Shown: positions 1 to 64,000 of the stretch, piece after piece
Position numbering within the stretch: position 1 is the first letter of the stretch
Layout: the number at the start of each line of letters is the position of its first letter
Program-made: the position numbers and the translations under genes
Origin: Thermoleophilia bacterium
GTDB taxonomy: Bacteria; Actinomycetota; Thermoleophilia; Miltoncostaeales; Miltoncostaeaceae
Direction: 5' to 3'
DNA: 64,000 nt
NCBI GenBank assembly: GCA_009694365.1
Contig: SHVE01000004.1
Span: 1 to 64,000, forward strand
Notes under the pieces: generated by a model
Told to the model about the DNA's origin: nothing
Database searches by the model: none
The model's input: the letters and a program-made list of their open reading frames with translations, nothing else

Positions 1-48
1 GTGCGCCGACACAACCACAGCCTCGACGCGGGGGTCACCTTGGCGTGA
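1..48 (+). CDS. possible 3' end of an upstream gene (partial)
   Basis: Frame 1 is open from the left edge to a TGA at 46-48, giving a 15-residue tail ending DAGVTLA. An inverted repeat that looks like a terminator follows 12 nt later, which is the main reason to think this is the end of a real gene. No function can be assigned from so few residues. Confidence 0.25.
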   Translation: MRRHNHSLDAGVTLA

Positions 49-60
49 GTGTGGAGATTT

Positions 61-122
61 ACCCGGTGCCGTCCTTTGGATTTCAGTCTCATCAACCCTC
101 ACCCGTCAGGATGGCACCGGGT
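61..122. terminator. 14-bp inverted repeat, possible terminator
   Basis: ACCCGGTGCCGTCC at 61-74 pairs with GGATGGCACCGGGT at 109-122, with one G-T wobble. The loop is 34 nt, long for an intrinsic terminator, and no T-run follows. It lies just after the possible gene end at 48. It could instead be an attenuator or a terminal inverted repeat. Confidence 0.35.
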
Positions 123-699
123 GAATAACGTGCTGGCCCCTCACAGCTAGCTGTGGTGACCACACACCGTCGGCAACCCCCGATCACCAATGGCGGCCCC
201 GTGAGTGCGGTGTGAGGTCGGAACCGCTCTGGGTGTGATGGAGGTTTCGACGTTTCGATGGGGATGTGGGAGTGACGACAACCACATGACCATCCCAGCG
301 ACGGCGGGCGCCCGTGACAGCGGACCGGGCAGCGGAGGTCGTGGTGGACACAATGGCGCGGAAGGGCGAGGGCGTCGGGGTCATCACCCGCATCCCCCGA
401 CGAATCGATAACGGGCCGGAGCCGCTGCAGAGATGGGTGCGTCAGGCGGGGGTCGGATGCGGCGAACGCGCGGAGCGGGTGATGACCGGAACCGTTTGGA
501 ATACGTGCGCAGCACCTCACGGCGACGCCTACCCGGCAAGTATGAGACCGGGAGTAACACCCCACGTCGCCAACCGGCCTCGAACCGGGTACTGCCACCG
601 GATGCGAAGCAGGGAGCGGGGAACTGGAGTGACCGCCCGGCATTCCCGCGAGAACGAACGCCGACCCCACTCAGTGCCCCCGCACAACGCAGACGGGCG
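123..699. other. gene-free stretch, nothing recognised
   Basis: Several reading frames are open on both strands, but their translations are Arg/Pro/His-rich and match no family I recognise; they have no Shine-Dalgarno site and are typical of shadow frames in GC-rich DNA. No tRNA cloverleaf was found. Confidence 0.4.
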
Positions 700-744
700 C
701 GAACGAGACCCCCCTGGGTCGCCACAGCACCAGGGGGGTGTTCG
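700..744 (-). terminator. rho-independent-type terminator of carD
   Basis: ACCCCCCTGG at 708-717 pairs perfectly with CCAGGGGGGT at 730-739 across a 12-nt loop. After a 3-nt bulge the stem continues with CGAAC (700-704) and GTTCG (740-744). It begins 13 nt beyond the carD stop codon. No U-tract is visible, as is usual in high-GC actinobacteria. Confidence 0.75.
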
Positions 745-757
745 TGGTACATCCCGT

Positions 758-2041
758 CTACGTCGTCGCCGAGGCAGTCCTCTTCGCGGCGGCCTTAGCT
801 GGGATCTTCGTAGCGGAAGGCTTCGCGGTGGGCTTGGCCGGGGTCTTCGCGATGGGCTTCGCGACCGCCTTAGCCGGGGTCTTCGCGGCGACCTTGGCCG
901 AAGTCTTCGTAGCGGAAGGCTTCGCGGTGAGCTTGGCCGGGGTCTTCGCGACGGGCTTCGCGGCGGGCGTGGCCGGGGTCTTCGCGGCAGGCTTCGCGAC
1001 AGCCTTGGCCGGGGTCTTCGTAGCGGGCTTCGCGACAGCCTTGGCCGGGGTCTTCGTAGCGGAAGGCTTCGCGGCGGGCGTGGCCGGGGTCTTCGCGGCG
1101 GGCTTGGCCGGGGTCTTCGCGGCGGGCTTCGCGGCGGGCTTGGCCGGGGTCTTCGCGGCGGGCTTCGCGACAACCTTGGCCGGGGTCTTCGCAGCAGGTT
1201 TCGCGGCGGGCTTGGCCGGGGTCTTCGTAGCGGAAGGCTTCGCGGTGGGCTTGGCCGGGGTCTTAGCGACGAACTTCGTCGCCGACAGGGGCCCACGAAC
1301 GGCGTCGGCCGCAGACGTCGGGGTGGATGGCGTCGCCATGGCCGCCCCTGCCGTCTTCTCCGCGACGTGTGCCAGTGCTGCCGCCGCCATGGCGACGACC
1401 GACGGGGGGGTTGACGACAGCGGTGGGCGCACGGTGGAGCGCATGCCACCCCGCGACTGCTGGGCGGCAGCAGCGCGAGCGGCGGCGGCGGCCTTGGGGT
1501 CGGCCTTGGGCGGCGGCTTCGGTGCGATGCGCTTACCCGTGGGCTTGAACTTGATGACCAGCGTGCCGGAGAGCGCGTCGTCGATGAGTTGACTCGCACC
1601 CTCGTCGTCTAGGTGGCGGGCGTACATGAGCTCGCTCACGAGGACGCGACGGGCTCGCTCGAGCATCTGCATCTCGCCCGGGGAGAGACGAGCGTCCTGC
1701 TGGCGCCGCTCGAGATTCCTCACCACCTCGGCGAGCTCGAGGATGTCGCCGCTGCGCAACTTCTCCTGATTGCGCTTGAAGCGCTGGTTCCACTGCGTGG
1801 GCATTTCCGAACCCTCGGCGGCAAGGACGAAGAGCACCTCGCCCACCGCACGCTCATTGATGACCGGGCGGAGACCGGCGGCGTCGGCGTTGTCGCACGG
1901 AACCATCACGGTCATCGGCGGCTGCAGGATCTCGATCGTCAGGTACTCACGACGCTCACCACGGATATCGTGAACCCCTTTGGCGAGAACCGTTCCCGCA
2001 CCGTGATGCGGGTAGACGACCTTGTCCCCAACCTCGAACAT
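758..2041 (-). CDS. carD: CarD/CdnL-type RNA polymerase-binding regulator with a histone-H1-like tail
   Basis: Residues 1-160 are a normal CarD/CdnL protein: an N-terminal RNA-polymerase-interaction domain (FEVGDKVVYPHHGAGTV) and a helical DNA-binding part (ERRQQDARLSPGEMQML). This family stabilises open promoter complexes and usually ends near 160 residues. Here a linker (160-255) leads into a 172-residue tail (256-427) built of AKTPAKP/AAKP units, with hardly any acidic residues, resembling histone H1 or AlgP. Myxococcus CarD also has a C-terminal chromatin-like extension, of HMGA type, so nucleoid or DNA binding is a reasonable inference. AGGAG lies 7 nt before the ATG, a TACAAT box about 100 nt upstream, and a strong hairpin follows the stop. 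The head assignment is secure; the tail function is inferred. Confidence 0.9.
   Translation of the reverse strand: MFEVGDKVVYPHHGAGTVLAKGVHDIRGERREYLTIEILQPPMTVMVPCDNADAAGLRPVINERAVGEVLFVLAAEGSEMPTQWNQRFKRNQEKLRSGDILELAEVVRNLERRQQDARLSPGEMQMLERARRVLVSELMYARHLDDEGASQLIDDALSGTLVIKFKPTGKRIAPKPPPKADPKAAAAARAAAAQQSRGGMRSTVRPPLSSTPPSVVAMAAAALAHVAEKTAGAAMATPSTPTSAADAVRGPLSATKFVAKTPAKPTAKPSATKTPAKPAAKPAAKTPAKVVAKPAAKTPAKPAAKPAAKTPAKPAAKTPATPAAKPSATKTPAKAVAKPATKTPAKAVAKPAAKTPATPAAKPVAKTPAKLTAKPSATKTSAKVAAKTPAKAVAKPIAKTPAKPTAKPSATKIPAKAAAKRTASATT
761..1276 (-). repeat. degenerate short tandem repeats encoding the CarD Lys-Pro-Ala tail
   Basis: About 515 bp of imperfect repeats, seen on the + strand as recurring GGCTTGGCCGGGGTCTTCG blocks. 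They encode alternating KTPAK and PAAK units. The stretch keeps one reading frame in spite of varied codons, which argues that the tail is translated and selected. Unit number may vary between strains and is easily mis-assembled. Confidence 0.8.
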
Positions 2042-2146
2042 TCAATCTCCTCGTACCATCGGATCACGCCACCGGGCGGTGAGCGCGTGAGAGGCGGCGC
2101 ATCGACCGACCCCATCGGACCCGGATTCGCAGTGGATTCACCCCTC

Positions 2147-2152
2147 ATTGTA
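2147..2152 (-). promoter_or_regulatory. putative -10 box of carD
   Basis: TACAAT on the minus strand, about 105 nt upstream of the carD ATG, in the short gap between carD and the small gene before it. No convincing -35 is seen. Confidence 0.4.
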
Positions 2153-2186
2153 CCGCGTGGGTGCGCGGCACCTCAGACGAGCGGGG

Positions 2187-2417
2187 CTACCAGTTCGCCG
2201 GCCACCGATCGAGGACATCGCTGTGTCGCCGTGCGCGTTCGCGCTTGGCGATCTCCGCGGGGTCGTCGGCGGCCGACTTGGCACGCCGAAGCGCTTCGAT
2301 CATGTCGTAGCGGCGCTGTTCCTTGTCCTTCGCCTCCTGGACGGCCTTACGCTTCGCCCGGGCGGAGGTGCTGTCGTGGTGGGCACCGAACACAACCGGG
2401 AAGGGTAGCGCGAACAC
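2187..2417 (-). CDS. small charged protein of unknown function
   Basis: 76 residues from a GTG codon placed 6 nt after the uppP stop, so probably co-transcribed with uppP. The N-terminus is short and hydrophobic (MFALPFPVVFG); the rest is highly charged and probably helical (KAVQEAKDKEQRRYD, EIAKRERARRHSD). No family is recognised. Support comes from tight spacing, lack of any competing frame and a composition unlike the Arg/Pro-rich shadow frames nearby. It could be a fortuitous frame. Confidence 0.45.
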   Translation of the reverse strand: MFALPFPVVFGAHHDSTSARAKRKAVQEAKDKEQRRYDMIEALRRAKSAADDPAEIAKRERARRHSDVLDRWPANW

Positions 2418-2423
2418 GCACGT

Positions 2424-3248
2424 CTACGAGATGACTCCGGCACCGGCGAGTGCGAGAAGGATCAACCCGAGAGCGATCCGGTAGACGACGAAGACGTACA
2501 GGGTGTGACGAGCGAGCCACTTGAGCAGAAACGCGATGGAGGCGTAGCCCACGATGAAGGACACGATGGTGGCGATGATGAGCGGCCCGACGGCCACGGG
2601 TACACCCTCAGGATGCGCCAGCTGCGCGTACAGTTCGTAAACCCCGGAGAGAACGATTGCCGGGATGGAGAGCAGGAACGAAAACCGCGCCGCGGCTTCC
2701 CGGTCGAGACCACGGATGAGACCCATGGTGATCGTGGCACCGGAGCGCGACACCCCGGGGATGAGAGCGAGGGCCTGCGCCAGACCCACCCAAATGGCGT
2801 CACGGCGACCCACCGACGACACCGGACGCTCCTTTCGGCCCAGCCAGTCGGCCGCGCCGAGGATGATGCCGAACACGATGAGAGTGACCCCCATCAGGTA
2901 GAGGCTGCGCACCCCGGTCTCGATCTGGTCCTTGAAGGCGAACCCACCGATGACGATGGGGATCGTTCCGATGACGAGGTACCAGCCCATCCGGGCGTTG
3001 AGGTCGGATCGCAGGTGCGGGCGGAACCAACTGCGCGTCCACGTGCTGATGACGCCAAGTAGGTCGCGCCCGAAGTAGAGCACCACCGCGAGCATGGTCC
3101 CCAGTTGGATGATCGCCGTGAAGCGCGCACCGGGGTCGTCCCAGCCGAGAATGGCGGGAACGATGCGCAGATGCGCCGAACTCGAGATGGGTAGGAACTC
3201 CGTGAGCCCCTGCGTGATACCGAGAATGACCGCCTGGAACCAAGACAT
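2424..3248 (-). CDS. uppP: undecaprenyl-diphosphatase UppP (BacA family)
   Basis: 274-residue membrane enzyme that dephosphorylates undecaprenyl pyrophosphate and recycles the lipid carrier for peptidoglycan and surface polysaccharides. Both family signatures are present: GLTEFLPISSSAHL near residue 11 and PGVSRSGATITMG in the second half; the remainder is hydrophobic helices. Length is normal. The ATG at 3248 was chosen over a start 13 codons upstream because it opens directly with the conserved MSWFQAVILGITQG and because a TAGGGT box lies 8 nt before it. The genes for polymer assembly later in the window depend on this carrier. Confidence 0.95.
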   Translation of the reverse strand: MSWFQAVILGITQGLTEFLPISSSAHLRIVPAILGWDDPGARFTAIIQLGTMLAVVLYFGRDLLGVISTWTRSWFRPHLRSDLNARMGWYLVIGTIPIVIGGFAFKDQIETGVRSLYLMGVTLIVFGIILGAADWLGRKERPVSSVGRRDAIWVGLAQALALIPGVSRSGATITMGLIRGLDREAAARFSFLLSIPAIVLSGVYELYAQLAHPEGVPVAVGPLIIATIVSFIVGYASIAFLLKWLARHTLYVFVVYRIALGLILLALAGAGVIS

Positions 3249-3256
3249 GGCGGTGG

Positions 3257-3262
3257 ACCCTA
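3257..3262 (-). promoter_or_regulatory. putative -10 box, leaderless uppP promoter
   Basis: Minus-strand TAGGGT with 8 nt to the ATG. The predicted transcript would begin at or within a few bases of the start codon. Confidence 0.45.
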
Positions 3263-3300
3263 GTCCCGTGCACGGGTGACCGGGCACCCTCCCGTGGCCT

Positions 3301-3625
3301 CTATCGCCTCCGTTGGGGACGTGCGAGCAGGATGTCGCACGGGGCGGGGCGTGCGAGGTGCGGCGGGAACGATCTGAACAGGAGGCGCTCCACCGTGCGC
3401 CCCACTAAGCGTCCCCGGGGGGACGGACACAGCGAAGCGGGAACGATCTGAACAGACGGCGCTCCACCGTGCCGCACTCCATGCCCACCACCACCAGATC
3501 CACACCATGGCCACCGGAGCACGCCCCCACCGCCTCGGGCGGGTAGCCCGGCAGAATCTGGGGCTCGGCGGTCGGCACGTTCTCGACCACCTCATTCCGC
3601 CACGTGAGCGCTGCCTCCGGCACGA
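3301..3625 (-). pseudogene. debris of a universal stress protein (two C-terminal tails)
   Basis: Minus-strand frames carry recognisable UspA-type pieces. One frame reads EAVGACSGGHGVDLVVVGM, then GTVERRLFRSFP, and stops. A second frame 74 nt further on repeats GRTVERLLFRSFP and ends with the classic tail PHLARPAPCDILLARP. The pieces cannot be joined in one frame because the repeated segment has a 74-nt period. No ATP-binding N-terminus of the family is seen upstream. I infer a decayed stress-protein gene, or two tandem genes collapsed into one; the family call rests on motif resemblance only. Confidence 0.5.
3363..3472. repeat. 36-bp imperfect direct repeat, 74-nt period
   Basis: Copies at 3363-3398 and 3437-3472 share GCGGGAACGATCTGAACAG and then GGCGCTCCACCGTGC, with two mismatches. 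Both fall in the stress-protein remnant and encode its VERxLFRSFP segment in different frames. Confidence 0.75.
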
Positions 3626-3836
3626 CCTCGTGGTTGGGGAGGGACACTCCGCCCTTACCCATGCATGGCGAAGGAAGGAGGGTGGCGATGACGGGCCGCA
3701 CCGACCGTCGCGCTCCCACCAGGCCAGAGATGCCGCCGGCCTCGTCACGGGCCGTCTCGGATCCGGGGCGGTCCTCAACGGGGACGTGGCCGTAGGCCGC
3801 CCTATGCGCATCGTACGGAGGGGGTCCGGGCAGCGG
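3626..3836. other. remainder of the uppP-HAD gap
   Basis: No supported gene. A 35-codon frame (3688-3795, +) has a perfect AGGAGG 6 nt before its ATG, but the product is Pro/Ser/Arg-rich and matches nothing; I do not call it. It may hold the lost N-terminal part of the stress-protein gene on the minus strand. Confidence 0.3.
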
Positions 3837-3842
3837 TAGCAT
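3837..3842 (+). promoter_or_regulatory. putative -10 box, leaderless HAD promoter
   Basis: TAGCAT ending 6 nt before the ATG at 3849; no Shine-Dalgarno site is present. Confidence 0.45.
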
Positions 3843-3848
3843 CGCCGC

Positions 3849-4652
3849 ATGGCGAGTACGTCACCTCTTACCGAGCGCTACGCGGGCCTCGTGCTCGACC
3901 TCGACGGCTGCCTCTGGGTGGGCGACGACGTGGTGCCGGGGGCACCGGCCGCGGTTGATGCCTGGCGGGCGTCGGAGCGACCGCTCGTGTTTCTCACCAA
4001 CGACCCGCGATGCGCGCCCGAGGATCTGGTGCAGCGCCTGTGGTCGCACGGCATCCGGGCGTCGGTTGACGAGGTCATCACCTCCGGTGTGGTGATGCAG
4101 GCGTACCTCGCGGACCGGTTTCCCGGTTGCGACGCCGTGGTGGTGGGAAGCACGGCCATGGTGCGGCACGTGCGCCTCGCCGGTCTGCACGTCATCGCGA
4201 GGGAGGACTTGGTGTCACGCGCCGATGTCGTGGTGCTGGCGGGGCATCCGGACCTCACCGCCACCGAACTGATGTGGGCGGTCCGGGCGGCGCACTCCGG
4301 CGCGTCGGTCGTGGCCACCGGGCGCGATGGCCTCGTGCCCACCGACCACGGGGTGATCCCCGGCACCGGCGCAGTGGTGGCCTACGTGGAGTTCGCGTCG
4401 GGAGCGCAGGCGGTGGCGGTAGGCAAGCCCAGCGCCACCGCCTGGCGTACTGCCCTAGACCGCCTCGGAGTGGACGGACCCGTACTGGCCATCGGGGACC
4501 GTCTCGACTCCGACGTCGCCGGCGCGTGCGCGGCGGGGCTCGATGCCGCCCTCGTTCTGACCGGTGTCACCGACCGGGACGATCTGGACGCCTGGGACGG
4601 CCCGGCACCGGTGGCCGTGGGAGACGATCTGGCAGCCCTGCTCCTAGGCTAA
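3849..4652 (+). CDS. HAD-superfamily sugar-phosphatase-like hydrolase (NagD/class IIA type)
   Basis: 267 residues. Motif I is LDLDGCLWVGD near residue 16 with both catalytic aspartates; motif II is FLTNDP near residue 49; the lysine is in VGKPSATAW; motif III is IGDRLDSDVAGA. The C2a-type cap between motifs II and III and the LDLDG start match NagD/4-nitrophenylphosphatase-like enzymes, often active on phosphoglycolate or sugar phosphates. The substrate cannot be told. The ATG is set by the leaderless promoter. The stop overlaps the convergent ligase gene by 4 nt, so there is no terminator between them. Confidence 0.85.
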   Translation: MASTSPLTERYAGLVLDLDGCLWVGDDVVPGAPAAVDAWRASERPLVFLTNDPRCAPEDLVQRLWSHGIRASVDEVITSGVVMQAYLADRFPGCDAVVVGSTAMVRHVRLAGLHVIAREDLVSRADVVVLAGHPDLTATELMWAVRAAHSGASVVATGRDGLVPTDHGVIPGTGAVVAYVEFASGAQAVAVGKPSATAWRTALDRLGVDGPVLAIGDRLDSDVAGACAAGLDAALVLTGVTDRDDLDAWDGPAPVAVGDDLAALLLG

Positions 4653-7123
4653 CGGTCCTCCCGCAGCGTGCGACGGGCCACCTTGCCCGATGCCAAACGA
4701 GGGAGGGAATCGTGCCACTCGATTGAATGGGGCGCGGCGTGTGGTCCCACCGCCCGCACCACCGACGACCGGATCTCCCGCTCCGCCGCGGATCGATCCG
4801 CACCCTCGTGGGCCACGACCACAGCGACCACCCGCATGAGCCCGTGCGTGTCCGCGCGGCCGACCACGACGACCTCGGCCACGGCGGGGTGGGCCAGAAT
4901 TACCGCCTCCACCTGCACCGGACTCACAAAGATGGCATCGACCTTGAACAAATCGTCGGCGCGGCCGATGTGGCGGTAGACACCGTCGTCTTCCACCAGG
5001 ATGTCGCTCATGCGTATCCACTCCCCGTGCAGCAGATCGCGGGTGAGCGCGCGACGACGGACGTACCCCGAGGTGTTGCTGGCCGAGCGAATCCACAGGC
5101 GTCCGGGCGTTCCGCTCGGCACGGGGGAGCCGTGCTCGTCTCGCAGAGACACCTCGGCGCCGGGGACGGGTCCGCCGAGGCGCCCGGGAAGGTCCTCGCC
5201 CGGTCGGGTGGAGAGGACGATGTTGGAGCACTCGGAGCAGCCGAAACCCTCGAGCACGTCACGCCCCGGAAGCACGGCGCGTAGTCGCCGGAGCACCGGA
5301 GTGGGCAGCGAATCGCCGGATGACACCACCAGACGCACCGCGGCGAGCGCGGCGCCGTCGTCGGGATGCCGCTCGAGAAACGCGGCCAACTGCGCCCAGA
5401 ACGCCGGCACGCCGGAGAGGACGGTGACCCCGTTGTCACGGCAAGCGGTGAGCACCGTCCGCACCGTGGGCCGGGTGCGTGTGTGCACCACCCGGGCGCC
5501 CCGGCCGAGGGGGCGGAAGAAGCCGTTGCCGAATCCGAGTGACGTGAATCCGCGCGATACCGCATGGCAGATGTCACCGGGTTCGAGCGCCAGAATCGCC
5601 GCCGCGTAGCCCTCCACCGATACGCGCATGTCGCCGTGGGCGTGAACGGCGCCCTTGGGCCGGCCGGTGGATCCCGACGAATACACGATGTAGGCGGGGT
5701 CGTCGGGGCTCACCGGCGTGATGGGCGCGGGCCGTCCGGCCTCGAGTATCCGTGGCGAAATGACCCGCCACGGGCCGCCCGGCACAGGCTCATCCGCAAC
5801 CACAATGGTCACCATCGCGTCCGTGAGCACATCGGCGAGGACAACCGGGTCGGTGGCGGGATCGAGGGGCACGACCACCCCGCCCGCAGCCGCGACCCCG
5901 AGGACCGCCTGCACCCAGGGGCGTCCGTCGCGCATCGCCACGGCCACGTGCTGGCCGCGGCGCAGGCCAACCGCACGTAGGGCGCCCGCCGCACGATGGA
6001 CAGCCCGGGAAAGGTCGTCGAAGGTCCACGTGCCCGCCTCGTCGGTGACGGCCGCATGGGTGCCACGTCCGTCCCGCCGGTGGCGCTCAACCACCAGATC
6101 CACCAGGTTTTCCTCCGCCGACACCCCAGTGGTCATCACCGCTCGGTGAGCGCGCGGCGCGCGACCGGGTGGCGGCGTGGGTTGGTCCATCACCTCGGCC
6201 AGCGCATCGAGTGCATCGAGTGGCACGCGATTGGGCAGCACCAATACCGCGTCGGTGGCACCGGCGGCGGCGTAGCGGGCGAGGTGCTCGGCAATCACCT
6301 CCGGGGCGACCGCAAGGCCGCGCGACGACAGCCACGTGAGATAGGCCTCCGGGCGGCTGCCGAGGACCTCAGCCTCGGGGGTCACCCAGCCGAGCGCCTC
6401 GTCGCGGTCGCGTATCGGCAGCGCGTAGAGGTAGACCGCCACACGCATGGGATCCCTCCGGCCCGCCTCGTCACGTGCCTGCTGCGCCACCGCGACATGA
6501 GCGCGGAGATCGTCGGGTCCCAAGAACGCCGCGAAGAGGCCGTCGGCGCGTGCGCCCGCCATACGAAGCAGCCGGGGGTGCTGGGCGGCGAGGAGGATGG
6601 GCGGACGGGGGCGCGACATGACCGGTGGGTTGCATGGTGCATCGTGTAAACGCCCCTCCACCGTGGCGCCATCCGGCGATTCCCACATGGCCGTGAGCAC
6701 ATCGAACGCCTGCACGAGACCGGCGGTGCGTGCGCCCGCCCCGGGAAAGGGATATCCGTAGGCGTGGTGCTCGGGCTCATCCGATCCCGTGCCCAGCCCG
6801 AGCACCAGTCGGCCACCCGAGATGACGTCCAGCACCGACGCCATCTTGGCCGCAAGGGGTGCGGGCCGATACGACGCCGACATGACCGCCGTTCCAATCG
6901 TGATGCGATCGGTCACGGCGGCGACTGCCGCAAGAGTGGCGAGGCCATCGAAGGCGTCGTCGCCGTGTAGGCGACCCGGCGTCCACAGGTGGTCGTTCAG
7001 CCAGACGGAGTCGAAACCCAGCGACTCGGCACGGATCGCGGCCTCACGCAGATGGGGCCACGACGATGCGTACTGCGGCAACCGGACTCCGACCCTCAGG
7101 CCGGGACCGCTCGACAGGGTCAT
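4649..7123 (-). CDS. fusion: LLM-class flavin oxidoreductase + benzoate-CoA-ligase-type AMP-forming ligase
   Basis: 824 residues in one uninterrupted frame. Residues 1-315 are a complete luciferase-like F420/FMN oxidoreductase (VGVRLPQYASSWPHLREAA; LGLGTGSDEPEHHAYGYPFP). Residues 330-824 are a complete acyl-CoA synthetase: nucleotide loop YSSGSTGRPKG near 481, GFGCSECSN, YRHIGRADDLFKVD and the C-terminal catalytic lysine in LPRLASGKVARRTL. The ligase half begins at an in-frame ATG (6136) and the joining segment is Pro/Arg-rich, so two products by internal initiation are possible. The order suggests oxidation and CoA activation of one aromatic or branched acid, which is inference. ATGA overlap with the LytR_C gene downstream indicates coupling. 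Confidence 0.85.
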   Translation of the reverse strand: MTLSSGPGLRVGVRLPQYASSWPHLREAAIRAESLGFDSVWLNDHLWTPGRLHGDDAFDGLATLAAVAAVTDRITIGTAVMSASYRPAPLAAKMASVLDVISGGRLVLGLGTGSDEPEHHAYGYPFPGAGARTAGLVQAFDVLTAMWESPDGATVEGRLHDAPCNPPVMSRPRPPILLAAQHPRLLRMAGARADGLFAAFLGPDDLRAHVAVAQQARDEAGRRDPMRVAVYLYALPIRDRDEALGWVTPEAEVLGSRPEAYLTWLSSRGLAVAPEVIAEHLARYAAAGATDAVLVLPNRVPLDALDALAEVMDQPTPPPGRAPRAHRAVMTTGVSAEENLVDLVVERHRRDGRGTHAAVTDEAGTWTFDDLSRAVHRAAGALRAVGLRRGQHVAVAMRDGRPWVQAVLGVAAAGGVVVPLDPATDPVVLADVLTDAMVTIVVADEPVPGGPWRVISPRILEAGRPAPITPVSPDDPAYIVYSSGSTGRPKGAVHAHGDMRVSVEGYAAAILALEPGDICHAVSRGFTSLGFGNGFFRPLGRGARVVHTRTRPTVRTVLTACRDNGVTVLSGVPAFWAQLAAFLERHPDDGAALAAVRLVVSSGDSLPTPVLRRLRAVLPGRDVLEGFGCSECSNIVLSTRPGEDLPGRLGGPVPGAEVSLRDEHGSPVPSGTPGRLWIRSASNTSGYVRRRALTRDLLHGEWIRMSDILVEDDGVYRHIGRADDLFKVDAIFVSPVQVEAVILAHPAVAEVVVVGRADTHGLMRVVAVVVAHEGADRSAAEREIRSSVVRAVGPHAAPHSIEWHDSLPRLASGKVARRTLREDR

Positions 7124-7716
7124 CCCCCGAGGACGAGCACCACATCGACGTCGGGCTGAACGGTAACCGCGGCCGACTCGATGGAACTGCCATCCACGAG
7201 CGGTTCCTCCATCTGCGCACCGAGGTCGGCGGCCACCTGCTGCGCAGCAGCATTCTCACCGGTGCGGTAGTAGGCGACGCTGGTCGCCTGGATCGCGGGT
7301 GCATCACCCTTGCCGACGCCCACGTACCCAATGGCCTCGGCCTGCGCCACCGTCCTGCCAGCGAGACCCGACGTCTCGGTGCCGTTGAGGATGACCAACT
7401 TGATCTGATCGCGTGCCGGGGCACCGGTGACCGTGGCGCCCGTGGTTCCGGTGGTATCCGTGGTCGTGACCGTGCCGGTAGTACCCGTGGTCCCGATCGG
7501 GCCGATGGTGTCCACCGTTGCCGTGGTCGCCGTGGTCTGTATCGAGTCCGTGACGATCGGCAGCAGCACACCGCCTCCGTCGCCGCGGGCGAACCACCCG
7601 ATGACGAATCCGATGACGACTGCGGCGACTACGAGAAGGACGGGGCGGGCCCAGTTGTTGGGAGCGCCACCGCGTGAACGATCGTTGCTACCGCGTGAAG
7701 GATCGTTGCTCGCCAT
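7120..7716 (-). CDS. membrane-anchored LytR C-terminal-domain protein
   Basis: 198 residues: a short basic N-terminus, one membrane helix (about 22-43, ARPVLLVVAAVVIGFVIGW), a Thr/Gly-rich linker of TTGTTGTV-like units (about 55-98) and a LytR_C domain (about 103-198) opening with IKLVILNGTETSGLAG. LytR_C domains occur in LytR-CpsA-Psr ligases and alone; the standalone form lacks the LCP catalytic domain, so a cell-wall binding or accessory role is likely. The start is the ATG just downstream of a TACAAT box rather than the far longer frame. The stop overlaps the start of the oxidoreductase-ligase gene (ATGA), an odd pairing with no obvious shared pathway. Confidence 0.8.
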   Translation of the reverse strand: MASNDPSRGSNDRSRGGAPNNWARPVLLVVAAVVIGFVIGWFARGDGGGVLLPIVTDSIQTTATTATVDTIGPIGTTGTTGTVTTTDTTGTTGATVTGAPARDQIKLVILNGTETSGLAGRTVAQAEAIGYVGVGKGDAPAIQATSVAYYRTGENAAAQQVAADLGAQMEEPLVDGSSIESAAVTVQPDVDVVLVLGG

Positions 7717-7727
7717 ACGTAAATCGA

Positions 7728-7733
7728 ATTGTA
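7728..7733 (-). promoter_or_regulatory. putative -10 box of the LytR_C gene
   Basis: Minus-strand TACAAT, 11 nt before the ATG at 7716, giving a leader of only a few bases. It lies in the 225-bp gap shared with the divergent helicase gene; a weaker TATGGT at 7798-7803 could serve the helicase. Confidence 0.45.
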
Positions 7734-7941
7734 CCCCACCTAGTCGGCGTATCACCGCATCCGCCCCACCTTCGCATGGGCCGTCGTCGCTTGGTGCTAT
7801 GGTTCGCGTCGGTTTACGGGCCGTCCGGCGCCTCCAAATGAGCGCCCCGCCGACCGCCCACAGACCATCGGTTCGCATCGGCCCCATCCGGGGGCCTGCC
7901 GCGCATGGCATTCCGCCATGGGCCGAGAGGTGCGAGATGAC

Positions 7942-10458
7942 ATGAGTACTCCCACACAGACGACGGACACGCTCACCCCTGCCGAGCGATTGGAGGCTGC
8001 GCTCGCCGACCCGGCGGCGTGGTGGCCCGACGTGGTGCTCCGGGAGCACCAGATCGAGGCCCTCGACGAGCTCGCCGTCCGGCTCCGCGGTGGTGCGTCG
8101 CGCACATGGGTGGACGCCCCCACCGGATCCGGAAAGACCATCACCTTCTGTGCGCTGGCCACGGCTCTCGACGGGTCCGCCGTCATCCTGGTCCCCCGGC
8201 GCAACCTTGCCGACCAGACGGCCGCGGCACTCGCCACCTTCTTTTCCGGCGTACCGTTCCGGGTGGACGGGGTGGGGTCCATCGGCGCGCCCGGCATCAC
8301 GATCTGCACGTATCAGGCCGCGCTTCGCCACCAGGGTGAGGTCGACTGGGAGTCGGTGACCCTGCTGGTGTGCGACGAGGCACACACGACTCTGGGGCAG
8401 CAAACGCGGCGCATGATCGATCGCGCGACCAACGCCACGGTGGTGGGGTTCACCGCCACGCCATCCACCACCACCGGTCATGTGGAACAGGTCTTCGGGC
8501 CGGTAGCCACCACGCTCGATCGCCAGGCCGCGATCGATCGGGGCATCCTCTGTCCGCTCCGCTCGTTACGCGTGGAGCGCGCGGTGGATCTGTCGGATGT
8601 CGCCCGCGTGCGCGGCGACTTCGATCAGGCCAGTCTCGGGCGGGCGATGGACAGGGCCAAATGGCACCGCGCGTGTGCCGACGTCTGGGCCGAGCACTTC
8701 CAACCGCTCGGTCTGGCGGGGGTCGCGTATACGGCCACCGTGGCGCAAGCCCATGCCCTCGCGGACGAGATGCTGGAGCGCGGCGTACGCGCGGCAGCCG
8801 TATCCGGCCAAACCCCGGCCCGGGAACTCACGCGACTGCTCGCCGTCTTCGGGCGGGGGGACATCGACGTGCTGTGCAACGCCGACCTCCTCACCGAGGG
8901 CTGGGACGAGACCCGCGCATCGGTGGTAATGCACCTCGCACCCACCACCAGCGAGCGGGTGTTCGTGCAGCGCCTCGGACGCGTGATGCGCCCGGCCGAG
9001 GGCAAAGAGGCGGTGTCGGTGGAGTTCCTCCCAGCTGGGGACCCCATGGGCGTGCAGACCAGCCACGACCTGTTCGGCATGGGCTGGTACAAGCCGCTCG
9101 GACGGGTGGCCGGACCGCCTGAGGGTGGCGAGGCCGGAAAACTGGCCCGGGCGGCAGCCCTCCTGGCCGAGCAGGACGGCGGGCGCGCGAGCCTCGTCAA
9201 CCCCGGTGCCCCCGCCACGGCGCTGGTCGCCGGGTTTCGGGATGGCGGGTGGCGCGATGCCGATCCCGGTGAGATCCCGACCTCCGTCATGGAGGAGTGG
9301 GTCCAGGCGGCGGCGGCGGACACCGACTGGTCCGAGGTAGCCGACCGGATCACCGCGGGAGTGAGCCCCCTCGGCGCCCACGCCTGGTGGGCACTGTCCG
9401 GCGTCGTGGCGCGCGTGGCCGAGAGTGGCGATGAACAGCCCCTCTGGCGATCCTGGGCCACGGCACTGCTGGTCCAGCCCGATCTACGTCAGGCCCTGCC
9501 CGCCGATGCACCGCGGGCGATCCTCGATCGCCTGCGCATGACGGCCCGCGAACGCATCCGGGCGCTCTGGTTCCACGCCGATCAGGCGAACAAGTGGGAC
9601 AACGTGGCGGCGCTCGAGCAGCAGGGGCGCTCGGCCGAACGCCGTCGCCGCTGGTCGGCGCTCGAGTCCGCATCCGGGTGGGCCCCAGCGTGGGCCTGGG
9701 AGGCGTCACGTGGTCTGGCCGACGCCACCCGCCCCGGTCGTAACCAAGAGATCCACCGCATCGCCAAGTGGGAGTCTGAGCACCTCATCGTGAATGGTGG
9801 CGAGCTCGGCCTGATCGGACTGTGGTTGCGCGCCGTGGGTGCGCCCGCTCCGGACCCCATCGTGCCGCCCGATGGCACCTCGCTTCTCAAGCCCGGCGCG
9901 GCCGCCCGAGTGATCCTCGCCCTCGGCCCCGACGACGTGCCGCTGAAGGGAGAGGACATCCGCGTGGCGAGCCGTGCGGCGGGAACGTGTGGTGGGTGGG
10001 CAGAACTCCGTGGAGCGCTCGACGCCATCGACTGGACCTCGGTGGACGGCCGACGGGCGCTCCGTGCCGCGGTGGGCACGCGACAGGCACGGGCTCTGCA
10101 GAGCCCACGGGCGTGGAACCAACTGCGCCCGAAGGCCCCACGCCTGCCCATGGTCGACGAGATGGGAATCGGCGCGTCGGCGTCTGAGCAGGGTGGATCC
10201 ACCCGTCGTAAACGCCGGCGCCGACGGAAGATGGGCACGTCCGAGGTCGCTACCGCGGCGCCGTCGGATTCGAATGGGGCGACCGGCGCGATCGGTTCTG
10301 CGAACGTCCCGACCGTGCCGGGGGACGATCCCCCCGGCACGGTCGGGACGACGGCAGACGAAACCGCTCCCAAGGGTCGCCGCCGCAGACGCCGTCGGCG
10401 TCCTGCGAGCGCGACGGCCGCCGAGGGCCACCCCCCGACGGCCTCGCACGACGAATGA
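7942..10458 (+). CDS. superfamily 2 DEAH-type helicase, RadD-like
   Basis: 838 residues. Motifs of an SF2 ATPase are in order: REHQIEALDEL (Q-like), TGSGKT at 61-66, CDEAHTT with DEAH at 145-148, GFTATPSTT, and QRLGRVMRP near 350. The layout resembles RadD/XPB-like repair helicases. After about residue 400 comes a long Trp-rich region of unknown fold, then an Arg/Lys-rich tail with two clusters (RRKRRRRRKM and KGRRRRRRRRP), likely for nucleic-acid binding. The ATG at 7942 was preferred over one 8 codons upstream because GAGAGG precedes it. The linker between the basic clusters is encoded by a 20-bp perfect palindrome. No defence-system partner is nearby, so repair is the safer guess. Confidence 0.85.
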   Translation: MSTPTQTTDTLTPAERLEAALADPAAWWPDVVLREHQIEALDELAVRLRGGASRTWVDAPTGSGKTITFCALATALDGSAVILVPRRNLADQTAAALATFFSGVPFRVDGVGSIGAPGITICTYQAALRHQGEVDWESVTLLVCDEAHTTLGQQTRRMIDRATNATVVGFTATPSTTTGHVEQVFGPVATTLDRQAAIDRGILCPLRSLRVERAVDLSDVARVRGDFDQASLGRAMDRAKWHRACADVWAEHFQPLGLAGVAYTATVAQAHALADEMLERGVRAAAVSGQTPARELTRLLAVFGRGDIDVLCNADLLTEGWDETRASVVMHLAPTTSERVFVQRLGRVMRPAEGKEAVSVEFLPAGDPMGVQTSHDLFGMGWYKPLGRVAGPPEGGEAGKLARAAALLAEQDGGRASLVNPGAPATALVAGFRDGGWRDADPGEIPTSVMEEWVQAAAADTDWSEVADRITAGVSPLGAHAWWALSGVVARVAESGDEQPLWRSWATALLVQPDLRQALPADAPRAILDRLRMTARERIRALWFHADQANKWDNVAALEQQGRSAERRRRWSALESASGWAPAWAWEASRGLADATRPGRNQEIHRIAKWESEHLIVNGGELGLIGLWLRAVGAPAPDPIVPPDGTSLLKPGAAARVILALGPDDVPLKGEDIRVASRAAGTCGGWAELRGALDAIDWTSVDGRRALRAAVGTRQARALQSPRAWNQLRPKAPRLPMVDEMGIGASASEQGGSTRRKRRRRRKMGTSEVATAAPSDSNGATGAIGSANVPTVPGDDPPGTVGTTADETAPKGRRRRRRRRPASATAAEGHPPTASHDE
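10305..10350. repeat. 20-bp perfect inverted repeat inside the helicase gene
   Basis: Left arm CGTCCCGACCGTGCCGGGGG (10305-10324), loop ACGATC, right arm an exact reverse complement (10331-10350). It is fully within the reading frame, coding VPTVPGDDPPGTVGT between the two basic clusters. A stem this long and GC-rich would fold strongly in DNA or mRNA. Confidence 0.95.
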
Positions 10459-10682
10459 GCAGCGCCGACTCGGTGGCGGACCGCCGGTGGGACCACGTCC
10501 GCGAGATCGCGGCAGCGATCGATCGCCTTGAGGCCTGTGATCGCCGTGACGGCCTCGACGACGATGGCCGCCTCGCGCTGGCCCGTCTGAGGATCGAGGC
10601 CGAGCGCGCGAGCGCGCGAGCGATGCTGGCCGACGACGTGGCCGATTCTATCGAGTCGGCCCGTCGCGTCGATGGGGAATGA
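10455..10682 (+). CDS. small acidic/basic helical protein, unknown
   Basis: 75 residues starting at an ATG that overlaps the helicase stop (ATGA), implying translational coupling. The sequence is almost wholly charged helix (VREIAAAIDRLEACDRRDG; LARLRIEAERASARAML), perhaps a small coiled coil. No family is recognised; a helicase accessory is a guess from position. A possible terminator follows. Confidence 0.6.
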   Translation: MSSADSVADRRWDHVREIAAAIDRLEACDRRDGLDDDGRLALARLRIEAERASARAMLADDVADSIESARRVDGE

Positions 10683-10723
10683 CCCCGACCAGTCGGTCAG
10701 CCTGATTCGCAAGCCACCACGGC

Positions 10724-10744
10724 CCCGACCGGGCAGATCGGGGG
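10724..10744 (+). terminator. possible terminator after the helicase operon
   Basis: CCCCGA at 10724-10729 pairs with TCGGGG at 10739-10744 across 9 nt, about 40 nt after the stop at 10682. No T-run. The rest of the 300-bp gap to the reductase gene holds only the A/T-richer promoter patch. Confidence 0.3.
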
Positions 10745-10878
10745 CGTACCCACACTGGGTGACAGATGTGTGTGGCCGTACCGCGAACGGGGTTCGCTGA
10801 GTAGGGAGACATCGTCCGGGATCGTCATCGCGTACTGCCCATAGGCATCCCGTCTCATTCACGGTAAGTCCATTGGGA

Positions 10879-10920
10879 TTGAAAGCCTCGAAACATTGAG
10901 TGTTTTATGTGAATTACACT
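10879..10920 (+). promoter_or_regulatory. promoter/operator region of the nitrite/sulfite reductase
   Basis: An A/T-rich island, rare here. TTGAAA (10879-10884) and TTTTAT (10903-10908) are 18 nt apart; an alternative -10 is TACACT (10915-10920). Overlapping them, AAACA-TTGAG-TGTTT (10891-10905) is a perfect 5-bp inverted repeat that could bind a repressor. The leader is long enough for the SD GAGGAGA before GTG 10983. Confidence 0.45.
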
Positions 10921-10982
10921 AGGGTCCCCGCCGCGCGCTTCCGACGAACGCGCCACGACCCTATGACCTGAGGAGACACCGG

Positions 10983-13241
10983 GTGAGCACGACTGGCTGG
11001 CGCGAGCGCCTTGAGGGAACGATGCCGTCCGACCTCGCGGAGGAGATCGAGGTCTTCGAGAACCAGATGGAACTCCGCAAGGACGGCCGTGTGGACGAGC
11101 GCGTCTTCGCGGAGACGCGCCTGCGGCGCGGTGTCTACGGGCAGCGCTACGACAACGGAATGCGCCACGACGGCGTGGAGCAGCGCCGTTTGCAGTTCCC
11201 ATCCGGTGACCTCACCAAGGGACCGGAGACGCTGTGGGACGCGCCCGGAATGCTGCGCATCAAGGTGCCGTGGGGCGGGCTCACCCCGCAGCAGATCGAC
11301 GTTCTCGCCGAGCTTGCCGAGGAGTACTCGGATCACATCCTGCACGTGACCACGCGTCAGGACATCCAACTGCACTACGTCCACATCGAGGACATGCCCA
11401 CCGTCATGCGACGCCTCGCGGCCGTGGGGATGACCACGCGCGAGGCCTGCGGCAACGGTGTGCGAAACCTCACCGCCTGCCCGCTCTCCGGTGTGTGCCG
11501 CACGGAATCGTTCGATGTGACCCCGCACTCGGAGGCCCTGTTCCGCTTCCTGCTTGGACACCCCGACTGCCAGGACTTCGGCCGCAAGTTCAAAATCGCC
11601 TTCTCGGGCTGCGCCGATGAGGCCTGTGGCCTTGTGATGATGCACGACCTCGGGGCCATCGCGCGCACCGACACCGTGGACGGCCAGCCGGTCGATTCGT
11701 TCGACGTCTACGTAGGGGGCGGCCTCGGTACGACCCCGCAGCAGGCCAAACTCTTGGCCGAACGCGTGGCACTGGGCGAGCTGCTGCCGACCGTGCAGGC
11801 CGTGTCGCGTGTGTTCGCGCGCCTCGGCGAGAAGCAGAACCGCAACCGCGCCCGCATCAAGTTCCTCGTTCGCTCGCTGGGTATCGAGGAGTTCCAGCGC
11901 CTCGTGGCGGTCGAGCGGGAGATCCTGCCATTCGACGCGCGCTGGACCGCGCACCTCGGGGACGGTCTTCCTCCCGAAGAGCCCGCTCACCCGCTCGATT
12001 CGGGCGTGGAGGACGACGCAGGGGGGTCGCCATTCGCCGCCTGGCGTGACACCAACGTCTACCTGCAGCGCCAGACCGGATATGCCGTGGTCAGCATCCC
12101 GCTTCCCCTCGGTGACATCGCGTCGGTTCAGGCGCGCCTTCTCGCCGACGTCGCCCGGCGCTTTGTGGGCGACACCGTGCGCACCACCGTGGAGCAGAAC
12201 ATCGTGTTCCGCTGGGTGCGCCTCGAGGACCTGCGCGACATTCATGCGGCTCTCGCCGAGATCGGTATGGCCGACCCGGTGGCCGAGACCATCGTCGATG
12301 TGACGTCGTGCCCGGGAACCGACACCTGCAAGCTCGGTATCTCGGCGTCACGCGGCCTCGCCGGTGAGTTGCGGGAGCGTCTGGCCGCGCGATCGACCGA
12401 ACTGGACGAAGCCGTCAAGGGCCTGCGTATCAAGGTGAGCGGCTGCTTCAACTCGTGCGGTCAGCACCACGTGGCCGACATCGGCTTCTTCGGCAACAGC
12501 CGCAAGGCCGCCGGCAAGGCCGTGGCCCACTTTCAGGTGGTGCTTGGGGGCCAGTGGCAGAACAACGGTGGCTCGTACGGCCTCGCCGTGGGTGCCATCC
12601 CCAGCAAACGCATCCCCGAGGTGGTGGACCGCATCACGGCCCGCTTCGTGGATGACCGTGTGCCGGGCGAATCGTTCCTCGATTGGACCAGCCGCACCGG
12701 TCGCGCCGGCCTCGCGGAGATCATCGCCGACCTCAAGCAGATCCCCTCCTACGAGGAGGAGCCAGGGCTCTTCAGCGACTGGGGCAACCCGCGCGAGTTC
12801 AGCGTGGGCGACATCGGCATCGGCGAGTGCGCAGGCGAGGTCATCTCGTCCACCGACCTCGAGTTGTCGTTCGCGGAGAGCATCGCCTTCGAGGCGCAGG
12901 TGGCCCTGGAGGATGGCGACGTGGCACGCGCGGACGAGCGTGCGTACCGGTCCATGGTGACCGCCGCGCGCGCGATCGTGCGCACCGAACTGCCGGACGT
13001 CCGCGAGGACGACGACGTAATCGTGCGGGAGTTCGACACACGCTTTGTCGCGACCGACCGCTTCCGCGACCGCTTCGCGCACGCCAAGTTCGCCCGCCCG
13101 CTCCTGGACCGGCACATGAGCGGCGAGGTCGCGCGCGACAAGGAGGCCGCCCGCGTGCTCGTGGAGGAGGCCCAGTTGTTCATCGATGCCGCCCACGCGT
13201 TCCAGATCCGTGAGGCCGGCGCAACCTCCGCAACCCAGTAG
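10983..13241 (+). CDS. ferredoxin-type nitrite/sulfite reductase (siroheme, 4Fe-4S) with C-terminal extension
   Basis: 752 residues. Two ferrite-like half-domains and two nitrite/sulfite reductase domains. The cluster ligands are C443, C449, C488 and C492 (SCPGTDTCKLG and GCFNSCGQHH), the C-x5-C...C-x3-C pattern that holds the 4Fe-4S cluster bridged to siroheme. It carries out six-electron reduction of sulfite or nitrite in the cytoplasm; which one cannot be told from motifs alone. About 140 extra residues follow the catalytic part (GLFSDWGNPREF onward), helical and partly resembling HEPN-type extensions. GTG start with SD GAGGAGA. The unknown gene at 13268 follows 26 nt later and a strong terminator closes the pair. 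Confidence 0.9.
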   Translation: MSTTGWRERLEGTMPSDLAEEIEVFENQMELRKDGRVDERVFAETRLRRGVYGQRYDNGMRHDGVEQRRLQFPSGDLTKGPETLWDAPGMLRIKVPWGGLTPQQIDVLAELAEEYSDHILHVTTRQDIQLHYVHIEDMPTVMRRLAAVGMTTREACGNGVRNLTACPLSGVCRTESFDVTPHSEALFRFLLGHPDCQDFGRKFKIAFSGCADEACGLVMMHDLGAIARTDTVDGQPVDSFDVYVGGGLGTTPQQAKLLAERVALGELLPTVQAVSRVFARLGEKQNRNRARIKFLVRSLGIEEFQRLVAVEREILPFDARWTAHLGDGLPPEEPAHPLDSGVEDDAGGSPFAAWRDTNVYLQRQTGYAVVSIPLPLGDIASVQARLLADVARRFVGDTVRTTVEQNIVFRWVRLEDLRDIHAALAEIGMADPVAETIVDVTSCPGTDTCKLGISASRGLAGELRERLAARSTELDEAVKGLRIKVSGCFNSCGQHHVADIGFFGNSRKAAGKAVAHFQVVLGGQWQNNGGSYGLAVGAIPSKRIPEVVDRITARFVDDRVPGESFLDWTSRTGRAGLAEIIADLKQIPSYEEEPGLFSDWGNPREFSVGDIGIGECAGEVISSTDLELSFAESIAFEAQVALEDGDVARADERAYRSMVTAARAIVRTELPDVREDDDVIVREFDTRFVATDRFRDRFAHAKFARPLLDRHMSGEVARDKEAARVLVEEAQLFIDAAHAFQIREAGATSATQ

Positions 13242-13267
13242 CCGTCGAGAAACGAGGGGGACACCAT

Positions 13268-13873
13268 ATGGAACCACATCGCATAAGCGTGAAGCTCTAC
13301 CTCAACGACGAGGGGGCGCTGGACCCCGAGGAGGTCGTACCCGCTTTCCACCGGATCGTCCGGGATGAGGCGGTTGCCGGAATCGCCGTTGACGTGGCGC
13401 GATACGCGCACGTCGTGAACGGACCCGGCGTCATGATCATCGGACACCAGCAGGATCACGCGGTTGACCTCTCCGAGGGCCGTCCCGGCATTTCCGCCAC
13501 GCGCAAGCGCGACCCCGAGGGAACCCTCGCCGATCGCATCGTCGCATTGGTCGGCGACGCGGCACGACTGTCGGTGGAACTGCAGACCGACCCGGCGCTG
13601 GGGTCACGGGCCGACCTTCGCACCGACGAGATCTTGGTGACGATCCTCGACCGCTACGAGGCCCCCAACAACGACGAGACCCGAGTACGCGTGGAGCCCG
13701 CGCTGCGTGAGGTGATCACGACTCTGTCCGTGGAGGGCGGGGCCGCGACGGCCACCGTCACCCGCGAGGGGACAGCCCGCGATTGCTTCGCCGTGCGGAT
13801 CACGCTGGAGCAGCCCCAGACGCTGGCCGCCTGGTCGCAGCACGCGACACCGATCGTCGCACTCGCGCGCTAA
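13268..13873 (+). CDS. conserved-looking hypothetical protein paired with the reductase
   Basis: 201 residues, soluble, no signal peptide or membrane helix. SD GAGGGGGAC precedes ATG 13268. It opens with RISVKLYLNDEGALDPEEVVPAFHRIV and contains YAHVVNGPGVMIIGHQQDHAVD, which looks like an alpha/beta domain, then a second part from about residue 120. No cysteine cluster typical of ferredoxins, so it is not obviously the electron donor. It shares a transcript with the sulfite/nitrite reductase, bounded by one terminator, so a role in that activity is likely, but the family is not recognised. Confidence 0.75.
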   Translation: MEPHRISVKLYLNDEGALDPEEVVPAFHRIVRDEAVAGIAVDVARYAHVVNGPGVMIIGHQQDHAVDLSEGRPGISATRKRDPEGTLADRIVALVGDAARLSVELQTDPALGSRADLRTDEILVTILDRYEAPNNDETRVRVEPALREVITTLSVEGGAATATVTREGTARDCFAVRITLEQPQTLAAWSQHATPIVALAR

Positions 13874-13877
13874 TCCG

Positions 13878-13918
13878 ACCCTCCCCCGTGACCGATTCCG
13901 TCGGGCACGGGGGAGGGT
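13878..13918 (+). terminator. strong terminator of the reductase operon
   Basis: ACCCTCCCCCGTG (13878-13890) pairs perfectly over 13 bp with CACGGGGGAGGGT (13906-13918), loop 15 nt, starting 4 nt after the stop codon. No U-tract. Confidence 0.8.
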
Positions 13919-13939
13919 GATGCTTCACACTCCCGCCCC

Positions 13940-14872
13940 GTGAACATCCCCTACTGGGCATGGGCCGCGCTCGTGGTCGGCACCGTGCTGATCATCGCGC
14001 TTGACCTCCTCGTCGTCTCGCGCGACGACAAGGAGATGTCGCTGCGGTCGGCCCTCACTTGGAGTGGAATCTGGCTCGCCGTCGGGGTGGCCTTCACGTT
14101 CGTGATCTGGGCCGCGTTTGGCGGCCGCTATGCGGGCGAGTACATCTCGGGCTTCCTGCTCGAGTACTCGCTGTCCATGGACAACCTGTTCGTGTTCATC
14201 GTTCTGTTCGGGTTCTTCGCGGTGCCCCAGCGATCGCGGCTCCGTGTACTGACCATCGGCATCCTTATGGCGCTTGGGCTGCGCCTCATTGCCATCCTCG
14301 TGGGCGGCGTGCTCATCGCGAAGGCGGAGTGGGTGCTCTACATCTTCGGGGCGTTCCTCATCTACACCGCGTGGCGGCTCATCCGTCACGACGAGGAGTC
14401 GGCGGGCCCCGAGGCGTCACGGATACTGCGCCTTCTGCAGCGCCGCCTCCCGCTCACCGGCACCTACGAGGGCCAGCGGTTCCGCGTCAAGCGGAATGGC
14501 GCATGGTTCTACACCACGCTTCTTCTGGTGCTGATCATGCTCGCGGGCACCGACCTCGTATTCGCCCTGGACTCGATCCCTGCCGCCTTCGGAGTGACCC
14601 GGGAGCCCTTCATCGTGTTCGCGGTCAACGCGTTCGCACTCATGGGGCTGCGTTCCCTCTACTTCGTGCTCGAAAGGCTCGTGGACCGCTTCGCCTACCT
14701 CTCGGTCGGGTTGGCCATCGTCCTCGCATTCGTGGGCGTGAAGATGCTGCTCACCGACATGTGGCACCCGCCGATGTGGCTGTCACTCGGAGTGATTGCG
14801 CTGGTCCTGGGCGGCAGCATCCTCATCAGTTGGTGGAGGACACGGCCCCCCGCGCCCCCGGCCACTCCCTGA
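13940..14872 (+). CDS. TerC-family integral membrane protein
   Basis: 310 residues with about nine hydrophobic helices. The signatures LLEYSLSMDNLFVF (near residue 70) and AGTDLVFALDSIPAAFGVT (near residue 200) carry the conserved acidic residues of TerC/Alx proteins, linked to metal export (Mn2+) and tellurium resistance. Length is standard for the family. GTG start at 13940, soon after the previous terminator, no clear SD. The C-terminus is Pro-rich (RPPAPPATP), and a 22-bp copy of the DNA around its stop lies 72 nt downstream. Confidence 0.9.
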   Translation: MNIPYWAWAALVVGTVLIIALDLLVVSRDDKEMSLRSALTWSGIWLAVGVAFTFVIWAAFGGRYAGEYISGFLLEYSLSMDNLFVFIVLFGFFAVPQRSRLRVLTIGILMALGLRLIAILVGGVLIAKAEWVLYIFGAFLIYTAWRLIRHDEESAGPEASRILRLLQRRLPLTGTYEGQRFRVKRNGAWFYTTLLLVLIMLAGTDLVFALDSIPAAFGVTREPFIVFAVNAFALMGLRSLYFVLERLVDRFAYLSVGLAIVLAFVGVKMLLTDMWHPPMWLSLGVIALVLGGSILISWWRTRPPAPPATP

Positions 14873-14949
14873 CACCCCTACTGTGCATCATCGGGGCGGT
14901 CACGATGACGAGCATCGCCGCGCTGGCCCCCGGCCACTGCCTGACACCC
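14856..14949. repeat. 22-bp direct repeat, 72-nt period, covering the terC stop
   Basis: 14856-14877 and 14928-14949 match at 21 of 22 positions (CCCCGGCCACT, C or G, CCTGACACCC). In the terC frame both copies read PPAT(P/A) then TGA, so the second looks like a relic of a duplicated gene end. Confidence 0.75.
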
Positions 14950-14994
14950 GTCCCGCGCGGACTCGGATCACACGAGCCGGCGGTGGACCCGGGA

Positions 14995-15000
14995 TACCAT
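14995..15000 (+). promoter_or_regulatory. putative -10 box, leaderless ccdA promoter
   Basis: TACCAT, 9 nt before GTG 15010; no Shine-Dalgarno site. Confidence 0.4.
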
Positions 15001-15009
15001 GGCAACTAG

Positions 15010-15726
15010 GTGAACAGCCTCTCCCTAGTCTCGCTCGCGATCGCCTTCGCGGCGGGGTTCGTGTCGTTCGCATCGCCCTGCGTGCTCGCACTGGTGCCCG
15101 GCTACCTGTCGTTCATCTCCGGCGTTCCCACCGACGAGGTGGAATCGCGGTGGCGGGGCGTCATCCGCCCCACCGCCGCCTTCGTGCTGGGGTTCGCCGT
15201 CATGTTCGCCCTCTTCGGGGCGAGCGCGGGGCTGATCGGACGCTCGCTCGCACGCGATCGCGACATCCTGAACATCGTGTCCGGGTCCGTGCTCATCGTT
15301 ATGGGCCTGGCCATGCTGCTGCTCCCGCGCCTACGCATGTTCCAGTCCACCCGCCGCGTCCATCTCAACCGGCGTCCCGAGACCCTCGTGGGAGCCGGGT
15401 TCGTGGGGGCCGCGTTCGCCGCCGGGTGGACGCCGTGCATCGGACCCATCCTCGGCAGCATCCTCACCTACGCCGCACCCACCGGATCGCCCGCGGCGGG
15501 CGCCCTCTTGCTCTTCGTCTACTCGCTGGGTCTGGGGATCCCGTTCTTACTCGCCGGTATCTTTATGACCCAGACGCTCGCGGCCAGCCGATGGATCCGC
15601 GACCGGTGGACCGTGGTCAACGCGGTGGGGGCGTCACTCATGATCGCCCTCGGCATCCTTATTCTCACCGGTAACCTCGAGCGCATCACCCAGAGCCTGT
15701 CGGGCATCGGGTTCAGCGGCCTCTAG
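15010..15726 (+). CDS. ccdA: CcdA/DsbD-type thiol-disulfide transmembrane electron carrier
   Basis: 238 residues, six hydrophobic helices. The paired cysteines of the family are in FASPCVLALVPGYLSF (near residue 23) and GWTPCIGPILG (near residue 140), each next to proline, as in CcdA. It passes electrons from cytoplasmic thioredoxin to extracytoplasmic thiol proteins, for cytochrome c maturation or other substrates. No cytochrome c maturation genes (resA, resB, ccsA) lie beside it. The cytoplasmic donor could be the thioredoxin at 39941. wecB follows after 7 nt, so the two are probably co-transcribed. Confidence 0.9.
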   Translation: MNSLSLVSLAIAFAAGFVSFASPCVLALVPGYLSFISGVPTDEVESRWRGVIRPTAAFVLGFAVMFALFGASAGLIGRSLARDRDILNIVSGSVLIVMGLAMLLLPRLRMFQSTRRVHLNRRPETLVGAGFVGAAFAAGWTPCIGPILGSILTYAAPTGSPAAGALLLFVYSLGLGIPFLLAGIFMTQTLAASRWIRDRWTVVNAVGASLMIALGILILTGNLERITQSLSGIGFSGL

Positions 15727-15733
15727 GAGCCAC

Positions 15734-16804
15734 GTGAAGATCGTCTCGCTGGTCGGCAACCGACCCCAATTCGTAAAGGCCGCGCCCCTCTGCACGGCGC
15801 TGCGCGCCCGGGGGGAGGAGATCCTCGTGCACTCCGGGCAGCACTACGACCCCGCACTGGCCGATCTCTTCTTCGACGAGCTGGGAATCCCCGCGCCCGA
15901 CCACGCACTCGAGGTGGGTCCGGGTACCCCCATGCACCAGATCGCCGTAATCATGGAACGGTTCGCACCCGTGCTCGCCACAGAGCGGCCCGATGCCGTG
16001 GTGGTGTACGGCGACACCACCACCACTCTGGCCGGCGCACTGGTCGCGGCCATGATGGGTATCCCCGTGGCCCACGTGGAGGCGGGGCTGCGCTCGTTCG
16101 ACCGCACGATGCCGGAGGAGCGGAACCGTGTGGTCACCGATCACCTCTCTGACCTCCTGCTCTGCCCCACCCACCACGCCGTGGCGAATCTGGCCGCCGA
16201 GGGCATCACCACGGGCGTCCACCTGGTGGGAGATGTGATGTACGACGCCTGCCGTACCTTCGCCCCGCTGGCCGAGCGCCACGCCGGTCCGGCGGCCCAC
16301 GGCCTCACGGCAGGCAACTACCTGCTCATCACCATCCACCGTGCCGCGGCCACGGACACCCCGGAGGCCCTCACCGCGATGGAAGCGGTGCTGTCGTCAC
16401 TCGGGCAGCCGGCCATCTTCCCGATGCACCCGCGCACCCGGGCTGCACTCCAGGCCGACGGCCACCTCGAGCGGCTGATGGGCGTCCCCGGTCTCACACT
16501 CACCCCGCCCGTCGGGTACCTCGAGTTCACCGCGTTGCTCATGCACGCCAAGGCTGTGGTCACCGACTCCGGGGGTGTGCAGAAGGAGGCCTACTTCCAC
16601 GGCGTCCCCTGCATCACCCTGCGTAACACCACCGAGTGGGTGGAGACCGTGAGCGGCGGCTTCAACCGCCTCACCGGCATGGACCCCGTGGCTGTGGCCG
16701 CCGCCCTCGGCGACCTCTCCCTGCCCACGGAGCGCCCGGCGTACTACGGGGATGGCTACGCGGCCGAGGCCATCGCCCGTGCCCTAGTGGAGGCGTTGGG
16801 CTAG
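15734..16804 (+). CDS. wecB: non-hydrolysing UDP-GlcNAc 2-epimerase (WecB/WbpI family)
   Basis: 356 residues, normal length. Hallmarks: GNRPQFVKAAPL at the N-terminus, HVEAGLRSFDRTMPEERNR near residue 115, DSGGVQKEAYFHG near 278 and LRNTTEWVET. It interconverts UDP-GlcNAc and UDP-ManNAc, or in the WbpI branch the 2,3-diacetamido uronate forms. The dehydrogenase, oxidoreductase and acetyltransferase genes 0.7-3.7 kb downstream make a UDP-ManNAcA or UDP-ManNAc3NAcA product plausible. GTG start 7 nt after ccdA. The stop overlaps the convergent membrane-protein gene within CTAG. Confidence 0.92.
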   Translation: MKIVSLVGNRPQFVKAAPLCTALRARGEEILVHSGQHYDPALADLFFDELGIPAPDHALEVGPGTPMHQIAVIMERFAPVLATERPDAVVVYGDTTTTLAGALVAAMMGIPVAHVEAGLRSFDRTMPEERNRVVTDHLSDLLLCPTHHAVANLAAEGITTGVHLVGDVMYDACRTFAPLAERHAGPAAHGLTAGNYLLITIHRAAATDTPEALTAMEAVLSSLGQPAIFPMHPRTRAALQADGHLERLMGVPGLTLTPPVGYLEFTALLMHAKAVVTDSGGVQKEAYFHGVPCITLRNTTEWVETVSGGFNRLTGMDPVAVAAALGDLSLPTERPAYYGDGYAAEAIARALVEALG

Positions 16805-17391
16805 AGGACGCCGCCCTCCTCGGGGATGTCCGCCACGCGGTGGTGGGGCAGTTCGTAGGCCTCCTGCGACCCGAAACGGGCGAGCAGCGCGCGGGGGCGG
16901 AGCATCAAGAACACGCGCGTGCCCCGTTGGTCCTCCAACCGCATCCATCGCCGGGCCTCTAGGCGATCCACGATCCCCACGCCCGTGCCCACCCCCGCGA
17001 GCAGTGCGGCCGTGGCGCCCACCTCGCTGACCACGGAATCGAGCACCAGCAGCGTGACCACCCCGAGGAGCACCACCACCGACGCCTTGGTGCGTCGCTC
17101 ACGGGTATCGGCCGTGGTCTCGTGCACCACGCCCTGGGGGCGGCGGATGGCAGCGGTCGCATGGGCGAAGCGAGTGCGGCTGGTGATGCCGCCAAGGGTA
17201 AGCGCCATGGACAACGCCACGAGAAACATGGCGCCTGCGAACACGGGCTCCACCGGGCCGTTGACCAACCAGAGGACGGTCCAAAAGCAGAGCGACGCAA
17301 CGCCCATAGACGTGAGCAGTTGACCACGCCAGCGCACCTCGTCGCCAGCCCGGACGATGTGGGGAAGCCCCACGAGCGCCGTATTCGCCAT
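16801..17391 (-). CDS. membrane protein of unknown function
   Basis: 196 residues. Four hydrophobic segments in two pairs (SMGVASLCFWTVLWLV, FAGAMFLVALSMALTLG, then VVVLLGVVTLLVLDSVV and TAALLAGVGTGVGIVD), with soluble ends. The C-terminal 45 residues (RLEDQRGTRVFLMLRPRAL) are polar. No family is recognised. ATG 17391 was preferred over a codon 15 residues upstream because GGAGG sits 7 nt before it. It interrupts the otherwise co-directional sugar genes. Confidence 0.65.
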   Translation of the reverse strand: MANTALVGLPHIVRAGDEVRWRGQLLTSMGVASLCFWTVLWLVNGPVEPVFAGAMFLVALSMALTLGGITSRTRFAHATAAIRRPQGVVHETTADTRERRTKASVVVLLGVVTLLVLDSVVSEVGATAALLAGVGTGVGIVDRLEARRWMRLEDQRGTRVFLMLRPRALLARFGSQEAYELPHHRVADIPEEGGVL

Positions 17392-17504
17392 GACCGCCCT
17401 CCCGCACAATCGATTTACGGCCCACGAACAGGCCACTGCACCAGCCGGGTGGCTACGATACCGCCGCTGTCCACGCCGAGCAGAAATATCCCGGCAGGTC
17501 CATC

Positions 17505-18788
17505 GTGACCGCCCCCACGCCGCGCGTCGGCGTCATCGGCCTCGGCTACGTCGGGCTGCCGCTGGCGGTCGTCTTCGCCGAGGCGGGCGTGGCCGTGCTC
17601 GGGGTGGACATCGCGGTCCATACGGTGGACGCCATCAACCGTGGCGAGTCGCACATCAACGACGTGTCATCGGCGCGACTCGGGGTGCTGGTGGACCACG
17701 GGCTGGTGCACGCGACCACCGACCTCGACGACCTGCCCGGCCTCGAGGCCATCATCATCTGCCTGCCCACCCCGCTGGACGAGCACCGCGTGCCCGACCT
17801 CAGCGCCGTGCTGGGCGTCGTGCGGGACATCGCGCCGCGACTGCGCGCCGACCAGGTGGTAGTGCTGGAGAGCACCACCTACCCGGGAACCACCCGCGAA
17901 GAGATCGCGCCACTCCTCGAGGCCGGGTCGGGCCTCACCGCAGGCACGGATTTCCACTTGGCGTTCTCGCCTGAGCGCGTGGACCCGGGTCGTGAAGACT
18001 GGACCACCGGCAGCACTCCCAAGGTCGTGGGCGGCCTCACTCCGGCCTGCACCCAGAGGGTGCTCGCGATCTACGGCCTCGCATTCGACTCGCTGGTTCC
18101 CGTGTCCACCCCCGAGGTGGCCGAGATGACCAAGATCCTCGAGAACGTCTTCCGCAGCGTCAACATCGCGCTCGTCAACGAGATGGCGCTGCTCTGCGAC
18201 CGCATGGGTGTGGACGTGTGGGAGGTCATCGACGCCGCGGCCACCAAGCCGTTCGGGTACATGCCATTTCGTCCCGGCCCCGGGCTTGGCGGGCACTGCA
18301 TCCCCATCGACCCGTTCTACCTCACCTGGAAGGCCCGTGAGTACGACTTCCACACCGAGTTCATCGAGCTCGCCGGGAAGATCAACTCGCAGATGCCGTA
18401 CTTCTGCGTGGACAAGCTCGCGCGGGCGCTCAACGACCGGGGGAAGGCCGTCAAAGGCGCCAAGGTCCTGGTGATCGGCGTCGCCTACAAGGCGGACGTC
18501 AATGACGTACGTGAGAGTCCGGCGCTCAAGGTGATCAGCCTGCTCATCGAGCGCGGTGCCGACGTGAGCTACCACGATCCGCACGTGCCCGAGCTCGAGG
18601 CGGGCCAGGGCCTTACCGAGCCCATGACCGGCGTGCCGCTCGACAAGGCCACGCTGGCCGCCGCCGACTGCGTTGCGGTGGTCACGGCGCACTCCGGTAT
18701 CGACTGGGTGCAGGTGGCCGCCACGACCGACCTCGTGGTGGACTTCCGCAACGCAGTTCCACGCGAGGACAACGTGTGGCCACTGTGA
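17505..18788 (+). CDS. UDP-sugar 6-dehydrogenase (WbpA/WecC/Ugd family)
   Basis: 427 residues. NAD-binding GVIGLGYVGLPLAVVFA at the N-terminus, ESTTYPGTT near 124, central FRSVNIALVNEMALLCD, and the catalytic cysteine in GPGLGGHCIPIDPFYL; the C-terminal domain has GVAYKADVNDVRESPALK. It oxidises C6 of a UDP-sugar to the uronate with 2 NAD+. The closest lookalikes in such clusters act on UDP-GlcNAc (WbpA) or UDP-ManNAc (WecC); glucose cannot be excluded. GTG start; a TACGAT box at 17454-17459 may be its promoter. Its stop overlaps the next start as GTGA. Confidence 0.88.
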   Translation: MTAPTPRVGVIGLGYVGLPLAVVFAEAGVAVLGVDIAVHTVDAINRGESHINDVSSARLGVLVDHGLVHATTDLDDLPGLEAIIICLPTPLDEHRVPDLSAVLGVVRDIAPRLRADQVVVLESTTYPGTTREEIAPLLEAGSGLTAGTDFHLAFSPERVDPGREDWTTGSTPKVVGGLTPACTQRVLAIYGLAFDSLVPVSTPEVAEMTKILENVFRSVNIALVNEMALLCDRMGVDVWEVIDAAATKPFGYMPFRPGPGLGGHCIPIDPFYLTWKAREYDFHTEFIELAGKINSQMPYFCVDKLARALNDRGKAVKGAKVLVIGVAYKADVNDVRESPALKVISLLIERGADVSYHDPHVPELEAGQGLTEPMTGVPLDKATLAAADCVAVVTAHSGIDWVQVAATTDLVVDFRNAVPREDNVWPL

Positions 18789-19813
18789 ATGCCGACGCGC
18801 CCATCGACGTCGCCGTGGTGGGCATGTCGTACTGGGGTCCCAACCTCGCCCGCAACTTCGACCGCCTCGAGGGCGCCCGTCTCCGGTGGGCCTGTGATCT
18901 CGACGCGGGCCTGCTCGATCGCCACCGCTCGGCGTTCCCGCTCACCACGTTCACCACGAGCTTCGACGAGGTACTGGCCGACCCCGAAACCGACGCGGTG
19001 GCCATCGCCACACCGGTGCCCACCCACGCGCGCCTGGCCCTCGCCGCCATCGCCGCCGGCAAGCACGTGTTCGTGGAGAAGCCACTCGCCCTCAGCACCT
19101 CCGACGCCCGCGCCGTAGCCGAGGCCGCCGAGGCCGCTGGCGTCACCTGCATGGTGGACCACCTGCTGGTGCTGCACCCGGCCGTCACCAAGGTCAAGGA
19201 GTTGGTGGACTCCGGCCATCTGGGCGATGTGCACTACCTGTACGGCAACCGGCTCAACCTTGGCATCGTGCGCAAGGACGAGAACGCCCTGTGGAGCCTC
19301 GGGCCCCACGACATCAGCGTGATGCTGCATATCGTGGGCGAGCCCGCGGTGGAGGTATCCGCAACCGGTGCGAGCTACTTGCAGGAGGGTGTGGAGGACG
19401 TGGTGTTCGGCCGCATCCTCTTCCGGAGCGGCACGATCGGCCACCTGCACCTGTCGTGGCTCGACCCCCACAAGATGCGCCGCATGACCGTCATCGGATC
19501 CGATCGCATGGTGGTGTTCGACGACATGGAGAGCGAGCGCAAGGTCACGGTGTACGACAAGGGCCACGTGCCCCGTACCGGCGATTACGGCGAGTACATC
19601 CAGGTGCGCTCCGGCGACATCTTCAGCCCCAAGATCGACAGTGCCGAGCCACTCAAGCTCGTGTGTCAGCACTTCCTCGACTGCATCCGGTCGGGCGAGG
19701 CCCCGATCGCCGACGGCTGGGCGGGGCTCGCCACCGTCGAAGTGCTTCAAGCAATGGACACGTCACTGGCCAACAGCGGCCGACCCGTCACCCTGGAAGG
19801 GGCATCCGCATGA
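18785..19813 (+). CDS. Gfo/Idh/MocA oxidoreductase, WbpB/WlbA-like
   Basis: 342 residues from the GTG that overlaps the preceding stop (GTGA); a GTG 9 nt earlier is an alternative. The Rossmann start DVAVVGMSYWGPNLARNF, the EKP motif in HVFVEKPLALS and the HD motif LGPHDISVMLHI are diagnostic. In the WbpABEDI pathway this enzyme oxidises C3 of UDP-GlcNAcA to a 3-keto sugar. Placement between a WbpA-like dehydrogenase and a WbpD-like acetyltransferase supports that role strongly. The aminotransferase (WbpE) that should act between them is absent. Confidence 0.85.
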   Translation: MNADAPIDVAVVGMSYWGPNLARNFDRLEGARLRWACDLDAGLLDRHRSAFPLTTFTTSFDEVLADPETDAVAIATPVPTHARLALAAIAAGKHVFVEKPLALSTSDARAVAEAAEAAGVTCMVDHLLVLHPAVTKVKELVDSGHLGDVHYLYGNRLNLGIVRKDENALWSLGPHDISVMLHIVGEPAVEVSATGASYLQEGVEDVVFGRILFRSGTIGHLHLSWLDPHKMRRMTVIGSDRMVVFDDMESERKVTVYDKGHVPRTGDYGEYIQVRSGDIFSPKIDSAEPLKLVCQHFLDCIRSGEAPIADGWAGLATVEVLQAMDTSLANSGRPVTLEGASA

Positions 19814-20505
19814 GCCGCGAGAACCTGGTGCTCGGAGCGGGCGTGGTACTACCCGACGACGTCGAGGTCGGCGCCAACGTAGTGATCCACGACGGCACGA
19901 TCATCGGCACGGGCTGCGTGATTCAGGACAACGTGGTGCTGGGCAAGCAGCCGAAGCTCGCACGCCGGTCAACAACGCCGCGTGAGCCCATTCCTCCTCT
20001 GGTCATCGGCACGGGCGTGTCCGTCTGCTCGGGCGCCGTCATCTTCGCCGGCAGTTCCATCGGCGACAACACGGTCATCGGCGATCAGGCCTTCGTGCGC
20101 GAGAACGTCACGATCGGTACCGACTGCGGCATCGGCCGGTCGGTGTGCGTGGAGAACCAGACCACCATTGGCAATCGCTGCAACATCCAGAGCAACTCGT
20201 ACATCACGCGTCTCTGCGTGCTCGAGGACGACGTGTTTATCGCCCCGTGCGTCACCACCACGAACGACAACTTCATGGGCCGTACCGAGGGGCGTCACGA
20301 GTTGCTCAAGGGCGCCACCATCCGTCGTGCGGCGCGCATCGGTGGCGGGGTGGTCATCCTCCCCGGCATCGAGATCGGCGAGGAGGCCTTCGTGGCCGCC
20401 GGTGCCCTGGTGACCAAGGACATCCCCGCCGGCAAGCTGGTGGCCGGACTCCCGGCGCGGGTGTGGCGCGACGTGCCCGAAGAGGAACTGCTCGAGAACC
20501 AGTAG
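19810..20505 (+). CDS. left-handed beta-helix N-acetyltransferase, WbpD-like
   Basis: 231 residues of hexapeptide repeats (NVVIHDGTIIGTGCVIQDNVVLG; AARIGGGVVILPGIEIGEEAFVAAGALVTKD), the trimeric acetyltransferase fold, ending GLPARVWRDV as WbpD/WlbB-type enzymes do. It would acetylate the 3-amino group of UDP-GlcNAc3NA using acetyl-CoA. ATG 19810 overlaps the preceding stop (ATGA), so it is translationally coupled to the WbpB-like gene. A hairpin follows. Confidence 0.85.
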   Translation: MSRENLVLGAGVVLPDDVEVGANVVIHDGTIIGTGCVIQDNVVLGKQPKLARRSTTPREPIPPLVIGTGVSVCSGAVIFAGSSIGDNTVIGDQAFVRENVTIGTDCGIGRSVCVENQTTIGNRCNIQSNSYITRLCVLEDDVFIAPCVTTTNDNFMGRTEGRHELLKGATIRRAARIGGGVVILPGIEIGEEAFVAAGALVTKDIPAGKLVAGLPARVWRDVPEEELLENQ

Positions 20506-20522
20506 CCCCGCTCGTTGTCTTT

Positions 20523-20550
20523 GGATACCCCCCCCCTGCGGCGGGTGTCC
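20523..20550 (+). terminator. possible terminator after the WbpD-like gene
   Basis: GGATACCC (20523-20530) pairs with GGGTGTCC (20543-20550), one G-T wobble, loop 12 nt. It lies 17 nt after the stop, between convergent operons. The 289-bp gap to rmlB holds nothing else recognisable. Confidence 0.45.
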
Positions 20551-20794
20551 CACGTGCACCGCCTGCCGATCTGACCTCCGGGTTGAGCGTTATCGGCGTG
20601 TCGTCCCTCGACGGCTTCGGACCCACCCGGACGCAGCGGTCCGTGCGGATGCACTGACCCAGTTCGAACGCCCGGCGGTGCGCAATGCGAGGGGTGGGGA
20701 CGGCGGGCGGCCTACGTGGTCGTACGCGGTGTGGCCCCGGTGACGATGCGGCCGCGCGGCGTGATGCGGCCGACCGCGACGAGGGGGACGAACC

Positions 20795-21796
20795 TCACCG
20801 CTGCACCCGCGCGGCGTAGTTCATGGCGTACCACTCGGCGTACTCCCCGCTCTTGATGGGCTCCCACCAGTCCCGGCGATCGCGATACCACTCCACGGTG
20901 GAGGCGAGGCCCTCGTCGAAGTCCACCGTCGGTGCCCAGCCCAGACCCCGCAGTTTGGTGGTGTCGAGCGCGTAGCGGCGATCGTGCCCCGGACGGTCGT
21001 CCACGTACGTGATGAGGTCGTGGGATGCGCCGGTATGCACGAGAATGCGCTCGGTGATCTCCAGGTTGGGCCACTCGTTGCCGCCACCGACGTTGTACAC
21101 CTCTCCAGCCTGGCCACGCTCCATGGCGTGCCAGATGCCCATCGCGTGGTCGCGCACGTGAATCCAGTCGCGAATCTGCTGGCCATCCCCGTACACCGGC
21201 AAGGGCAGGCCGTCGAGGGCGTTGGTGACGAACAGTGGAATGAGCTTCTCGGGGTACTGGTGCGGGCCGTAGGTGTTACTGCCGCGCGTGATGACGATGT
21301 CGTAGCCAAACGTGTGATGGATGGCGAGCGCCTGCAGGTCGCCGCCGGCCTTACTGGCCGAGTATGGGGATGAGGGACGGAGGGGATCGGTCTCCGTAAA
21401 GGCCCCGGTGGGGATGGAGCCGTACACCTCATCGGTGCTCACCTGCACGAAGCGGCGCACCCCGGCCGCGCGGGCAGCCATCATGAGCGTCGCCGTGCCC
21501 ACCACGTCGGTCTCGATGAACGCGGTCGGATTGTGCAGGCTCCGGTCCACGTGGCTCTCGGCGGCCAGGTTGATGACCACTTCGCACCCGTCGACGGCCG
21601 CCGCCGCGACGACCGCATCGGCGATGTCGCCGTGGATGAACGTGTAGCGCGGGTTGTCCACGAACTCCGCCACGTTGGCGGGATTCCCCGCGTAGGTGAG
21701 CTTGTCGAGGTTGACCACCTCGTGGCCGTGCTCCACGGCCACACGCACGACCTCCGACCCGATGAACCCGCAGCCACCGGTGATGAGGACCCTCAC
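20795..21796 (-). CDS. rmlB: dTDP-glucose 4,6-dehydratase
   Basis: 333 residues (or 335 from a GTG two codons upstream). Extended SDR: VRVLITGGCGFIGSEVVRVA, catalytic STDEVYGSI and YSASKAGGD, and the family's NTYGPHQYPEKLIPLF. It makes dTDP-4-keto-6-deoxyglucose, the second step to dTDP-L-rhamnose. The start is set by the GTGA overlap with the rmlD stop. Order is rmlA-rmlD-rmlB on one strand; rmlC is not in the window. Confidence 0.95.
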   Translation of the reverse strand: MRVLITGGCGFIGSEVVRVAVEHGHEVVNLDKLTYAGNPANVAEFVDNPRYTFIHGDIADAVVAAAAVDGCEVVINLAAESHVDRSLHNPTAFIETDVVGTATLMMAARAAGVRRFVQVSTDEVYGSIPTGAFTETDPLRPSSPYSASKAGGDLQALAIHHTFGYDIVITRGSNTYGPHQYPEKLIPLFVTNALDGLPLPVYGDGQQIRDWIHVRDHAMGIWHAMERGQAGEVYNVGGGNEWPNLEITERILVHTGASHDLITYVDDRPGHDRRYALDTTKLRGLGWAPTVDFDEGLASTVEWYRDRRDWWEPIKSGEYAEWYAMNYAARVQR

Positions 21797-22623
21797 GAAC
21801 ACTCCCTGATGTAGTCAGCGAGGGCAGTGTCCCACGCACGCAGGCGTGGGGCTCCCTCATGGGTTACCTCGAGCACACTCGCCATCGGCCGGGGGGCCGG
21901 GCGTCCCGCCGCCTCGGTGGTGATGTCACGCACCTCGCAATCGAGGCCCGTGAGCCGGAAGACCTCACGGGCGAGGTCGGCCCACGTGGTGCTGCCGCCA
22001 CCCGCCACGTGGTAGGTCCCCGCGGGCAGATCGGCCAGTGCCACGAGGGCCGGACACAGATCGCGAGTCCAGGTGGGAGAGCCGGTCTGATCGGCCACCA
22101 CGTCCACATGATCGCGGGTGACCCCAAGGGCCCGCATGGTGTCCACGAAGTTCCTGCCGTGCTGCCCGTACAGCCAGCCCGTACGTGCGATGCGCGTGCC
22201 CTTGGGGTACTCCAGTTCGGCCAGTCGTTCGCCGGCCAGTTTGCTGCGCCCGTACGCTTGGATCGGGTCGGTAGGTGAACTCTCCCGGTACGGACCGTCC
22301 TCGCCTGAGAAGACGTAGTCGGTGGACACTGTCACCAGCGTCGCCCCGACCTCGCGACAGGCGACGGCCACATGTCGCGTGCCCTCTCCGTTCACGGTGA
22401 GCGCTTGGACCTCGTTGCTCTCGGCACCGTCCACGTCGGTCCACGCCGCGAGGTGAAACACCACGTCGGGCATGGCCTCGCGCACCCTGCGGATGGTCTG
22501 GCGGGAATCGGTGATATCCACCTCGGGGAGATCGAGACCCACCGCATCGTGCCCGGTCGCCACGAGGTGATCCATGAGGTCGGTACCGAGCATTCCCCGG
22601 TGACCGATGACGAGCGCCCGCAC
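21793..22623 (-). CDS. rmlD: dTDP-4-dehydrorhamnose reductase
   Basis: 276 residues. N-terminal VIGHRGMLGTDLMDHL, AAWTDVDGAE, STDYVFSGEDGPY, catalytic YGRSKLAGE and RTGWLYGQHGRNFVDTM are the RmlD pattern. It reduces dTDP-4-keto-L-rhamnose with NAD(P)H. GTG start 10 nt after the rmlA stop. Its substrate needs the RmlC epimerase, which is missing here. Confidence 0.95.
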   Translation of the reverse strand: MRALVIGHRGMLGTDLMDHLVATGHDAVGLDLPEVDITDSRQTIRRVREAMPDVVFHLAAWTDVDGAESNEVQALTVNGEGTRHVAVACREVGATLVTVSTDYVFSGEDGPYRESSPTDPIQAYGRSKLAGERLAELEYPKGTRIARTGWLYGQHGRNFVDTMRALGVTRDHVDVVADQTGSPTWTRDLCPALVALADLPAGTYHVAGGGSTTWADLAREVFRLTGLDCEVRDITTEAAGRPAPRPMASVLEVTHEGAPRLRAWDTALADYIRECS

Positions 22624-22633
22624 CCCGGAGCGC

Positions 22634-23707
22634 CTAGATGAGGCCGATGACGGACGAGTCGCCGAGCAAGAATCGGTACGCGCGGGGTTTGGCGTCGGTA
22701 CGGGAGATGACCACGTCGCGGCCGATCAGGCTCGACTCCACGCGCACGTTCAGGTCCTCGATGCGGCTGCGCTCGAGCAGGATCGAGTGCTCGATCTCGG
22801 CGTTGCGCACCACGCAGCCCCGGGAGATGGACGAATACGGACCCACATAGGCGTCCTCGATGACCGCGTCGTGGCCGATGATCGCCGGACCGCGCACGTG
22901 GGAGTTGATCAGGCGGGCACCCGCCTCGATGACCACGCGACCCTCGATCTCGGAGTTCACCAGCTCACCGTCATTGCGAGCGGAGATGACATCAAGGACG
23001 AGCCGGTTGGCCTCCAACATGTCCTCGAGCATTCCGGTGTCCTTCCACCATCCGGTCACCACATGGGGCTCCACGCGCCGACCCTGGTCGATGAGGTACG
23101 AAATGGCGTCGGTGATCTCGAGTTCGCCACGCGGTGAGGGCGTGATGGCCCGTGCCGCATCGAGGATGGACGAGGTGAACATGTAGACGCCCACGAGGGC
23201 CAGATCGCTCTTCGGCGCCGTCGGCTTCTCCTCCAGATTCACCACCCGGTCGCCGTCGAGCACCGCAACGCCGTAACGCTCGGGGTTGGGCACCGCCTGC
23301 AGGAGGATCATCGCGTCGGGCGCCGACCGCCGGAACTCGTCCACCAGCGCCGTAATGCCGTCGCGCAGAAGGTTGTCGCCTAGGTACATCACGAAATCGT
23401 CGTCGCCGAGGAAGGCGGCGGCGGTGAGCACGGCGTGCGCGAGGCCCAGCGGCGCCGCCTGCGGGATGAAGGTGACCGTGAGGCCGAAGGCCGATCCGTC
23501 GCCCACGGCCGCACGGATCTCATCCCCGGTGTCGCCGATGATGATGCCCACCTCGCGGATTCCGGCGTCGTGGAGCGCCTCGAGCCCGTAGAAGAGCACG
23601 GGCTTGTTGGCCACCGGCACGAGTTGCTTCGCCGAGGTGTGGGTGACGGGGCGAAGGCGCGTTCCAGCACCCCCGGCGAGGACGAGGCCCTTCAGATCGG
23701 TGCTCAT
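22634..23707 (-). CDS. rmlA: glucose-1-phosphate thymidylyltransferase, long form with beta-helix
   Basis: 357 residues. Nucleotidyltransferase domain (about 1-240) starting KGLVLAGGAGTRLRPVTHTS with KQLVPVANKPVLFYGLE, then a C-terminal left-handed beta-helix (IGHDAVIEDAYVGPYSSIS). Length fits the long RmlA group of actinobacteria and archaea. It makes dTDP-glucose, the first step of rhamnose synthesis. ATG 23707 follows a TAGCGT box by 8 nt and replaces a longer frame that runs antisense into glycerate kinase. Confidence 0.93.
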   Translation of the reverse strand: MSTDLKGLVLAGGAGTRLRPVTHTSAKQLVPVANKPVLFYGLEALHDAGIREVGIIIGDTGDEIRAAVGDGSAFGLTVTFIPQAAPLGLAHAVLTAAAFLGDDDFVMYLGDNLLRDGITALVDEFRRSAPDAMILLQAVPNPERYGVAVLDGDRVVNLEEKPTAPKSDLALVGVYMFTSSILDAARAITPSPRGELEITDAISYLIDQGRRVEPHVVTGWWKDTGMLEDMLEANRLVLDVISARNDGELVNSEIEGRVVIEAGARLINSHVRGPAIIGHDAVIEDAYVGPYSSISRGCVVRNAEIEHSILLERSRIEDLNVRVESSLIGRDVVISRTDAKPRAYRFLLGDSSVIGLI

Positions 23708-23715
23708 AGCGCGCG

Positions 23716-23721
23716 ACGCTA
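23716..23721 (-). promoter_or_regulatory. putative -10 box, leaderless rmlA promoter
   Basis: Minus-strand TAGCGT, 8 nt before the rmlA ATG; presumably drives rmlA-rmlD-rmlB. Confidence 0.45.
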
Positions 23722-23735
23722 CCAGCGGACGCATT

Positions 23736-24854
23736 TCACCGGTCCTGGAGGGCCACCACCGAGGCCGCCGCGGCCGCGAGATCGTCGGCCGTGGCTGCCA
23801 ACGCCGCCGCGAGATCGCGGTCGCGGCGCCCGATCGAACGGGCCGACACCAGTCCCATCCGGCGAACCAGTCGGGAGGGGAGGTCAACCTGCCCGAACAG
23901 GCCGACGCAGGGCACGCCTGCGGCCACGCAGGCGGCCGCGACCGCCGCCGGTGCCTTGCCACTGAGAGTCTGGGCGTCGAGGCGTCCCTCGCCGGTGATG
24001 CACAGATCGGCGTCCGCAAGCGTCGCCGACAGGCCCGCCGCACGGACCACCAGCGTGCCGCCATCCACCAGGCTGGCACCCATCATGGCCATCATCCCGC
24101 CCGCCGCGCCACCGGCCGCGCCGGCACGGGGCAGGTGCGCCACATCGGGCAGCCCCTGTCCGGCCATGACCGCTGCGAGGTGTGCGAGCCCGGCGTCCAG
24201 ACGAACGACCGCCGCGGCCGACGCCCCCTTCTGGGGGCCGAAGACCTGGGCCGCGCCACGGGGTCCCACGAGTGGGCTCGTCACGTCGCAGGCCACCAAG
24301 ATGGGGATTCGTTTGAGCCGCGGGTCGAGACCCGACACGTCCACCACGGCCACGTGGGCCAGATCGGCGCCGATCCCAGACAGGTCCGCTCCCGATGCAT
24401 CCCGCACCCGGGCACCCAGCGCGATGGCGATTCCCATGCCGCCGTCGGTGGTGGCGCTCCCTCCCACCCCGATGATGAGGCGCGTCGCCCCGGCATCCAG
24501 CGCGGCGCGAATGAGATCGCCCGTGCCGAGGGTGGTCGTCGCCTCGGAATCACGCTCACTGTCCGCCAGCCGCTCGTACCCGGATGCCCGGGCCATCTCC
24601 ACGACGCCGGTTCCATCCGGAAGCAGTCCAAACGCCGCCGTGATGGGGCGCGCCAGCGGGTCGCGGGCGCGTACCACCACCCGCCGCCCACCAGATGCCG
24701 CAACTAGCGCGTCGAGGGTCCCCTCCCCTCCATCGGCCACCGGAACGCAGGTCGCCGACGCACCGGCGAGGCGCACGCCCGTGGCGATGGCGTCCGCTGC
24801 TGCCATCGAACCGAGTGCCCCCTTGAACGCCGCCGGTGCGACGACCACCCGCAT
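23736..24854 (-). CDS. glxK: glycerate kinase (GlxK/GarK family)
   Basis: 372 residues. Starts VVVAPAAFKGALGSMAAADAI and has PVADGGEGTLDAL, GVGGSATTDGGMGIA, CDVTSPLVGPRGAA and FGPQKGAS, the signatures of the glycerate kinase type-1 family; CITGEGRLDAQTLSGKAP is near the C-terminus. It phosphorylates D-glycerate with ATP, feeding photorespiration-like or glyoxylate salvage into glycolysis. The HAD phosphatase at 3849 could be a related phosphoglycolate enzyme, but that is speculation. The ATG overlaps the SDR stop (TGATG), so it is coupled to the SDR gene. Confidence 0.92.
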   Translation of the reverse strand: MRVVVAPAAFKGALGSMAAADAIATGVRLAGASATCVPVADGGEGTLDALVAASGGRRVVVRARDPLARPITAAFGLLPDGTGVVEMARASGYERLADSERDSEATTTLGTGDLIRAALDAGATRLIIGVGGSATTDGGMGIAIALGARVRDASGADLSGIGADLAHVAVVDVSGLDPRLKRIPILVACDVTSPLVGPRGAAQVFGPQKGASAAAVVRLDAGLAHLAAVMAGQGLPDVAHLPRAGAAGGAAGGMMAMMGASLVDGGTLVVRAAGLSATLADADLCITGEGRLDAQTLSGKAPAAVAAACVAAGVPCVGLFGQVDLPSRLVRRMGLVSARSIGRRDRDLAAALAATADDLAAAAASVVALQDR

Positions 24855-25726
24855 CAGTCCGACGGGTCCCTGGCGGCGGGCGCCCAGTCGAGCTGGAGGA
24901 AGCCCCGCAGGCGCTGCTGGAACTCCACGTCGTCCGCCGAGTCGCGGATGGCGCGATCGAGCTCGGCAGCGTCGTCACCCACCACCACGCGGATGGGCGG
25001 CGGGTTGGCATGGATGGCGTGCCAGATGGCCTCGGCGCAGGTGTCGCCGGTGCTTACGTCCGGGCGATCGCGCCACGCCGCGAACCCGGCACGCAGGTCG
25101 CCAAACAACGATGCGTACGGCGACTGCGGATCAGTGAGGTCACCCGTGAGAACTGTGGCCTTAGGAAAGTCGGTGCGGACCATTCCCGGCTCCACGATGA
25201 CCACGCGCACCCCGAACGGGCCGAGTTCCACCGACAGGGCCTCGCTGAGGGCATTGAGCGCGTACTTGGACGCGTGGTAGAAGCCCACGAGGGGGTTGGT
25301 GAGTCGCGCGCCGATGGACGACACGGTCACCACCGTGCCGCGCCGCGCCGCGCGCATGGCGGGCACGAACGCCTGCACCATCGCCGCCGCACCCCAGAGA
25401 TTGGTCTCGAACATCCGGCGCGCGGCATCGAGATCGCCGTTCTCCTGAGCCCCCATCATCGCGTAGCCTGCGTTGTTCACGAGTACGTCGATGGCGCCGC
25501 GGGGGGCGAGGTCGGTGGCGATCTCGGCCGCTCGGCGGATGTGGGCGGGCTCGGTGACATCGAGTTCCACGAGGTGGACGCCAGAGAGGTTGCCGTACTC
25601 CTCGCGCGCACGGTTGGGGTCGCGGACGCCGGCCACCACCACATAGCCGCCGCGCGCGAGGCGCTCGACGGTGGCCCGGCCCACGCCGCGGCCGGCACCG
25701 GTGACAACTGCGACAGACCGGGTCAT
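24854..25726 (-). CDS. short-chain dehydrogenase/reductase
   Basis: 290 residues. Classical SDR: VAVVTGAGRGVGRATVERL, VNNAGYAMMG, catalytic SSIGA and YHASKYAL, and EPGMVRTDF. The length and the C-terminal part (STGDTCAEAIWHAIH, RVVVGDDAAELDR) resemble the SDR subgroup often annotated as oxidoreductases with unknown substrate. ATG 25726, 7 nt after a TAGGCT box, replaces a longer frame running antisense to the kinase gene. It shares a transcript with glycerate kinase. Confidence 0.88.
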   Translation of the reverse strand: MTRSVAVVTGAGRGVGRATVERLARGGYVVVAGVRDPNRAREEYGNLSGVHLVELDVTEPAHIRRAAEIATDLAPRGAIDVLVNNAGYAMMGAQENGDLDAARRMFETNLWGAAAMVQAFVPAMRAARRGTVVTVSSIGARLTNPLVGFYHASKYALNALSEALSVELGPFGVRVVIVEPGMVRTDFPKATVLTGDLTDPQSPYASLFGDLRAGFAAWRDRPDVSTGDTCAEAIWHAIHANPPPIRVVVGDDAAELDRAIRDSADDVEFQQRLRGFLQLDWAPAARDPSD

Positions 25727-25733
25727 ACGGATG

Positions 25734-25739
25734 AGCCTA
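25734..25739 (-). promoter_or_regulatory. putative -10 box, leaderless SDR promoter
   Basis: Minus-strand TAGGCT, 7 nt before ATG 25726, overlapping the last codon of the histidine kinase gene. Confidence 0.45.
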
Positions 25740-27541
25740 CCCGGAGTCCCGCGGCAGGCGCACGGTGAAGCAGGCCCCGTGACCCCGTTGAGAGGTGACG
25801 ACGATGTCACCGCCGTGGGCGCGGACGATGCCACGCGCGATGGCCAGGCCAAGCCCGGCGCCCTGGCCATCGCCGCGCTCACGCGCAGGGTCGGCCCGGT
25901 AGAAGCGGTTGAACACGCTCGGAATGGAGTCACCGGGAATCCCCTCCCCGGTGTCGGTCACCGACATCAGGGCATCACCACCCCGCACGTGCGCCTGCAC
26001 CGTGACGGTGCCGGCAGCGGGCGTATGGCGCAATGCATTGTCGAGCAGGATGAGGAGCACCTGCTCGATCCGGGTAGGATCACCGTGCATGGGAACGGGG
26101 GAGCCCGCCTCCACCCGCAGCACCACGCCGTCGCGCTCCGCGAGGACCGCCCGTGGCCGCGACGCCGCGCGTACGAGTTCGGCCAGATCCATGGGTTCGC
26201 GGACCAGCGGGAGTTCGCCCGAATCGAGGCGCGCGAGTTGCATCTGCTCGTCCACGAGGCGCTGCAGGCGTTCCGCCTCCCCGGCCATAAGGCCCACGAA
26301 CTCGCGGCGCGCCTCCGGTGGCATCGCGTCGTCCTCCATGAGTTCTAGGAAGCCGCGGATGGCCGTAACCGGCGTCCTGAGCTCGTGCGACACGTTGGCC
26401 ACGAGGTCACGGCGGGTGCGTTCGAGCATGCGCTCCTGGGTCACATCGCGAAGGGTGAGCACCACCGTGCCTGCGGGATGGGGCAGCGGCACCGCTGCCA
26501 CGGCGATGGACACACCGTGCGCGGCGGTGATCTCCGGCCCCACCACGGGCGAAGCGCCCGCACGAGCGCGGGCCACCAGTTCGACGAGGTCGGGGGGGAG
26601 ATCACCCAGGCGGGCGTCGCGTCCCGGCGGAAGTCCCAGCATGCGCAGCGCGGCGTCGTTGGCCACCACCACGGCGTCGGCCTCGGGATCGATCATCACC
26701 ACGCCCTCCGCGAGTCCCGACACCAGTGCGCGAGCGCGGTCACGTTCCCCGGTGACGGTGGCGACGAGTTCGTCCACCCGCTCGGCCATCCGGTTGAGGC
26801 CCCCCGCGAGAGTGGCCACCTCGCGTGGCGATACCTCGGGGGCCCGGGCCGAGAGATCGCCCGCCGACAGGCTGGCAGCGGTGGCGGCGAGGCGACCGAT
26901 GCGCCGGCCGAGGATGCGCGCCATAACAATGCCCGCGATCGTGGCCAGCAGCAACACGACGACAACCGCGAACATCACTCGGGCCTGCAGGGTGCTGATC
27001 TCCGCGGCCGGCTGAACCACCGGAACCGCAACCTCAATGATCCCCACGGCAACATTGGCCTGGGTCACCCGCACCGCGGAATAGACGACGCGGTCGCCGT
27101 CCGCGCGATCGACGACACGTACGCCCACGGGCTCGGCGGACGGCGAGTGACCGGCGAGGTCACCCTCCGGGGTGAGGTCGTCGAGGTCGAACACATCGGT
27201 GATCGACACGGCACCGGCGGAGTGCCGCGTACCGCTGCGATCGCTGAAGCGCGCTACCCCGCGTACCTCGGCAGCGACCCGGCGGGTATAGGCCTCGGCA
27301 TCGGAATCGCTGAGAACGTCGCCGTCGCCGGGCACCTCGGACAGATCGCCGAGGGTGGTGATCGTCTGCGTGGAGGTGCGCTCCACGGCGCTGTTCCTAA
27401 TACTCGCCTCGAGCGTGGGCAGGAGCACGAGAAACATGAGGAGGCTCGCCGCCGCCCCCAGAATGATGAATGATCCGATGAGCCAGGTCTGAAGACCGGT
27501 ACGGCCGCGCTCTCGCCTGCCCCGTCGCTCACCGGATCCGC

Positions 27542-27545
<4 letters not shown>
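25737..27545 (-). CDS. sensor histidine kinase with HAMP and PAS domains
   Basis: 602 residues. Membrane helix about 19-41, an extracytoplasmic region of about 140 residues, second helix near 190-212, HAMP (RILGRRIGRLAATAASLSAGD), PAS (about 265-360), HisKA with the phospho-accepting histidine in NVSHELRTPVTAIRGF, and HATPase_c with LLDNALRHT, VTDTGEGIP and GAGLGLAIARG. This is the PhoR/WalK architecture of phosphate or cell-envelope sensing. GTG start overlaps the regulator stop (GTGA), so the pair is coupled. Confidence 0.92.
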
Positions 27546-28240
<695 letters not shown>

Positions 28241-28270
28241 ACACTCTCCTTGACCGCGTGTTCGGTTCCG

Positions 28271-28276
28271 ATGGTA
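28271..28276 (-). promoter_or_regulatory. putative -10 box of the two-component operon
   Basis: Minus-strand TACCAT, 30 nt before GTG 28240, leaving room for the SD. Confidence 0.35.
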
Positions 28277-28318
28277 CCGACCGCTGATCACGCGGTCCCG
28301 AGGAGGGTTCGGTACAAC

Positions 28319-29524
28319 ATGGTGATGGACCACAACGACAACCCGCCACCCACGCCCACGGCACGGTCGGTGCTGCGTCGAATCGGAGCCCTCGTGCTCC
28401 CCGCCGTGATCGGTGCCGGTGCCGCCCTCGGAGTGGTCGCGATGACCGTCGGCCTCGGTGACGACACCGCGACGACACTGCGTGACGATCCCGTCGTCGT
28501 GATCCCGGATGGCACTCGGAGTGACGCACCCGCCCGAGGGGCGGAGGGGTCCCCGTCCCCGACGGATGACCTGTCGGTGCCCGAAGTCGTGAAGCGCGAA
28601 TCACCGGCCGTCGTGCTCATCAGTTCGCGTACGGCCCGTGGCAGCAGTCTCGGATCGGGATTCCTGATCGACACCCACGGGCACATCCTCACCAACGCCC
28701 ATGTCGTCGACGGTGCCACCGCGACCACGGTGACCTTCTCCGATGGCACCGTGACGACCGGGCGCATTCTCGGCGTGGACCCAAGCACCGACCTCGCCGT
28801 GATCGCGATCGCCACGGTTCCGGACGGGGTGAGCCCGATCCCGCTCGGCAACAGCAGCGAACTGGTCGTGGGGCAGGACGTTGTGGCCATCGGCAACCCG
28901 TACGGGTATGAGCGCACGGCGACCACCGGGATCATCTCGGCGCTCAAGCGCGTGATCGAGTCACCCAACGGGTTCTCAATCCAGAACGCCATCCAGACCG
29001 ACGCGGCCATCAACCACGGCAACTCGGGCGGCCCGCTGCTGGATCGCGCGGGACGGGTCATCGGCATGAACTCACAGATCGCCAGCGAGAGCGGCGGCAA
29101 CGTGGGCATCGGATTTGCGGTACCAATTGACACCATCGAGCCCATCGCCGCAGCAATCATCGCCGGTGAGGGGATCGAGCATGCGTGGATCGGCATCACC
29201 GGACGTGATCTCACCCCCGCGCTCGCCGCCGCGCTCGACCTCACCGGGAGGCGCGGCGTACTGGTCGCGGACGTCGACCAGCGCGGACCTGCGGCGGATG
29301 CCGGCATCCGGGGTGCGCGCAACCCCGACGCCGACGTACCGAGGGGAGCCGATCTCATCATCGCCGTCAACGGACGGCCCGTCACGGACATGGCCGATGT
29401 CAGCATGGCGGTGGCCAGTCGCACGGTCGGTGACCGCATCACCATCACGGTGCTGCGCGACGGCGAGGAGAAGACCGTCGGTGTGACGCTGGGCAATCGT
29501 CCGGTCGACATCGGCCGGCCGTGA
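28319..29524 (+). CDS. HtrA/DegP-type membrane-anchored serine protease with PDZ domain
   Basis: 401 residues. Short cytoplasmic N-terminus, membrane anchor (VLPAVIGAGAALGVVAMTVG, about 20-40), acidic/Pro linker, trypsin-like domain with the triad His in ILTNAHVVDGA, Asp in PSTDLAVI and Ser in NHGNSGGPLLD, then one PDZ domain (HAWIGITGRDLTPAL onward). A quality-control protease acting outside the membrane. ATG 28319 has AGGAGG at 28301-28306, a slightly long spacing; an upstream TTG is less likely. Confidence 0.92.
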   Translation: MVMDHNDNPPPTPTARSVLRRIGALVLPAVIGAGAALGVVAMTVGLGDDTATTLRDDPVVVIPDGTRSDAPARGAEGSPSPTDDLSVPEVVKRESPAVVLISSRTARGSSLGSGFLIDTHGHILTNAHVVDGATATTVTFSDGTVTTGRILGVDPSTDLAVIAIATVPDGVSPIPLGNSSELVVGQDVVAIGNPYGYERTATTGIISALKRVIESPNGFSIQNAIQTDAAINHGNSGGPLLDRAGRVIGMNSQIASESGGNVGIGFAVPIDTIEPIAAAIIAGEGIEHAWIGITGRDLTPALAAALDLTGRRGVLVADVDQRGPAADAGIRGARNPDADVPRGADLIIAVNGRPVTDMADVSMAVASRTVGDRITITVLRDGEEKTVGVTLGNRPVDIGRP

Positions 29525-29537
29525 CTCCGGCGGTCCC

Positions 29538-29573
29538 GGTGGCACGCTGGTCTAACCTGACCAGCGTGCCACC
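29538..29573. promoter_or_regulatory. 15-bp perfect hairpin with a -10-like loop over the GNAT start
   Basis: GGTGGCACGCTGGTC (29538-29552), loop TAACCT, perfect complement (29559-29573). The loop is a TAnnnT hexamer 7 nt before GTG 29566, which lies in the right arm. It can act as terminator of the protease gene, as an operator, or as a hairpin that hides the start codon in read-through mRNA but not in a leaderless transcript. Confidence 0.85.
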
Positions 29574-30078
29574 ACGCGAGTGCGTCATCCGCCGCGCCGG
29601 TGCCCCGGACGCCGGGTCCATCGGTGCGATCTACGACGAGGCCATTGCCTCGGGAGTCGCCACATTCGCGGCGGGACCCCACGATGCCCGCGAGCGGCGC
29701 ATCTGGCTCGCGGCGCGCGGGGACCGGTCGCCGGTCTGGGTGCTCGACAAGGACGACACCATCTTGGGATGGTCGGCCGTCGCGCCGTTCTCACACCGCC
29801 CCTGGTACGACGGCGTGGCCGAGTACACCGTGTACATCGCGGCGGCGGCCCAGGGGTGCGGGCATGGCGGCGCGATGCTCGATCACCTCATCACAACGGC
29901 ACCGGAGTTCGGCTACTGGAAACTGGTGGGGATGATCCTCGACGGCAACACCGGTGGGATCGCACTGGCGCGAGGCCACGGATTCCGCGAGGTGGGCACT
30001 CATCAGGCACACGGACGCGTGTCCGGTACCTGGCGTGATGTCACGGTGATGGAGATACACCTCGGGAACCCCACGTGA
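29566..30078 (+). CDS. GNAT acetyltransferase, phosphinothricin-acetyltransferase-like
   Basis: 170 residues from GTG 29566, or 185 from a GTG at 29521 that overlaps the protease stop. The family pattern is seen in IRRAGAPDAGSIGAIYDEAI, GWSAVAPFSHRPWYDGVAEYTVYI, acetyl-CoA loop AAAQGCGHGGAMLDHLI and GFREVGTHQAHGRVSGTWRDV. Such enzymes N-acetylate methionine derivatives or phosphinothricin. GTG 29566 is favoured by a TAACCT box 7 nt upstream, but that box is the loop of a 15-bp hairpin. The stop overlaps the pdh scar start (GTGA). Confidence 0.85.
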   Translation: MPPRECVIRRAGAPDAGSIGAIYDEAIASGVATFAAGPHDARERRIWLAARGDRSPVWVLDKDDTILGWSAVAPFSHRPWYDGVAEYTVYIAAAAQGCGHGGAMLDHLITTAPEFGYWKLVGMILDGNTGGIALARGHGFREVGTHQAHGRVSGTWRDVTVMEIHLGNPT

Positions 30079-30781
30079 GCACGTCGCCGGTGACCCAGCC
30101 CGGACCCGACGAAATGCGCGACATCTTCCGCACCATGCAGTTGATCCGGCGCTTTGAGGAGCGGCGGCGGCGGAGTACATGGCTGGTCGCATCGGGGGAT
30201 TCCTGCATCTCGCCATCGGTGAGGAGGCGGCGATCGTGGGCACGGTGAGCGCCCTACGCGCAGACGATCCCCTCACCTCGACCTACCGCGAGCACGGGCA
30301 GGCCCTGGCACGGGGCAGCGATCCGCGGGCGGTCATGGCCGAACTACTCGGCCGGTCAACCGGGCTCTGTGGTGGACGCGGCGGGTCCATGCACCTCATG
30401 GACCGTACGCGGTCCTTTTTCGGAGGGTACGGCATCGTGGGCGGATCGGTGCCGCTGGCGCTGGGACTCGCGTGGGCCAGCCGGTACCGCGAGCAGGACC
30501 ACATCTCGGTGACCATGTTTGGTGAGGGCGCGGCCAATCAGGGAGTGGTGTCGGAATGCTTCAACATGGCCAGCCTCTGGAAGTTGCCCATCGTCTTCCT
30601 CATCCTCAACAACCAGTATGGGATGGGCACCCCCGTGGTGGTGGATGGACACGTGGTGGTGCGCGACGTCATGACTCTGTCGCTCTCGGTGGACCACCGC
30701 GTGATCTACGGAGCCGAGGCCGCCACGTTCCTCGGGTGGATCGCGGAGTTGCTGGAGCACCCAGCCGCACTGTTGGTGTGA
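30075..30781 (+). pseudogene. pdhA'-'pdhC scar: E1-alpha 5' part fused to E2 3' end, frameshifted
   Basis: From GTG 30075 the frame gives an E1-alpha start (DIFRTMQLIRRFEER), then shifts at a (CGG)4 run (about 30159-30171); one missing G explains it. From 30172 another frame continues E1-alpha (AEYMAGRIGGFLHLAIGEEA, FFGGYGIVGGSVPLALG, TMFGEGAANQG) to NNQYGMGTP. There, in frame, it becomes the end of a dihydrolipoyl acyltransferase: VVVRDVMTLSLSVDHRVIYGA...LLEHPAALLV, with the catalytic DHR motif. The rest of E1-alpha, all of E1-beta and most of E2 are missing. lipB follows directly, as often after E2 genes. Either a real deletion or an assembly join near 30630. Confidence 0.85.
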
Positions 30782-31452
30782 TGCGACCGGCCCTGCTCGC
30801 GCGGACGGAGCGCATTGGGTATGTCGCCGCCTGGGATGAACAGCGGCGTGTGGCCGACCTCGTCCGCTCCGGGGACTCCCCCGCTGTCATCTGGCTGCTC
30901 GAACACGACCCGGTGTACACCTACGGTCGACACGGAACGCGCGAGGACCTCTTCATTAGCGACGAGGTACTGACTGGCATGGGGGCCACCTGCGTGGCGA
31001 CCGACCGCGGGGGCCAGATGACTTGGCACGGCCCCGGCCAGGTGACCGGCTACGTCATCTCCGACCTGCGGGGCGGGCGTGGAGTCCGGCGCTTCGTGGC
31101 GGCCCTCGTGGATGCGATGACCGACACCTGCCGACTCTCCGGCGTTCCCGCCGCGGAGTCGGACCATGTCCGCATGGGCACGTACGCCGAGGGGCGCAAG
31201 CTCGGCAGCGTCGGCATCCGTGTGGCGGAGGGAGTGAGCATGCACGGCCTCGCCCTCAACCGGTCACCCGATCTCGAGTGGTTCCGCACCATGTCGGCAT
31301 GCGGAGCGCCCGATGTGGTGGCCACGTCCATCGCCGCCGAGGGCGGCGACCCGGACCGTGACCGGGTGGAGGCGATCTTGGTGCATGTCCTTGGCGAGCG
31401 ACTACGTCTCGTGCCCCAGCCCTCTGGCCTGATGCCCGAGGGGTGTCCGTAA
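30781..31452 (+). CDS. lipB: lipoyl(octanoyl) transferase
   Basis: 223 residues. GGQMTWHGPGQVTGYVISDL, catalytic lysine in EGRKLGSVGIRV, HGLALN and the catalytic cysteine in MSACGAPDVV match LipB. It moves octanoyl from acyl carrier protein to lipoyl domains of E2 and GcvH proteins. ATG 30781 overlaps the stop of the E2 remnant (TGATG), so it must be read from the damaged operon's promoter. Its survival suggests lipoylation is still needed elsewhere. A hairpin follows at once. Confidence 0.93.
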   Translation: MRPALLARTERIGYVAAWDEQRRVADLVRSGDSPAVIWLLEHDPVYTYGRHGTREDLFISDEVLTGMGATCVATDRGGQMTWHGPGQVTGYVISDLRGGRGVRRFVAALVDAMTDTCRLSGVPAAESDHVRMGTYAEGRKLGSVGIRVAEGVSMHGLALNRSPDLEWFRTMSACGAPDVVATSIAAEGGDPDRDRVEAILVHVLGERLRLVPQPSGLMPEGCP

Positions 31453-31471
31453 CCACGGTGTCGACCGTGGT
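31452..31471 (+). terminator. terminator of lipB
   Basis: ACCACGGT (31452-31459), tetraloop GTCG, ACCGTGGT (31464-31471), beginning on the last base of the lipB stop codon. Perfect 8-bp stem, no U-run. Confidence 0.6.
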
Positions 31472-31513
31472 CGCCGCGTGGCGGTCGATGACGACAGTGG
31501 TGGCGAACTCCAC

Positions 31514-31684
31514 TTAGGGAAGCATCCGCTCCCACTCCACCAGCGCCGCGCCCACCAGCGCGTAATCCCCGGCGTCCACGCCCAGCGCTGCCAACACCTC
31601 GTCGAGCGTCTCGGTGTCCACCTCCGTGGGCTCGGAGTTGGGCAACGCCTCACGCAGTGCTTCGGCGAGGGCCACGGGGTCCAT
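31514..31684 (-). CDS. small acidic protein, unknown
   Basis: 56 residues from ATG 31684, acidic and helical (PVALAEALREALPNSEPTEV, TLDEVLAALGVDAGDYALVG). It follows the small membrane-protein gene by 2 nt on the same strand, so the two form an operon. No family is recognised. The longer frame through it overlaps that gene and is not credible upstream of this ATG. Confidence 0.55.
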   Translation of the reverse strand: MDPVALAEALREALPNSEPTEVDTETLDEVLAALGVDAGDYALVGAALVEWERMLP

Positions 31685-31686
31685 CG

Positions 31687-31902
31687 TCAGGGCAGGAGGT
31701 TGACCGCAGCGGCGACCGCGAGGACGCCGATGATGACTCCGTACCCGGTGTACGACGACGCCAGCAACAGGGCCGCGACGACGAGCAGCACGAGAGAGAG
31801 CCCGCCCCAGAAACCGGCGGGGATTCCCGCGGCCCCGAACCCCCACCCCCCCACGGGAGGGCCGGACGGCAGACGGCGACGCTGACGGTCGGGATCGGTC
31901 AC
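31687..31902 (-). CDS. small membrane protein, unknown
   Basis: 71 residues. A basic Pro/Gly-rich N-terminus (PDRQRRRLPSGPPVGGWG) precedes two hydrophobic stretches (GLSLVLLVVAALLLASS and VIIGVLAVAAAVNLL). GTG 31902 sits 6 nt after a TAGGGT box, which supports expression as a leaderless gene. No family is recognised. Confidence 0.6.
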   Translation of the reverse strand: MTDPDRQRRRLPSGPPVGGWGFGAAGIPAGFWGGLSLVLLVVAALLLASSYTGYGVIIGVLAVAAAVNLLP

Positions 31903-31908
31903 GGGCCA

Positions 31909-31914
31909 ACCCTA
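31909..31914 (-). promoter_or_regulatory. putative -10 box, leaderless promoter of the small operon
   Basis: Minus-strand TAGGGT, 6 nt before GTG 31902. Confidence 0.45.
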
Positions 31915-32442
31915 GCGGTGTGCTCCGGACCCCACCGCTGCGGCAGGTCCGGCGGGGCGTCGGTCGTGGCGGGCATCCGTGTGACGCCGACGGGCGTGAG
32001 CCGCACACCGAAACGGCCCGCGCGAATGGTGGCCGAGGAGGAGTCGTCGTGACGCGCTGGCCACACGACCCCATCCGAGGTTGATCACGGGGATCGTGAT
32101 CCCGTCTCCGACCGGGTGCGGACGACCACACTCGGTCGGGAACGGGTTGCGCTCACCGGTGTCCCCGCCCATCCTCGTAGCGTTCGAGCAGTCGACGACC
32201 GTGTCGTGAACGAACGACAGGACGCCGACCCGACCCCCGGCGCCCGGGCGGCCCCCATGGCATTGGAACGGTCGGTGACGACCGTTCCCGACGGGGTGTC
32301 GATTCCGTCACCGCCCGCATTGGGGTTCCCATCGGGACCACGGGGGCGCGCGGGCTGCGGGACGTGGTCGTAACGGGCCTCGCGACGACCACGGTCCGGG
32401 GACGGGGACGGTACCCACCCCCCAACACCGTCACGGGGCGGC
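31915..32442. other. gene-free stretch rich in palindromes
   Basis: No supported gene on either strand. Notable perfect inverted repeats: GATCACG-GGGAT-CGTGATC (32083-32101) and GGAACGGTC-GGTGAC-GACCGTTCC (32265-32288). Frames here are Arg/Pro-rich with no starts or SD sites. It may be decayed coding DNA. Confidence 0.45.
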
Positions 32443-32448
32443 TAGCCT
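32443..32448 (+). promoter_or_regulatory. putative -10 box of the peroxiredoxin gene
   Basis: TAGCCT, 36 nt before ATG 32485; the leader contains an SD-like CAGGAGA. Confidence 0.35.
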
Positions 32449-32484
32449 TCGTCCGTCGTTCACCCCGAACCGCAGGAGATCCGC

Positions 32485-32943
32485 ATGGCCCTGGCAATCG
32501 GTACCGAAGCGCCCGACTTCACGCTTGTCGATTCCGACGGCACGGAGTTCACGCTCTCGTCGGTGCGCGGAACACCCGTGTACCTCAACTTCTACCCCGT
32601 CGCGTTCTCGCCGGTGTGTACCGACTGGTTCACGGCGATCGCTGGGGACGACAGCCCCTTCGCGGATGCCATCGTGATCGGGGTGAGCGTGGACAGCAAG
32701 TGGAGCCTCGCGGCGTTCAAGCGCCAGATGAATGCCGACAACGTCACATTCCTCGCCGACTTCAACCCCAAGGGCGCCGTAGCACAGTTGTACGACGTGT
32801 GGCTCGACAAGGCCGGTATCGCCGGTCGCGCGACCTACGTGATCGACGCCAACGGCATCATCGTGGACGTTGACCAGGTGGCCCCGCTTGAGATGCCGGA
32901 CGCTGACCGCCTCATCGCGGCGCTCGGCGCCTGCCGAGCCTAG
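32485..32943 (+). CDS. peroxiredoxin (AhpC/TSA, BCP/AhpE-like)
   Basis: 152 residues. Thioredoxin fold with IGTEAPDFTLVDSDGTEF at the start and the peroxidatic cysteine in YPVAFSPVCTDWF (C45). No resolving cysteine at the usual BCP position; the only other cysteine is third from the end (GACRA). It reduces peroxides, probably with thioredoxin. SD CAGGAGA. The thioredoxin system at 39-40 kb could serve it. Short gap to the YciI gene suggests one transcript. Confidence 0.9.
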   Translation: MALAIGTEAPDFTLVDSDGTEFTLSSVRGTPVYLNFYPVAFSPVCTDWFTAIAGDDSPFADAIVIGVSVDSKWSLAAFKRQMNADNVTFLADFNPKGAVAQLYDVWLDKAGIAGRATYVIDANGIIVDVDQVAPLEMPDADRLIAALGACRA

Positions 32944-32951
32944 CCATCGTC

Positions 32952-33233
32952 TTGCTCCTGGGACGGTACGTCGTGCCGGTGGACGAGGTGGAGGTGCACC
33001 TTGATGCCCACCGCAGCTGGGTGCGTGAGCACGCGGAGGCCGGCCGCTTCATCGCGGCCGGCCGCGAGGTACCGCTCCAGGGGGGGCTCATCGTCGCCCA
33101 GGGGGTCACGCCGGAGGATCTGGCCACGATCATCGCCGCCGACCCGTACGTGGTCCATGGCGTGGCCGAATACGACGTACGCGAGTACGAGATGGTCCTC
33201 GTCGCCCCCGGCGCCGAAGCACTGCAGGGCTAG
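32952..33233 (+). CDS. YciI-family protein
   Basis: 93 residues, ferredoxin-like fold typical of YciI/muconolactone-isomerase relatives: HLDAHRSWVREHAEAGRFIAAG, ADPYVVHGVAEYDVREY. The conserved His and Asp of the family (AHRSWV, DPYVVHG) are present. Function in this family is usually unknown. The start is a TTG (32952), 8 nt after the peroxiredoxin stop; no better start is in frame. Confidence 0.8.
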   Translation: MLLGRYVVPVDEVEVHLDAHRSWVREHAEAGRFIAAGREVPLQGGLIVAQGVTPEDLATIIAADPYVVHGVAEYDVREYEMVLVAPGAEALQG

Positions 33234-33255
33234 GCGCGCGCCGGGTGCCCCCGTG

Positions 33256-33287
33256 CCTGAGCGCCATCGCGGTCGAGGGCGCTCAGG
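33256..33287. terminator. bidirectional terminator between yciI and rlmN
   Basis: CCTGAGCGCC (33256-33265) and GGCGCTCAGG (33278-33287), perfect 10-bp stem, 12-nt loop, between convergent genes. Confidence 0.65.
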
Positions 33288-33374
33288 GTCCGGGCGCTGC
33301 CGATCGGATGTGACCGCGCCGGCGAACGTCGTACCACAAGTGCAACCGGAACCCCTTGGCCGTCGGAATCCGAC

Positions 33375-34376
33375 CTACGTGGTGTTCGCGAGTTGCCCAC
33401 AGGCCGCCGCGATGTCGGCGCCACGCGAGCGCCGGAACGAGGGGTGCAAGCCTGCCGCCTGAAGTTCCTCGGTGAACGTCCTCACCCGATCGGGGGGTGA
33501 GCCCCGAAAGTCGCTGCCGGTAGCGTTGTACTCGATGAGGTTGACGTGGAAACTCCCATCGCGGAGATGGGTGGCCAGTCGGCGGGCGTCGGAGACGCTG
33601 TCGTTCACACCATCGAGCATGAGGTACTCGATGAAGACCCGGCGACCCGTGCGATCGGCGTAGCGGCGGCACTCCGACAGCACGTTGGCGATCGGCCAGC
33701 GGTTGTTGATGGGCATCAAACGACTTCGGGTCTCATCGTCGGCAGCGTGCAACGAGAGCGCCAAGCGAACGGGGATGTCGAACCCGACCAACTCCTCGAT
33801 GCCGGGGACCCAGCCCGCCGTGGAGATGGCGATCTGACGAGCCGAGATGCCGAGGCCCTCCGGCGAGTGCATCTCGCGCACCGCCTCAAACACTGCGGCC
33901 GTGTTCTGAAGCGGCTCACCCATCCCCATGAACACGACGTTGCTGAGGCGAGCGTCAGCCTCGCGGGCCACCGCGGCGGCGAGGAAGGCCTGGTCGGCGA
34001 TCTCCCGGCCCGTGAGGTCGCGCCCCGGACCCATCTTCCCCGTGGCGCAGAAGCCGCACCCGAGGGCGCACCCCGCCTGGCTCGACACGCAGAGGGTGCG
34101 CCGACCCCGGGCGTGCTTGATGAGCACGCTCTCGATTGCCAGACCGTCTGCGGTGCGCAGGCGCCACTTGAGCGTGCCGTCACGGCTCTCGGCCACGGCG
34201 TCCGGCACGACGGTCCAGAGTGGTGCCACCTCGGCGAGGCGCGTGCGCAGTTCCTTGGGGAGCGTGGTGACCTCATCCCACTCCCGCGCACCCCCCCGTC
34301 GCGCGGCCTCCACCTGCTTCAGGCGGAACGCCGGCTCACCCCAGCCCTTGAGAATCGACGCGATGCGGTCGCTCAC
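33375..34376 (-). CDS. rlmN: 23S rRNA/tRNA (adenine-C2)-methyltransferase RlmN
   Basis: 333 residues. Radical SAM motif CALGCGFCATG (CxxxCxxC), GEIADQ-like ADQAFLAA, MGMGEPLQN, ISTAGWVPGI, LSLHAADDETR and the C-terminal catalytic cysteine in SRGADIAAACGQL. It methylates A2503 of 23S rRNA and A37 of some tRNAs. GTG 34376 is preceded by GGAGGA at 6 nt; the longer frame upstream has no support. Confidence 0.95.
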   Translation of the reverse strand: MSDRIASILKGWGEPAFRLKQVEAARRGGAREWDEVTTLPKELRTRLAEVAPLWTVVPDAVAESRDGTLKWRLRTADGLAIESVLIKHARGRRTLCVSSQAGCALGCGFCATGKMGPGRDLTGREIADQAFLAAAVAREADARLSNVVFMGMGEPLQNTAAVFEAVREMHSPEGLGISARQIAISTAGWVPGIEELVGFDIPVRLALSLHAADDETRSRLMPINNRWPIANVLSECRRYADRTGRRVFIEYLMLDGVNDSVSDARRLATHLRDGSFHVNLIEYNATGSDFRGSPPDRVRTFTEELQAAGLHPSFRRSRGADIAAACGQLANTT

Positions 34377-34434
34377 GAACGTCCTCCAACACAGCCAACG
34401 GTGTCGTGCACGAGCACAAAAATAGTGGGAATCG

Positions 34435-35637
34435 TCATGGTCCGGGCGCGGACGGTATCGCGATGGGGTCCCGATACGGAATGACACGGGGAAACAGACG
34501 GCGTCCCCCGATAATGATCCACCCCGCGAGCACGCAGGAAATGACACTGAACACGATGAGCGTGTCGGTGAGACCGATGACCTGGGACAAGTACCCAAGG
34601 CCGACGGCCGGGAGGGTTCCCGCGTACGCGCACATGTAGAGCGACGACAACAGTTTGCCGCGCTCGCCCAGCGGTACGACGGTGCCGCAGATGACCGTGG
34701 CCCCCTGCAGGATCATCCCGTTGACGAATCCCATCACCCCCGCGGCGGCGACCACCAACACTGCGCTCTGGGCCCATGCGGCGGCGGCAATGAGCCAAGT
34801 GACGAGCGCAGAGACGCCCACACCGATCATGATCGCGAGCCGGGGCGGGACCGCGCGCGTGACCACGGGGGTCATGCCACCGAGGCCCAGCACGAGGAAC
34901 CCCGCGAGACCGGCGAGGGCCACGTTGGTGGCGTCGAGCGTGGTGTACAGGTAGAGCGGCACGACCGACAGGACCGTGCCTTCCATGAACGACATCGTGA
35001 AAGCCGCGGGTGCCAGGAATCCGGCGAACCCGCGCATCTGCCCCGGTGGCACGCCCACCTTGAGCTCGAGCACCAGCGGTCGTCGGGGAACGGTCTCCCG
35101 GGCAAGCAGCACGCAGACAATGCCCACCACCATGAGGATGAGGTGTACCTCGAATGGTCGGTGGAGGGGATTTCCCCAGTACTCGGCCACAAGACCGGCC
35201 ATACCGGGACCCAATCCGAAGCCCAAGCGAAAGAACGCGCCCGCTGTCATGGCGGCAAGGGCCCGCGAGGCCGGGCGGGCGTGATCCACCACGAACGCCG
35301 TCCCCACGCCGAGGAACATGCCGACCGCAAGCCCCTGAAGCACACGCCCCACGAAGAGCAGCGGCACCGACTCGGTGAACGCGAACACGCACGAACCCGC
35401 GCTGAGCACCACCATGGCCGGCAGGAGCAGTGCCTTCCGCCCCAGGCGGTCGGACACGTTGCCCGCGATCAGCATCGTTGGCACCACCGTTGCGGTGTAC
35501 GTGGCGAACAGGAGGGTGAGCACGCCATTTCCCAGATGGAAGTTGACCGCGTACAGCGCGAGCAACGGCGTGATGATGCTCGTGCCCATGGTGAACACGA
35601 GCAGGGCCACGAGCGCGAAATACGATCCGCGGGTCAC
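34435..35637 (-). CDS. MFS transporter, 12-helix
   Basis: 400 residues, about 12 hydrophobic helices. The loop 2-3 signature is GNVSDRLGRKALLLP, characteristic of major facilitator drug/proton antiporters; the repeat of it after helix 8 is weak. Substrate unknown. GTG start overlaps the stop of the other MFS gene (GTGA), so the two transporters are one operon. Likely under the palindromic operator upstream at 37139. Confidence 0.85.
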   Translation of the reverse strand: MTRGSYFALVALLVFTMGTSIITPLLALYAVNFHLGNGVLTLLFATYTATVVPTMLIAGNVSDRLGRKALLLPAMVVLSAGSCVFAFTESVPLLFVGRVLQGLAVGMFLGVGTAFVVDHARPASRALAAMTAGAFFRLGFGLGPGMAGLVAEYWGNPLHRPFEVHLILMVVGIVCVLLARETVPRRPLVLELKVGVPPGQMRGFAGFLAPAAFTMSFMEGTVLSVVPLYLYTTLDATNVALAGLAGFLVLGLGGMTPVVTRAVPPRLAIMIGVGVSALVTWLIAAAAWAQSAVLVVAAAGVMGFVNGMILQGATVICGTVVPLGERGKLLSSLYMCAYAGTLPAVGLGYLSQVIGLTDTLIVFSVISCVLAGWIIIGGRRLFPRVIPYRDPIAIPSAPGP

Positions 35638-37136
35638 TGGCGACGGCCCGGGATGCGCGCGACGATGCGAGCGCCCGGGCCGATGACGCGGGGCACCCGG
35701 AACGCGGCGATGGCGCCCACGGCGAGGATCCCCGCTGCCACGAGCAGGGCGTTGCGCATTCCGTCACTCACGAGCGCGCGCATGGGCGCAGCCACCAGAC
35801 CATTCTCGGCGGTCACGGAGGTGGGAATCATCATGGCGACGACGGTGCTGAGAAGGGCCCCGCCGAGTGCCCCACCCGAATACCGGGAGACGTTGGGAAG
35901 TGACGCCGCGACGCCGATACGGTCCTCCGGTACCTCGTGGATGACGGTGGCGGTCACCGGGGCCGTGGACATGGAGAGCCCGAGGGCGAGGAGGACCATT
36001 CCGGGGAGCACCAACGGGTACGTCTCAAACGGGAATCCGACGGCCAGCACCAGCGCGCCGAGCACCGCGGTACAGATGGCGACCCGCACCATGCGATCGC
36101 TGCCGACACGCGACAACAGACGGCCCGACAGGGGCGAGCCGATCATGAACGCGACGGCGATGGGCGAGATGGCGAGGGACAACGTCACGTCGCTGTATCC
36201 AAGTACCGACGTAAAGTAGAACGGTAGGAGCAGGAGAGTTCCGAACATCGCGGCCCCGACCGCGAACCCTGTGAGGGTGGCGTTTCGCACCGTGGCGAGT
36301 CGGAAGAGGCGAAGGTCGAGCATGGGATCCGGGGTCCGATTCTCACGCCAGGCGAAGAGGGCGAGGAAGCCGACCCCGACGAGGAACACGGTGACGGTGC
36401 GAAGGGACACCCACCCCCAGGCGCTGGCGCTGGTGAGCGCGGCGAGGATCGGAAACAGGCCGAGCGCCGCGAGGACCGCGCCCCAAAGGTCAAACGTTCG
36501 CACCGGGAGTGGCGGCCTGCGATGCATCACCAGCGCCGCGCCCACCAATACGAACACGCCGAGCACCGGCGTAAACCAGAACACGCTCCGCCAGCCCCAG
36601 ACCCCCACGAGGAGACCCGCGATGTTCAGCGAGATCACCGGTGCGATGGTCACAATGCCCGTGAGCAACCCGATGGCAAGCCCCCGCTGGTGCGGCGGAA
36701 ACAGAATTGCGGCGTAGGAGTACGCCGTCGGGGCCATGGCCGAGGCCCCCACTCCCTGCAGGATGCGGAAGATCACGAGGGACGGCTCGTTCCACGCGAG
36801 CGCACAGAACACGGATGCGCCCATCATCACGAGCACGCCGAGAATGAAGATGCGGCGGCGGCCGTAGAGGTCGCCCGCGCGTCCCGATATCGGCAGCAGG
36901 ACCGCCTGGGTCACCAGGAAGCCGGTCACCACCCAGCCGGCCGTCGAGACGTTGGCGTCGAAGTCGCGCGAGATGTCCGGCAGCGCGATGTTGACGATGC
37001 TGATGTTCAGCACCGACAGGATCATCCCGCCGGCCACAACGGCCATGGCCATCCACCGCCAGTGGGGGCTCGCCCTCAGACGGGCGCGGACGGCGCGGAG
37101 GCGCGTGAGCACAGCGACGTCATCCACCCACCCCAC
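35634..37136 (-). CDS. MFS transporter, 14-helix DHA2/EmrB-QacA type
   Basis: 500 residues. GMILSVLNISIVNIALPDISRDF at the first helix is the DHA2 signature, followed by GRAGDLYGRRRIFILG and FRILQGVGASAMAP. Fourteen helices fit the length. These proton-coupled pumps export drugs or toxic metabolites. The start is uncertain: GTG 37136 is directly abutted by a TATACC motif, and GTG 37127 nine bases from it would suit a leaderless transcript. First gene of the two-transporter operon. Confidence 0.88.
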   Translation of the reverse strand: MGWVDDVAVLTRLRAVRARLRASPHWRWMAMAVVAGGMILSVLNISIVNIALPDISRDFDANVSTAGWVVTGFLVTQAVLLPISGRAGDLYGRRRIFILGVLVMMGASVFCALAWNEPSLVIFRILQGVGASAMAPTAYSYAAILFPPHQRGLAIGLLTGIVTIAPVISLNIAGLLVGVWGWRSVFWFTPVLGVFVLVGAALVMHRRPPLPVRTFDLWGAVLAALGLFPILAALTSASAWGWVSLRTVTVFLVGVGFLALFAWRENRTPDPMLDLRLFRLATVRNATLTGFAVGAAMFGTLLLLPFYFTSVLGYSDVTLSLAISPIAVAFMIGSPLSGRLLSRVGSDRMVRVAICTAVLGALVLAVGFPFETYPLVLPGMVLLALGLSMSTAPVTATVIHEVPEDRIGVAASLPNVSRYSGGALGGALLSTVVAMMIPTSVTAENGLVAAPMRALVSDGMRNALLVAAGILAVGAIAAFRVPRVIGPGARIVARIPGRRQ

Positions 37137-37138
37137 GG

Positions 37139-37157
37139 TATACCCCCCTGGGGGCTA
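37139..37157. promoter_or_regulatory. CsoR/CstR-like operator candidate 1
   Basis: TATACCCCCC-T-GGGGG-CTA, a C-tract/G-tract pseudo-palindrome with TA ends, the layout of CsoR-family operators. It sits between divergent starts and overlaps the -10 box of the gene at 37169. It shares TATACCCCCC with the site before trxB. Confidence 0.5.
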
Positions 37158-37161
37158 GCCT
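37156..37161 (+). promoter_or_regulatory. putative -10 box, leaderless promoter of 37169
   Basis: TAGCCT, 7 nt before GTG 37169, overlapping the end of operator candidate 1. Confidence 0.45.
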
Positions 37162-37168
37162 GTTCGCC

Positions 37169-37765
37169 GTGGCGAAGACGAAGAGGCAGACGGCGCCGAC
37201 AATCCGGCTGGGAGCCAAGGATATCCTCTGGGACTACGCGCGACTTGCGAGGCTCTACGGTCTCGAACTGATCGGGGTCGCCATCGCCCTGCTCGTGGTG
37301 TCGGCGATCCTCGAGGCCACCTCCGAGGACGGCTGGTCGTGGTCGTGGCTCGGCGTGGTGGTGGGCATCGCGGGTATCACGGGGCTCATCTTCTTCCCGC
37401 TCCTCAGTGTGTGGCTGAGGAGGGGCGGGCTGCCGTCGATCCGCCTGCCCGACGCCCAGGCCTCACAGGGTTCGCGGATCTTGGCCGCCGCGCCGTCCGA
37501 CTGGCGCCGCTGGACCGTTGCCACGTCAGCCCTGCTCTTCATCGCCTGTGCCGCGATGCTGGTGTTCCTCGTTGCCGTACTCGGTCGCGGTGGTACCGCT
37601 GAGGGCGTGGTCATCGGCGTGCTCATGGCATGGGGGTACGTGACCGTGGCCGACGGACTACTCATCGAGACCACTCAGAGCCAGGAGAAGCGCGCCTACT
37701 GGGCGGTCGGTCGCCGTCCAACCGGAGCCGGCAACCGGCTCCTGTTCACCGCCGCTAAGGACTGA
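37169..37765 (+). CDS. membrane protein of unknown function
   Basis: 198 residues. Basic N-terminus (AKTKRQTAPTIRLGAKDILWD), then four hydrophobic helices (LELIGVAIALLVVSAIL, WLGVVVGIAGITGLIFFPLL, ATSALLFIACAAMLVFLVAVL and EGVVIGVLMAWGYVTVADG). The loop DWRRWTVAT and the C-terminal TTQSQEKRAYWAVGRRP are polar. No family recognised. GTG start fixed by the TAGCCT box. It diverges from the MFS operon across a candidate operator, suggesting shared control. Confidence 0.7.
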   Translation: MAKTKRQTAPTIRLGAKDILWDYARLARLYGLELIGVAIALLVVSAILEATSEDGWSWSWLGVVVGIAGITGLIFFPLLSVWLRRGGLPSIRLPDAQASQGSRILAAAPSDWRRWTVATSALLFIACAAMLVFLVAVLGRGGTAEGVVIGVLMAWGYVTVADGLLIETTQSQEKRAYWAVGRRPTGAGNRLLFTAAKD

Positions 37766-37796
37766 CCGGCCGCGCGGGCGCCGGCCCGATTGTTAC

Positions 37797-37807
37797 GTGT
37801 CAGACAC
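37797..37807. repeat. palindrome GTGTCAGACAC
   Basis: Perfect 5-bp arms around one A, in the 71-bp gap between convergent genes. The same motif with T at the centre is at 38861-38871, on the other side of the beta-propeller gene. Confidence 0.5.
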
Positions 37808-37836
37808 CAGCTGGCGATGGAACGGGCAGACGCTGG

Positions 37837-38652
37837 TTAGTGCGCCCTCACCGTCTGACGCCGGACCGAACGAGCGATGACGAGGCCCCTAGTGTTGACC
37901 GCCTCGGTGGTGATGGTCCAACTGCCGACGGAGAGAACAAGCGTGCAGGTGTAAGCGCGCGGCGCCGCGGCAAAGGTGATGATGCGGCAATTGCCCGTGG
38001 CCGTCTTCACTCGGGCCTTCACCGTGTCAATGGCAAAAGTGGTGGTCGTAGCAGTGGTGGCCCGTTGGGTGATCGTGGCCGCACGTGCCGGTGACGATCC
38101 GGTGGTCGTGCAGGTGCGGGTCTTCGGGCCAGCCGTGCACCGCTGAGCCCCCGGGAGCGCAGTCGGGGTCGGGATCGGGGAGCGATCGAATACTGTTACT
38201 GCGTCACTAATTTGTGAGGCGACATACACGTTTGCATTGTCGGGGCTCACGGTCACCGCAGACGCACCGTCGAGGCCCCAGCCATCCACGCAGGTATGGA
38301 ATACCCAGAGGTCGCTGATGCAGCCTGTGGCGCGGACCTGCTGGGTGAGGGCGCCGGTGGTGGTGTTGCGATCGAACACCGTTACTGCGTCGCTGGTGTT
38401 TGAGGTGACATACACGCTCGTGTTGTCGGGACTCACGGTCACCGAAACCGGATCGTCAAGGCCCCAGCCATCCGTGCAGTCGGTGGTGGCTACCTCGGCG
38501 ATGCAGCCTGCGGTACCGGCCTTCTGGGTGAGGGCGCCGGTGGTGGCCAAGGCGATGGTGACGCCCCCGCCGATGGCCAGGAGCGCGACCAAGGGTCCGG
38601 GCCACCACGTGCGTAGCCACCTGAGTGCTGCCGGGAAATGTGACATCGCCAT
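37837..38652 (-). CDS. secreted short beta-propeller (YncE/lactonase-like) protein
   Basis: 271 residues. Membrane/signal helix near 18-38 (PGPLVALLAIGGGVTIALA), then two imperfect units of about 55 residues ending in VSVTVSPDNTSVYVTSNTSD and AVTVSPDNANVYVASQISD, each with a GALTQ...GCI...DGWGLD lead. A linker and a C-terminal Thr-rich domain with four cysteines follow. Propellers of this kind normally carry six or more such units, so this copy is short or collapsed. Start could also be GTG 38688. Function unknown; likely surface-exposed. Confidence 0.7.
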   Translation of the reverse strand: MAMSHFPAALRWLRTWWPGPLVALLAIGGGVTIALATTGALTQKAGTAGCIAEVATTDCTDGWGLDDPVSVTVSPDNTSVYVTSNTSDAVTVFDRNTTTGALTQQVRATGCISDLWVFHTCVDGWGLDGASAVTVSPDNANVYVASQISDAVTVFDRSPIPTPTALPGAQRCTAGPKTRTCTTTGSSPARAATITQRATTATTTTFAIDTVKARVKTATGNCRIITFAAAPRAYTCTLVLSVGSWTITTEAVNTRGLVIARSVRRQTVRAH

Positions 38653-38857
38653 GGTGGAGCTCTGTGGGTTCCTAGGGTGGAGAGACACGAGACCGCGTCA
38701 TTCGGCACGGTCGGTGATCCTCATTCACCTACCCGTTGGGATCACGTACGTCCCGCCACGGGGGCCCGGGCGAACACGTAGGGGATCCCGTGGGCACCTG
38801 GGGGAGCCCCGACATGGGGCACAGACGCACCAAACCGCGGGTGGTTCGTGGGCCACC

Positions 38858-38874
38858 CGGTGTCTGACACCGGA
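38858..38874. repeat. 17-bp palindrome CCGGTGTCTGACACCGG
   Basis: Perfect 8-bp arms around one T, in the gap between the beta-propeller gene and trxB. Related to the motif at 37797 and to the CTGACACC half at 14870 and 14942. Could be a REP-like element or an operator. Confidence 0.55.
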
Positions 38875-38903
38875 GCGAGCGTGGTGGTAATGGCGGCACC
38901 TGC

Positions 38904-38943
38904 TAGCGTGTCGTCATATACCGGTGGGGGGTATAGCCCCCAC
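38904..38943 (+). promoter_or_regulatory. trxB promoter with CsoR/CstR-like operator candidate 2
   Basis: TAGCGT (38904-38909) is a likely -10. Just downstream TATACC-GGTGGGG-GGTATA (38917-38935) is a 6-bp inverted repeat, and overlapping it GTGGGGG-GTATAG-CCCCCAC (38924-38943) is a perfect 7-bp one. The reverse complement contains TATACCCCCC, as at 37139. The last gene of this operon encodes a CsoR-family regulator, so autoregulation is likely. Confidence 0.55.
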
Positions 38944-38968
38944 ACGTGAGATGTGGCCAGGAGGGCCG

Positions 38969-39928
38969 GTGGCGGAAACGAACGAGATCATCATTGTCGG
39001 CAGTGGACCCGCGGGGCTCACCGCGGCCATCTACGCCGCACGGGCGGGGCTTACGCCCCTCGTCATCGAAGGATACGGCGCCGGCGGGCAGTTGATGATC
39101 ACCACCGACGTGGAGAACTACCCCGGGTTCCCGGAGGGGATTCAGGGACCGGAGATGATGCAGCTGTTCCGGCAGCAGGCCGAACGGTTCGGTGCGCGGT
39201 TCATCACGGCAGATGTGACGCGGGTGGACCTCTCGGCGCGCCCGTTCCGTATTTGGGTAGACGGCGACGAGCACTGCGCGGAATCGGTGATCGTGAGCAC
39301 GGGTGCCACCGCCAAGTGGCTGGATATCGAGGGCGAAAAACGCCTGATGGGGCGCGGGGTGAGCGCCTGCGCCACGTGCGACGGGTTCTTCTTCCGCGAC
39401 AAGCCGGTGGTGGTAGTGGGTGGGGGGGACACAGCGATGGAGGAGGCTCTGTTCCTCACCCGCATGTGCGAACGCGTCACCATCGTGCATCGCCGCGACC
39501 AGTTCCGCGCGTCCGCGATCATGGTCCAACGCGTGCGGGAGAACCCGAAGATCGCCGTGCGCTGGAATGCGCGCGTCGTCGATGTCGAGGGCGACGCGAT
39601 CGTTACGGGCGTGCGCGTGGCCGATGTGCACACGGGCGCGGAGGAGGTCATCCCGACCGCCGCGATGTTCGTGGCCATCGGTCACCAACCCAACACCACG
39701 CTGTTCCAAGGCGTACTCGACTTGGACGCGGAGGGTTACCTCATCACCGGCGAGGGCACACGCACCAACATCGAGGGCGTCTTCGCATGCGGCGATGTGC
39801 AGGACACCATCTATCGGCAGGCGGTGACCGCAGCCGGCACCGGATGCATGGCGGCGATCGACGCCGAGCGGTGGCTCGAGGCCCGAGCCACCACCCACCC
39901 CGCAGGCGCAGCCGCGTCCGCCGACTGA
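38969..39928 (+). CDS. trxB: thioredoxin reductase
   Basis: 319 residues. FAD-binding EIIIVGSGPAGLTAAIYA, redox-active ACATCDGFFF (CxxC) near residue 135, NADPH-binding VVVGGGDTAMEEALFL and the C-terminal FACGDVQDTIYRQAVTA are all canonical. It transfers electrons from NADPH to thioredoxin. GTG 38969 has AGGAGG at 38959-38964; the upstream GTG (38924) would start inside the operator hairpin. First gene of trxB-trxA-fmdB-cstR. Confidence 0.95.
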   Translation: MAETNEIIIVGSGPAGLTAAIYAARAGLTPLVIEGYGAGGQLMITTDVENYPGFPEGIQGPEMMQLFRQQAERFGARFITADVTRVDLSARPFRIWVDGDEHCAESVIVSTGATAKWLDIEGEKRLMGRGVSACATCDGFFFRDKPVVVVGGGDTAMEEALFLTRMCERVTIVHRRDQFRASAIMVQRVRENPKIAVRWNARVVDVEGDAIVTGVRVADVHTGAEEVIPTAAMFVAIGHQPNTTLFQGVLDLDAEGYLITGEGTRTNIEGVFACGDVQDTIYRQAVTAAGTGCMAAIDAERWLEARATTHPAGAAASAD

Positions 39929-39940
39929 CGAGGAGACACA

Positions 39941-40261
39941 ATGGCTGACGTCATCGAGATCACCAGCGACACCTTTCAGGGCCTCGTGCTCGAGAGCGAG
40001 AAGCCCGTGATCGTGGACTTCTGGGCACCGTGGTGCGGCCCGTGCCACATGATCGCGCCAGTCATCGACGAGATCGCCCGCGACCGCGACGACGTGGTGG
40101 TGGCCAAGGTCAACGTGGACGAGGCGCCCGACATCGCGCAGCGCTACGGCATCCAGGGCATCCCGTTTATCGGACTGTTCGAGAACGGCCAACTGACGAA
40201 GAACGCCGTGGGCGCCATGCCGCGGGCCGGTATCGAGGCGGCCCTCGGGCTCGATGACTGA
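39941..40261 (+). CDS. trxA: thioredoxin
   Basis: 106 residues with the active site WAPWCGPCHMIAP at about 28-40 and the cis-proline GIQGIPFIGLF. Normal length. SD GAGGAGA before ATG 39941, 12 nt after trxB. It supplies electrons to peroxiredoxin, ribonucleotide reductase and similar enzymes. A decayed second thioredoxin tail follows directly. Confidence 0.95.
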   Translation: MADVIEITSDTFQGLVLESEKPVIVDFWAPWCGPCHMIAPVIDEIARDRDDVVVAKVNVDEAPDIAQRYGIQGIPFIGLFENGQLTKNAVGAMPRAGIEAALGLDD

Positions 40262-40375
40262 CCGGTGCACAGGGGTCGCCTCATTCGGCGCTTTGGGAAC
40301 GATCACCGGACGACGAACGTCGTGGGTGCCATGCCGTCGCCCGATTTCGAACTCGCCCAACTGATCGAGAGGTGA
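40262..40375 (+). pseudogene. remnant of a second thioredoxin C-terminus
   Basis: The 114 nt after trxA, in the trxA frame, read GRLIRRFGNDHRTTNVVGAMP then SPDFELAQLIER and a TGA. From the Phe onward this is exactly as long as the trxA tail, with N-x-VGAMP conserved, and the DNA around AACG-CGTGGG-GCCATGCCG is nearly identical. It has no active site. It is a relic of a tandem thioredoxin gene or of a duplication of the trxA end. Confidence 0.65.
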
Positions 40376-40378
40376 CCG

Positions 40379-40612
40379 ATGCCCACGTACGACCTTCGCT
40401 GTACGGACTGCACCCAGCAGTTCGAGGTATTTCGCCAAGGGTTCCTGCGTGACGAGGACCGCACGTGCCCGGAGTGCGGCGCGGCAGCCGAGCACCTCAT
40501 CACCGGATTCGTCACCTCGCGGCCGGTGCGAGTGGGTGCCGCAGTCGGAGGCGGGGCCAGCGGCGGTCACGGTCACACCCACGGCACCAGTTGCGGGTGC
40601 GGCGGTCCGTGA
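40379..40612 (+). CDS. FmdB-family zinc-ribbon regulatory protein
   Basis: 77 residues. A zinc ribbon with paired CxxC (RCTDCTQQFEVFRQ, TCPECGAAAEH) as in FmdB/YfcH-like small proteins, then a His/Cys/Gly-rich tail (GGHGHTHGTSCGCGG) that could bind a metal. The family often sits with stress or transporter genes and its function is unclear. ATG 40379; cstR follows 4 nt after its stop. Confidence 0.85.
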   Translation: MPTYDLRCTDCTQQFEVFRQGFLRDEDRTCPECGAAAEHLITGFVTSRPVRVGAAVGGGASGGHGHTHGTSCGCGGP

Positions 40613-40616
40613 CCCC

Positions 40617-40901
40617 GTGAGCACCACCGCATCCGGGCCGCCCACCCGCGAGCAGATCATGGTTCGCCTGCGACGGGCCGAAGGGCAACTCCGCGGGGTC
40701 CAGCGCATGCTCGCCGAGGGGGCGCCCTGCGACGACCTCTTGGTGCAACTGGCAGCCGTCACCGCTGCGCTCGACCAGGTGGGGCTCCACCTCATCGGTG
40801 AACGCCTTCGGCAGTGTCAGCAGTCCGACGGCACCGTGTGCGCCGTCGAGTTGGAGCAGGGCGTCGCGACGCTCATGCGCCACACCCGTATCGCCCGCTA
40901 G
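40617..40901 (+). CDS. CsoR-family (DUF156) regulator, CstR-like
   Basis: 94 residues, all-helical: RLRRAEGQLRGVQRMLAEGAPC, QLAAVTAALDQVGLHL. CsoR binds Cu(I) by Cys-His-Cys with spacings 25 and 4. Here C38 and C67 keep that spacing but the middle residue is R63, so the copper site is incomplete. CstR-type persulfide sensors also keep only the two cysteines. A further cysteine, C75, is present. A thiol/sulfur sensor is therefore more likely than a copper sensor. GTG start 4 nt after fmdB. Two candidate operators are at 37139 and 38917. Confidence 0.88.
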   Translation: MSTTASGPPTREQIMVRLRRAEGQLRGVQRMLAEGAPCDDLLVQLAAVTAALDQVGLHLIGERLRQCQQSDGTVCAVELEQGVATLMRHTRIAR

Positions 40902-40936
40902 CTGTCGCTCGCCAAAACGTTGTTCCTCAGCAGCCC

Positions 40937-40956
40937 CGCCAGCCGAAACGCTGGCG
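40937..40956 (+). terminator. possible terminator of the thioredoxin operon
   Basis: CGCCAGC (40937-40943), loop CGAAAC, GCTGGCG (40950-40956), 35 nt after the cstR stop. Confidence 0.45.
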
Positions 40957-41354
40957 TTCATCGTGGAAGCACCCGTCGCCCCATTCGTCCCGCCGGTCCC
41001 TCACGACGCCATGCCGTAAAAGGGGTCCCGCCCCGTGAAGAATGACTGCGCGCGAAGCGCGTCGACGGGGCCGCCGACCGGGGCGAGGTCCTGCCCACAC
41101 CGTCATTGTCGATCGAGACGGTGATGGGTACCCACTCGAGTGGGGCCGTGTCCGGCACAGCAGCGTCGGCACGTGCGTCGCGGGAATCGCGCCGCGACAC
41201 CAGCCGCGCGGTCGATCCCCGCCACCACCCGTTGCGGTGACGGCACGTGCGTCACGGGAACCGGGCCGCAGCGCACGTGCCGACGACCCATCCGGGACCC
41301 GGCGTCGTGTGACGACCTCCGCACCGTGACTGGCTGGCTGGCCCGCCGCGGGCG
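40957..41354. other. gene-free stretch with a 74-nt-period direct repeat
   Basis: GGCACGTGCGTC (G or A) CGGGAA at 41168 is repeated at 41242 with diverged flanks; CACCGTC (41098-41104) and GACGGTG (41117-41123) form an inverted repeat. No credible gene on either strand. Confidence 0.4.
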
Positions 41355-42110
41355 CTATGCGTTCCGCTCCAATCCGGTCGCGCGCGGAGGTCGTCGTCCG
41401 ACGAACCCGGGCACGTCGGTGAGGGTCGTGATGACATCGCCCGACGGCTGCGCTCCCGGCGACCGATCGAGAAGGAGCGCGGACAGGCCGGCGGCGCGGG
41501 CGCCCATCAGATCCTCCACCCGACGATCCCCCACGTGCAGCACGTCGGCCGGATCGATCCCCATCGCGCGGGTGGCCGCGTGAAACACCGCCGGGTCGGG
41601 CTTCGCGTAGCCCACTGCGGCCGATGCACAGATGACGGCGAAGTGCCCGGCGACCCCCAACCGGGCCAGATGGCCGGGCAGGGCGCAATCCCAGTTGCTC
41701 ACCACGGCGAGGGTCACCCCCTTGGCACCCAGGGCATCCAGCGTCGGGGTGACATCCGGGTACAGGCGAAAGCGCAGCGACGCGACCAGTGCGTCGGTCG
41801 CCACCGCGGGCGGTGGCGCTCCCGGTCCGAGCGACCGGGCCAGCACCCCACCGCACTCCGCACGCAGGGCTGCGAGACCCGCGTCATCACGACCCAGATG
41901 CATCCGGCGTCGGTAGTGCGCGACCTCCTCGGCGAGCGCGTCGGCCACCACTCCCTCATCGAAGTGGTAACCCGCGTCGGCCAAGGTGGACGTGAGTACC
42001 GGAACCGGGGGTTCCAGATCGATGAGGGTTCCCAGTGCGTCAAAGGTGACCGCACGAATGCGGCGAACGCCAGCGGGATTGGACGCTGCCGATGACATCA
42101 GGGGATCCAC
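41355..42110 (-). CDS. HAD-family hydrolase (phosphoglycolate-phosphatase-like)
   Basis: 251 residues. Motif I is AVTFDALGTLIDLEP, with Ala at the second position where most phosphatases have Asp-x-Asp, as in haloacid-dehalogenase-type or REG-2-like members; motif II VVSNWD; lysine in YAKPDPAVFHAA; motif III LHVGDRRVEDLMGA. The changed second Asp suggests a non-phosphatase or weaker activity. GTG 42110 is chosen because a TACCCT box lies 7 nt upstream; ATG 42098 is an alternative. Confidence 0.82.
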   Translation of the reverse strand: MDPLMSSAASNPAGVRRIRAVTFDALGTLIDLEPPVPVLTSTLADAGYHFDEGVVADALAEEVAHYRRRMHLGRDDAGLAALRAECGGVLARSLGPGAPPPAVATDALVASLRFRLYPDVTPTLDALGAKGVTLAVVSNWDCALPGHLARLGVAGHFAVICASAAVGYAKPDPAVFHAATRAMGIDPADVLHVGDRRVEDLMGARAAGLSALLLDRSPGAQPSGDVITTLTDVPGFVGRRPPRATGLERNA

Positions 42111-42117
42111 AGTCCCA

Positions 42118-42123
42118 AGGGTA
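42118..42123 (-). promoter_or_regulatory. putative -10 box, leaderless HAD promoter
   Basis: Minus-strand TACCCT, 7 nt before GTG 42110; divergent from the TATACT box at 42164. Confidence 0.45.
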
Positions 42124-42163
42124 GGGCGTGCCCGGCCCAACCGGGAGCATGTGGGCGCGGCCC

Positions 42164-42169
42164 TATACT
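42164..42169 (+). promoter_or_regulatory. putative -10 box, leaderless promoter of the PBP operon
   Basis: TATACT, 8 nt before GTG 42178, one of the best -10 matches in the window; no clear -35. Confidence 0.55.
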
Positions 42170-42177
42170 CGGCGACC

Positions 42178-42699
42178 GTGTCCGGATCGTCCGTAACGAT
42201 TGCACCATCCGGCCCCGCCGTGAGCGTCCCGGGGCGCCGTCGCCCCATCGCCGTCGTACTCATCATCGTCGGGTGTGGGGTGGCGGTATGGATCCCCTCG
42301 TTCGTCGCCGGCGCCTACGCCCAGGAGCACGCGGCGGCGGTCCTCGCGAACCCCACGACGGGCTGGGCGTTTCTCTGGGACGCCATCACGGCGTCACGCA
42401 ACCCGCACCTCGGGACACCGGATGCCGCGCGGCAGGCCGCCGATGAGGTCTGGGCCGGAGCCCCCGCCGTCGTCGTCGGTGTGACGCTCAAGACCCTGCC
42501 CTCCCCATGGACCGTGCCGGTGCCACCGGGTGGTGCCGGACCGCGTGGCGAGTGGCGGATGGGGAGAACATCCGACGCTCTCAACTGGGTCGGAAGCGGT
42601 CGCGTGAACGGCGGGGTGGAACAGGTCATCGGCGTACTCGACTACCGCACGGGTCGTGTGGAGTGGGACATCCGGCCGATCACCGTGGCAACCCCATGA
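42178..42699 (+). CDS. single-pass membrane protein, unknown, coupled to the PBP
   Basis: 173 residues. One membrane helix (RPIAVVLIIVGCGVAVWIPSF, about 23-43) and an extracytoplasmic region with VWAGAPAVVVGVTLKTLPSP and VLDYRTGRVEWDIRPITV. No family recognised. GTG fixed by the TATACT box. Its stop overlaps the PBP start (ATGA), which implies a shared job in wall synthesis. Confidence 0.7.
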   Translation: MSGSSVTIAPSGPAVSVPGRRRPIAVVLIIVGCGVAVWIPSFVAGAYAQEHAAAVLANPTTGWAFLWDAITASRNPHLGTPDAARQAADEVWAGAPAVVVGVTLKTLPSPWTVPVPPGGAGPRGEWRMGRTSDALNWVGSGRVNGGVEQVIGVLDYRTGRVEWDIRPITVATP

Positions 42700-44783
42700 A
42701 GGTCCCCCGCATGAGGAAGCGTCGCGAGGAGCGAGCGCGTCACGGCCGCATCGGCCTCGGCCGCGTGGTCGCCATGGCCATTGTCGTCGCCGTCACCGTC
42801 ATCGGCTTCACCATGGCCACCGGCTACCAGTTGGTCACCAGCAACCTGCCGGGTATCGACGAGATGCAGCCGGTCGCCCTCGGGCAGAACACCCGTATCT
42901 ACGACCGCAACGGCAAGTTGCTCGGCTACATCCCGGGGGTCACCAACCGAACGGAGATCCCACTCGCGCGCATCCCCATTGCGCTGCGCGACGCAACGGT
43001 TGCTATCGAGGACAAACGGTTCTACGAGCACGGCGGCGTTGACTGGTTGCGGGTGCTGGGTGCGGCGGTGCACAACGCCGCTACCGCCAGCGGCCGCCAG
43101 GGCGGAAGCACCATCACGATGCAGTTGGTCAAGAATCTTTACGACCCCAACGCACCCCGCACCATCGCGCAGAAGATCAAGGAGGTGGCCCTCGCGCAAC
43201 AGGTGGAGAGCCGGTACTCGAAGGATGAGATCCTCGCCAAGTATCTGAACGGGGTGTTCTACGGGCAGAACGCCGTGGGCGTACAGGCGGCATCGCTCAC
43301 GTACTTCGACAAGCCCGTCTGGGCCATCGACCTTCCCCAGGCCGCCCTTCTGGCCGGTCTGCCGCAGGCGCCGTCGGCCTACAACCCGTTCATCAACCCC
43401 GCCGCCGCTGTCGCACGACGCAACGTGGTGATCTCGGAGATGGGGGCGCAGGGGCACATCACTCCGGGGCAGGCCGCGCAAGCGATCGCCGCTCCGCTTG
43501 ATCTGAAGCACGGGAAGTCGTACGAACGGAAGAAGGAGGGGTACTTCTTCGACTTCGTGCGCAAGGAACTGATCAGCCGCTACGGCGAGCAGCGCGTACA
43601 GGCGGGAGGGTTCGCCGTCCGTACCACCATCGACCCCAAACTGCAGCGTGCCGCTGAGCAGGCGATCGAGAAGAACCTGGGGTACTCAGACGACCCGGCG
43701 ACCGCCATCGTGCTCCTGGACGCCCGCACGGGGTACATCCGCGCCATGGCCACCAGCCAAGCGTACGGCGAGGACAGCCAGTTCAACTATGCCGCACAGG
43801 CCCAGCGCCAAGCCGGATCCACCTTCAAGACCTTCGTGCTCACGCGCGCCATTGCGGACGGCATCAACCCGTACTCCACCATCTACGCGAGTCGACCCAT
43901 CGACATCGTGGACCCCAGGTGGGGTCCGGTCAAAGTCAAGACCTATTCCGACACCTACCGCGGGCCCATCGACATCACGACCGCCACCCTGGCGTCGGAC
44001 AACTCGGTGTACATCCAGATGACCCTGGACCTCGGGCCCGATCGCGTGGTCACCATGGCGCAGGACATGGGCATCCGGAGCCAACTGCCCGTGGTGCCCT
44101 CCATTGGCCTCGGTTCGGGTGATGTGAGCCCGCTCGACATGGCCACCGCCTACGCCCCACTGGCTAACGGCGGTTTTCGTATTACGCCCGTCGCGATCAT
44201 CAACCTCGGCAAGGGGGTTCCCACCGGTGACCTCGCCACCCCCAAACGTACGCGGGTGTTCTCCGATGGCGTCGCCTACGAGGTCACCCGCATCCTGCGC
44301 GCCAACGTGCAGGGCGGAACCGGAACCGCCGCCAATATCGGCGGCGCGGTTGCGGGCAAGACCGGAACCACCGATGACTTCACCGACGCTTGGTTCGTGG
44401 GCTACACGCCCCGCTACGTCTGCGCGGTGTGGGTGGGATACCCCAACGCCGACGGCGTGCGACGGTCCCTGACCAGCGTGCACGGCATCACGGTGGCCGG
44501 AGGCACGTTCCCCGCACGGATCTGGGGCGACTTCATGCGCGTCGTCACGAAGAACGACGGCGCGCTGGACTGGCCGTTGCCGAAGGTTCCCGTCGAGTGG
44601 TCGCCGTTCTCATCGGAATTCACCGACACGGCTCATCTTTACACCGTGAGTACGGCAAAAACGGCCGGGATACGGCCCAGCAGCACCACTCGCGTGCCGC
44701 GGCCGATCCCCACGACGCCCACTAGGGCCACCCCCGCGCCCGTACCGGCACCCTCGCCGGACGCCGTGCCCACCACCCCCTAA
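42696..44783 (+). CDS. class A penicillin-binding protein (transglycosylase/transpeptidase)
   Basis: 695 residues. Membrane anchor near 19-41, GT51 transglycosylase with catalytic Glu in VAIEDKRFYEHGGVDW, GRQGGSTITMQLVKNLY and KYLNGVFYGQNAVGVQAA; transpeptidase with QAGSTFKTFV (SxxK), ASDNSVYI (SxN) and AGKTGTTDDFTDAWF (KTG). The end is a Thr/Pro-rich tail. It polymerises and cross-links peptidoglycan outside the membrane. ATG 42696 overlaps the previous stop (ATGA); the longer frame upstream is ignored. Confidence 0.95.
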   Translation: MKVPRMRKRREERARHGRIGLGRVVAMAIVVAVTVIGFTMATGYQLVTSNLPGIDEMQPVALGQNTRIYDRNGKLLGYIPGVTNRTEIPLARIPIALRDATVAIEDKRFYEHGGVDWLRVLGAAVHNAATASGRQGGSTITMQLVKNLYDPNAPRTIAQKIKEVALAQQVESRYSKDEILAKYLNGVFYGQNAVGVQAASLTYFDKPVWAIDLPQAALLAGLPQAPSAYNPFINPAAAVARRNVVISEMGAQGHITPGQAAQAIAAPLDLKHGKSYERKKEGYFFDFVRKELISRYGEQRVQAGGFAVRTTIDPKLQRAAEQAIEKNLGYSDDPATAIVLLDARTGYIRAMATSQAYGEDSQFNYAAQAQRQAGSTFKTFVLTRAIADGINPYSTIYASRPIDIVDPRWGPVKVKTYSDTYRGPIDITTATLASDNSVYIQMTLDLGPDRVVTMAQDMGIRSQLPVVPSIGLGSGDVSPLDMATAYAPLANGGFRITPVAIINLGKGVPTGDLATPKRTRVFSDGVAYEVTRILRANVQGGTGTAANIGGAVAGKTGTTDDFTDAWFVGYTPRYVCAVWVGYPNADGVRRSLTSVHGITVAGGTFPARIWGDFMRVVTKNDGALDWPLPKVPVEWSPFSSEFTDTAHLYTVSTAKTAGIRPSSTTRVPRPIPTTPTRATPAPVPAPSPDAVPTTP

Positions 44784-44884
44784 GACCGGTCGGCGTCGGT
44801 TGTGCCCTCCGTCGGTCCAGGGGGCGGCATGATGAGGAGGATCCCCACCATCCCGGCGAGCGCGGCCACGGCGATCCACGCGCC
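44780..44884 (-). pseudogene. orphan C-terminal membrane helix of a lost gene
   Basis: Minus strand, a frame different from the GT2 fragment: WIAVAALAGMVGILLIMPPP then GPTEGTTDADRS and stop. It looks like the last transmembrane helix and tail of a transporter or flippase whose 5' part is gone. It joins the GT2 fragment near 44877. Confidence 0.5.
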
Positions 44885-45141
44885 TCGCGGAACCCGGCGG
44901 TGAGAGCGGCGCCCTTGCCGAAGTTGCTCCGCAACTTGACTACCCGGATGGGCTCATACCGCATGGCGAGGTCGACCAGCACCACGTCGCTGCCATCTCG
45001 GGACCCGTCGTCCACGAAGACCACCTCATACGGCGTGGCAAGCCCCTCCATGACGGGGATGAGTTCGGCGACCAACTGCTCGAGGGAGTCGCGCTCGCCG
45101 AACACGGGGATGACGACCGAGATGCGGTGGGGACCGCTCAT
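44875..45141 (-). pseudogene. GT2 (polyprenol-phosphate mannosyltransferase-like) 5' fragment
   Basis: 89 good codons: HRISVVIPVFGERDSLEQLV, YEVVFVDDGSRDGS, VKLRSNFGKGAALTAGFREARG, typical of family GT2 dolichol/undecaprenol-phosphate sugar transferases. The family continues with a DxD-containing segment right after AGFREARG; here the sequence turns to out-of-frame unrelated DNA and an extended frame of no meaning runs to 44722. ATG 45141 overlaps the M28-like gene stop (ATGA). A real truncation or a misjoin. Confidence 0.75.
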
Positions 45142-46943
45142 CGCGCGCGTCCGCCGTTCGCATTCCCGTGCTCACGCTCCCGGGTCGCACGGCCCCGGCG
45201 GCGAAACGACGGCAGCGGCCGTCGACCGCGGCGGGCGAGGCGCTCGTCCTCGCTGGGCACGGGCCGGTACGGACCGGCGGCCACCAGCCCCTTGCTCACC
45301 CTCCCCACCACTAGGGAGCCGAGACTCCACACCGCCACCGCCACGGCCGCGGCGAGCACCGGACCGACGACACCGCGCGCGCCCGACACCGTGGTTTCGA
45401 GCAAGTACCACGCCGAGTATGGGATACCCCGATCGATGCGCGTGCCGATCCACCCGGCGAGCAGGACCACCGGAACCGTCGCGGTGACGAACAGGGCGGC
45501 AACCTGCCATCGCCGTCGGGCGCGGGTCGCCACTAGGGCGGCATGGGCGGCCGGCAATGCGATGAGGAGCGCGAACGGATTCGTGGTCCACAGCAGCACG
45601 CACAGGACCCCGAGGGCAATCACGCCTGCCGATGCGCGCGAGGCGACCTCGGCGTCGCGTCGCATGGCGCGGTGGCGCACGGCCAGCCACGTGAGCAGTC
45701 CCGCGCCCACCGAGAGGAGGATCGCCACCATGGCGGGCAGGTCGAAGGGGACATCTTCGGTGATGGGCGGCCATCCACCGGACGCGGGTGCGACCATCCC
45801 CGCGATCGCCAACAAGTGCGCGAGGAGCAACGCGACGATGACCGTTGCCAACCGCCAGCCGAGGGCGACGACGAACGGCACCAGCCGCACGCCGGCCCGA
45901 CGCAGACGCACTGCGAGGTCGAGGGCCGCGACGAACAAAGGAAGGGCGAGGAGCAGGATCACGATGCGACTCATCACGGGCCGGAGCTCACGGCCCCCGA
46001 TGAGCACACCGGATGCCGGGGCCGGTACCACGTCGGTGAGATCGAGGGCACCGAGCAGGGTCTCCGCAGTGCGCCCGGCCGCGCCCAAGGCCGCCTCGGT
46101 GGCCAGGTTCCCGCCCGGTGCGGATCCCTCGCTGCGCGACGCGAGCGACACCGCGGGGATACCCGACGCGATGAACGCTGCCTGATCACCCGTGGTCTGC
46201 GGCACCGCCATACCGGCCATCTGTGGGAAGGGACCCGGCGGCGGCGCAAGAGTCGCGGCGGCCCGCTCGGCCGCCTGCGCAGCCGCCGCCGCGAGCGCAA
46301 TGGCCCGTCGCCCATCCTGCCCGTCATCCCAGATATACAGACCATTCGGAACGCCGGCCGGATCGTCGAACGACACGGCGGCCTCCATTGGGAACCCGGA
46401 GAACCGGCTCGCGAACCACCGTGCCCCGGCGTTGCCCTGGGTGGACGCGCCGGTGGACACGACGAGCACCGGACGGTTGCGGGCGACGGTCCCGAGCGAC
46501 GTCGCGAGTTGGATGAGCACCGCCGTGCCGCTTGCGCCCCCGCGGACGCCCGGCAAGGTGTCGCGCGGAGCCGAGATGATGAGGCCCTTGCGCGACGACG
46601 AACCGGAGCGGGATGGCAGCGCCACGTAGACGTTCTCGGTAACCACGCGGCCATCCGGTGTGCTCACCGAGAAGCGCTCATGGCGCACCGCCGTCGCGCC
46701 CGGGACCTCACCCAACCGTGCCGCGACCCAGGCGACGGCACGGGCGTCCCCCGGGGTTCCGGGAACCCGCTCGGGCGCGACCGTCGCGAGGTCAGCGGCC
46801 AGTACCCGCGCGGCCATGGCATCAAATGCCGGGAGCAGCGGCGGTTCCGGGGCACCACCCGGTGATTCCAGCGTCAACAGGGCTACGAGCAGCGCAAGGG
46901 CGGCCACGAGCCATGAGAGCCGGTAAAGACGCCCGTTCAACAT
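45138..46943 (-). CDS. membrane-anchored M28-peptidase-like protein, probable pseudoenzyme
   Basis: 601 residues. N-terminal membrane helix, an extracytoplasmic M28/transferrin-receptor-like domain (about 40-310), then about seven membrane helices and a basic C-terminus. The fold is recognised by LIISAPRDTLPGVRGGASG, VLVVSTGASTQGNAG and GDQAAFIASGIPAVSL. Active M28 enzymes have AHxD, NDNASG, EE and SDH there; here these read SAPRD, GGASG, ST and GDQ, so most zinc ligands and the catalytic acid are gone. A binding or scaffold role for envelope polymers is inferred. ATG 46943; GT2 fragment is coupled downstream. Confidence 0.75.
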   Translation of the reverse strand: MLNGRLYRLSWLVAALALLVALLTLESPGGAPEPPLLPAFDAMAARVLAADLATVAPERVPGTPGDARAVAWVAARLGEVPGATAVRHERFSVSTPDGRVVTENVYVALPSRSGSSSRKGLIISAPRDTLPGVRGGASGTAVLIQLATSLGTVARNRPVLVVSTGASTQGNAGARWFASRFSGFPMEAAVSFDDPAGVPNGLYIWDDGQDGRRAIALAAAAAQAAERAAATLAPPPGPFPQMAGMAVPQTTGDQAAFIASGIPAVSLASRSEGSAPGGNLATEAALGAAGRTAETLLGALDLTDVVPAPASGVLIGGRELRPVMSRIVILLLALPLFVAALDLAVRLRRAGVRLVPFVVALGWRLATVIVALLLAHLLAIAGMVAPASGGWPPITEDVPFDLPAMVAILLSVGAGLLTWLAVRHRAMRRDAEVASRASAGVIALGVLCVLLWTTNPFALLIALPAAHAALVATRARRRWQVAALFVTATVPVVLLAGWIGTRIDRGIPYSAWYLLETTVSGARGVVGPVLAAAVAVAVWSLGSLVVGRVSKGLVAAGPYRPVPSEDERLARRGRRPLPSFRRRGRATREREHGNANGGRAR

Positions 46944-47124
46944 CGCGCGGGAGTATCGCACCGCGCCCGTACTCAACCGGGAATCCGGATCGTTGCCACG
47001 GACCGGTGGTGGGGCCGGGATCGCGCCGGTACAACAGTTCCTCGCCACGCCGGGGACCGGGCGAGGGATGGGCCCCGCGCGGAGCCCGGAACCCGGCCGC
47101 GAGCCGTGGCGGGGTTCCCTCCGC

Positions 47125-47130
47125 TAGCCT
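47125..47130 (+). promoter_or_regulatory. putative -10 box of the exopolysaccharide operon
   Basis: TAGCCT, 10 nt before ATG 47141. Just upstream GGAACCC (47088-47094) and GGGTTCC (47112-47118) form a 7-bp inverted repeat that could be an operator. Confidence 0.45.
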
Positions 47131-47140
47131 CGCCGCCGAC

Positions 47141-48181
47141 ATGCGCCGATCCTTCCGATTCGCTCAACTGGGGGCCGCACTCGCCATCGGTGCGGTGGTC
47201 GCCGCGCATCCTGCACTCGGTGCCATACGCATCGACGGGTGGGGCGCCATCAGCGCCGACATGGGTGGTGGCGTGCTGGTGTGGGCCAACTCCGCGCCGG
47301 CCACGACGAAAACGTTCACGTACTGGCGTTCCGTCGTGGGTCGTTCCCGGGTCTCGGGGAGCCGCCTCGCGAAACCGGACGCTCCGGTAACCGTGCGAAC
47401 GAGTGCCGGACCCCTGCCCGGCACCATCGTCCGTGCCACCAGCGCGGACCGGGGGTTCACACTCACCGCGTCAGGTCGCGGATTTGCGGGTCCCGTCATC
47501 TGGTGCTGCACCACGGACTCGCTCGAAGTCGTGGTATCGAGCGACGGTGACGGAAACGCCCTGCGACCGGTGGCCGCGGGCCTCGATGGCACCCGGGTAC
47601 GCTGGATCGCGTCCAACGGATCCACCTCCGTGCTGGGATCGGCGGACCCGGTCGAAAGTGCCACCCGCGAGACATCGGCCCCCATCGCCGGAGCCACGGG
47701 TCCCGGCCTCGCCTCAATCGCCCCCGGCATCGCCGCCTGGGCCGAGATGGGAGGCACCTCCATTCGCGTAGGCACTCCTGCCGATGACGGTGTGAGCGAA
47801 ATCCGCGAGATCGCCCAAGGCGGACGCGTGCTGTTCGTCATCGCCGTTCCGGGACTCGTCGCCACCGTCGTGACGGTTGCCGGGCGGCACCGCGTGGTGC
47901 GCACCGATGTGACATCGGATCGCACCACCATCGTCTGGACGGGCGGCCCACGACCACACGTCGCCCTCGCGGGGGATGCCATCGCGATCGGCGTGGGCGA
48001 CACGGTGCTCACCAGTCGTGCCGGTCGCGCGCGAGCAATCGGTACTGCGACCGGAGCCATCGCGGCCGTCGCCACCGACGGATCGCACGTCGCGGTGTTC
48101 GAGCGCCGCACCATGCGGGCACGCGCGGGCGCGTCGCTGGTCCGGGCCACCACCGTCCGCATCATCGGGAGGGTCCGGTGA
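47141..48181 (+). CDS. secreted protein, probable beta-propeller, unknown
   Basis: 346 residues. Signal peptide (RRSFRFAQLGAALAIGAVVAAHPALG), then beta-rich sequence with recurring VxWxx units (GVLVWANSAP, VRWIASNGSTSV, IAAWAEMGG, TIVWTGGPRP) that suggest blades of a propeller. Two adjacent cysteines in VIWCCTTD. No catalytic motif. First gene of the exopolysaccharide operon; the stop overlaps the glycosidase start (GTGA). An accessory envelope role is inferred. Confidence 0.65.
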   Translation: MRRSFRFAQLGAALAIGAVVAAHPALGAIRIDGWGAISADMGGGVLVWANSAPATTKTFTYWRSVVGRSRVSGSRLAKPDAPVTVRTSAGPLPGTIVRATSADRGFTLTASGRGFAGPVIWCCTTDSLEVVVSSDGDGNALRPVAAGLDGTRVRWIASNGSTSVLGSADPVESATRETSAPIAGATGPGLASIAPGIAAWAEMGGTSIRVGTPADDGVSEIREIAQGGRVLFVIAVPGLVATVVTVAGRHRVVRTDVTSDRTTIVWTGGPRPHVALAGDAIAIGVGDTVLTSRAGRARAIGTATGAIAAVATDGSHVAVFERRTMRARAGASLVRATTVRIIGRVR

Positions 48182-49290
48182 AGGTCGTCGCCAGCACACT
48201 CGCGCTCATCGCGGCAGTCGTCCTGGCCACGTCTGCGAACGCGGCGATACTGGCCGTGCAAGACGACCGGTTGCCCAACCTCGCAGGCGCCGCGCTCGAC
48301 CAGCGTTTGGACCTGCTGGCCGCGAGCGGCACCACCGTTACCCGCGTGGACATCATCTGGAACCGCGTGGCTCCCACGCAACCTACGCACGGATCCGATC
48401 CGGCCGACCCGGCTTACGACTGGAGCCGGTACGACCAGATGATCACCGGGCTCGTCGCACGCAACATCACGCCGATGCTCAGTTACTACTGGACCCCAGA
48501 GTGGGCGTCGCGCGCCGGCACAACCAACGCCGCGCCGCGCACCGCCGATGCCGCGGCGTTCGCGGCGGCCATCGCGCGCCGGTACAACGGCACCTGGCCG
48601 AACGGATCCGGCGGCACGCTTCCACTGGTCCGACGCCTGGAGATCTGGAACGAGCCCAACATCGCCACCTTCTGGTACCCACAGTGCCGACGCCAGGGCA
48701 ATCGCTACGTGCTGTCATCGGCACGCGCCTACGCGGCGCTGCTCACCGCGGCCTACGCGCAGGTAAAGGCCGTGAGTCCGAGCGCGATCGTGACCGGTGG
48801 CGTGACCGGACCCGTGGGGGACTCCCAATGCACCACGGCGGACGCGTCGGTGGGCACGCTCACCTTCGCCACGGAGCTGGTGCGCCACAAGGTTCCGATC
48901 GATGCGTGGAGCATGCACCTGTACCCCATCGGCTCACCACTCACCGCGTACTTCGTCCCCTCATGGAAGACGCTGCCACAGGTGACGCGGTTGGTGGATA
49001 GGCTTCGCCCCGGCGCGCCCATCTACGTGACGGAGACCGGCTATCACACCTCGTACAACCGCTACCACCGCTATTTCGTGAGCGAAACCCAACAGGCAGC
49101 GTGGCTCAACGAAACCGTGACGGTGGCGAAGCGTTACCCCCGGGTCGAGGTCGCGATGTGGTTCAACCTCCAAGACAACCCGTCGTGGACTGGTGGGCTG
49201 CTGCGTGGTAACGGCACCACCAAGCCGGCATGGTCGGCGTTCGCCTCGGCCGCGATGGCGGGCACGCGACCCACGACGTGGGCGCCATGA
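48178..49290 (+). CDS. secreted glycoside hydrolase, TIM-barrel (GH39/GH5-like)
   Basis: 370 residues. Signal peptide, then a (beta/alpha)8 pattern with acid/base Glu in RLEIWNEPNIATFWYP and nucleophile Glu in IYVTETGYHTSYN, the arrangement of clan GH-A enzymes; MLSYYWTPEWAS resembles a GH39-type substrate loop. It may trim or release the polymer made by this locus. GTGA overlap with the gene before and ATGA with the methyltransferase after it show tight coupling. Confidence 0.82.
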   Translation: MKVVASTLALIAAVVLATSANAAILAVQDDRLPNLAGAALDQRLDLLAASGTTVTRVDIIWNRVAPTQPTHGSDPADPAYDWSRYDQMITGLVARNITPMLSYYWTPEWASRAGTTNAAPRTADAAAFAAAIARRYNGTWPNGSGGTLPLVRRLEIWNEPNIATFWYPQCRRQGNRYVLSSARAYAALLTAAYAQVKAVSPSAIVTGGVTGPVGDSQCTTADASVGTLTFATELVRHKVPIDAWSMHLYPIGSPLTAYFVPSWKTLPQVTRLVDRLRPGAPIYVTETGYHTSYNRYHRYFVSETQQAAWLNETVTVAKRYPRVEVAMWFNLQDNPSWTGGLLRGNGTTKPAWSAFASAAMAGTRPTTWAP

Positions 49291-50066
49291 CCGCGGGGGG
49301 AGGGAACTCCAACGACGGAACGCTCGACGATGTGCGTGCCTACTACGACCGCATCGCACCGCATCTTCGGGGGGTGGAACAGCAGAACTGGCACCTGCAG
49401 AGCCGGATGTCATGCGTGCTCCGCACCATCGACGCGCACGGTCCGGGGACCGGCCGTCGCGTTCTCGACATCGGGTGCGGCGGGGGATTCCTGCTTGAGC
49501 AGCTCGCGGATCGCGGGTACGTCGGCGTGGGCATCGACTTGTCGCAGGGGTCGGTGGAGATCGCGCGCACCCGCCTGCGTGACATCGGCGCGGACGACCG
49601 ACTCGACGCCCAGGTGGGCAGCGCCTACGCACCACCCGAGGGGCCGTTCGACCTCGTCACCCTCACAGACGTGCTGGAGCACCTCGAGGACCCCCGGGCC
49701 TGCCTCCGGGCGCTACGCGAGCAGATGGCGCCCGGGGCGCTCCTCGTGATCTCCACGCCCAATCGGCGGAGCCTCCCGGGTGCACGACGCTGGCTGGCGG
49801 AGAAGGGCGTGCCTGGCATCCAGCTCAAGCTCGCACCCGTTGACAACTGGCAGACCTGGGTCGATCTCGAGTCGCACGCGGCGGCCTGCGACATGGTCCC
49901 CGTCAGCCGACGCGGCATCTTCTTCCGTCCCGGCGGACGAATCGGGTCGCAGATCGGGCGCATCTACCGCTGGGCGGCGGCGCGCAATGCCGAGATACGC
50001 GCGTCCTCCACCCCCATCGGACGCTTCGGCTTCTACATCGTCCTGGGCTTCCGCCCACTGCCCTGA
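49287..50066 (+). CDS. class I SAM-dependent methyltransferase
   Basis: 259 residues. Motif I VLDIGCGGGFLLEQLADRG, GIDLSQGSVEIAR, motif II LVTLTDVLEHLED and ISTPNRRSLPG place it with UbiG/Coq3-like enzymes. In polysaccharide loci such proteins methylate sugar hydroxyls, the likely role here. ATG 49287 set by the ATGA overlap. Confidence 0.85.
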   Translation: MTAGGGNSNDGTLDDVRAYYDRIAPHLRGVEQQNWHLQSRMSCVLRTIDAHGPGTGRRVLDIGCGGGFLLEQLADRGYVGVGIDLSQGSVEIARTRLRDIGADDRLDAQVGSAYAPPEGPFDLVTLTDVLEHLEDPRACLRALREQMAPGALLVISTPNRRSLPGARRWLAEKGVPGIQLKLAPVDNWQTWVDLESHAAACDMVPVSRRGIFFRPGGRIGSQIGRIYRWAAARNAEIRASSTPIGRFGFYIVLGFRPLP

Positions 50067-51079
50067 TGCCTGCGGGCGCTGCGGAGGCGCGCAACACAGG
50101 AACCGGGCGTCGCGGGATCGTCGCCGGGGGCATTATCGTGCTCATGTGCGTGGCCTTCGGAGTGTTCATCCTGCCATTCGCCTTCACAACCCCGCCCCCC
50201 ATCATCACCCGCTTCGTGGCCACGAGGGCCTTCAGCCCCGGTACTCCCGATGGGCGTGGCGTGGCACGAGTCGCCATTCGCCTGAGCGAGCCGAGCGACG
50301 TCACGATCACCCTCCGGAACAGGGACGGCACCACCATCGCCACCCTCGCCGATGGATCGCGGATGTCGGTACGCACCTTTTCAGCGGACTGGGACGGTAC
50401 GGATTCTCGTCATCACATCGTCCCCGATGGCGACTACACGGTGAACCTCGAGGCCCACGCCGGCGAGAAGAAGTTCTCCAAAAGCCGTCGTATCGTGGTG
50501 GATACCACCGTCCCGGACCCCGAGGTCGCCGTGGCATCCGGTCCCGCCGGGTGCGTGACCACGGCCACCAATCCCGGTGAGCCCACCCGTGTGACGGTCG
50601 CGGCCATGGACACGGGGGTTGAGAAAGGTCCTCTGGCGCTCTCCACCACGGGCACTCTCACCTGGGCATGGAACGGGCACGACTCCTCCGGTGACCCCGT
50701 GCCACCCGGCATCGTGCCCATCCGCATCACCACCGCCGACGCCAGCGGAAACACGGTGGTCTCCACCCTGACCTGCTGGGTATCCCATCTCACCGCCCGC
50801 GCCGTCCCCTCCACTCCGTCGTCCGGTTCTGCAGTCGGCGTCATCGTCCCCGGTGGGGCCGACACCGAGGTAACCCTGTCGCTCCGGGTGCGCCTCGGGC
50901 CATTGGGAGGACCCGCCACGCAACCGGTGGTGGGCAGCTCGGTCGTCTACCGCGTGCGTGGCCCCGCGGGACGAACCCGCATCACCATCCCCGCGAGCAT
51001 CAACCCGCGCGGCCTCTGGCTCCTGGTCTCCACCGACGACGGGCATGAGGCCCTCATCGAGCTCGGCGGCCCACGATGA
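50066..51079 (+). CDS. membrane-anchored protein with two FlgD-like Ig repeats
   Basis: 337 residues. Basic N-terminus, one helix (GIVAGGIIVLMCVAFGVFILP), then beta domains. Two copies of the FlgD Ig-like pattern are seen: FSADWDGTDSRHHIVPDGDY and LTWAWNGHDSSGDPVPPGIV. These domains form extracytoplasmic beta sandwiches, often in surface or carbohydrate-binding proteins. The C-terminal 90 residues are a third beta domain. Coupled on both sides (TGATG before, ATGA after). Probably a surface-assembly component; no enzyme motif. Confidence 0.72.
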   Translation: MPAGAAEARNTGTGRRGIVAGGIIVLMCVAFGVFILPFAFTTPPPIITRFVATRAFSPGTPDGRGVARVAIRLSEPSDVTITLRNRDGTTIATLADGSRMSVRTFSADWDGTDSRHHIVPDGDYTVNLEAHAGEKKFSKSRRIVVDTTVPDPEVAVASGPAGCVTTATNPGEPTRVTVAAMDTGVEKGPLALSTTGTLTWAWNGHDSSGDPVPPGIVPIRITTADASGNTVVSTLTCWVSHLTARAVPSTPSSGSAVGVIVPGGADTEVTLSLRVRLGPLGGPATQPVVGSSVVYRVRGPAGRTRITIPASINPRGLWLLVSTDDGHEALIELGGPR

Positions 51080-52614
51080 CCACCGAGATCGTGCGCCAGT
51101 TCGCGGCCGTCGCGGCCGCGGTGGGCCTTCTCCTCATGCTCCTGCCGACGGTGGCGACCGATGCACTGCACCTGCCCGACCGCCCGCGGCGGCTCGTCGG
51201 CCTCGGGGTGATCCTCGTTGCATGGGTGGTGATGGCGGCGACCCTTGCGCCGTCCGGTGTGACCGACCCCCTCTCCACCCCTATGGGCCTCATGGGCGGG
51301 ATCATCGGCGCAGTCGTGGTGATGGCGCTCGTCGTGGTCGCCGGACGCCTGCTCGCACCACGCCCGTGGGTGTGGTTCCTTCTCCTCGGCCTCACGCTGC
51401 CCGTACGGATCCCCATCTCCGTGGGTGGCGAGGATGCCAACCTGCTGCTGCCGCTCTACGTCGTCATTGTCACCGGAATCACGATGCTCTGGTGGATGGA
51501 GCGACGGGGCGCACGCGAGCGCCGGTGGCCCACCACACCGCTGGACCTGCCGCTGGGCGCATTCGTCGCGTTCACCCTGATCTCAGTCCTGTGGTCGTCC
51601 GACCCGTTCGAGGGAGCGATCAAGGCGACGTTCTTCTGGATTCCCTTCGTGCTCGCCTACCTCGTCATCGTGACCGCATGGCACCGGGGGCGAGCAGCGG
51701 CAACGCTCGCCATCACCACCATGGCCATGGCGGTACCCGTGGCGCTCCTCGCCGTCGCTCAATACCTGTCGCACGACGTGTTCTGGAACCATCGCCTCAT
51801 CCAAGCCAACGTCTACAGCCGCTTCTTCCGCGTCAACTCGATCTTCTACGACCCCAACATCTTGGGTCGCTATCTCGTCCTCGCGCTCATCATCGCGGTG
51901 GCCGTCGCGTGGACGACCCGGGCGCGTACGACGGTGCTCGTGACCTGCGGTGCCCTTGCCATCGTCTACTCGGCGGCTCTCGTCGTGACCTTCTCGCGCT
52001 CGAGCGCCCTCATGCTGATGGTGGGTCTGCTCATCCTCGCGCTCCACATGTTCGGTGCGCGGCGCACCCTCCTCGTGGGCCTAGGAATCGTGACTCTGGG
52101 GTCCGGCATCGCCATCGCAGGATCGAGTCAGGTTCGTAGTGCACTCACGTCGACCGCGCGCCTCGACAAGGTGAGCGAGGGACGCTTCGACCTCGTGAGC
52201 GGGGGCGTGGATCTGTTCCGCCAGCACCCCGTGGCGGGCGGGGGCCTCGGTTCGTTCGCCGCCGACTATTCGGCGTCACTCTCGACCCGCGACGTGCGAA
52301 CGACGAGAGTGCTCATCTCACACAACGCGCCGGTGACCGTTCTCACCGAGGAGGGCGTCATCGGTGGCGCCCTGTTCGCGTGGGTCACGGTGCTCGCACT
52401 GATCGTGGGGGTCCGCACAACGCGCGATCGGGGCAGTGGCAGTGGCGTGCCGGGAGTGGCCATGCTTGCGGGGCTGGTGGGCGTTTTCATGCACGCGCTC
52501 CTGTACTCCGCATTGTTCGAGGACCCGTATTCGTGGGTACTGGCAGCAGGACTCATGGCGCTCGCGGCGCGCACGGCGGGGAAGATGGCGTCGGTGTCGG
52601 AGACGGTGACATGA
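51076..52614 (+). CDS. O-antigen ligase/polymerase-like membrane protein (1)
   Basis: 512 residues, 10-12 hydrophobic helices. The large loop carries the Wzy_C-type features (RFDLVSGGVDLFRQHPVAGGGLGSFA, SHNAPVTVLTEEGVIG), with the conserved His in SHNAPV, as in WaaL/Wzy. It would join oligosaccharide units to each other or to an acceptor outside the membrane. ATGA overlap at both ends. A second, unlike member follows one gene later. Confidence 0.85.
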   Translation: MTTEIVRQFAAVAAAVGLLLMLLPTVATDALHLPDRPRRLVGLGVILVAWVVMAATLAPSGVTDPLSTPMGLMGGIIGAVVVMALVVVAGRLLAPRPWVWFLLLGLTLPVRIPISVGGEDANLLLPLYVVIVTGITMLWWMERRGARERRWPTTPLDLPLGAFVAFTLISVLWSSDPFEGAIKATFFWIPFVLAYLVIVTAWHRGRAAATLAITTMAMAVPVALLAVAQYLSHDVFWNHRLIQANVYSRFFRVNSIFYDPNILGRYLVLALIIAVAVAWTTRARTTVLVTCGALAIVYSAALVVTFSRSSALMLMVGLLILALHMFGARRTLLVGLGIVTLGSGIAIAGSSQVRSALTSTARLDKVSEGRFDLVSGGVDLFRQHPVAGGGLGSFAADYSASLSTRDVRTTRVLISHNAPVTVLTEEGVIGGALFAWVTVLALIVGVRTTRDRGSGSGVPGVAMLAGLVGVFMHALLYSALFEDPYSWVLAAGLMALAARTAGKMASVSETVT

Positions 52615-53684
52615 CCCTTCGCATCATGTGCCTGTCCAATATGTACCCCAGCCCGGAGAGCGCGGACTATGGGGCGTTCGTGGAGCGCATGTGCGACGCA
52701 CTGGAGGAGCACGATGCGCACGTGGACCGGGTGGTCATCACCCGTCGGGCGTCGGGGGCGGTGCGAACGCCCGCGAAGTACACGCAGCTCGCGGGTCATG
52801 CCATCCACGCCGCGCGGCACGTGGACGTTATCTGGGCGCATTACCTCTTCCCCACGGGCCTGATCGCCGCCATCGCCGGGCGGGCCACACGCACGCCCTG
52901 GGTCGTCACGGCCCACGGGGGGGATGTGGCGAACCTGCGCCACCGTTCCGTACGACGCCTCAGCACGCCGGGTGTACAGGGTGCCGCGCGGGTCATCTGC
53001 GTAAGTCAGTGGCTTGCCGACCGCATGGCCGATGAGGGGCTTGCTCCCCGCGACCCGGCCATCGTGAGCATGGGCATGGATGACCGGCGCTTCCAAATCG
53101 GCGACCGGGGAGCAGCGCGGGCGCGCCTCGGCATTCCTGCCGATGTCCCGCTCATCCTGGCCGTGGGTGGCCTCACCGATCGCAAGAACCCCCTCGCGCT
53201 CGTGCGCGCCCTCGCGACGCTACGACGAGGGGTCCTTCCGCATGTGCGCCTCGCCCTCGTGGGAGACGGTCCCGAGGCGGGGATTGTGGACGCCACCGCG
53301 CGGCACCTCGGTGTGTCCGATGCGCTTATCCGAACGGGCACCGTGATGAACATCGGTGTGACCGACTGGATGACGGCCTGCGACGTCTTCGCCCAGGTGA
53401 GTCGGAATGAACCCCTCGGCGTGGCCGCGCTCGAGGCCATGGCCAGCGGACGTCCAGTGGTCGGTACCGCAGTGGGCGGCCTCCGGGAGGTTGTGCCGGA
53501 CGGGGTGGCCGGGGTCATCGTGGACCCCACCGACGATTCGGCCATCGCCGCGGCGCTCGCCCGGATGATCGCCGCGGCGCCCGACGCCAACGCCTGCCGT
53601 GACGCCGCTCTTCGCCACTCGCTGTCCCACGAGACCGCCCGTGTGTTTCAGATCCTGTCCGTTGCCGCCGGAGGCCCAGCGTAA
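52611..53684 (+). CDS. GT4-family glycosyltransferase
   Basis: 357 residues. Two Rossmann domains: acceptor part LRIMCLSNMYPSPESADYGAF and VIWAHYLFPTGLIAA; donor part LILAVGGLTDRKNP, VGDGPEAGIVD and the EX7E stretch NEPLGVAALEAMASGRPVV. Retaining transferase acting at the inner face of the membrane; donor unknown. ATG 52611 overlaps the ligase stop (ATGA). Confidence 0.9.
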   Translation: MTLRIMCLSNMYPSPESADYGAFVERMCDALEEHDAHVDRVVITRRASGAVRTPAKYTQLAGHAIHAARHVDVIWAHYLFPTGLIAAIAGRATRTPWVVTAHGGDVANLRHRSVRRLSTPGVQGAARVICVSQWLADRMADEGLAPRDPAIVSMGMDDRRFQIGDRGAARARLGIPADVPLILAVGGLTDRKNPLALVRALATLRRGVLPHVRLALVGDGPEAGIVDATARHLGVSDALIRTGTVMNIGVTDWMTACDVFAQVSRNEPLGVAALEAMASGRPVVGTAVGGLREVVPDGVAGVIVDPTDDSAIAAALARMIAAAPDANACRDAALRHSLSHETARVFQILSVAAGGPA

Positions 53685-53707
53685 CGCGGGTGGGCGGGGT
53701 CGGCTGC

Positions 53708-53713
53708 TACCGT
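53708..53713 (+). promoter_or_regulatory. possible internal promoter before the second ligase
   Basis: TACCGT, 9 nt before ATG 53723, in the only real gap (38 nt) of this part of the operon. Confidence 0.35.
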
Positions 53714-53722
53714 GCCCCTCCG

Positions 53723-55180
53723 ATGTCGGCACCCGCCTCGATGTGGTCGCCCGGCGCGTCCGGGGGGCCCGGCATCCGCGCCGTGACCCTCGCTCTCGTC
53801 GTCGCCATATGCGCCGGCGCGCTCGCGGTCTACGCGCCGATCCCGGGCGTCGTCCTCGGCGTCGTCGCCATCGGTACCGTACTACTGAACGACCGTCCGC
53901 TTCCCGACCTCGGACGAGTGGGGGTCGGTGTGATGATGGTCGCGGCCATCATCGGCCCCAATCTCTTCGTTCCGGGTGCAGAGGAGATGTTCCTCTTCCG
54001 CGTTATCAGCGGCCTCATCGCGCTCGGGCTCGTGGTCTGGGTGGTGATGGGTCGGGGCGTTCCGGTGCCGGGTGGCCTCGGAATCCCTGTCGGCGTTGTC
54101 GCCGGGTGGTGGGGAATCGGGGCGGTGTCCATCCTCTGGGCCACATCGACCGCGGATGCGTTCCGCTGGACGCTGTTCCTCGTCATGATGACGGGCCTCA
54201 TGCTGGCCATCCCCGTCGCGGCGTCAAACCGGCGACGGCTCGCATGGTTCCTCGGAGCGCTCGGCATCGCGTTCGCCGTGGCCGTGGTGGTGGCGTTCGC
54301 CGAGATCACGACGGGCATTCGCCTCCCCACCTCCGCACTGGCCGAGCGGGTGGGCGCCTTCGCGGCCACATCGTTCTTCGGCAACCAGAACAACTTCGCC
54401 ACGTATCTCTCACTCACCCTCCCCTATCTCCTCGTGCTCCCCGTGGTGGTACGCGATCTACGGCTCCGCCTCCTGGGGGCCATCGGGGCAATCTGTGCGA
54501 TCGGCTTCATCCTCGTCTCGGGATCCAAGGCCAACCTCGTGGCCGTGGGAATCATCCTGCTGGGCCTCCTCGCGGTGCTCGCCACCGACCGCACGATGCG
54601 CCGGGGATTGACCCGTGGGCTCGTGCTCGTAAGCGTGGCGCTCCTTCTCATCATCCCGTCGCTTTTCGGCCGGGGAATCGTGCCGCTGCCCGACCAGGCC
54701 GTGACGAAACTCGACTTCGGAACACTCACCGCGCAGGTGGAATCGGGATCGGGGTCGGGAGCCGTGCGACGCACGCTGCTCGGCACGGGAATCGATCTCG
54801 TTATCGAGTCGCGTGGTGTCGGTGTGGGTGCCGGCAATGCCGAGGCGGCGGTGCGCGAGACGGCGGGGTACGAGGGTGTGGCCAACCTCCACAACTGGAC
54901 CTTGGAGGTGCTGGTCGATACCGGGATCGTCGGGTTCGTGCTCTACGCCGCGCTGTATGTGTTCATGCTCGTCGGGAACCTCCGTGTCGCCCGCCGCACG
55001 ACGGACCCCTGGCTCCGGTACATGGGGCTGGCCGGAGCGCTGGCGCTTCTCGGATTCCTGATGGGCGGCCTCGGTCCGTCCACCGCAATCCATTTCGCGC
55101 CGATGTGGATCACCTTCGGCCTCTGCCTCACCACCATCGTGATGGCTCGTCGCGCGGAGCCGAACGGACCGGTCCACTGA
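53723..55180 (+). CDS. O-antigen ligase/polymerase-like membrane protein (2)
   Basis: 485 residues, about 12 helices. Family features: SFFGNQNNFATYLSLTLPYL, a large periplasm-side loop, and VANLHNWTLEVLVDTGIVGF with the conserved histidine of Wzy_C. Distinct in sequence from the protein at 51076, so one could be polymerase and the other ligase. ATG follows a TACCGT box; an ATG 11 codons upstream is possible. Confidence 0.83.
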   Translation: MSAPASMWSPGASGGPGIRAVTLALVVAICAGALAVYAPIPGVVLGVVAIGTVLLNDRPLPDLGRVGVGVMMVAAIIGPNLFVPGAEEMFLFRVISGLIALGLVVWVVMGRGVPVPGGLGIPVGVVAGWWGIGAVSILWATSTADAFRWTLFLVMMTGLMLAIPVAASNRRRLAWFLGALGIAFAVAVVVAFAEITTGIRLPTSALAERVGAFAATSFFGNQNNFATYLSLTLPYLLVLPVVVRDLRLRLLGAIGAICAIGFILVSGSKANLVAVGIILLGLLAVLATDRTMRRGLTRGLVLVSVALLLIIPSLFGRGIVPLPDQAVTKLDFGTLTAQVESGSGSGAVRRTLLGTGIDLVIESRGVGVGAGNAEAAVRETAGYEGVANLHNWTLEVLVDTGIVGFVLYAALYVFMLVGNLRVARRTTDPWLRYMGLAGALALLGFLMGGLGPSTAIHFAPMWITFGLCLTTIVMARRAEPNGPVH

Positions 55181-55182
55181 GC

Positions 55183-56388
55183 GTGCGCGGCCTCAACATC
55201 CTCATGCTGAGCCACATGTACCCGAGCCCGGTCAACCCGACCGGGGGGATCTTCGTGCACGAGCAGGTGAAGGCCATCCGTGACCGCGGACACGCGGTGC
55301 GTGTGGTGTCGCCCAAGGGCTGGGTTCCCCCCGGCCTCGCGCGCTGGGCCGCCTACCGCGATGTCACACCCGAGGACCAGGTGGAGGGCGTTACCGTCCA
55401 CTACCCGCGCAAGATCACGCTGCCCAGAGGGCGCCTCGGACATCGCAATGCCGATGCCTTCCTGCTGGGCGTCCGACGGACGATCGAGCGCATCCATCGC
55501 GAGTGGCCCATCGACGTCATCCACGCACACATGATGGTGCCGGATGGATGGGCCGCCGCGCGAGTGGGCGGACGAATCGGCGTGCCCACGGTGGGCACCG
55601 CGCACCGGGCGGACGTGCTCGACATCCCCGCGCAGGGTGCGCGATCGAGGATGCAGGTCGCCGAGGCGATACGCAGTCTCGACGCCGTGGTCACCGTGAG
55701 CCGCGCGATCGGTGACGCGGCTAACTCCCTCGCCCGCCCGAAGCGCCCCATCACCGTGGTGCCCAACGGCGCGGACGCCGCCATCTTCATGCCACGGGAT
55801 CCGCGGGCGGCCCGTCGACACCTAGGGCTGCCTGAGGACGGGGCCATGATCTCGTTCGTTGGCAAGCTCGTGCCGCGCAAGGGCGTGAGTGACCTGATCG
55901 AGGCGATGGGCCTCCTCGCTCAACGGGGAGGTGTGGTGCCGCACCTCGTCATGGCCGGAATCGGTGAACTGCGCGTGGGCCTCGAAGCGCGCGCGAGCGC
56001 GCTGGGCGTGGCCGACCGCATCACCTACCTCGGCAAGGTCGCCCACGAGGACGTGGGCTGGGTCATGTCCGCCGGCGATGTGTTCGTATTGCCATCCCTC
56101 TCGGAGGGCCTCCCCACCGTGGTGTGCGAAGCGATGGCCTGTGGGCTGCCCGTGGTCGCGACGGCGGTGGATGGCACCCCCGAGATCGTGGATGACCCCC
56201 ACACGGGCCTGCTCGTGCCGCCGTGCGACCCGGAGGGCCTTGCGACGGCGTTGACCCGGATTCTGGACGACGACGGACTGCGTGCCACGATGAGCGCGGA
56301 GGCGCTGCGGCGATCGGCGACGACCTACACGTGGGCCGCCAACGCCCAGAGCATGGAGGCGATCTACTCCGCGGTGATCTGCTCGTGA
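55183..56388 (+). CDS. GT4-family glycosyltransferase
   Basis: 401 residues. NILMLSHMYPSPVNPTGGIFVHEQ, VIHAHMMVPDGWAAARV, TVVPNGADAAIF, ISFVGKLVPRKGVSDLIEA and the EX7E region LSEGLPTVVCEAMACGLPVV define a complete GT4 enzyme. GTG 55183 lies 2 nt after the ligase stop. Similar in layout to, but different from, the GT4 at 52611. Confidence 0.92.
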   Translation: MRGLNILMLSHMYPSPVNPTGGIFVHEQVKAIRDRGHAVRVVSPKGWVPPGLARWAAYRDVTPEDQVEGVTVHYPRKITLPRGRLGHRNADAFLLGVRRTIERIHREWPIDVIHAHMMVPDGWAAARVGGRIGVPTVGTAHRADVLDIPAQGARSRMQVAEAIRSLDAVVTVSRAIGDAANSLARPKRPITVVPNGADAAIFMPRDPRAARRHLGLPEDGAMISFVGKLVPRKGVSDLIEAMGLLAQRGGVVPHLVMAGIGELRVGLEARASALGVADRITYLGKVAHEDVGWVMSAGDVFVLPSLSEGLPTVVCEAMACGLPVVATAVDGTPEIVDDPHTGLLVPPCDPEGLATALTRILDDDGLRATMSAEALRRSATTYTWAANAQSMEAIYSAVICS

Positions 56389-57548
56389 CCGCCGGGAGCG
56401 ACCTCGTGGCCGTCGTGCTCCAAGCGTCCGGACCCAACGCGCTCGGCATCATCCGCTCACTCGCCGCGGTCGGTGTGCCGGTCATCGCCACCGATCACGA
56501 CCCCGGCGCTCTCGGCCTGAGGTCGCGACACGCGACGGCGGCGGTACTCAGGGACCCGGTGGACGAGCCCGCGGCGTTCCTCGACGACCTCGAGGGTCTC
56601 GGGCGTGCGATGGGTGGCCGTGGCGTTCTGTTCCCGACTCACGATGAGGCGATCGCGGTCATGGGTCCGCACGAGCACCGCTTGTCTCAGTGGTTTGAGA
56701 TGCCGTGGTCGCCGTGGACCCACCTCGCACCGTACCTTGACAAGGCGGGGCAGCACGCGGCGGCGCGGCGCATCGGTTTCCCCGTTCCCACCACCGTCGA
56801 ACCCGATGATGAGGCCGACGTGCGTGCGGCCGGCGCGGAGATGCGCTTTCCCGTCATCCTCAAGCCCCGCGTAGATGCCGTCGGGTTCAAGCGGGCGTTC
56901 TCCCGTCAGGTGCTGCCGGCCGAGAACCCCGACGAACTTCTCGCCCAGTGGGAGCGAGCGGCGCATCATCGCCCCCAGGTGTGCGAGGTCATCCCCGGCG
57001 GCGACGACGCGCTCTGGACCCTCGGGTCGTACCGTGACGCCGCCGGTACCCCACTCGCATCATTCACCGGACGCAAACTGCGCCAATGGCCCACCGGCTT
57101 CGGCACCGCGCGCGCGGCGGAGGCGTGGTGGGACCCGAGCCTCGCGGCCCGTGGACATGCGCTCCTCGATGAGATGGGCTTTCACGGCATCTCGCAGGTC
57201 GAGGTCAAACGTGATCCGCGCGACGGCCGCGATTACCTCATCGAGGTCAACCCCCGATCGTGGCTCTGGATCTCCCTGGCCACCGCGGTGGGAGTCAACA
57301 TCCCCGAAGCCGCCGTTCGCGATGCCGCGGGCAGTCCCCGCCAGTGGCCGGAGGGGCACCGCAGCGACGTCCGCTGGGTGCTGAGTGCCAAACACTTGGC
57401 GGCGAGCGTCGCCGAGGTGCGGCGCGGTGGCGCTCGGGCCGTAGCCCACACGCTGCGCCCACCGATCGTCGACGGTGTCGTCTCACTCACCGACCCGAAA
57501 CCGGGGATCAGCCAACTCCGGCGCATGATCCGGAGGCGGGCCTCGTGA
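56385..57548 (+). CDS. ATP-grasp enzyme (carboxylate-amine ligase-like) in EPS locus
   Basis: 387 residues. Rossmann-like N-terminus (VAVVLQASGPNALGIIRSLAA), then an ATP-grasp fold: FPVILKPRVDAVGFKRAFSR, CEVIPGGDDALWTLG and the Mg-binding QVEVKRDPRDGRDYLIEVNPRSW. These enzymes make acyl-phosphate intermediates and form amide or ester bonds; in polysaccharide loci they may attach amino acids or activate uronates. Substrate unknown. GTGA overlaps on both sides. Confidence 0.82.
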   Translation: MTAGSDLVAVVLQASGPNALGIIRSLAAVGVPVIATDHDPGALGLRSRHATAAVLRDPVDEPAAFLDDLEGLGRAMGGRGVLFPTHDEAIAVMGPHEHRLSQWFEMPWSPWTHLAPYLDKAGQHAAARRIGFPVPTTVEPDDEADVRAAGAEMRFPVILKPRVDAVGFKRAFSRQVLPAENPDELLAQWERAAHHRPQVCEVIPGGDDALWTLGSYRDAAGTPLASFTGRKLRQWPTGFGTARAAEAWWDPSLAARGHALLDEMGFHGISQVEVKRDPRDGRDYLIEVNPRSWLWISLATAVGVNIPEAAVRDAAGSPRQWPEGHRSDVRWVLSAKHLAASVAEVRRGGARAVAHTLRPPIVDGVVSLTDPKPGISQLRRMIRRRAS

Positions 57549-59890
57549 GCACGGTACGCATTCACATCGACGGGTCGTGCCGCCCCGCGTTCGTGCCGCG
57601 CGCACGGTGGGTGTGTGAGGTGCTGATGGACGGTCTGGGACTGACGCCGGAGTTCACCGAGGGCGACGGCGACATCGTGTACGCGCCCACGCGCCCGTCG
57701 GCGGGAATCTGGATCCCCATGCAGCACGATGCGCAGGAATGGTTTGAGGGACCGGGGGCTTTCCCCAGCGCTGCGGTCCACTACGCGACCGGGCTCACCC
57801 TCCTCTTCCCGCCGTGCGCTGCGGCCGAGTCCATTCCCGGTGACCTCGTGGCAAGTGCCTTCTATCTCTTGGCCCGATGGGATGAGTACCGCGTGGCCGA
57901 TCGCGATCGGTTCGGACGGCTGCCCTTCGCACGAAGTGCGTTCGGGGTCATCGAGGGTCTCGACATCGAGGATCCGGCCGTCGAGGGCTACCTCGCCACA
58001 CTGCGCCGGGCCCTCGCCCGTCCCGACCCCACCGCGTGGACCGTGTACTTGACCCACGACATCGATCGCATCCGTCGTCGTACCCCCAAGGGTCTTGCCC
58101 GGGCGGTTAAGCACAAGGGTCTGGGTGCGGTGCGCGACCTCACCGGTCACGACCCTTGGAACAACCTCCCCGACCTCCTTGAGACGACGTGGCGACGTGG
58201 GCTGCGCGCCACGGTGTTCCTCATCGGGCGTAACGCACACACGCGGGACGGCACGCCGCGGCGGACGTATGAGCGGCAGCGGCAGAGTCTGGCCGCCGCC
58301 GTCCATGCCGCGGGCGGGGAGGTGGCGCTGCACGCGGCGTTCGCGTCGTCGGAGAGCGGGGAGGCGCTTCGCGCCGAACTCGACGTGCTGCGACAAGAGG
58401 CTGGCGACGTGCGCGGCGTACGCTTCCACTACCTGCGATTCCGCTACCACGACACCCCGCTCCGGGTGGAGCGCGCCGGGCTCGGTTACGACGCCAGCCT
58501 AGGATTCAGCGAGCGACCTGGGTTCGCCGCTGGCTACGCGCGGCCGTTCCGTCCGTGGATCGTGGGTGAGGAGCGTGCGGCGAACATCGTCCTCGTGCCT
58601 CTGGCGGTGATGGACACCACCCTGCACGCACACCTCGGGCTGACGGCCGACGAGGCCCGGGAGAGGGCCCTCACGGTGCTCGACGTGGTGCGTCGCGTCG
58701 GGGGACGCGTGGCGCTGCTCTGGCACAACACATACCTGGCCGACGATCGAGCGCCGGGCTACGGGCGCCTGTGGGAGGAACTCCTCGACGAACTGCAGGC
58801 CCGTGGTGCGACCATGGGTCCGATCTCCCCGGATGCCCCCGCCCCGGGTGCTCGGCTCGACGGCCGTCGCGTGGTGCACATCACCAGCGTCCACCGTCCC
58901 CGCGACGTCCGCATCTTCCACAAAGAAGTTCAGGCGCTCGTGGCGGCCGGCGCCGAGGCGTCGGTTCTGGCCCTCGACACACCCGTCCGTCGTCGTCGTC
59001 GCGTTCGCGCCGGGTGGGATCTCATGCGCCGCGCGCGAACGATGAACGCCGACGTCTACCACGTGCATGACCCCGAGTTGCTGCCGGCGGCCATGTGGCT
59101 GCACCGGGTCACGGGTACGCCGGTGGTCTACGACGCCCACGAGTACCTGGGCGAGACGGTGCGCACCAAAGGGTGGATCCCCGGCCCGCTCCGGCGCCCG
59201 CTGGCTGCCGTGGCAGCGGCCGCCGAGCGCACCGCGGCTCGCCGTCTGAGCGGCGTGGTGACGGCGAACGAGGACCTGGCCGCGAGGTTCGCGGGAGCCG
59301 GCTGCACCGCCGTGAGCGTAACAAACAGTCCGTGGGCCGATGCCTTCGGCGAGGCCGCCGCGCCCGAGGACGGCCTCGTCGTGTACATCGGCGGCCTCGG
59401 CCCGCTCCGGGGTCTGCCCCTCATGCTCGAGGCCTTTCCGCGCGTCGGCGTCGTCGGTGCCCGCCTTCTCCTCGTCGGGCCCGGTGACCCCGGTGACCTG
59501 CCACCGAACGTGGAGCACATCGCAGCGGTGGACCACTCCGAGGTCCCCGGCCTTCTCGCACGGGCAGCCGTCGCGTGGATTCCCCTGAGACACCACGGCA
59601 ACTACGACCGCGCCGTGCCCACGAAGTTGGTGGAGGCCATGGCCATGGGCCGTCCCGTGGTCGCCAGCGATCTCACCCGGATGGCGGCGATCGTGCGCAC
59701 CGTCGGATGCGGCATCGTGGTACCCGCTGACGACGCGGACGCCCACGCGGAGGGCATCCGCACGCTGCTCCAGGACCCGGTGCGCGCGCGCGCGATGGGC
59801 GATGCGGGACGGCGCGCCTTTCTGGACGGCCTGACGTTCGAACGCGAGGCCGACGCACTCACGTCGTTCTACGCCGAGGTGCTCGGCTAA
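57545..59890 (+). CDS. fusion: polysaccharide-deacetylase-like domain + GT4 glycosyltransferase
   Basis: 781 residues. About 1-420 is a NodB-like carbohydrate esterase with its usual N-terminal domain (ASAFYLLARWDEYRVADRDR): metal-site VYLTHDIDRI, VALHAAFASSES, GVRFHYLRFRYHDTPLRV and GLGYDASLGFSERPGF. About 437-781 is a complete GT4 enzyme: HITSVHRPRDVRIFHKE, VYHVHDPELLPAAM, VVYDAHEYLGE and VPTKLVEAMAMGRPVVASDL. The two are often separate neighbours, so this is a fusion that couples deacetylation with sugar transfer. The start is set by GTGA overlap. Confidence 0.85.
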   Translation: MSTVRIHIDGSCRPAFVPRARWVCEVLMDGLGLTPEFTEGDGDIVYAPTRPSAGIWIPMQHDAQEWFEGPGAFPSAAVHYATGLTLLFPPCAAAESIPGDLVASAFYLLARWDEYRVADRDRFGRLPFARSAFGVIEGLDIEDPAVEGYLATLRRALARPDPTAWTVYLTHDIDRIRRRTPKGLARAVKHKGLGAVRDLTGHDPWNNLPDLLETTWRRGLRATVFLIGRNAHTRDGTPRRTYERQRQSLAAAVHAAGGEVALHAAFASSESGEALRAELDVLRQEAGDVRGVRFHYLRFRYHDTPLRVERAGLGYDASLGFSERPGFAAGYARPFRPWIVGEERAANIVLVPLAVMDTTLHAHLGLTADEARERALTVLDVVRRVGGRVALLWHNTYLADDRAPGYGRLWEELLDELQARGATMGPISPDAPAPGARLDGRRVVHITSVHRPRDVRIFHKEVQALVAAGAEASVLALDTPVRRRRRVRAGWDLMRRARTMNADVYHVHDPELLPAAMWLHRVTGTPVVYDAHEYLGETVRTKGWIPGPLRRPLAAVAAAAERTAARRLSGVVTANEDLAARFAGAGCTAVSVTNSPWADAFGEAAAPEDGLVVYIGGLGPLRGLPLMLEAFPRVGVVGARLLLVGPGDPGDLPPNVEHIAAVDHSEVPGLLARAAVAWIPLRHHGNYDRAVPTKLVEAMAMGRPVVASDLTRMAAIVRTVGCGIVVPADDADAHAEGIRTLLQDPVRARAMGDAGRRAFLDGLTFEREADALTSFYAEVLG

Positions 59891-61128
59891 TGGCCCGCGT
59901 GCTCTACGTATCGCAGTACTTCGTGAGTGCCGACCAGCCGGGTGGAGTACGCCACTGGCAACACGCCCGCGCTCTGGCACGCGCCGGTCACGACGTGACG
60001 GTGGTCACGTCATACGTGCAACACAAGGAGCGCGTCATCCCCGAGGAGTTCCGGGGGAAGCGCATCGTGCACACCCGGGAAGACGGCCTCGACGTCATAC
60101 GCACCTACTCCACGCCGGGCTACGGACGCGATCTCCGGTCACGCATGGCGAACTACGGGACGTTCGCCATGTGGTCCTTCCTCGCCGAAGCACGCCTACC
60201 ACGACCCGACGTGGTGGTGGCGTCATCCCCCTCGCTGCCCGCCGCCGCCGCGGCCGCCGCACTTGCACAGGCCCGGCGTAGCCGGTTCCTGCTGGAGATC
60301 CGCGATCTCTGGCCCGACTCGGCGATCGCCATGGGGCTCGTCGGCAACCGCGCGATCATCGCCGCTGCTCGGAAGCTCGAGCGGTACTGCTACCGGCGTG
60401 CCGACCACATCGTCGCACTCACGGGGGGCATCCGCGACAGCATCCTTTGCACGGGGATTTCTGCAGATCGGGTGAGCCTGATCACGAACGGAGTGGACCT
60501 CGACGTCGTCCCCGATCCCGACGTGCCCTCCGGGATGGACATCCCGGAGGGCACCTTCGTCGCCATGTACGTGGGGGCCCACGGCACGTACTCATCACTC
60601 GGAACCGTGCTCGAGGCGGCCCACCTCCTGCGCGACGACCCGGGGATTCGCATCGTGTTCGTGGGTGGTGGCGACCAGAAGCCCGCGCTTCTCGCGCAGG
60701 CGGCCGCGGGGGATCTCCCCAACGTGGTGTTCGTGGACCCCGTGCCCAAGCGCCAGGTACCCACCTACCTCGCGGCGGCGGACCTCTGCCTGCTGCCATA
60801 TCAGGACCGCGCGCTGTTCGCCGGGGCACTGCCGAACAAGGTGTTCGACTATTTGGCTGCCGCGCGTCCCATCCTGGCGGCGGCACCTCGTGGGGAGCTC
60901 ACGGACCTCGTGGACCGCACGGGCTGCGGCTGGGTAGTGCCGCCGGAGGACCCGGCGGCGATGGCGGTGGCGATTCGCGGTGCGGCGGACCACCGCGACG
61001 CCGCGCGCGCGCGCGGCGAGGCCGGACGCGCGTACGCCATCGCCGAATACGACCGCGCGGCGTTGGCCGCGCGCTTCGTGGCCATCGTCGACGAACTCGC
61101 GGCGGGTGGCGCAGGTCGACGACGATGA
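59890..61128 (+). CDS. GT4 glycosyltransferase, WbuB/WcaI-like
   Basis: 412 residues. RVLYVSQYFVSADQPGGVRHW and HARALARAGHDVTVVTSYV, PDVVVASSPSLPAAAAAAA, LLEIRDLWPDSAIAMG, and ALPNKVFDYLAAARPILAAA match WbuB/WcaI-type fucosaminyl or related transferases. ATG shares one base with the previous stop (TAATG); the next start overlaps it (ATGA). Confidence 0.9.
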   Translation: MARVLYVSQYFVSADQPGGVRHWQHARALARAGHDVTVVTSYVQHKERVIPEEFRGKRIVHTREDGLDVIRTYSTPGYGRDLRSRMANYGTFAMWSFLAEARLPRPDVVVASSPSLPAAAAAAALAQARRSRFLLEIRDLWPDSAIAMGLVGNRAIIAAARKLERYCYRRADHIVALTGGIRDSILCTGISADRVSLITNGVDLDVVPDPDVPSGMDIPEGTFVAMYVGAHGTYSSLGTVLEAAHLLRDDPGIRIVFVGGGDQKPALLAQAAAGDLPNVVFVDPVPKRQVPTYLAAADLCLLPYQDRALFAGALPNKVFDYLAAARPILAAAPRGELTDLVDRTGCGWVVPPEDPAAMAVAIRGAADHRDAARARGEAGRAYAIAEYDRAALAARFVAIVDELAAGGAGRRR

Positions 61129-61847
61129 CGCGTCCTCGGTCGCACCACGACGGGCCGCTCCGCTACCGTGGAGCCGACGTGCAGGACACCGTTCCCGAAA
61201 CACCGGCGACCCCGGCCCCGGACGTCCGTCCGGTGGGGGGAGCCGCCAAACGCGCCGTCGACCTCGCGGTCGCGGTCCCCGCGACGATCGCGCTCATCCC
61301 GGTCATGGCGGCAGTCGCTCTGTGGGTGCGCCTCGACTCCCATGGACCCGCGGTGTTTCGTCAGCGACGCGTGGGCGCATTCGGACACCCGTTCACGGTC
61401 CTCAAGTTCCGCTCCATGACGGTGGATGCCGAGACCACCGGTGCCGGACTCGCAGTGAGTGCCGACGACGAGCGCATCACCCGTGCCGGCCGCATCCTGC
61501 GTCGGCTCTCGCTCGACGAACTGCCCCAACTCATCAACATCATCCGTGGCGAGATGAGCATCGTGGGGCCGCGACCCACCGTGGCGTCGCAGGTCGTACG
61601 CTACGACGACGTTCAGCGTCGTCGCCTGCTCGCGCGGCCCGGCCTGACTGGCCTGGCCCAGATTCGCGGCCGAGCGGCTATCCCATGGTCGCAGCGCATC
61701 GCCCTCGATGTGCACTACGTGGACAACTGGAGCATGGGTCGTGACCTGCGCATCCTCGCTGAGACGGTCCGCGTGGTGCTGCGCGGAGAGGGTGCGTACC
61801 GTAGGGACGCGGGTGGCTTCGATCTCCGGGAGCGGACACATGAGTAA
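61125..61847 (+). CDS. initiating sugar-1-phosphate transferase (bacterial sugar transferase family)
   Basis: 240 residues. One membrane anchor (KRAVDLAVAVPATIALIPVMA), then the conserved core FRQRRVGAFGHPFTVLKFRSM, LSLDELPQLINIIRGEMSIVG, PRPTVA and LARPGLTGLAQIRGR. It transfers a sugar phosphate from a UDP-sugar to undecaprenyl phosphate, the first step of repeat-unit assembly; UppP recycles the carrier. ATG 61125 overlaps the previous stop, but a TACCGT box 9 nt before in-frame GTG 61179 supports a second, leaderless start lacking 18 residues. Confidence 0.93.
   Translation: MTRPRSHHDGPLRYRGADVQDTVPETPATPAPDVRPVGGAAKRAVDLAVAVPATIALIPVMAAVALWVRLDSHGPAVFRQRRVGAFGHPFTVLKFRSMTVDAETTGAGLAVSADDERITRAGRILRRLSLDELPQLINIIRGEMSIVGPRPTVASQVVRYDDVQRRRLLARPGLTGLAQIRGRAAIPWSQRIALDVHYVDNWSMGRDLRILAETVRVVLRGEGAYRRDAGGFDLRERTHE
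61164..61169 (+). promoter_or_regulatory. possible internal leaderless promoter
   Basis: TACCGT, 9 nt before GTG 61179, inside the first codons of the sugar transferase gene. Confidence 0.35.
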
Positions 61848-62871
61848 CCACCCATCGGTCCTGCTCACCTGTGCGGGCCAGCGCGTAGACATCGTGCAGG
61901 CGTTCCAAGCCGCCGTGGCACGACGCGGGGAGGGTGGACGCGTCATCGTATCCGACCTCGACCCGCTCTCGCCGTCGCTGATTACCGCCGATCAGGTGGT
62001 ACCCCTGCCCGCCGTGGACGACCCCGGCTATGGCGCTGGTGTTGCCGAGGTGGTCGCGCGTGAGCGCGTCGGCGCCGTGATGCCACTGACCGACTTCGAC
62101 CCCGTCATCCTCGCCGACGCCGCGCCCCTCGTGGCGACGGCGGGCGGCATGGTGTTCCTGCCATCCCCCGAGGTGGCGGCGGGCTGCCAAGACAAGTGGA
62201 CCTGCCATGAGATGCTCGTGGCGGCCGGTCTTCCGTCGCCCCCTACCTGGCTCGTGGGCGAGGTGGACGACACCACACTGCCGTTCCCGATAATGATCAA
62301 GCCCCGCATCGGCTTCGCCGGGCGGTGGATCCATCGCTGCGAGGACCCGGCGGAGCTCGCCTTCTTCCTCTCGCGCACCCCGATGGCGAGCGTGCTGCAA
62401 CAGGCCCTTGCCGGCGAGGAATTCAGCATCGACTGTCTCGCCTCCCCCGACGGACGTGCGATCGGCGCCATCCCCCGCTCGATGCTGCAAAGCAAGGGTG
62501 GTGAGCAGATCAAGGGCGAGACGCTCGACGACCCGCAGCTCGTGGACTTGGCCCGTCGCACCATCGAGGAGTTGCGACTGGTGGGACCCTGCACCATTCA
62601 GTGCTTCCGTGACGGCGACCGGGTCCTCGGCATCACCGATATCAACACCCGTTTTGGCGGGGGGTTCCCGCTGCCCCACGCCGCAGGCGGTGACTACCCC
62701 TTCCTCATCCTCGCGATGGCCGCAGGGGAGGACGTCTCACCGCGACTGGGAACCCATAGGGCGGGCGTCGTGATGACACGCTTTCTGTCGGAGCACACCC
62801 TCGTGCGCGATGGAGACCGGTTCACCGCGCTGAACGAAACCCCGAAGGAGGCGATAACAGGTGGCATCTGA
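61840..62871 (+). CDS. ATP-grasp enzyme, carbamoyl-phosphate-synthase-large-like
   Basis: 343 residues. VLLTCAGQRVDIVQAFQAAV, VVPLPAVDDPGYG, DKWTCHEMLVAAGLPSPPTW, PIMIKPRIGFAGRWIHRC, LAGEEFSIDCLASPDGR and TDINTRFGGGFPLPHAAGGD are those of ATP-grasp proteins often found in capsule/EPS loci. Only distantly like the ATP-grasp enzyme at 56385. ATG 61840 overlaps the sugar transferase end by 8 nt and its own stop is overlapped by the Wzz-like gene. Confidence 0.85.
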   Translation: MSNHPSVLLTCAGQRVDIVQAFQAAVARRGEGGRVIVSDLDPLSPSLITADQVVPLPAVDDPGYGAGVAEVVARERVGAVMPLTDFDPVILADAAPLVATAGGMVFLPSPEVAAGCQDKWTCHEMLVAAGLPSPPTWLVGEVDDTTLPFPIMIKPRIGFAGRWIHRCEDPAELAFFLSRTPMASVLQQALAGEEFSIDCLASPDGRAIGAIPRSMLQSKGGEQIKGETLDDPQLVDLARRTIEELRLVGPCTIQCFRDGDRVLGITDINTRFGGGFPLPHAAGGDYPFLILAMAAGEDVSPRLGTHRAGVVMTRFLSEHTLVRDGDRFTALNETPKEAITGGI

Positions 62872-63658
62872 CCGCGAGATCACCCTCCACGACGTCTGGG
62901 CCGCTATCTGGCGCGGCAAGTGGATCGTCGTGCTCACCACGGTCGTCGCAGCCGCCATCGCGCTGGCGTTCACGTTCGCGGGTGACGCCACCTACACCGC
63001 ATCGTCCAAGGTCTACCTCGGGCAAGCCACCACGATGGTGGGGAACATCGCCTCGACCGCCGGGACGAATCCGCTCACGGCGGCCACGATCCTGCAGGGT
63101 GATGACGTCGTCGCGGCCGTCTCGCAGGCAAGCGGCTTCTCGGAGGCGGCGGTCCGGAGCGCGGTGACCATCTCCGTGCCACGGGCGCCCGGAACGGTCT
63201 CCACGAACCAGCCTGCCGTCGCAACCATCACCGTCACGACGACGGACGGCAAGGACGCCGTCGCGCTCGCCAACGCCTACGCCCAGGTGGCGCTCACCGA
63301 CGCCAGCGGCGGGTACAACGCGGTCGAGAGCACGCTCACAACACAGATCACGGGGCTCGTGGCCGAGGAACGACGTCTCCAAGGGCAACTGCGGGGTGGC
63401 AGCGGGGGGTCGGCAACGACCGCCCAGCAACTGGCGGACCTGCGCGAGCTGCTCACCACGTCCCAACTGCAGTTGGCGCGCGTGCACCAGATCGAAGCAC
63501 CGGCCATCGTGACGCTCGCGCGTAGCGCGTCGTCATCCGGCAGCGCTCCGAACCGCCTGCGCACCGCCATCACCGGCGGTGTCATCGGCCTTCTGGTGGG
63601 TATCGCCGTTGCACTGGGAATCGGTGGCGGGCTGCGCCGGAGCGCGCGGTCCGAATAG
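62861..63658 (+). CDS. Wzz-type chain-length/co-polymerase protein without kinase
   Basis: 265 residues. N-terminal ITLHDVWAAIWRGKWIVVLTT with the first helix, extracytoplasmic coiled-coil region (VESTLTTQITGLVAEERRLQ), second helix (AITGGVIGLLVGIAVALGIGG) and a short basic end. The usual actinobacterial co-polymerase has a cytoplasmic tyrosine kinase after helix 2; here the protein stops. It would set polymer length with the Wzy-like protein. GTG start overlaps the ATP-grasp gene by 11 nt. Confidence 0.85.
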   Translation: MASDREITLHDVWAAIWRGKWIVVLTTVVAAAIALAFTFAGDATYTASSKVYLGQATTMVGNIASTAGTNPLTAATILQGDDVVAAVSQASGFSEAAVRSAVTISVPRAPGTVSTNQPAVATITVTTTDGKDAVALANAYAQVALTDASGGYNAVESTLTTQITGLVAEERRLQGQLRGGSGGSATTAQQLADLRELLTTSQLQLARVHQIEAPAIVTLARSASSSGSAPNRLRTAITGGVIGLLVGIAVALGIGGGLRRSARSE

Positions 63659-63671
63659 GCGCGGGGATCGC

Positions 63672-64000
63672 GTGCGGCTGATACCGCGCTCGCCGGGGGC
63701 CGTCGCGTGGACCATCTCGGGCGCCTGCGTCGCCCTTGCCCTCGCGCTGGTGGCGGTGCTTCTGCTCTCGGGAGGCCTCGATGACGGCGACCAGCTGGGT
63801 ACCCCGACGGGCTTCGACAAACAGATAACGACCACGCCGACCGAGGGAACCGACCGGTGGCCCGAGTACGGATACAATTCTGAGCGCACCCGCGCCAATC
63901 CCGACCTCCACCTCCCCCCGCCCTATCGGACCCTCTGGAAGCGGGATCTCGGATCGCTGCTCGAGTTCCCACCGGTCATCGCTGGCGGACGCAGCTTCGT
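63672..64000 (+). CDS. BamB-like PQQ-propeller protein (partial, runs off the right edge)
   Basis: 109 codons from GTG 63672 to the edge. Basic N-terminus, one membrane helix (SGACVALALALVAVLLLSGG), polar linker, then WPEYGYNSERTRANPDLHLP and FPPVIAGGRSF, the typical opening of outer-membrane-assembly-factor BamB-like PQQ propellers that follow polysaccharide genes in actinobacteria. Starts 13 nt after the Wzz-like gene, in the same operon. The rest is not in the window. Confidence 0.75.
   Translation, partial: MRLIPRSPGAVAWTISGACVALALALVAVLLLSGGLDDGDQLGTPTGFDKQITTTPTEGTDRWPEYGYNSERTRANPDLHLPPPYRTLWKRDLGSLLEFPPVIAGGRSF

Follow-up and report, generated by a model that had tools for sequence, protein, structure and literature searches.

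In E. coli, template switching at imperfect inverted repeats makes these repeats perfect (PMC7202029), and yeast coding genes have had up to five neighbouring residues rewritten in this way (PMC8604942). A single event can suffice to form a perfect stem (PMC8794818). Short inverted repeats (6-9 bp) are also in excess in prokaryotic coding sequence, which has been ascribed to template switching (Ladoukakis and Eyre-Walker, 2008, according to PMC4060949). We analyzed a palindrome in a helicase gene of a Thermoleophilia bacterium, located in a stretch of 64,000 nucleotides (the window). This palindrome was probably left by one recent hairpin-templated (quasipalindrome or template-switch) mutation that was tolerated in a fast-evolving linker.

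A perfect palindrome in a helicase gene

The sequence-only reading had placed a 20-bp perfect palindrome with a 6-nt loop at 10305-10350, within a bland linker flanked by two Arg clusters; both observations were confirmed. The arms pair at 20 of 20 positions around the loop ACGATC, in agreement with the near-perfect arms and short spacer expected of a template-switch (quasipalindrome) mutation. The features of the locus are as follows.

7942..10458, + strand: superfamily 2 helicase gene (ResIII/DEAD and Helicase_C, by Pfam), 838 aa, with orthologues across the genus and family
10199..10222 (bounds approximate), + strand: first cluster of Arg/Lys residues in the C-terminal tail, shared by every congener readable at this position
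10297..10301, + strand: outer half-stem TCTGC, pairing with GCAGA at 10354-10358 (arm analysis and fold)
10305..10324, + strand: left arm of the perfect palindrome, CGTCCCGACCGTGCCGGGGG, 20/20 pairing, longest in the 464-kb sample
10325..10330, + strand: loop ACGATC, between both perfect arms
10331..10350, + strand: right arm of the perfect palindrome, CCCCCGGCACGGTCGGGACG, 20/20 pairing, longest in the 464-kb sample
10354..10358, + strand: outer half-stem GCAGA, pairing with TCTGC at 10297-10301 (arm analysis and fold)
10375..10401 (bounds approximate), + strand: second Arg cluster with 8 Arg, in frame past the palindrome and present in congeners
10455..10682, + strand: small gene of 75 aa downstream of the helicase, its ATG sharing bases with the helicase TGA (ATGA)

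The helicase start at 7942 was set by homology, and a longer frame begins at 7918. The protein is RadD/SSL2-like and not assignable to a named family, as every match to NCBIfam was far under the cut-off. Outside the perfect stem a 3x3 mismatch (GAA versus ACG) is followed by the five outer pairs; with these counted in, the arms are 28 nt long at 89% and the length of the palindrome increases from 46 to 62 bp. The RNA stem has a folding energy of -49 kcal/mol and the surrounding region a fold z of -5.8. The palindrome lies in frame within the helicase ORF, encodes residues 788-803 (NVPTVPGDDPPGTVGT) and is located about 105 nt upstream of the overlapping downstream gene. The start codon of this gene and the stop codon of the helicase overlap (as ATGA or GTGA) in the window, as they do in 16 of 16 congeners readable at this junction, and the gene is probably translationally coupled to the helicase. 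Its product, 75-90 aa across the genus, is uncharacterised and had no match in NCBIfam.

The pLDDT of the helicase tail (residues 747-838) is below 50 nearly throughout, and the linker carrying the palindrome is predicted to be disordered. Between the Arg clusters the linker measures 49 aa here and 33-54 aa in congeners; it is rich in Ala, Gly, Pro and Thr and cannot be reliably aligned to congeners. The palindrome residues are atypical of the linker (Val 3/16 versus 1%, Ala 0 versus 30%), as expected for sequence written by copying.

The frequency of such structures was assessed in a genome sample consisting of the window and 20 further stretches, 464 kb out of the 1.5-Mb genome. Among the perfect short-loop hairpins of this sample the palindrome ranks first in length and is the only one with a perfect arm of at least 20 and a loop of at most 30. 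Order-2 Markov sequence (three replicates) yielded no arm above 15, and 400 codon-order shuffles of the helicase gene yielded arms of at most 13. The palindrome is thus beyond chance. In the codon register of the arms position 3 meets position 3 and position 1 meets position 2, and the 13 pairs free of third positions are dictated by the amino acids alone. The remaining third-position pairs match in 7 of 7 cases, although codons for identical residues in this species and its congeners differ at about 41% of their third positions, and sequence comparison therefore suggests that the palindrome is likely young.

The suggestion that selection on protein would not keep such symmetry holds, with one qualification: ordinary protein evolution offers no explanation for it, but the amino acids already set 13 of the pairs. 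Synonymous shuffles with the amino acids held gave 13-20 pairs and reached 20/20 in 2 of 300 cases, which is what can be said for point substitutions in GC-rich DNA that happened to meet coincidentally symmetric amino acids. Such an origin leaves the symmetry of the residues unexplained and is at odds with the codon-order shuffles, so that it hardly deserves consideration. As the encoded segment is itself symmetric, whatever made the palindrome also wrote the protein residues.

Occurrence in relatives and alternative readings

The palindrome was present in none of the helicase orthologues checked in congeners, other genera of the family and a second genome collection. Searches that allowed up to three mismatches found the whole hairpin neither in 19 congeners nor in roughly 400 genomes from the class, and the exact hairpin core was absent from IMG/VR. 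Within its own genome the 17-nt arm core had no further match at fewer than two mismatches. A plasmid search with the palindrome returned only short weak matches, mostly to GC-rich genomes. Every congener readable at this position has the two Arg clusters without the hairpin; the single 9-bp arm in the tail region of congeners is an Arg-codon repeat in one of them. In the 11 alignable congeners 0-11 of the 20 helicase pairs are kept, and pairing maintained by compensatory changes, as in a conserved RNA structure, was not observed among them. Absence or imperfection in relatives is also what a template switch predicts. Among the genomes compared, the palindrome therefore appears specific to this species. 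The orthologue comparison proposed in the sequence-only reading fitted neither of the outcomes foreseen there, as the palindrome is absent and the linker residues are not conserved either, only the flanking Arg clusters being kept. The source habitat may be freshwater or estuarine, judging from the names of the relatives' records, which vary.

The absence in relatives and the lack of a second close copy argue against both a conserved regulatory hairpin and a multi-copy mobile element. A functional hairpin or protein-binding inverted repeat could still have been gained in this species and kept by selection, acting on mRNA stability, ribosome pausing or the coupled downstream gene, or serving as the site of a dimeric regulator. 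The very stable stem, the strongly folding region, the proximity to the start of the probably coupled gene and the intact third positions are in line with such a role. It is nevertheless unlikely, since the hairpin is missing from every orthologue readable there, Rfam gave no match to the palindrome (one sub-threshold match lay elsewhere) and the arm lacks the second close genomic copy that is usual for a regulator site. The protein-binding site suggested earlier is likewise without comparative support.

The palindrome might also stem from a small mobile element, similar to RPE, REP or MITE, that inserted in frame and has one copy left. Such an origin would be in keeping with the in-frame palindromes in protein genes known for Rickettsia palindromic elements (RPE; PMC10969869) and with the dispersed hairpin repeats of the sister species G018. 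We regard it as very unlikely. The genome search for the arm, which might have revealed a mobile element, found a single copy, with none in the congeners, class genomes or IMG/VR; the palindrome is far shorter than an RPE and lacks the motifs of the dispersed hairpins of either genome, and this genome (G000) had no match to a Y1 transposase. The Rickettsia-like element put forward in the sequence-only reading was thus not supported.

The dispersed hairpins of the sister species were found in stretches L102, L103, L109, L118, L119 and L120. They have arms of 24-35 bp with a common CCCGGTGTCAGGCAC, followed by TTAACCG in 5 of 6, and differ in their inner stems. Copies of the core GGTGTCAGGCAC number 19 in 400 kb of G018, compared with zero in 464 kb of this genome. 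These hairpins resemble REP-like or RAYT-associated repeats, and G018 has two Y1 transposase matches. A second dispersed hairpin consists of GGTGACAGTCACC with an inverted copy after about 10 nt (L061, L063, L066, and L102 and L103 of G018); its core was counted 22 times in 400 kb of G018, and the 464-kb sample of this genome had no copy. A hairpin of this genome at L039 19122-19170 has arms GGTGTCAGACA and TGTCTGACACC, and GGTGTCTGACACC and its reverse complement, counted together, occur six times in the 464 kb. The helicase palindrome contains neither the motifs of the G018 dispersed hairpins (GGTGTCAGGCAC, GGTGACTGTCACC) nor that of this genome (GGTGTCTGACACC), and homology to these hairpins was therefore rejected. 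Two parS-like GTTTCACGTGAAAC sites, one of them extended to a 19-bp perfect palindrome, lie beside an rsmG-like gene at L051 12690-12757, likely near the chromosome origin.

The long GC stem could be read as an intrinsic transcription terminator or as a translational truncation device giving two protein forms. In an intrinsic terminator a GC stem is followed by a T-tract; neither a T-tract nor any terminator-like site follows this stem, and together with the downstream gene that starts in the helicase stop this makes termination or truncation unlikely. Orthologues without the hairpin retain the two Arg clusters as well as the overlapping downstream gene. The earlier proposal of an mRNA hairpin that ends or slows translation and yields two protein forms is not supported by these findings, and we consider a device of either kind highly improbable. 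The relatives are, by name, metagenome assemblies, and the palindrome could accordingly have arisen from faulty or chimeric assembly of metagenome data. Such an artefact is scarcely probable, as 46 bp is shorter than the usual assembly k-mers and reads, the reading frame is intact up to and including the conserved second Arg cluster.

Hairpin-templated mutation and other coding hairpins

With a hairpin-templated mutation, the nascent strand would have folded back during replication, probably seeded by short inner G/C pairing, and one arm would have been copied onto the other as its reverse complement before synthesis resumed, in frame, on the normal template. Residues created in this way would have landed in the disordered, length-variable linker between the conserved Arg clusters, a site at which they could be tolerated for that very reason, and no function of a DNA or RNA hairpin would be needed. 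The fold-back event, its seed, the template arm and neutrality are what we infer from the present sequence. The right-arm residues (DPPGTVGT) are closer to linker character than the left-arm residues, which faintly suggests that the left arm would be the copy. The event cannot be reconstructed, as the linkers of congeners, which are about 80% identical in protein, cannot be aligned.

Coding hairpins with arms of at least 12 were counted in the sample against a null in which protein and codon usage were held. We found 13, where 3.1 were expected (30 shuffles, maximum 7), an excess to be taken as roughly fourfold because the gene calls were home-made and at least one hairpin (25837-25873) was counted twice in overlapping calls. 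The sister species showed no excess (5 observed versus 5.3 expected), which means that the process does not operate across the genus as a whole. Further coding hairpins include a 15/15 hairpin with a loop of 2 in a glycosyltransferase gene (window 60523-60554), imperfect in 18 of 18 congeners aligned there, and an 18/18 hairpin with a 25-nt loop in a gene without assigned identity (L048 17569-17629).

Six coding-hairpin sites, including that of the helicase, were compared with congeners, and none was perfectly paired in any of them. Relative to congeners, changes were biased to one arm at the L046 site (8 versus 3) and at the histidine kinase site (2 versus 0), as arm homogenisation would predict. 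Clear one-arm conversion was not seen at three other hairpins (glycosyltransferase 6/7, luciferase-like 2/2, L053 1/3), so that changes confined to one arm were seen at two of the five other coding hairpins; the helicase linkers are not alignable. The excess fits template switching and does not prove it. Loss of hairpin-processing nucleases was not supported as its cause: ExoVII is present, as is an SbcD-like match that is shared with 12 congeners and lies below the curated cut-off throughout the genus. Judging from gene content, no obvious repair loss lies behind the excess. That this lineage has a raised rate of long hairpin-templated mutations rewriting protein linkers, with the helicase palindrome as its longest example, is a speculative extension that we think unlikely to hold. 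If the excess holds genome-wide, the species could help to measure the rate at which template switching writes new protein in wild bacteria.

Comparison with known systems

The helicase palindrome shares with RPE its in-frame position in a coding gene and the tolerant protein part. It does not have the defining RPE features tested: RPE are about 150 bp long with a conserved encoded peptide and are dispersed in multiple genomic copies (PMC10969869), whereas the helicase palindrome is single and measures 46 bp (62 bp with the outer pairs). REP/RAYT repeats are extragenic, present in many copies and associated with a Y1 transposase, whereas the helicase palindrome is intragenic and single; PF01797 had 0 matches in this genome and was present in 11 of the 20 genomes searched.

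The coding palindromes in mitochondria of Nematomorpha (PMC6649704) are also perfect inverted repeats translated through in protein genes, and a template-switch origin has been proposed for them. Those palindromes are many, much longer and situated in conserved protein parts, some at the same places across species, whereas the helicase palindrome is a single one in a variable linker of one species. The excess described by Ladoukakis and Eyre-Walker (2008), in the account given in PMC4060949, is similar in that inverted repeats in coding sequence are ascribed to template switching, and differs in size, with 6-9 bp there and 12-20 bp here, in one species.

The helicase palindrome also resembles the quasipalindrome template-switch mutations in E. 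coli thyA and lacZ reporters and in S. cerevisiae genes (PMC7202029, PMC8604942, PMC8794818). There, too, one arm is turned into a perfect reverse complement of its partner across a short loop, and coding sequence can be struck such that several neighbouring residues are altered together. Those mutations were seen against their parent, whereas the helicase case is known without a parent sequence and its stem is long (20 bp). The kind of event is thus already known, and the helicase palindrome, which is real, species-specific and probably young, is most likely a tolerated replication slip of this kind; it provides a clean natural case of a perfect palindrome fixed in bacterial coding sequence other than as a multi-copy mobile element.

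Follow-up and report, generated by a model that had tools for sequence, protein, structure and literature searches.

Probable repeated loss of the pyruvate dehydrogenase operon in a genus of Miltoncostaeaceae

Under aerobic conditions, carbon usually enters the citric acid cycle through the pyruvate dehydrogenase complex (PDH). Deletions between short repeats that leave gene remnants behind are a known kind of event in bacteria, and the locus described here resembles them, as its join lies in a 7-base shared stretch and the joins of a second remnant, found in the genomes G002 and G017, lie in 10-base repeats. It differs from them in that the lost gene encodes a central enzyme and in that the loss recurs within a genus. 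Natural absence of PDH is described for the Bifidobacteriaceae, where it is a family trait found together with a phosphoketolase route and a citric acid cycle that is incomplete, according to the part of the source available to us (PMC11707648). The present case would likewise be one of Actinomycetota without PDH. In contrast to what that part of the source describes, phosphoketolase was found in none of the eight genomes in which we searched for it, which led us to reject it as the replacement for PDH, and the genome studied here (G000) carries a kgd-like frame. A non-exhaustive search of the literature by titles and openings of abstracts returned no report of PDH loss in this group.

The window is the whole stretch of DNA that was analyzed (64,000 nucleotides). 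It is part of contig C4 (134,787 bases) of G000, an assembly of 1,496,510 bases in 19 contigs with a completeness of 98.14%. The inferred placement of the organism points to a lake bacterium, probably one of the freshwater Thermoleophilia. Comparison within a set of 20 genus genomes, G000 included, makes it very likely that the window carries a recently inactivated PDH operon. At least two losses of the complex probably took place in the genus, the one in the window genome recently, and the most likely reading of the sequences is that the decay is real, recent and recurrent and that its mechanism is ordinary.

The pdhA/pdhC remnant in front of lipB

The native start of pdhA is a GTG whose position matches that in the relatives and which is overlapped by the 3′ end of the upstream gene, presumably a GNAT-type acetyltransferase as judged from its sequence (Table 1). 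The initial annotation had reported a one-base loss in a CGG run at the 5′ end of pdhA. Indeed, the region GAGGAG...TACATGG has one base fewer than in all 12 aligned relatives (counted by eye). Because of the missing base the native start is out of frame with the rest of the gene, and its frame terminates at 30246.

Table 1. Features of the remnant PDH operon and its neighbors in the window.
Feature	Positions	Strand	Basis
GNAT-type acetyltransferase gene (presumed), upstream	29521..30078	+	open frame; same neighbor in genus loci reaching that far
pdhA 5′ part, native frame, premature stop at 30246-30248	30075..30248	+	translation
CGG run, site of the pdhA frame shift	30162..30173	+	alignment to relatives
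200-codon open frame from an internal ATG, mid E1-alpha fused in frame to E2 tail	30179..30781	+	Pfam matches
Deletion join CCCGTGG	30632..30638	+	BLAST block ends and alignments; resembles both the pdhA and the pdhC sides of relatives
pdhC (E2), last 47 codons and stop	30638..30781	+	87-94% identity to pdhC tails of 12 genus relatives
lipB, lipoyl(octanoyl) transferase, apparently intact	30781..31452	+	TIGR00214, PF21948

Downstream of the frame shift, E1-alpha sequence reaches NNQYGMGTP and then passes in frame into the final 47 residues of pdhC. This chimera, including the DHR motif of its E2 end, had been read from the letters alone and was borne out by Pfam matches: residues 5-153 correspond to E1_dh (E 4e-43) and residues 151-199 to 2-oxoacid_dh (profile positions 183-231 of 232, E 1.1e-13). 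The E1_dh match stops at profile position 169 of 300, so E1-alpha is not full-length. Compared with described E1-alpha subunits of PDH (TIGR03182, PF00676), residues 2-153 match positions 27-178 of 315 in TIGR03182, but the score of 234 bits lies below the cut-off of 393.85, the rest of the subunit is missing and its native start is frame-shifted. The tail resembles the very end of the E2 catalytic domain (PF00198), whereas the lipoyl part and most of the catalytic domain are absent.

In most loci, BLAST blocks from the relatives extend to 30638 on the pdhA side and begin at 30632 on the pdhC side, which leaves the 7-base overlap CCCGTGG. Several relatives carry this heptamer on their pdhA or pdhC side; its ancestral form in this lineage may have differed. 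The stop of the chimera (TGA, 30779-30781) overlaps the ATG of lipB, whose frame is open and scores 114.9 bits with TIGR00214 (cut-off 83.55). Thus lipB still follows directly after the E2 tail, as initially noted, with its start now placed at 30781 and the join confined to the heptamer.

The E1-alpha fragment was matched at 87-92% identity in 17 of the 19 other genomes, the two others being G002 and G017 with weak matches, and a match over chimera residues 1-200 was obtained in G000 only (1/20). The order pdhA, pdhB, pdhC, lipB, which the initial annotation had suggested looking for in related genomes, was found in all 12 genus loci examined for the whole operon, each with the stop of the pdhB frame at +998 from the pdhA stop; the pdhA loci of G001, G004, G010, G013 and G015 were excluded from this set because the stretches used for them contained no lipB match. 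Between the pdhA and pdhC blocks lie 2,629-2,779 bases in these 12 relatives and 0 in the window. The rest of E1-alpha, E1-beta and the bulk of E2 are thus gone, in agreement with the first reading. As the comparison with relatives indicates, a deletion of about 2.7 kb that ends in the short stretch common to both sides very likely brought mid-pdhA and the pdhC tail together and took out the rest of pdhA, the whole of pdhB and most of pdhC. The frame of pdhA was very likely broken by a further, separate loss of one base close to its start. lipB may have been spared because other lipoyl proteins presumably still need it.

We searched G000 and the two sister genomes for other parts of the complex. 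PF00198 detected in G000 only the chimera tail and a domain in a frame of 1,491 aa that we infer to be kgd-like, and no PDH E2. PF02779 matched four places in G000, namely the kgd-like frame, a fusion on contig C3 (see below) and one frame each on C1 and C9, which we take as transketolase and DXP synthase. With the pdhB protein of G003 as query, no free pdhB was found in G000, G002 or G017, while G003 returned its own copy. PF00198 likewise detected no PDH E2 in G002 or G017, whose incompleteness (82% and 67% complete) makes absences less certain, and it was present in G003, G004 and G016. The kgd-like domain is also missing from G017, so absences in this 67% complete genome weigh little; the remnant of G002 and G017 occupies the syntenic place despite the incompleteness of the genomes. 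The initial annotation had considered another PDH or a pyruvate:ferredoxin oxidoreductase elsewhere in the genome. A second E1-beta or E2 was not found in G000, while an oxidoreductase of the KorAB type, acting on 2-oxoacids, was.

For the E1 remnant of G000, compared over 150 codons with 17 intact relatives, the mean pN is 0.076 (0.055-0.092) at a mean pS of 0.53. Per-genome means of 15 intact genomes against the others are 0.050-0.094 for pN and 0.46-0.51 for pS, taken from comparisons beyond pS 0.45 (2 to 12 per genome; two genomes had none). The remnant therefore bears no sign of long relaxation, and the loss is either recent or not real.

A second remnant in G002 and G017

In G002 and G017, which are two sister species, a frame of 42 codons lies between the GNAT gene and lipB. 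It starts from the native GTG, combines fragments of pdhA with the final residues of pdhC, and ends with TGATG on the lipB start. Alignment to intact G003 places two joins within 10-base repeats, ACATGGCGGG (read from strings) and GCTGGAGCAT. The loss is larger and more advanced than that of the window and sits at the same place. Its protein sequence appears to have escaped constraint: when G002 is compared with G017, nonsynonymous and synonymous differences number 7 and 3 in the remnant, against 18 and 56 in lipB, the GNAT gene and an HtrA-like gene together (Fisher p 0.006 for the remnant against the three neighbors, p 0.02 against lipB alone).

The two remnants carry different alleles of pdhA. 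That of G002 and G017 reads GTS-LEH, as in G003 and G009, whereas the window has GTP; G016 has GTS-LGH and G008 GTS with a different sequence after it (the allele alignment excludes G004). A FastTree tree from six neighboring proteins groups G002 with G017 (0.925) and adds successively G003 (0.999), G004 (1.000) and the pair of G009 and G016 (1.000). G000 falls outside this clade, its exact position being weakly supported (0.134). The genes beside the G002/G017 remnant have diverged unequally from G003, with pS values of 0.02-0.06 for the htrA-like gene, 0.15-0.20 for lipB and 0.35-0.37 for GNAT (loci L047 and L048 versus L037), which makes it probable that this part of the genome has undergone recombination. 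Given the allele evidence, two separate deletion events are the simplest account. As far as sequence comparison reaches, the remnant, its allele and the tree show that the ancestor of G002 and G017 lost the PDH operon in an event of its own; the complex therefore seems to be dispensable in the genus under some conditions.

Within pdhA, the two deletions have overlapping left ends, at 30632-30638 for the window and at the equivalent of about 30635-30644 for G002/G017. Judged post hoc, and with a pdhA length of about 1,050 bases, the chance of such an overlap is about 2%. Together, the overlapping ends span positions 30632-30644 of the window and about 4159-4168 of L037. Single-strand folds of four stretches at the left breakpoint were ordinary (z 0.70, -0.28, 0.52 and -0.42), and a DNA hairpin was rejected as the cause of the common breakpoint on these grounds.

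Decay, artefact or retained function

We wondered whether the organism might possess an intact operon from which the assembly dropped about 2.7 kb and one base. Such an artefact would agree with the E1 remnant of G000, which still looks constrained, and one-base mistakes in GC-rich runs are a usual type of consensus error. However, assemblers usually join on overlaps longer than 7 bases, the same gene bears a second, independent lesion, and this operon is also lost in two other genus assemblies, where the joins differ. It is because of the two lesions in one gene, the short join and the independent loss in G002 and G017, which involves other repeats and another allele of pdhA, that we favor genuine decay over the assembly join which the initial annotation had offered as the alternative; the artefact is distinctly improbable. 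A frameshift scan of the window, noisy in its output, used 153 predicted genes of relatives; 91 of them matched, with a coverage of 43,368 bases, and 15 places were flagged. The two examined in detail were both over-extended starts, three further flagged frames (two histidine-kinase-like, one of 963 aa) were judged to be the same, and the remaining ten lie at 50-69% identity. The scan missed the known pdhA shift; it is therefore insensitive near gene ends and gives no proof that other genes are error-free. The deletion might also be polymorphic, present in some members of the population only, with the assembler having picked the deleted form. This is unlikely, and it would be in line with a loss that looks recent and with a genome that may derive from a mixed population, its close relatives being metagenome-assembled.

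The initial annotation had left room for a functional 200-residue chimera from the ATG at 30179. Its frame is open and its E1-alpha residues are as conserved as in intact relatives, but we found nothing to support a function: the product would lack E1-beta and the lipoyl domain, would retain only the last 49 of 232 positions of the E2 catalytic profile, and occurs in a single genus genome of 20. Moreover, we counted the exact repeats that pdhA has in common with the final 200 bases of pdhC in seven intact operons: of the 326 that are 7 bases or longer, 266 would give in-frame joins, as would 36 of the 41 with 9 bases or more. An open chimera is therefore the usual by-product of short-repeat deletion in these GC-rich genes and is no evidence for a new gene. 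We rejected a functional chimera as the main reading and regard it as hardly credible; in a GC-rich genome, deletion by itself can leave two genes fused in frame without a new gene having arisen. Alternatively, both the window and G002/G017 may have retained the remnant as a leader whose translation couples ribosomes to lipB. All three genomes have a frame that ends with TGATG where lipB starts, the stop of intact pdhC overlaps the start of lipB in 9/12 relatives (read from strings), and the frame of 42 codons has stayed open in G002 as well as in G017 though its protein sequence is unconstrained. The frequency of in-frame joins expected by chance, however, removes most of the force of an argument from selection, and 42 open codons in two close genomes weigh little. 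In addition, the native start is frame-shifted in the window, and lipB appears to begin further downstream in 3/12 relatives (G011, G007 and G018). A retained leader is quite unlikely.

Candidate sources of acetyl-CoA

Three genomes of one genus with PDH decayed to two stages, beside intact sisters, form a natural series that lets one ask what replaces PDH in small-genome lake Actinomycetota and whether KorAB takes pyruvate there. Contig C12 of G000 encodes a KorAB pair, a 2-oxoacid oxidoreductase with a fused alpha/gamma subunit and a beta subunit, and its KorA passes the general cut-off of TIGR03710 and stays below the pyruvate-specific models. A KorA-type alpha subunit is present in 18/20 genus genomes and was not found in G007 and G009; on the basis of this distribution we rejected a replacement enzyme gained only in the genomes without PDH. 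Acetyl-CoA synthetase scored above the cut-off in six of the eight genomes tested, among them G000 and G002, with partial matches in G004 and G017. Judging from gene presence, acetyl-CoA would come via the KorAB-type oxidoreductase or from acetate via acetyl-CoA synthetase, which makes the two enzymes candidate backups for PDH. KorAB of Mycobacterium tuberculosis resembles the G000 pair in its fused alpha/gamma and beta subunits. The mycobacterial enzyme worked on 2-oxoglutarate and its activity with pyruvate was not measurable, as given in the part of the source available to us (PMC2773412). We therefore put the KorAB route forward as a hypothesis.

We also speculated on a wider scheme, in which this freshwater genus would repeatedly dismantle PDH from the same spot in pdhA because an aerobic KorAB-type oxidoreductase or the scavenging of acetate had taken over its acetyl-CoA supply, and would keep the shrinking remnant as a translated leader into lipB. 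As a whole this scheme is doubtful.

Contig C3 of G000 encodes a frame of 1,169 aa (L049:735-4244, minus strand; G000:C3:91237-94743) that unites E1-alpha, E1-beta, a lipoyl domain and 3-oxoacyl-ACP synthase III. Such a fusion might pass the decarboxylated 2-oxoacid from the lipoyl arm directly into fatty-acid synthesis. A search of the literature for a comparable E1-lipoyl-synthase fusion returned nothing relevant, and among the matches listed none from outside the genus spans both ends. Strong matches are found in 18/20 genus genomes, and a tie between the fusion and the loss of PDH was rejected for this reason.
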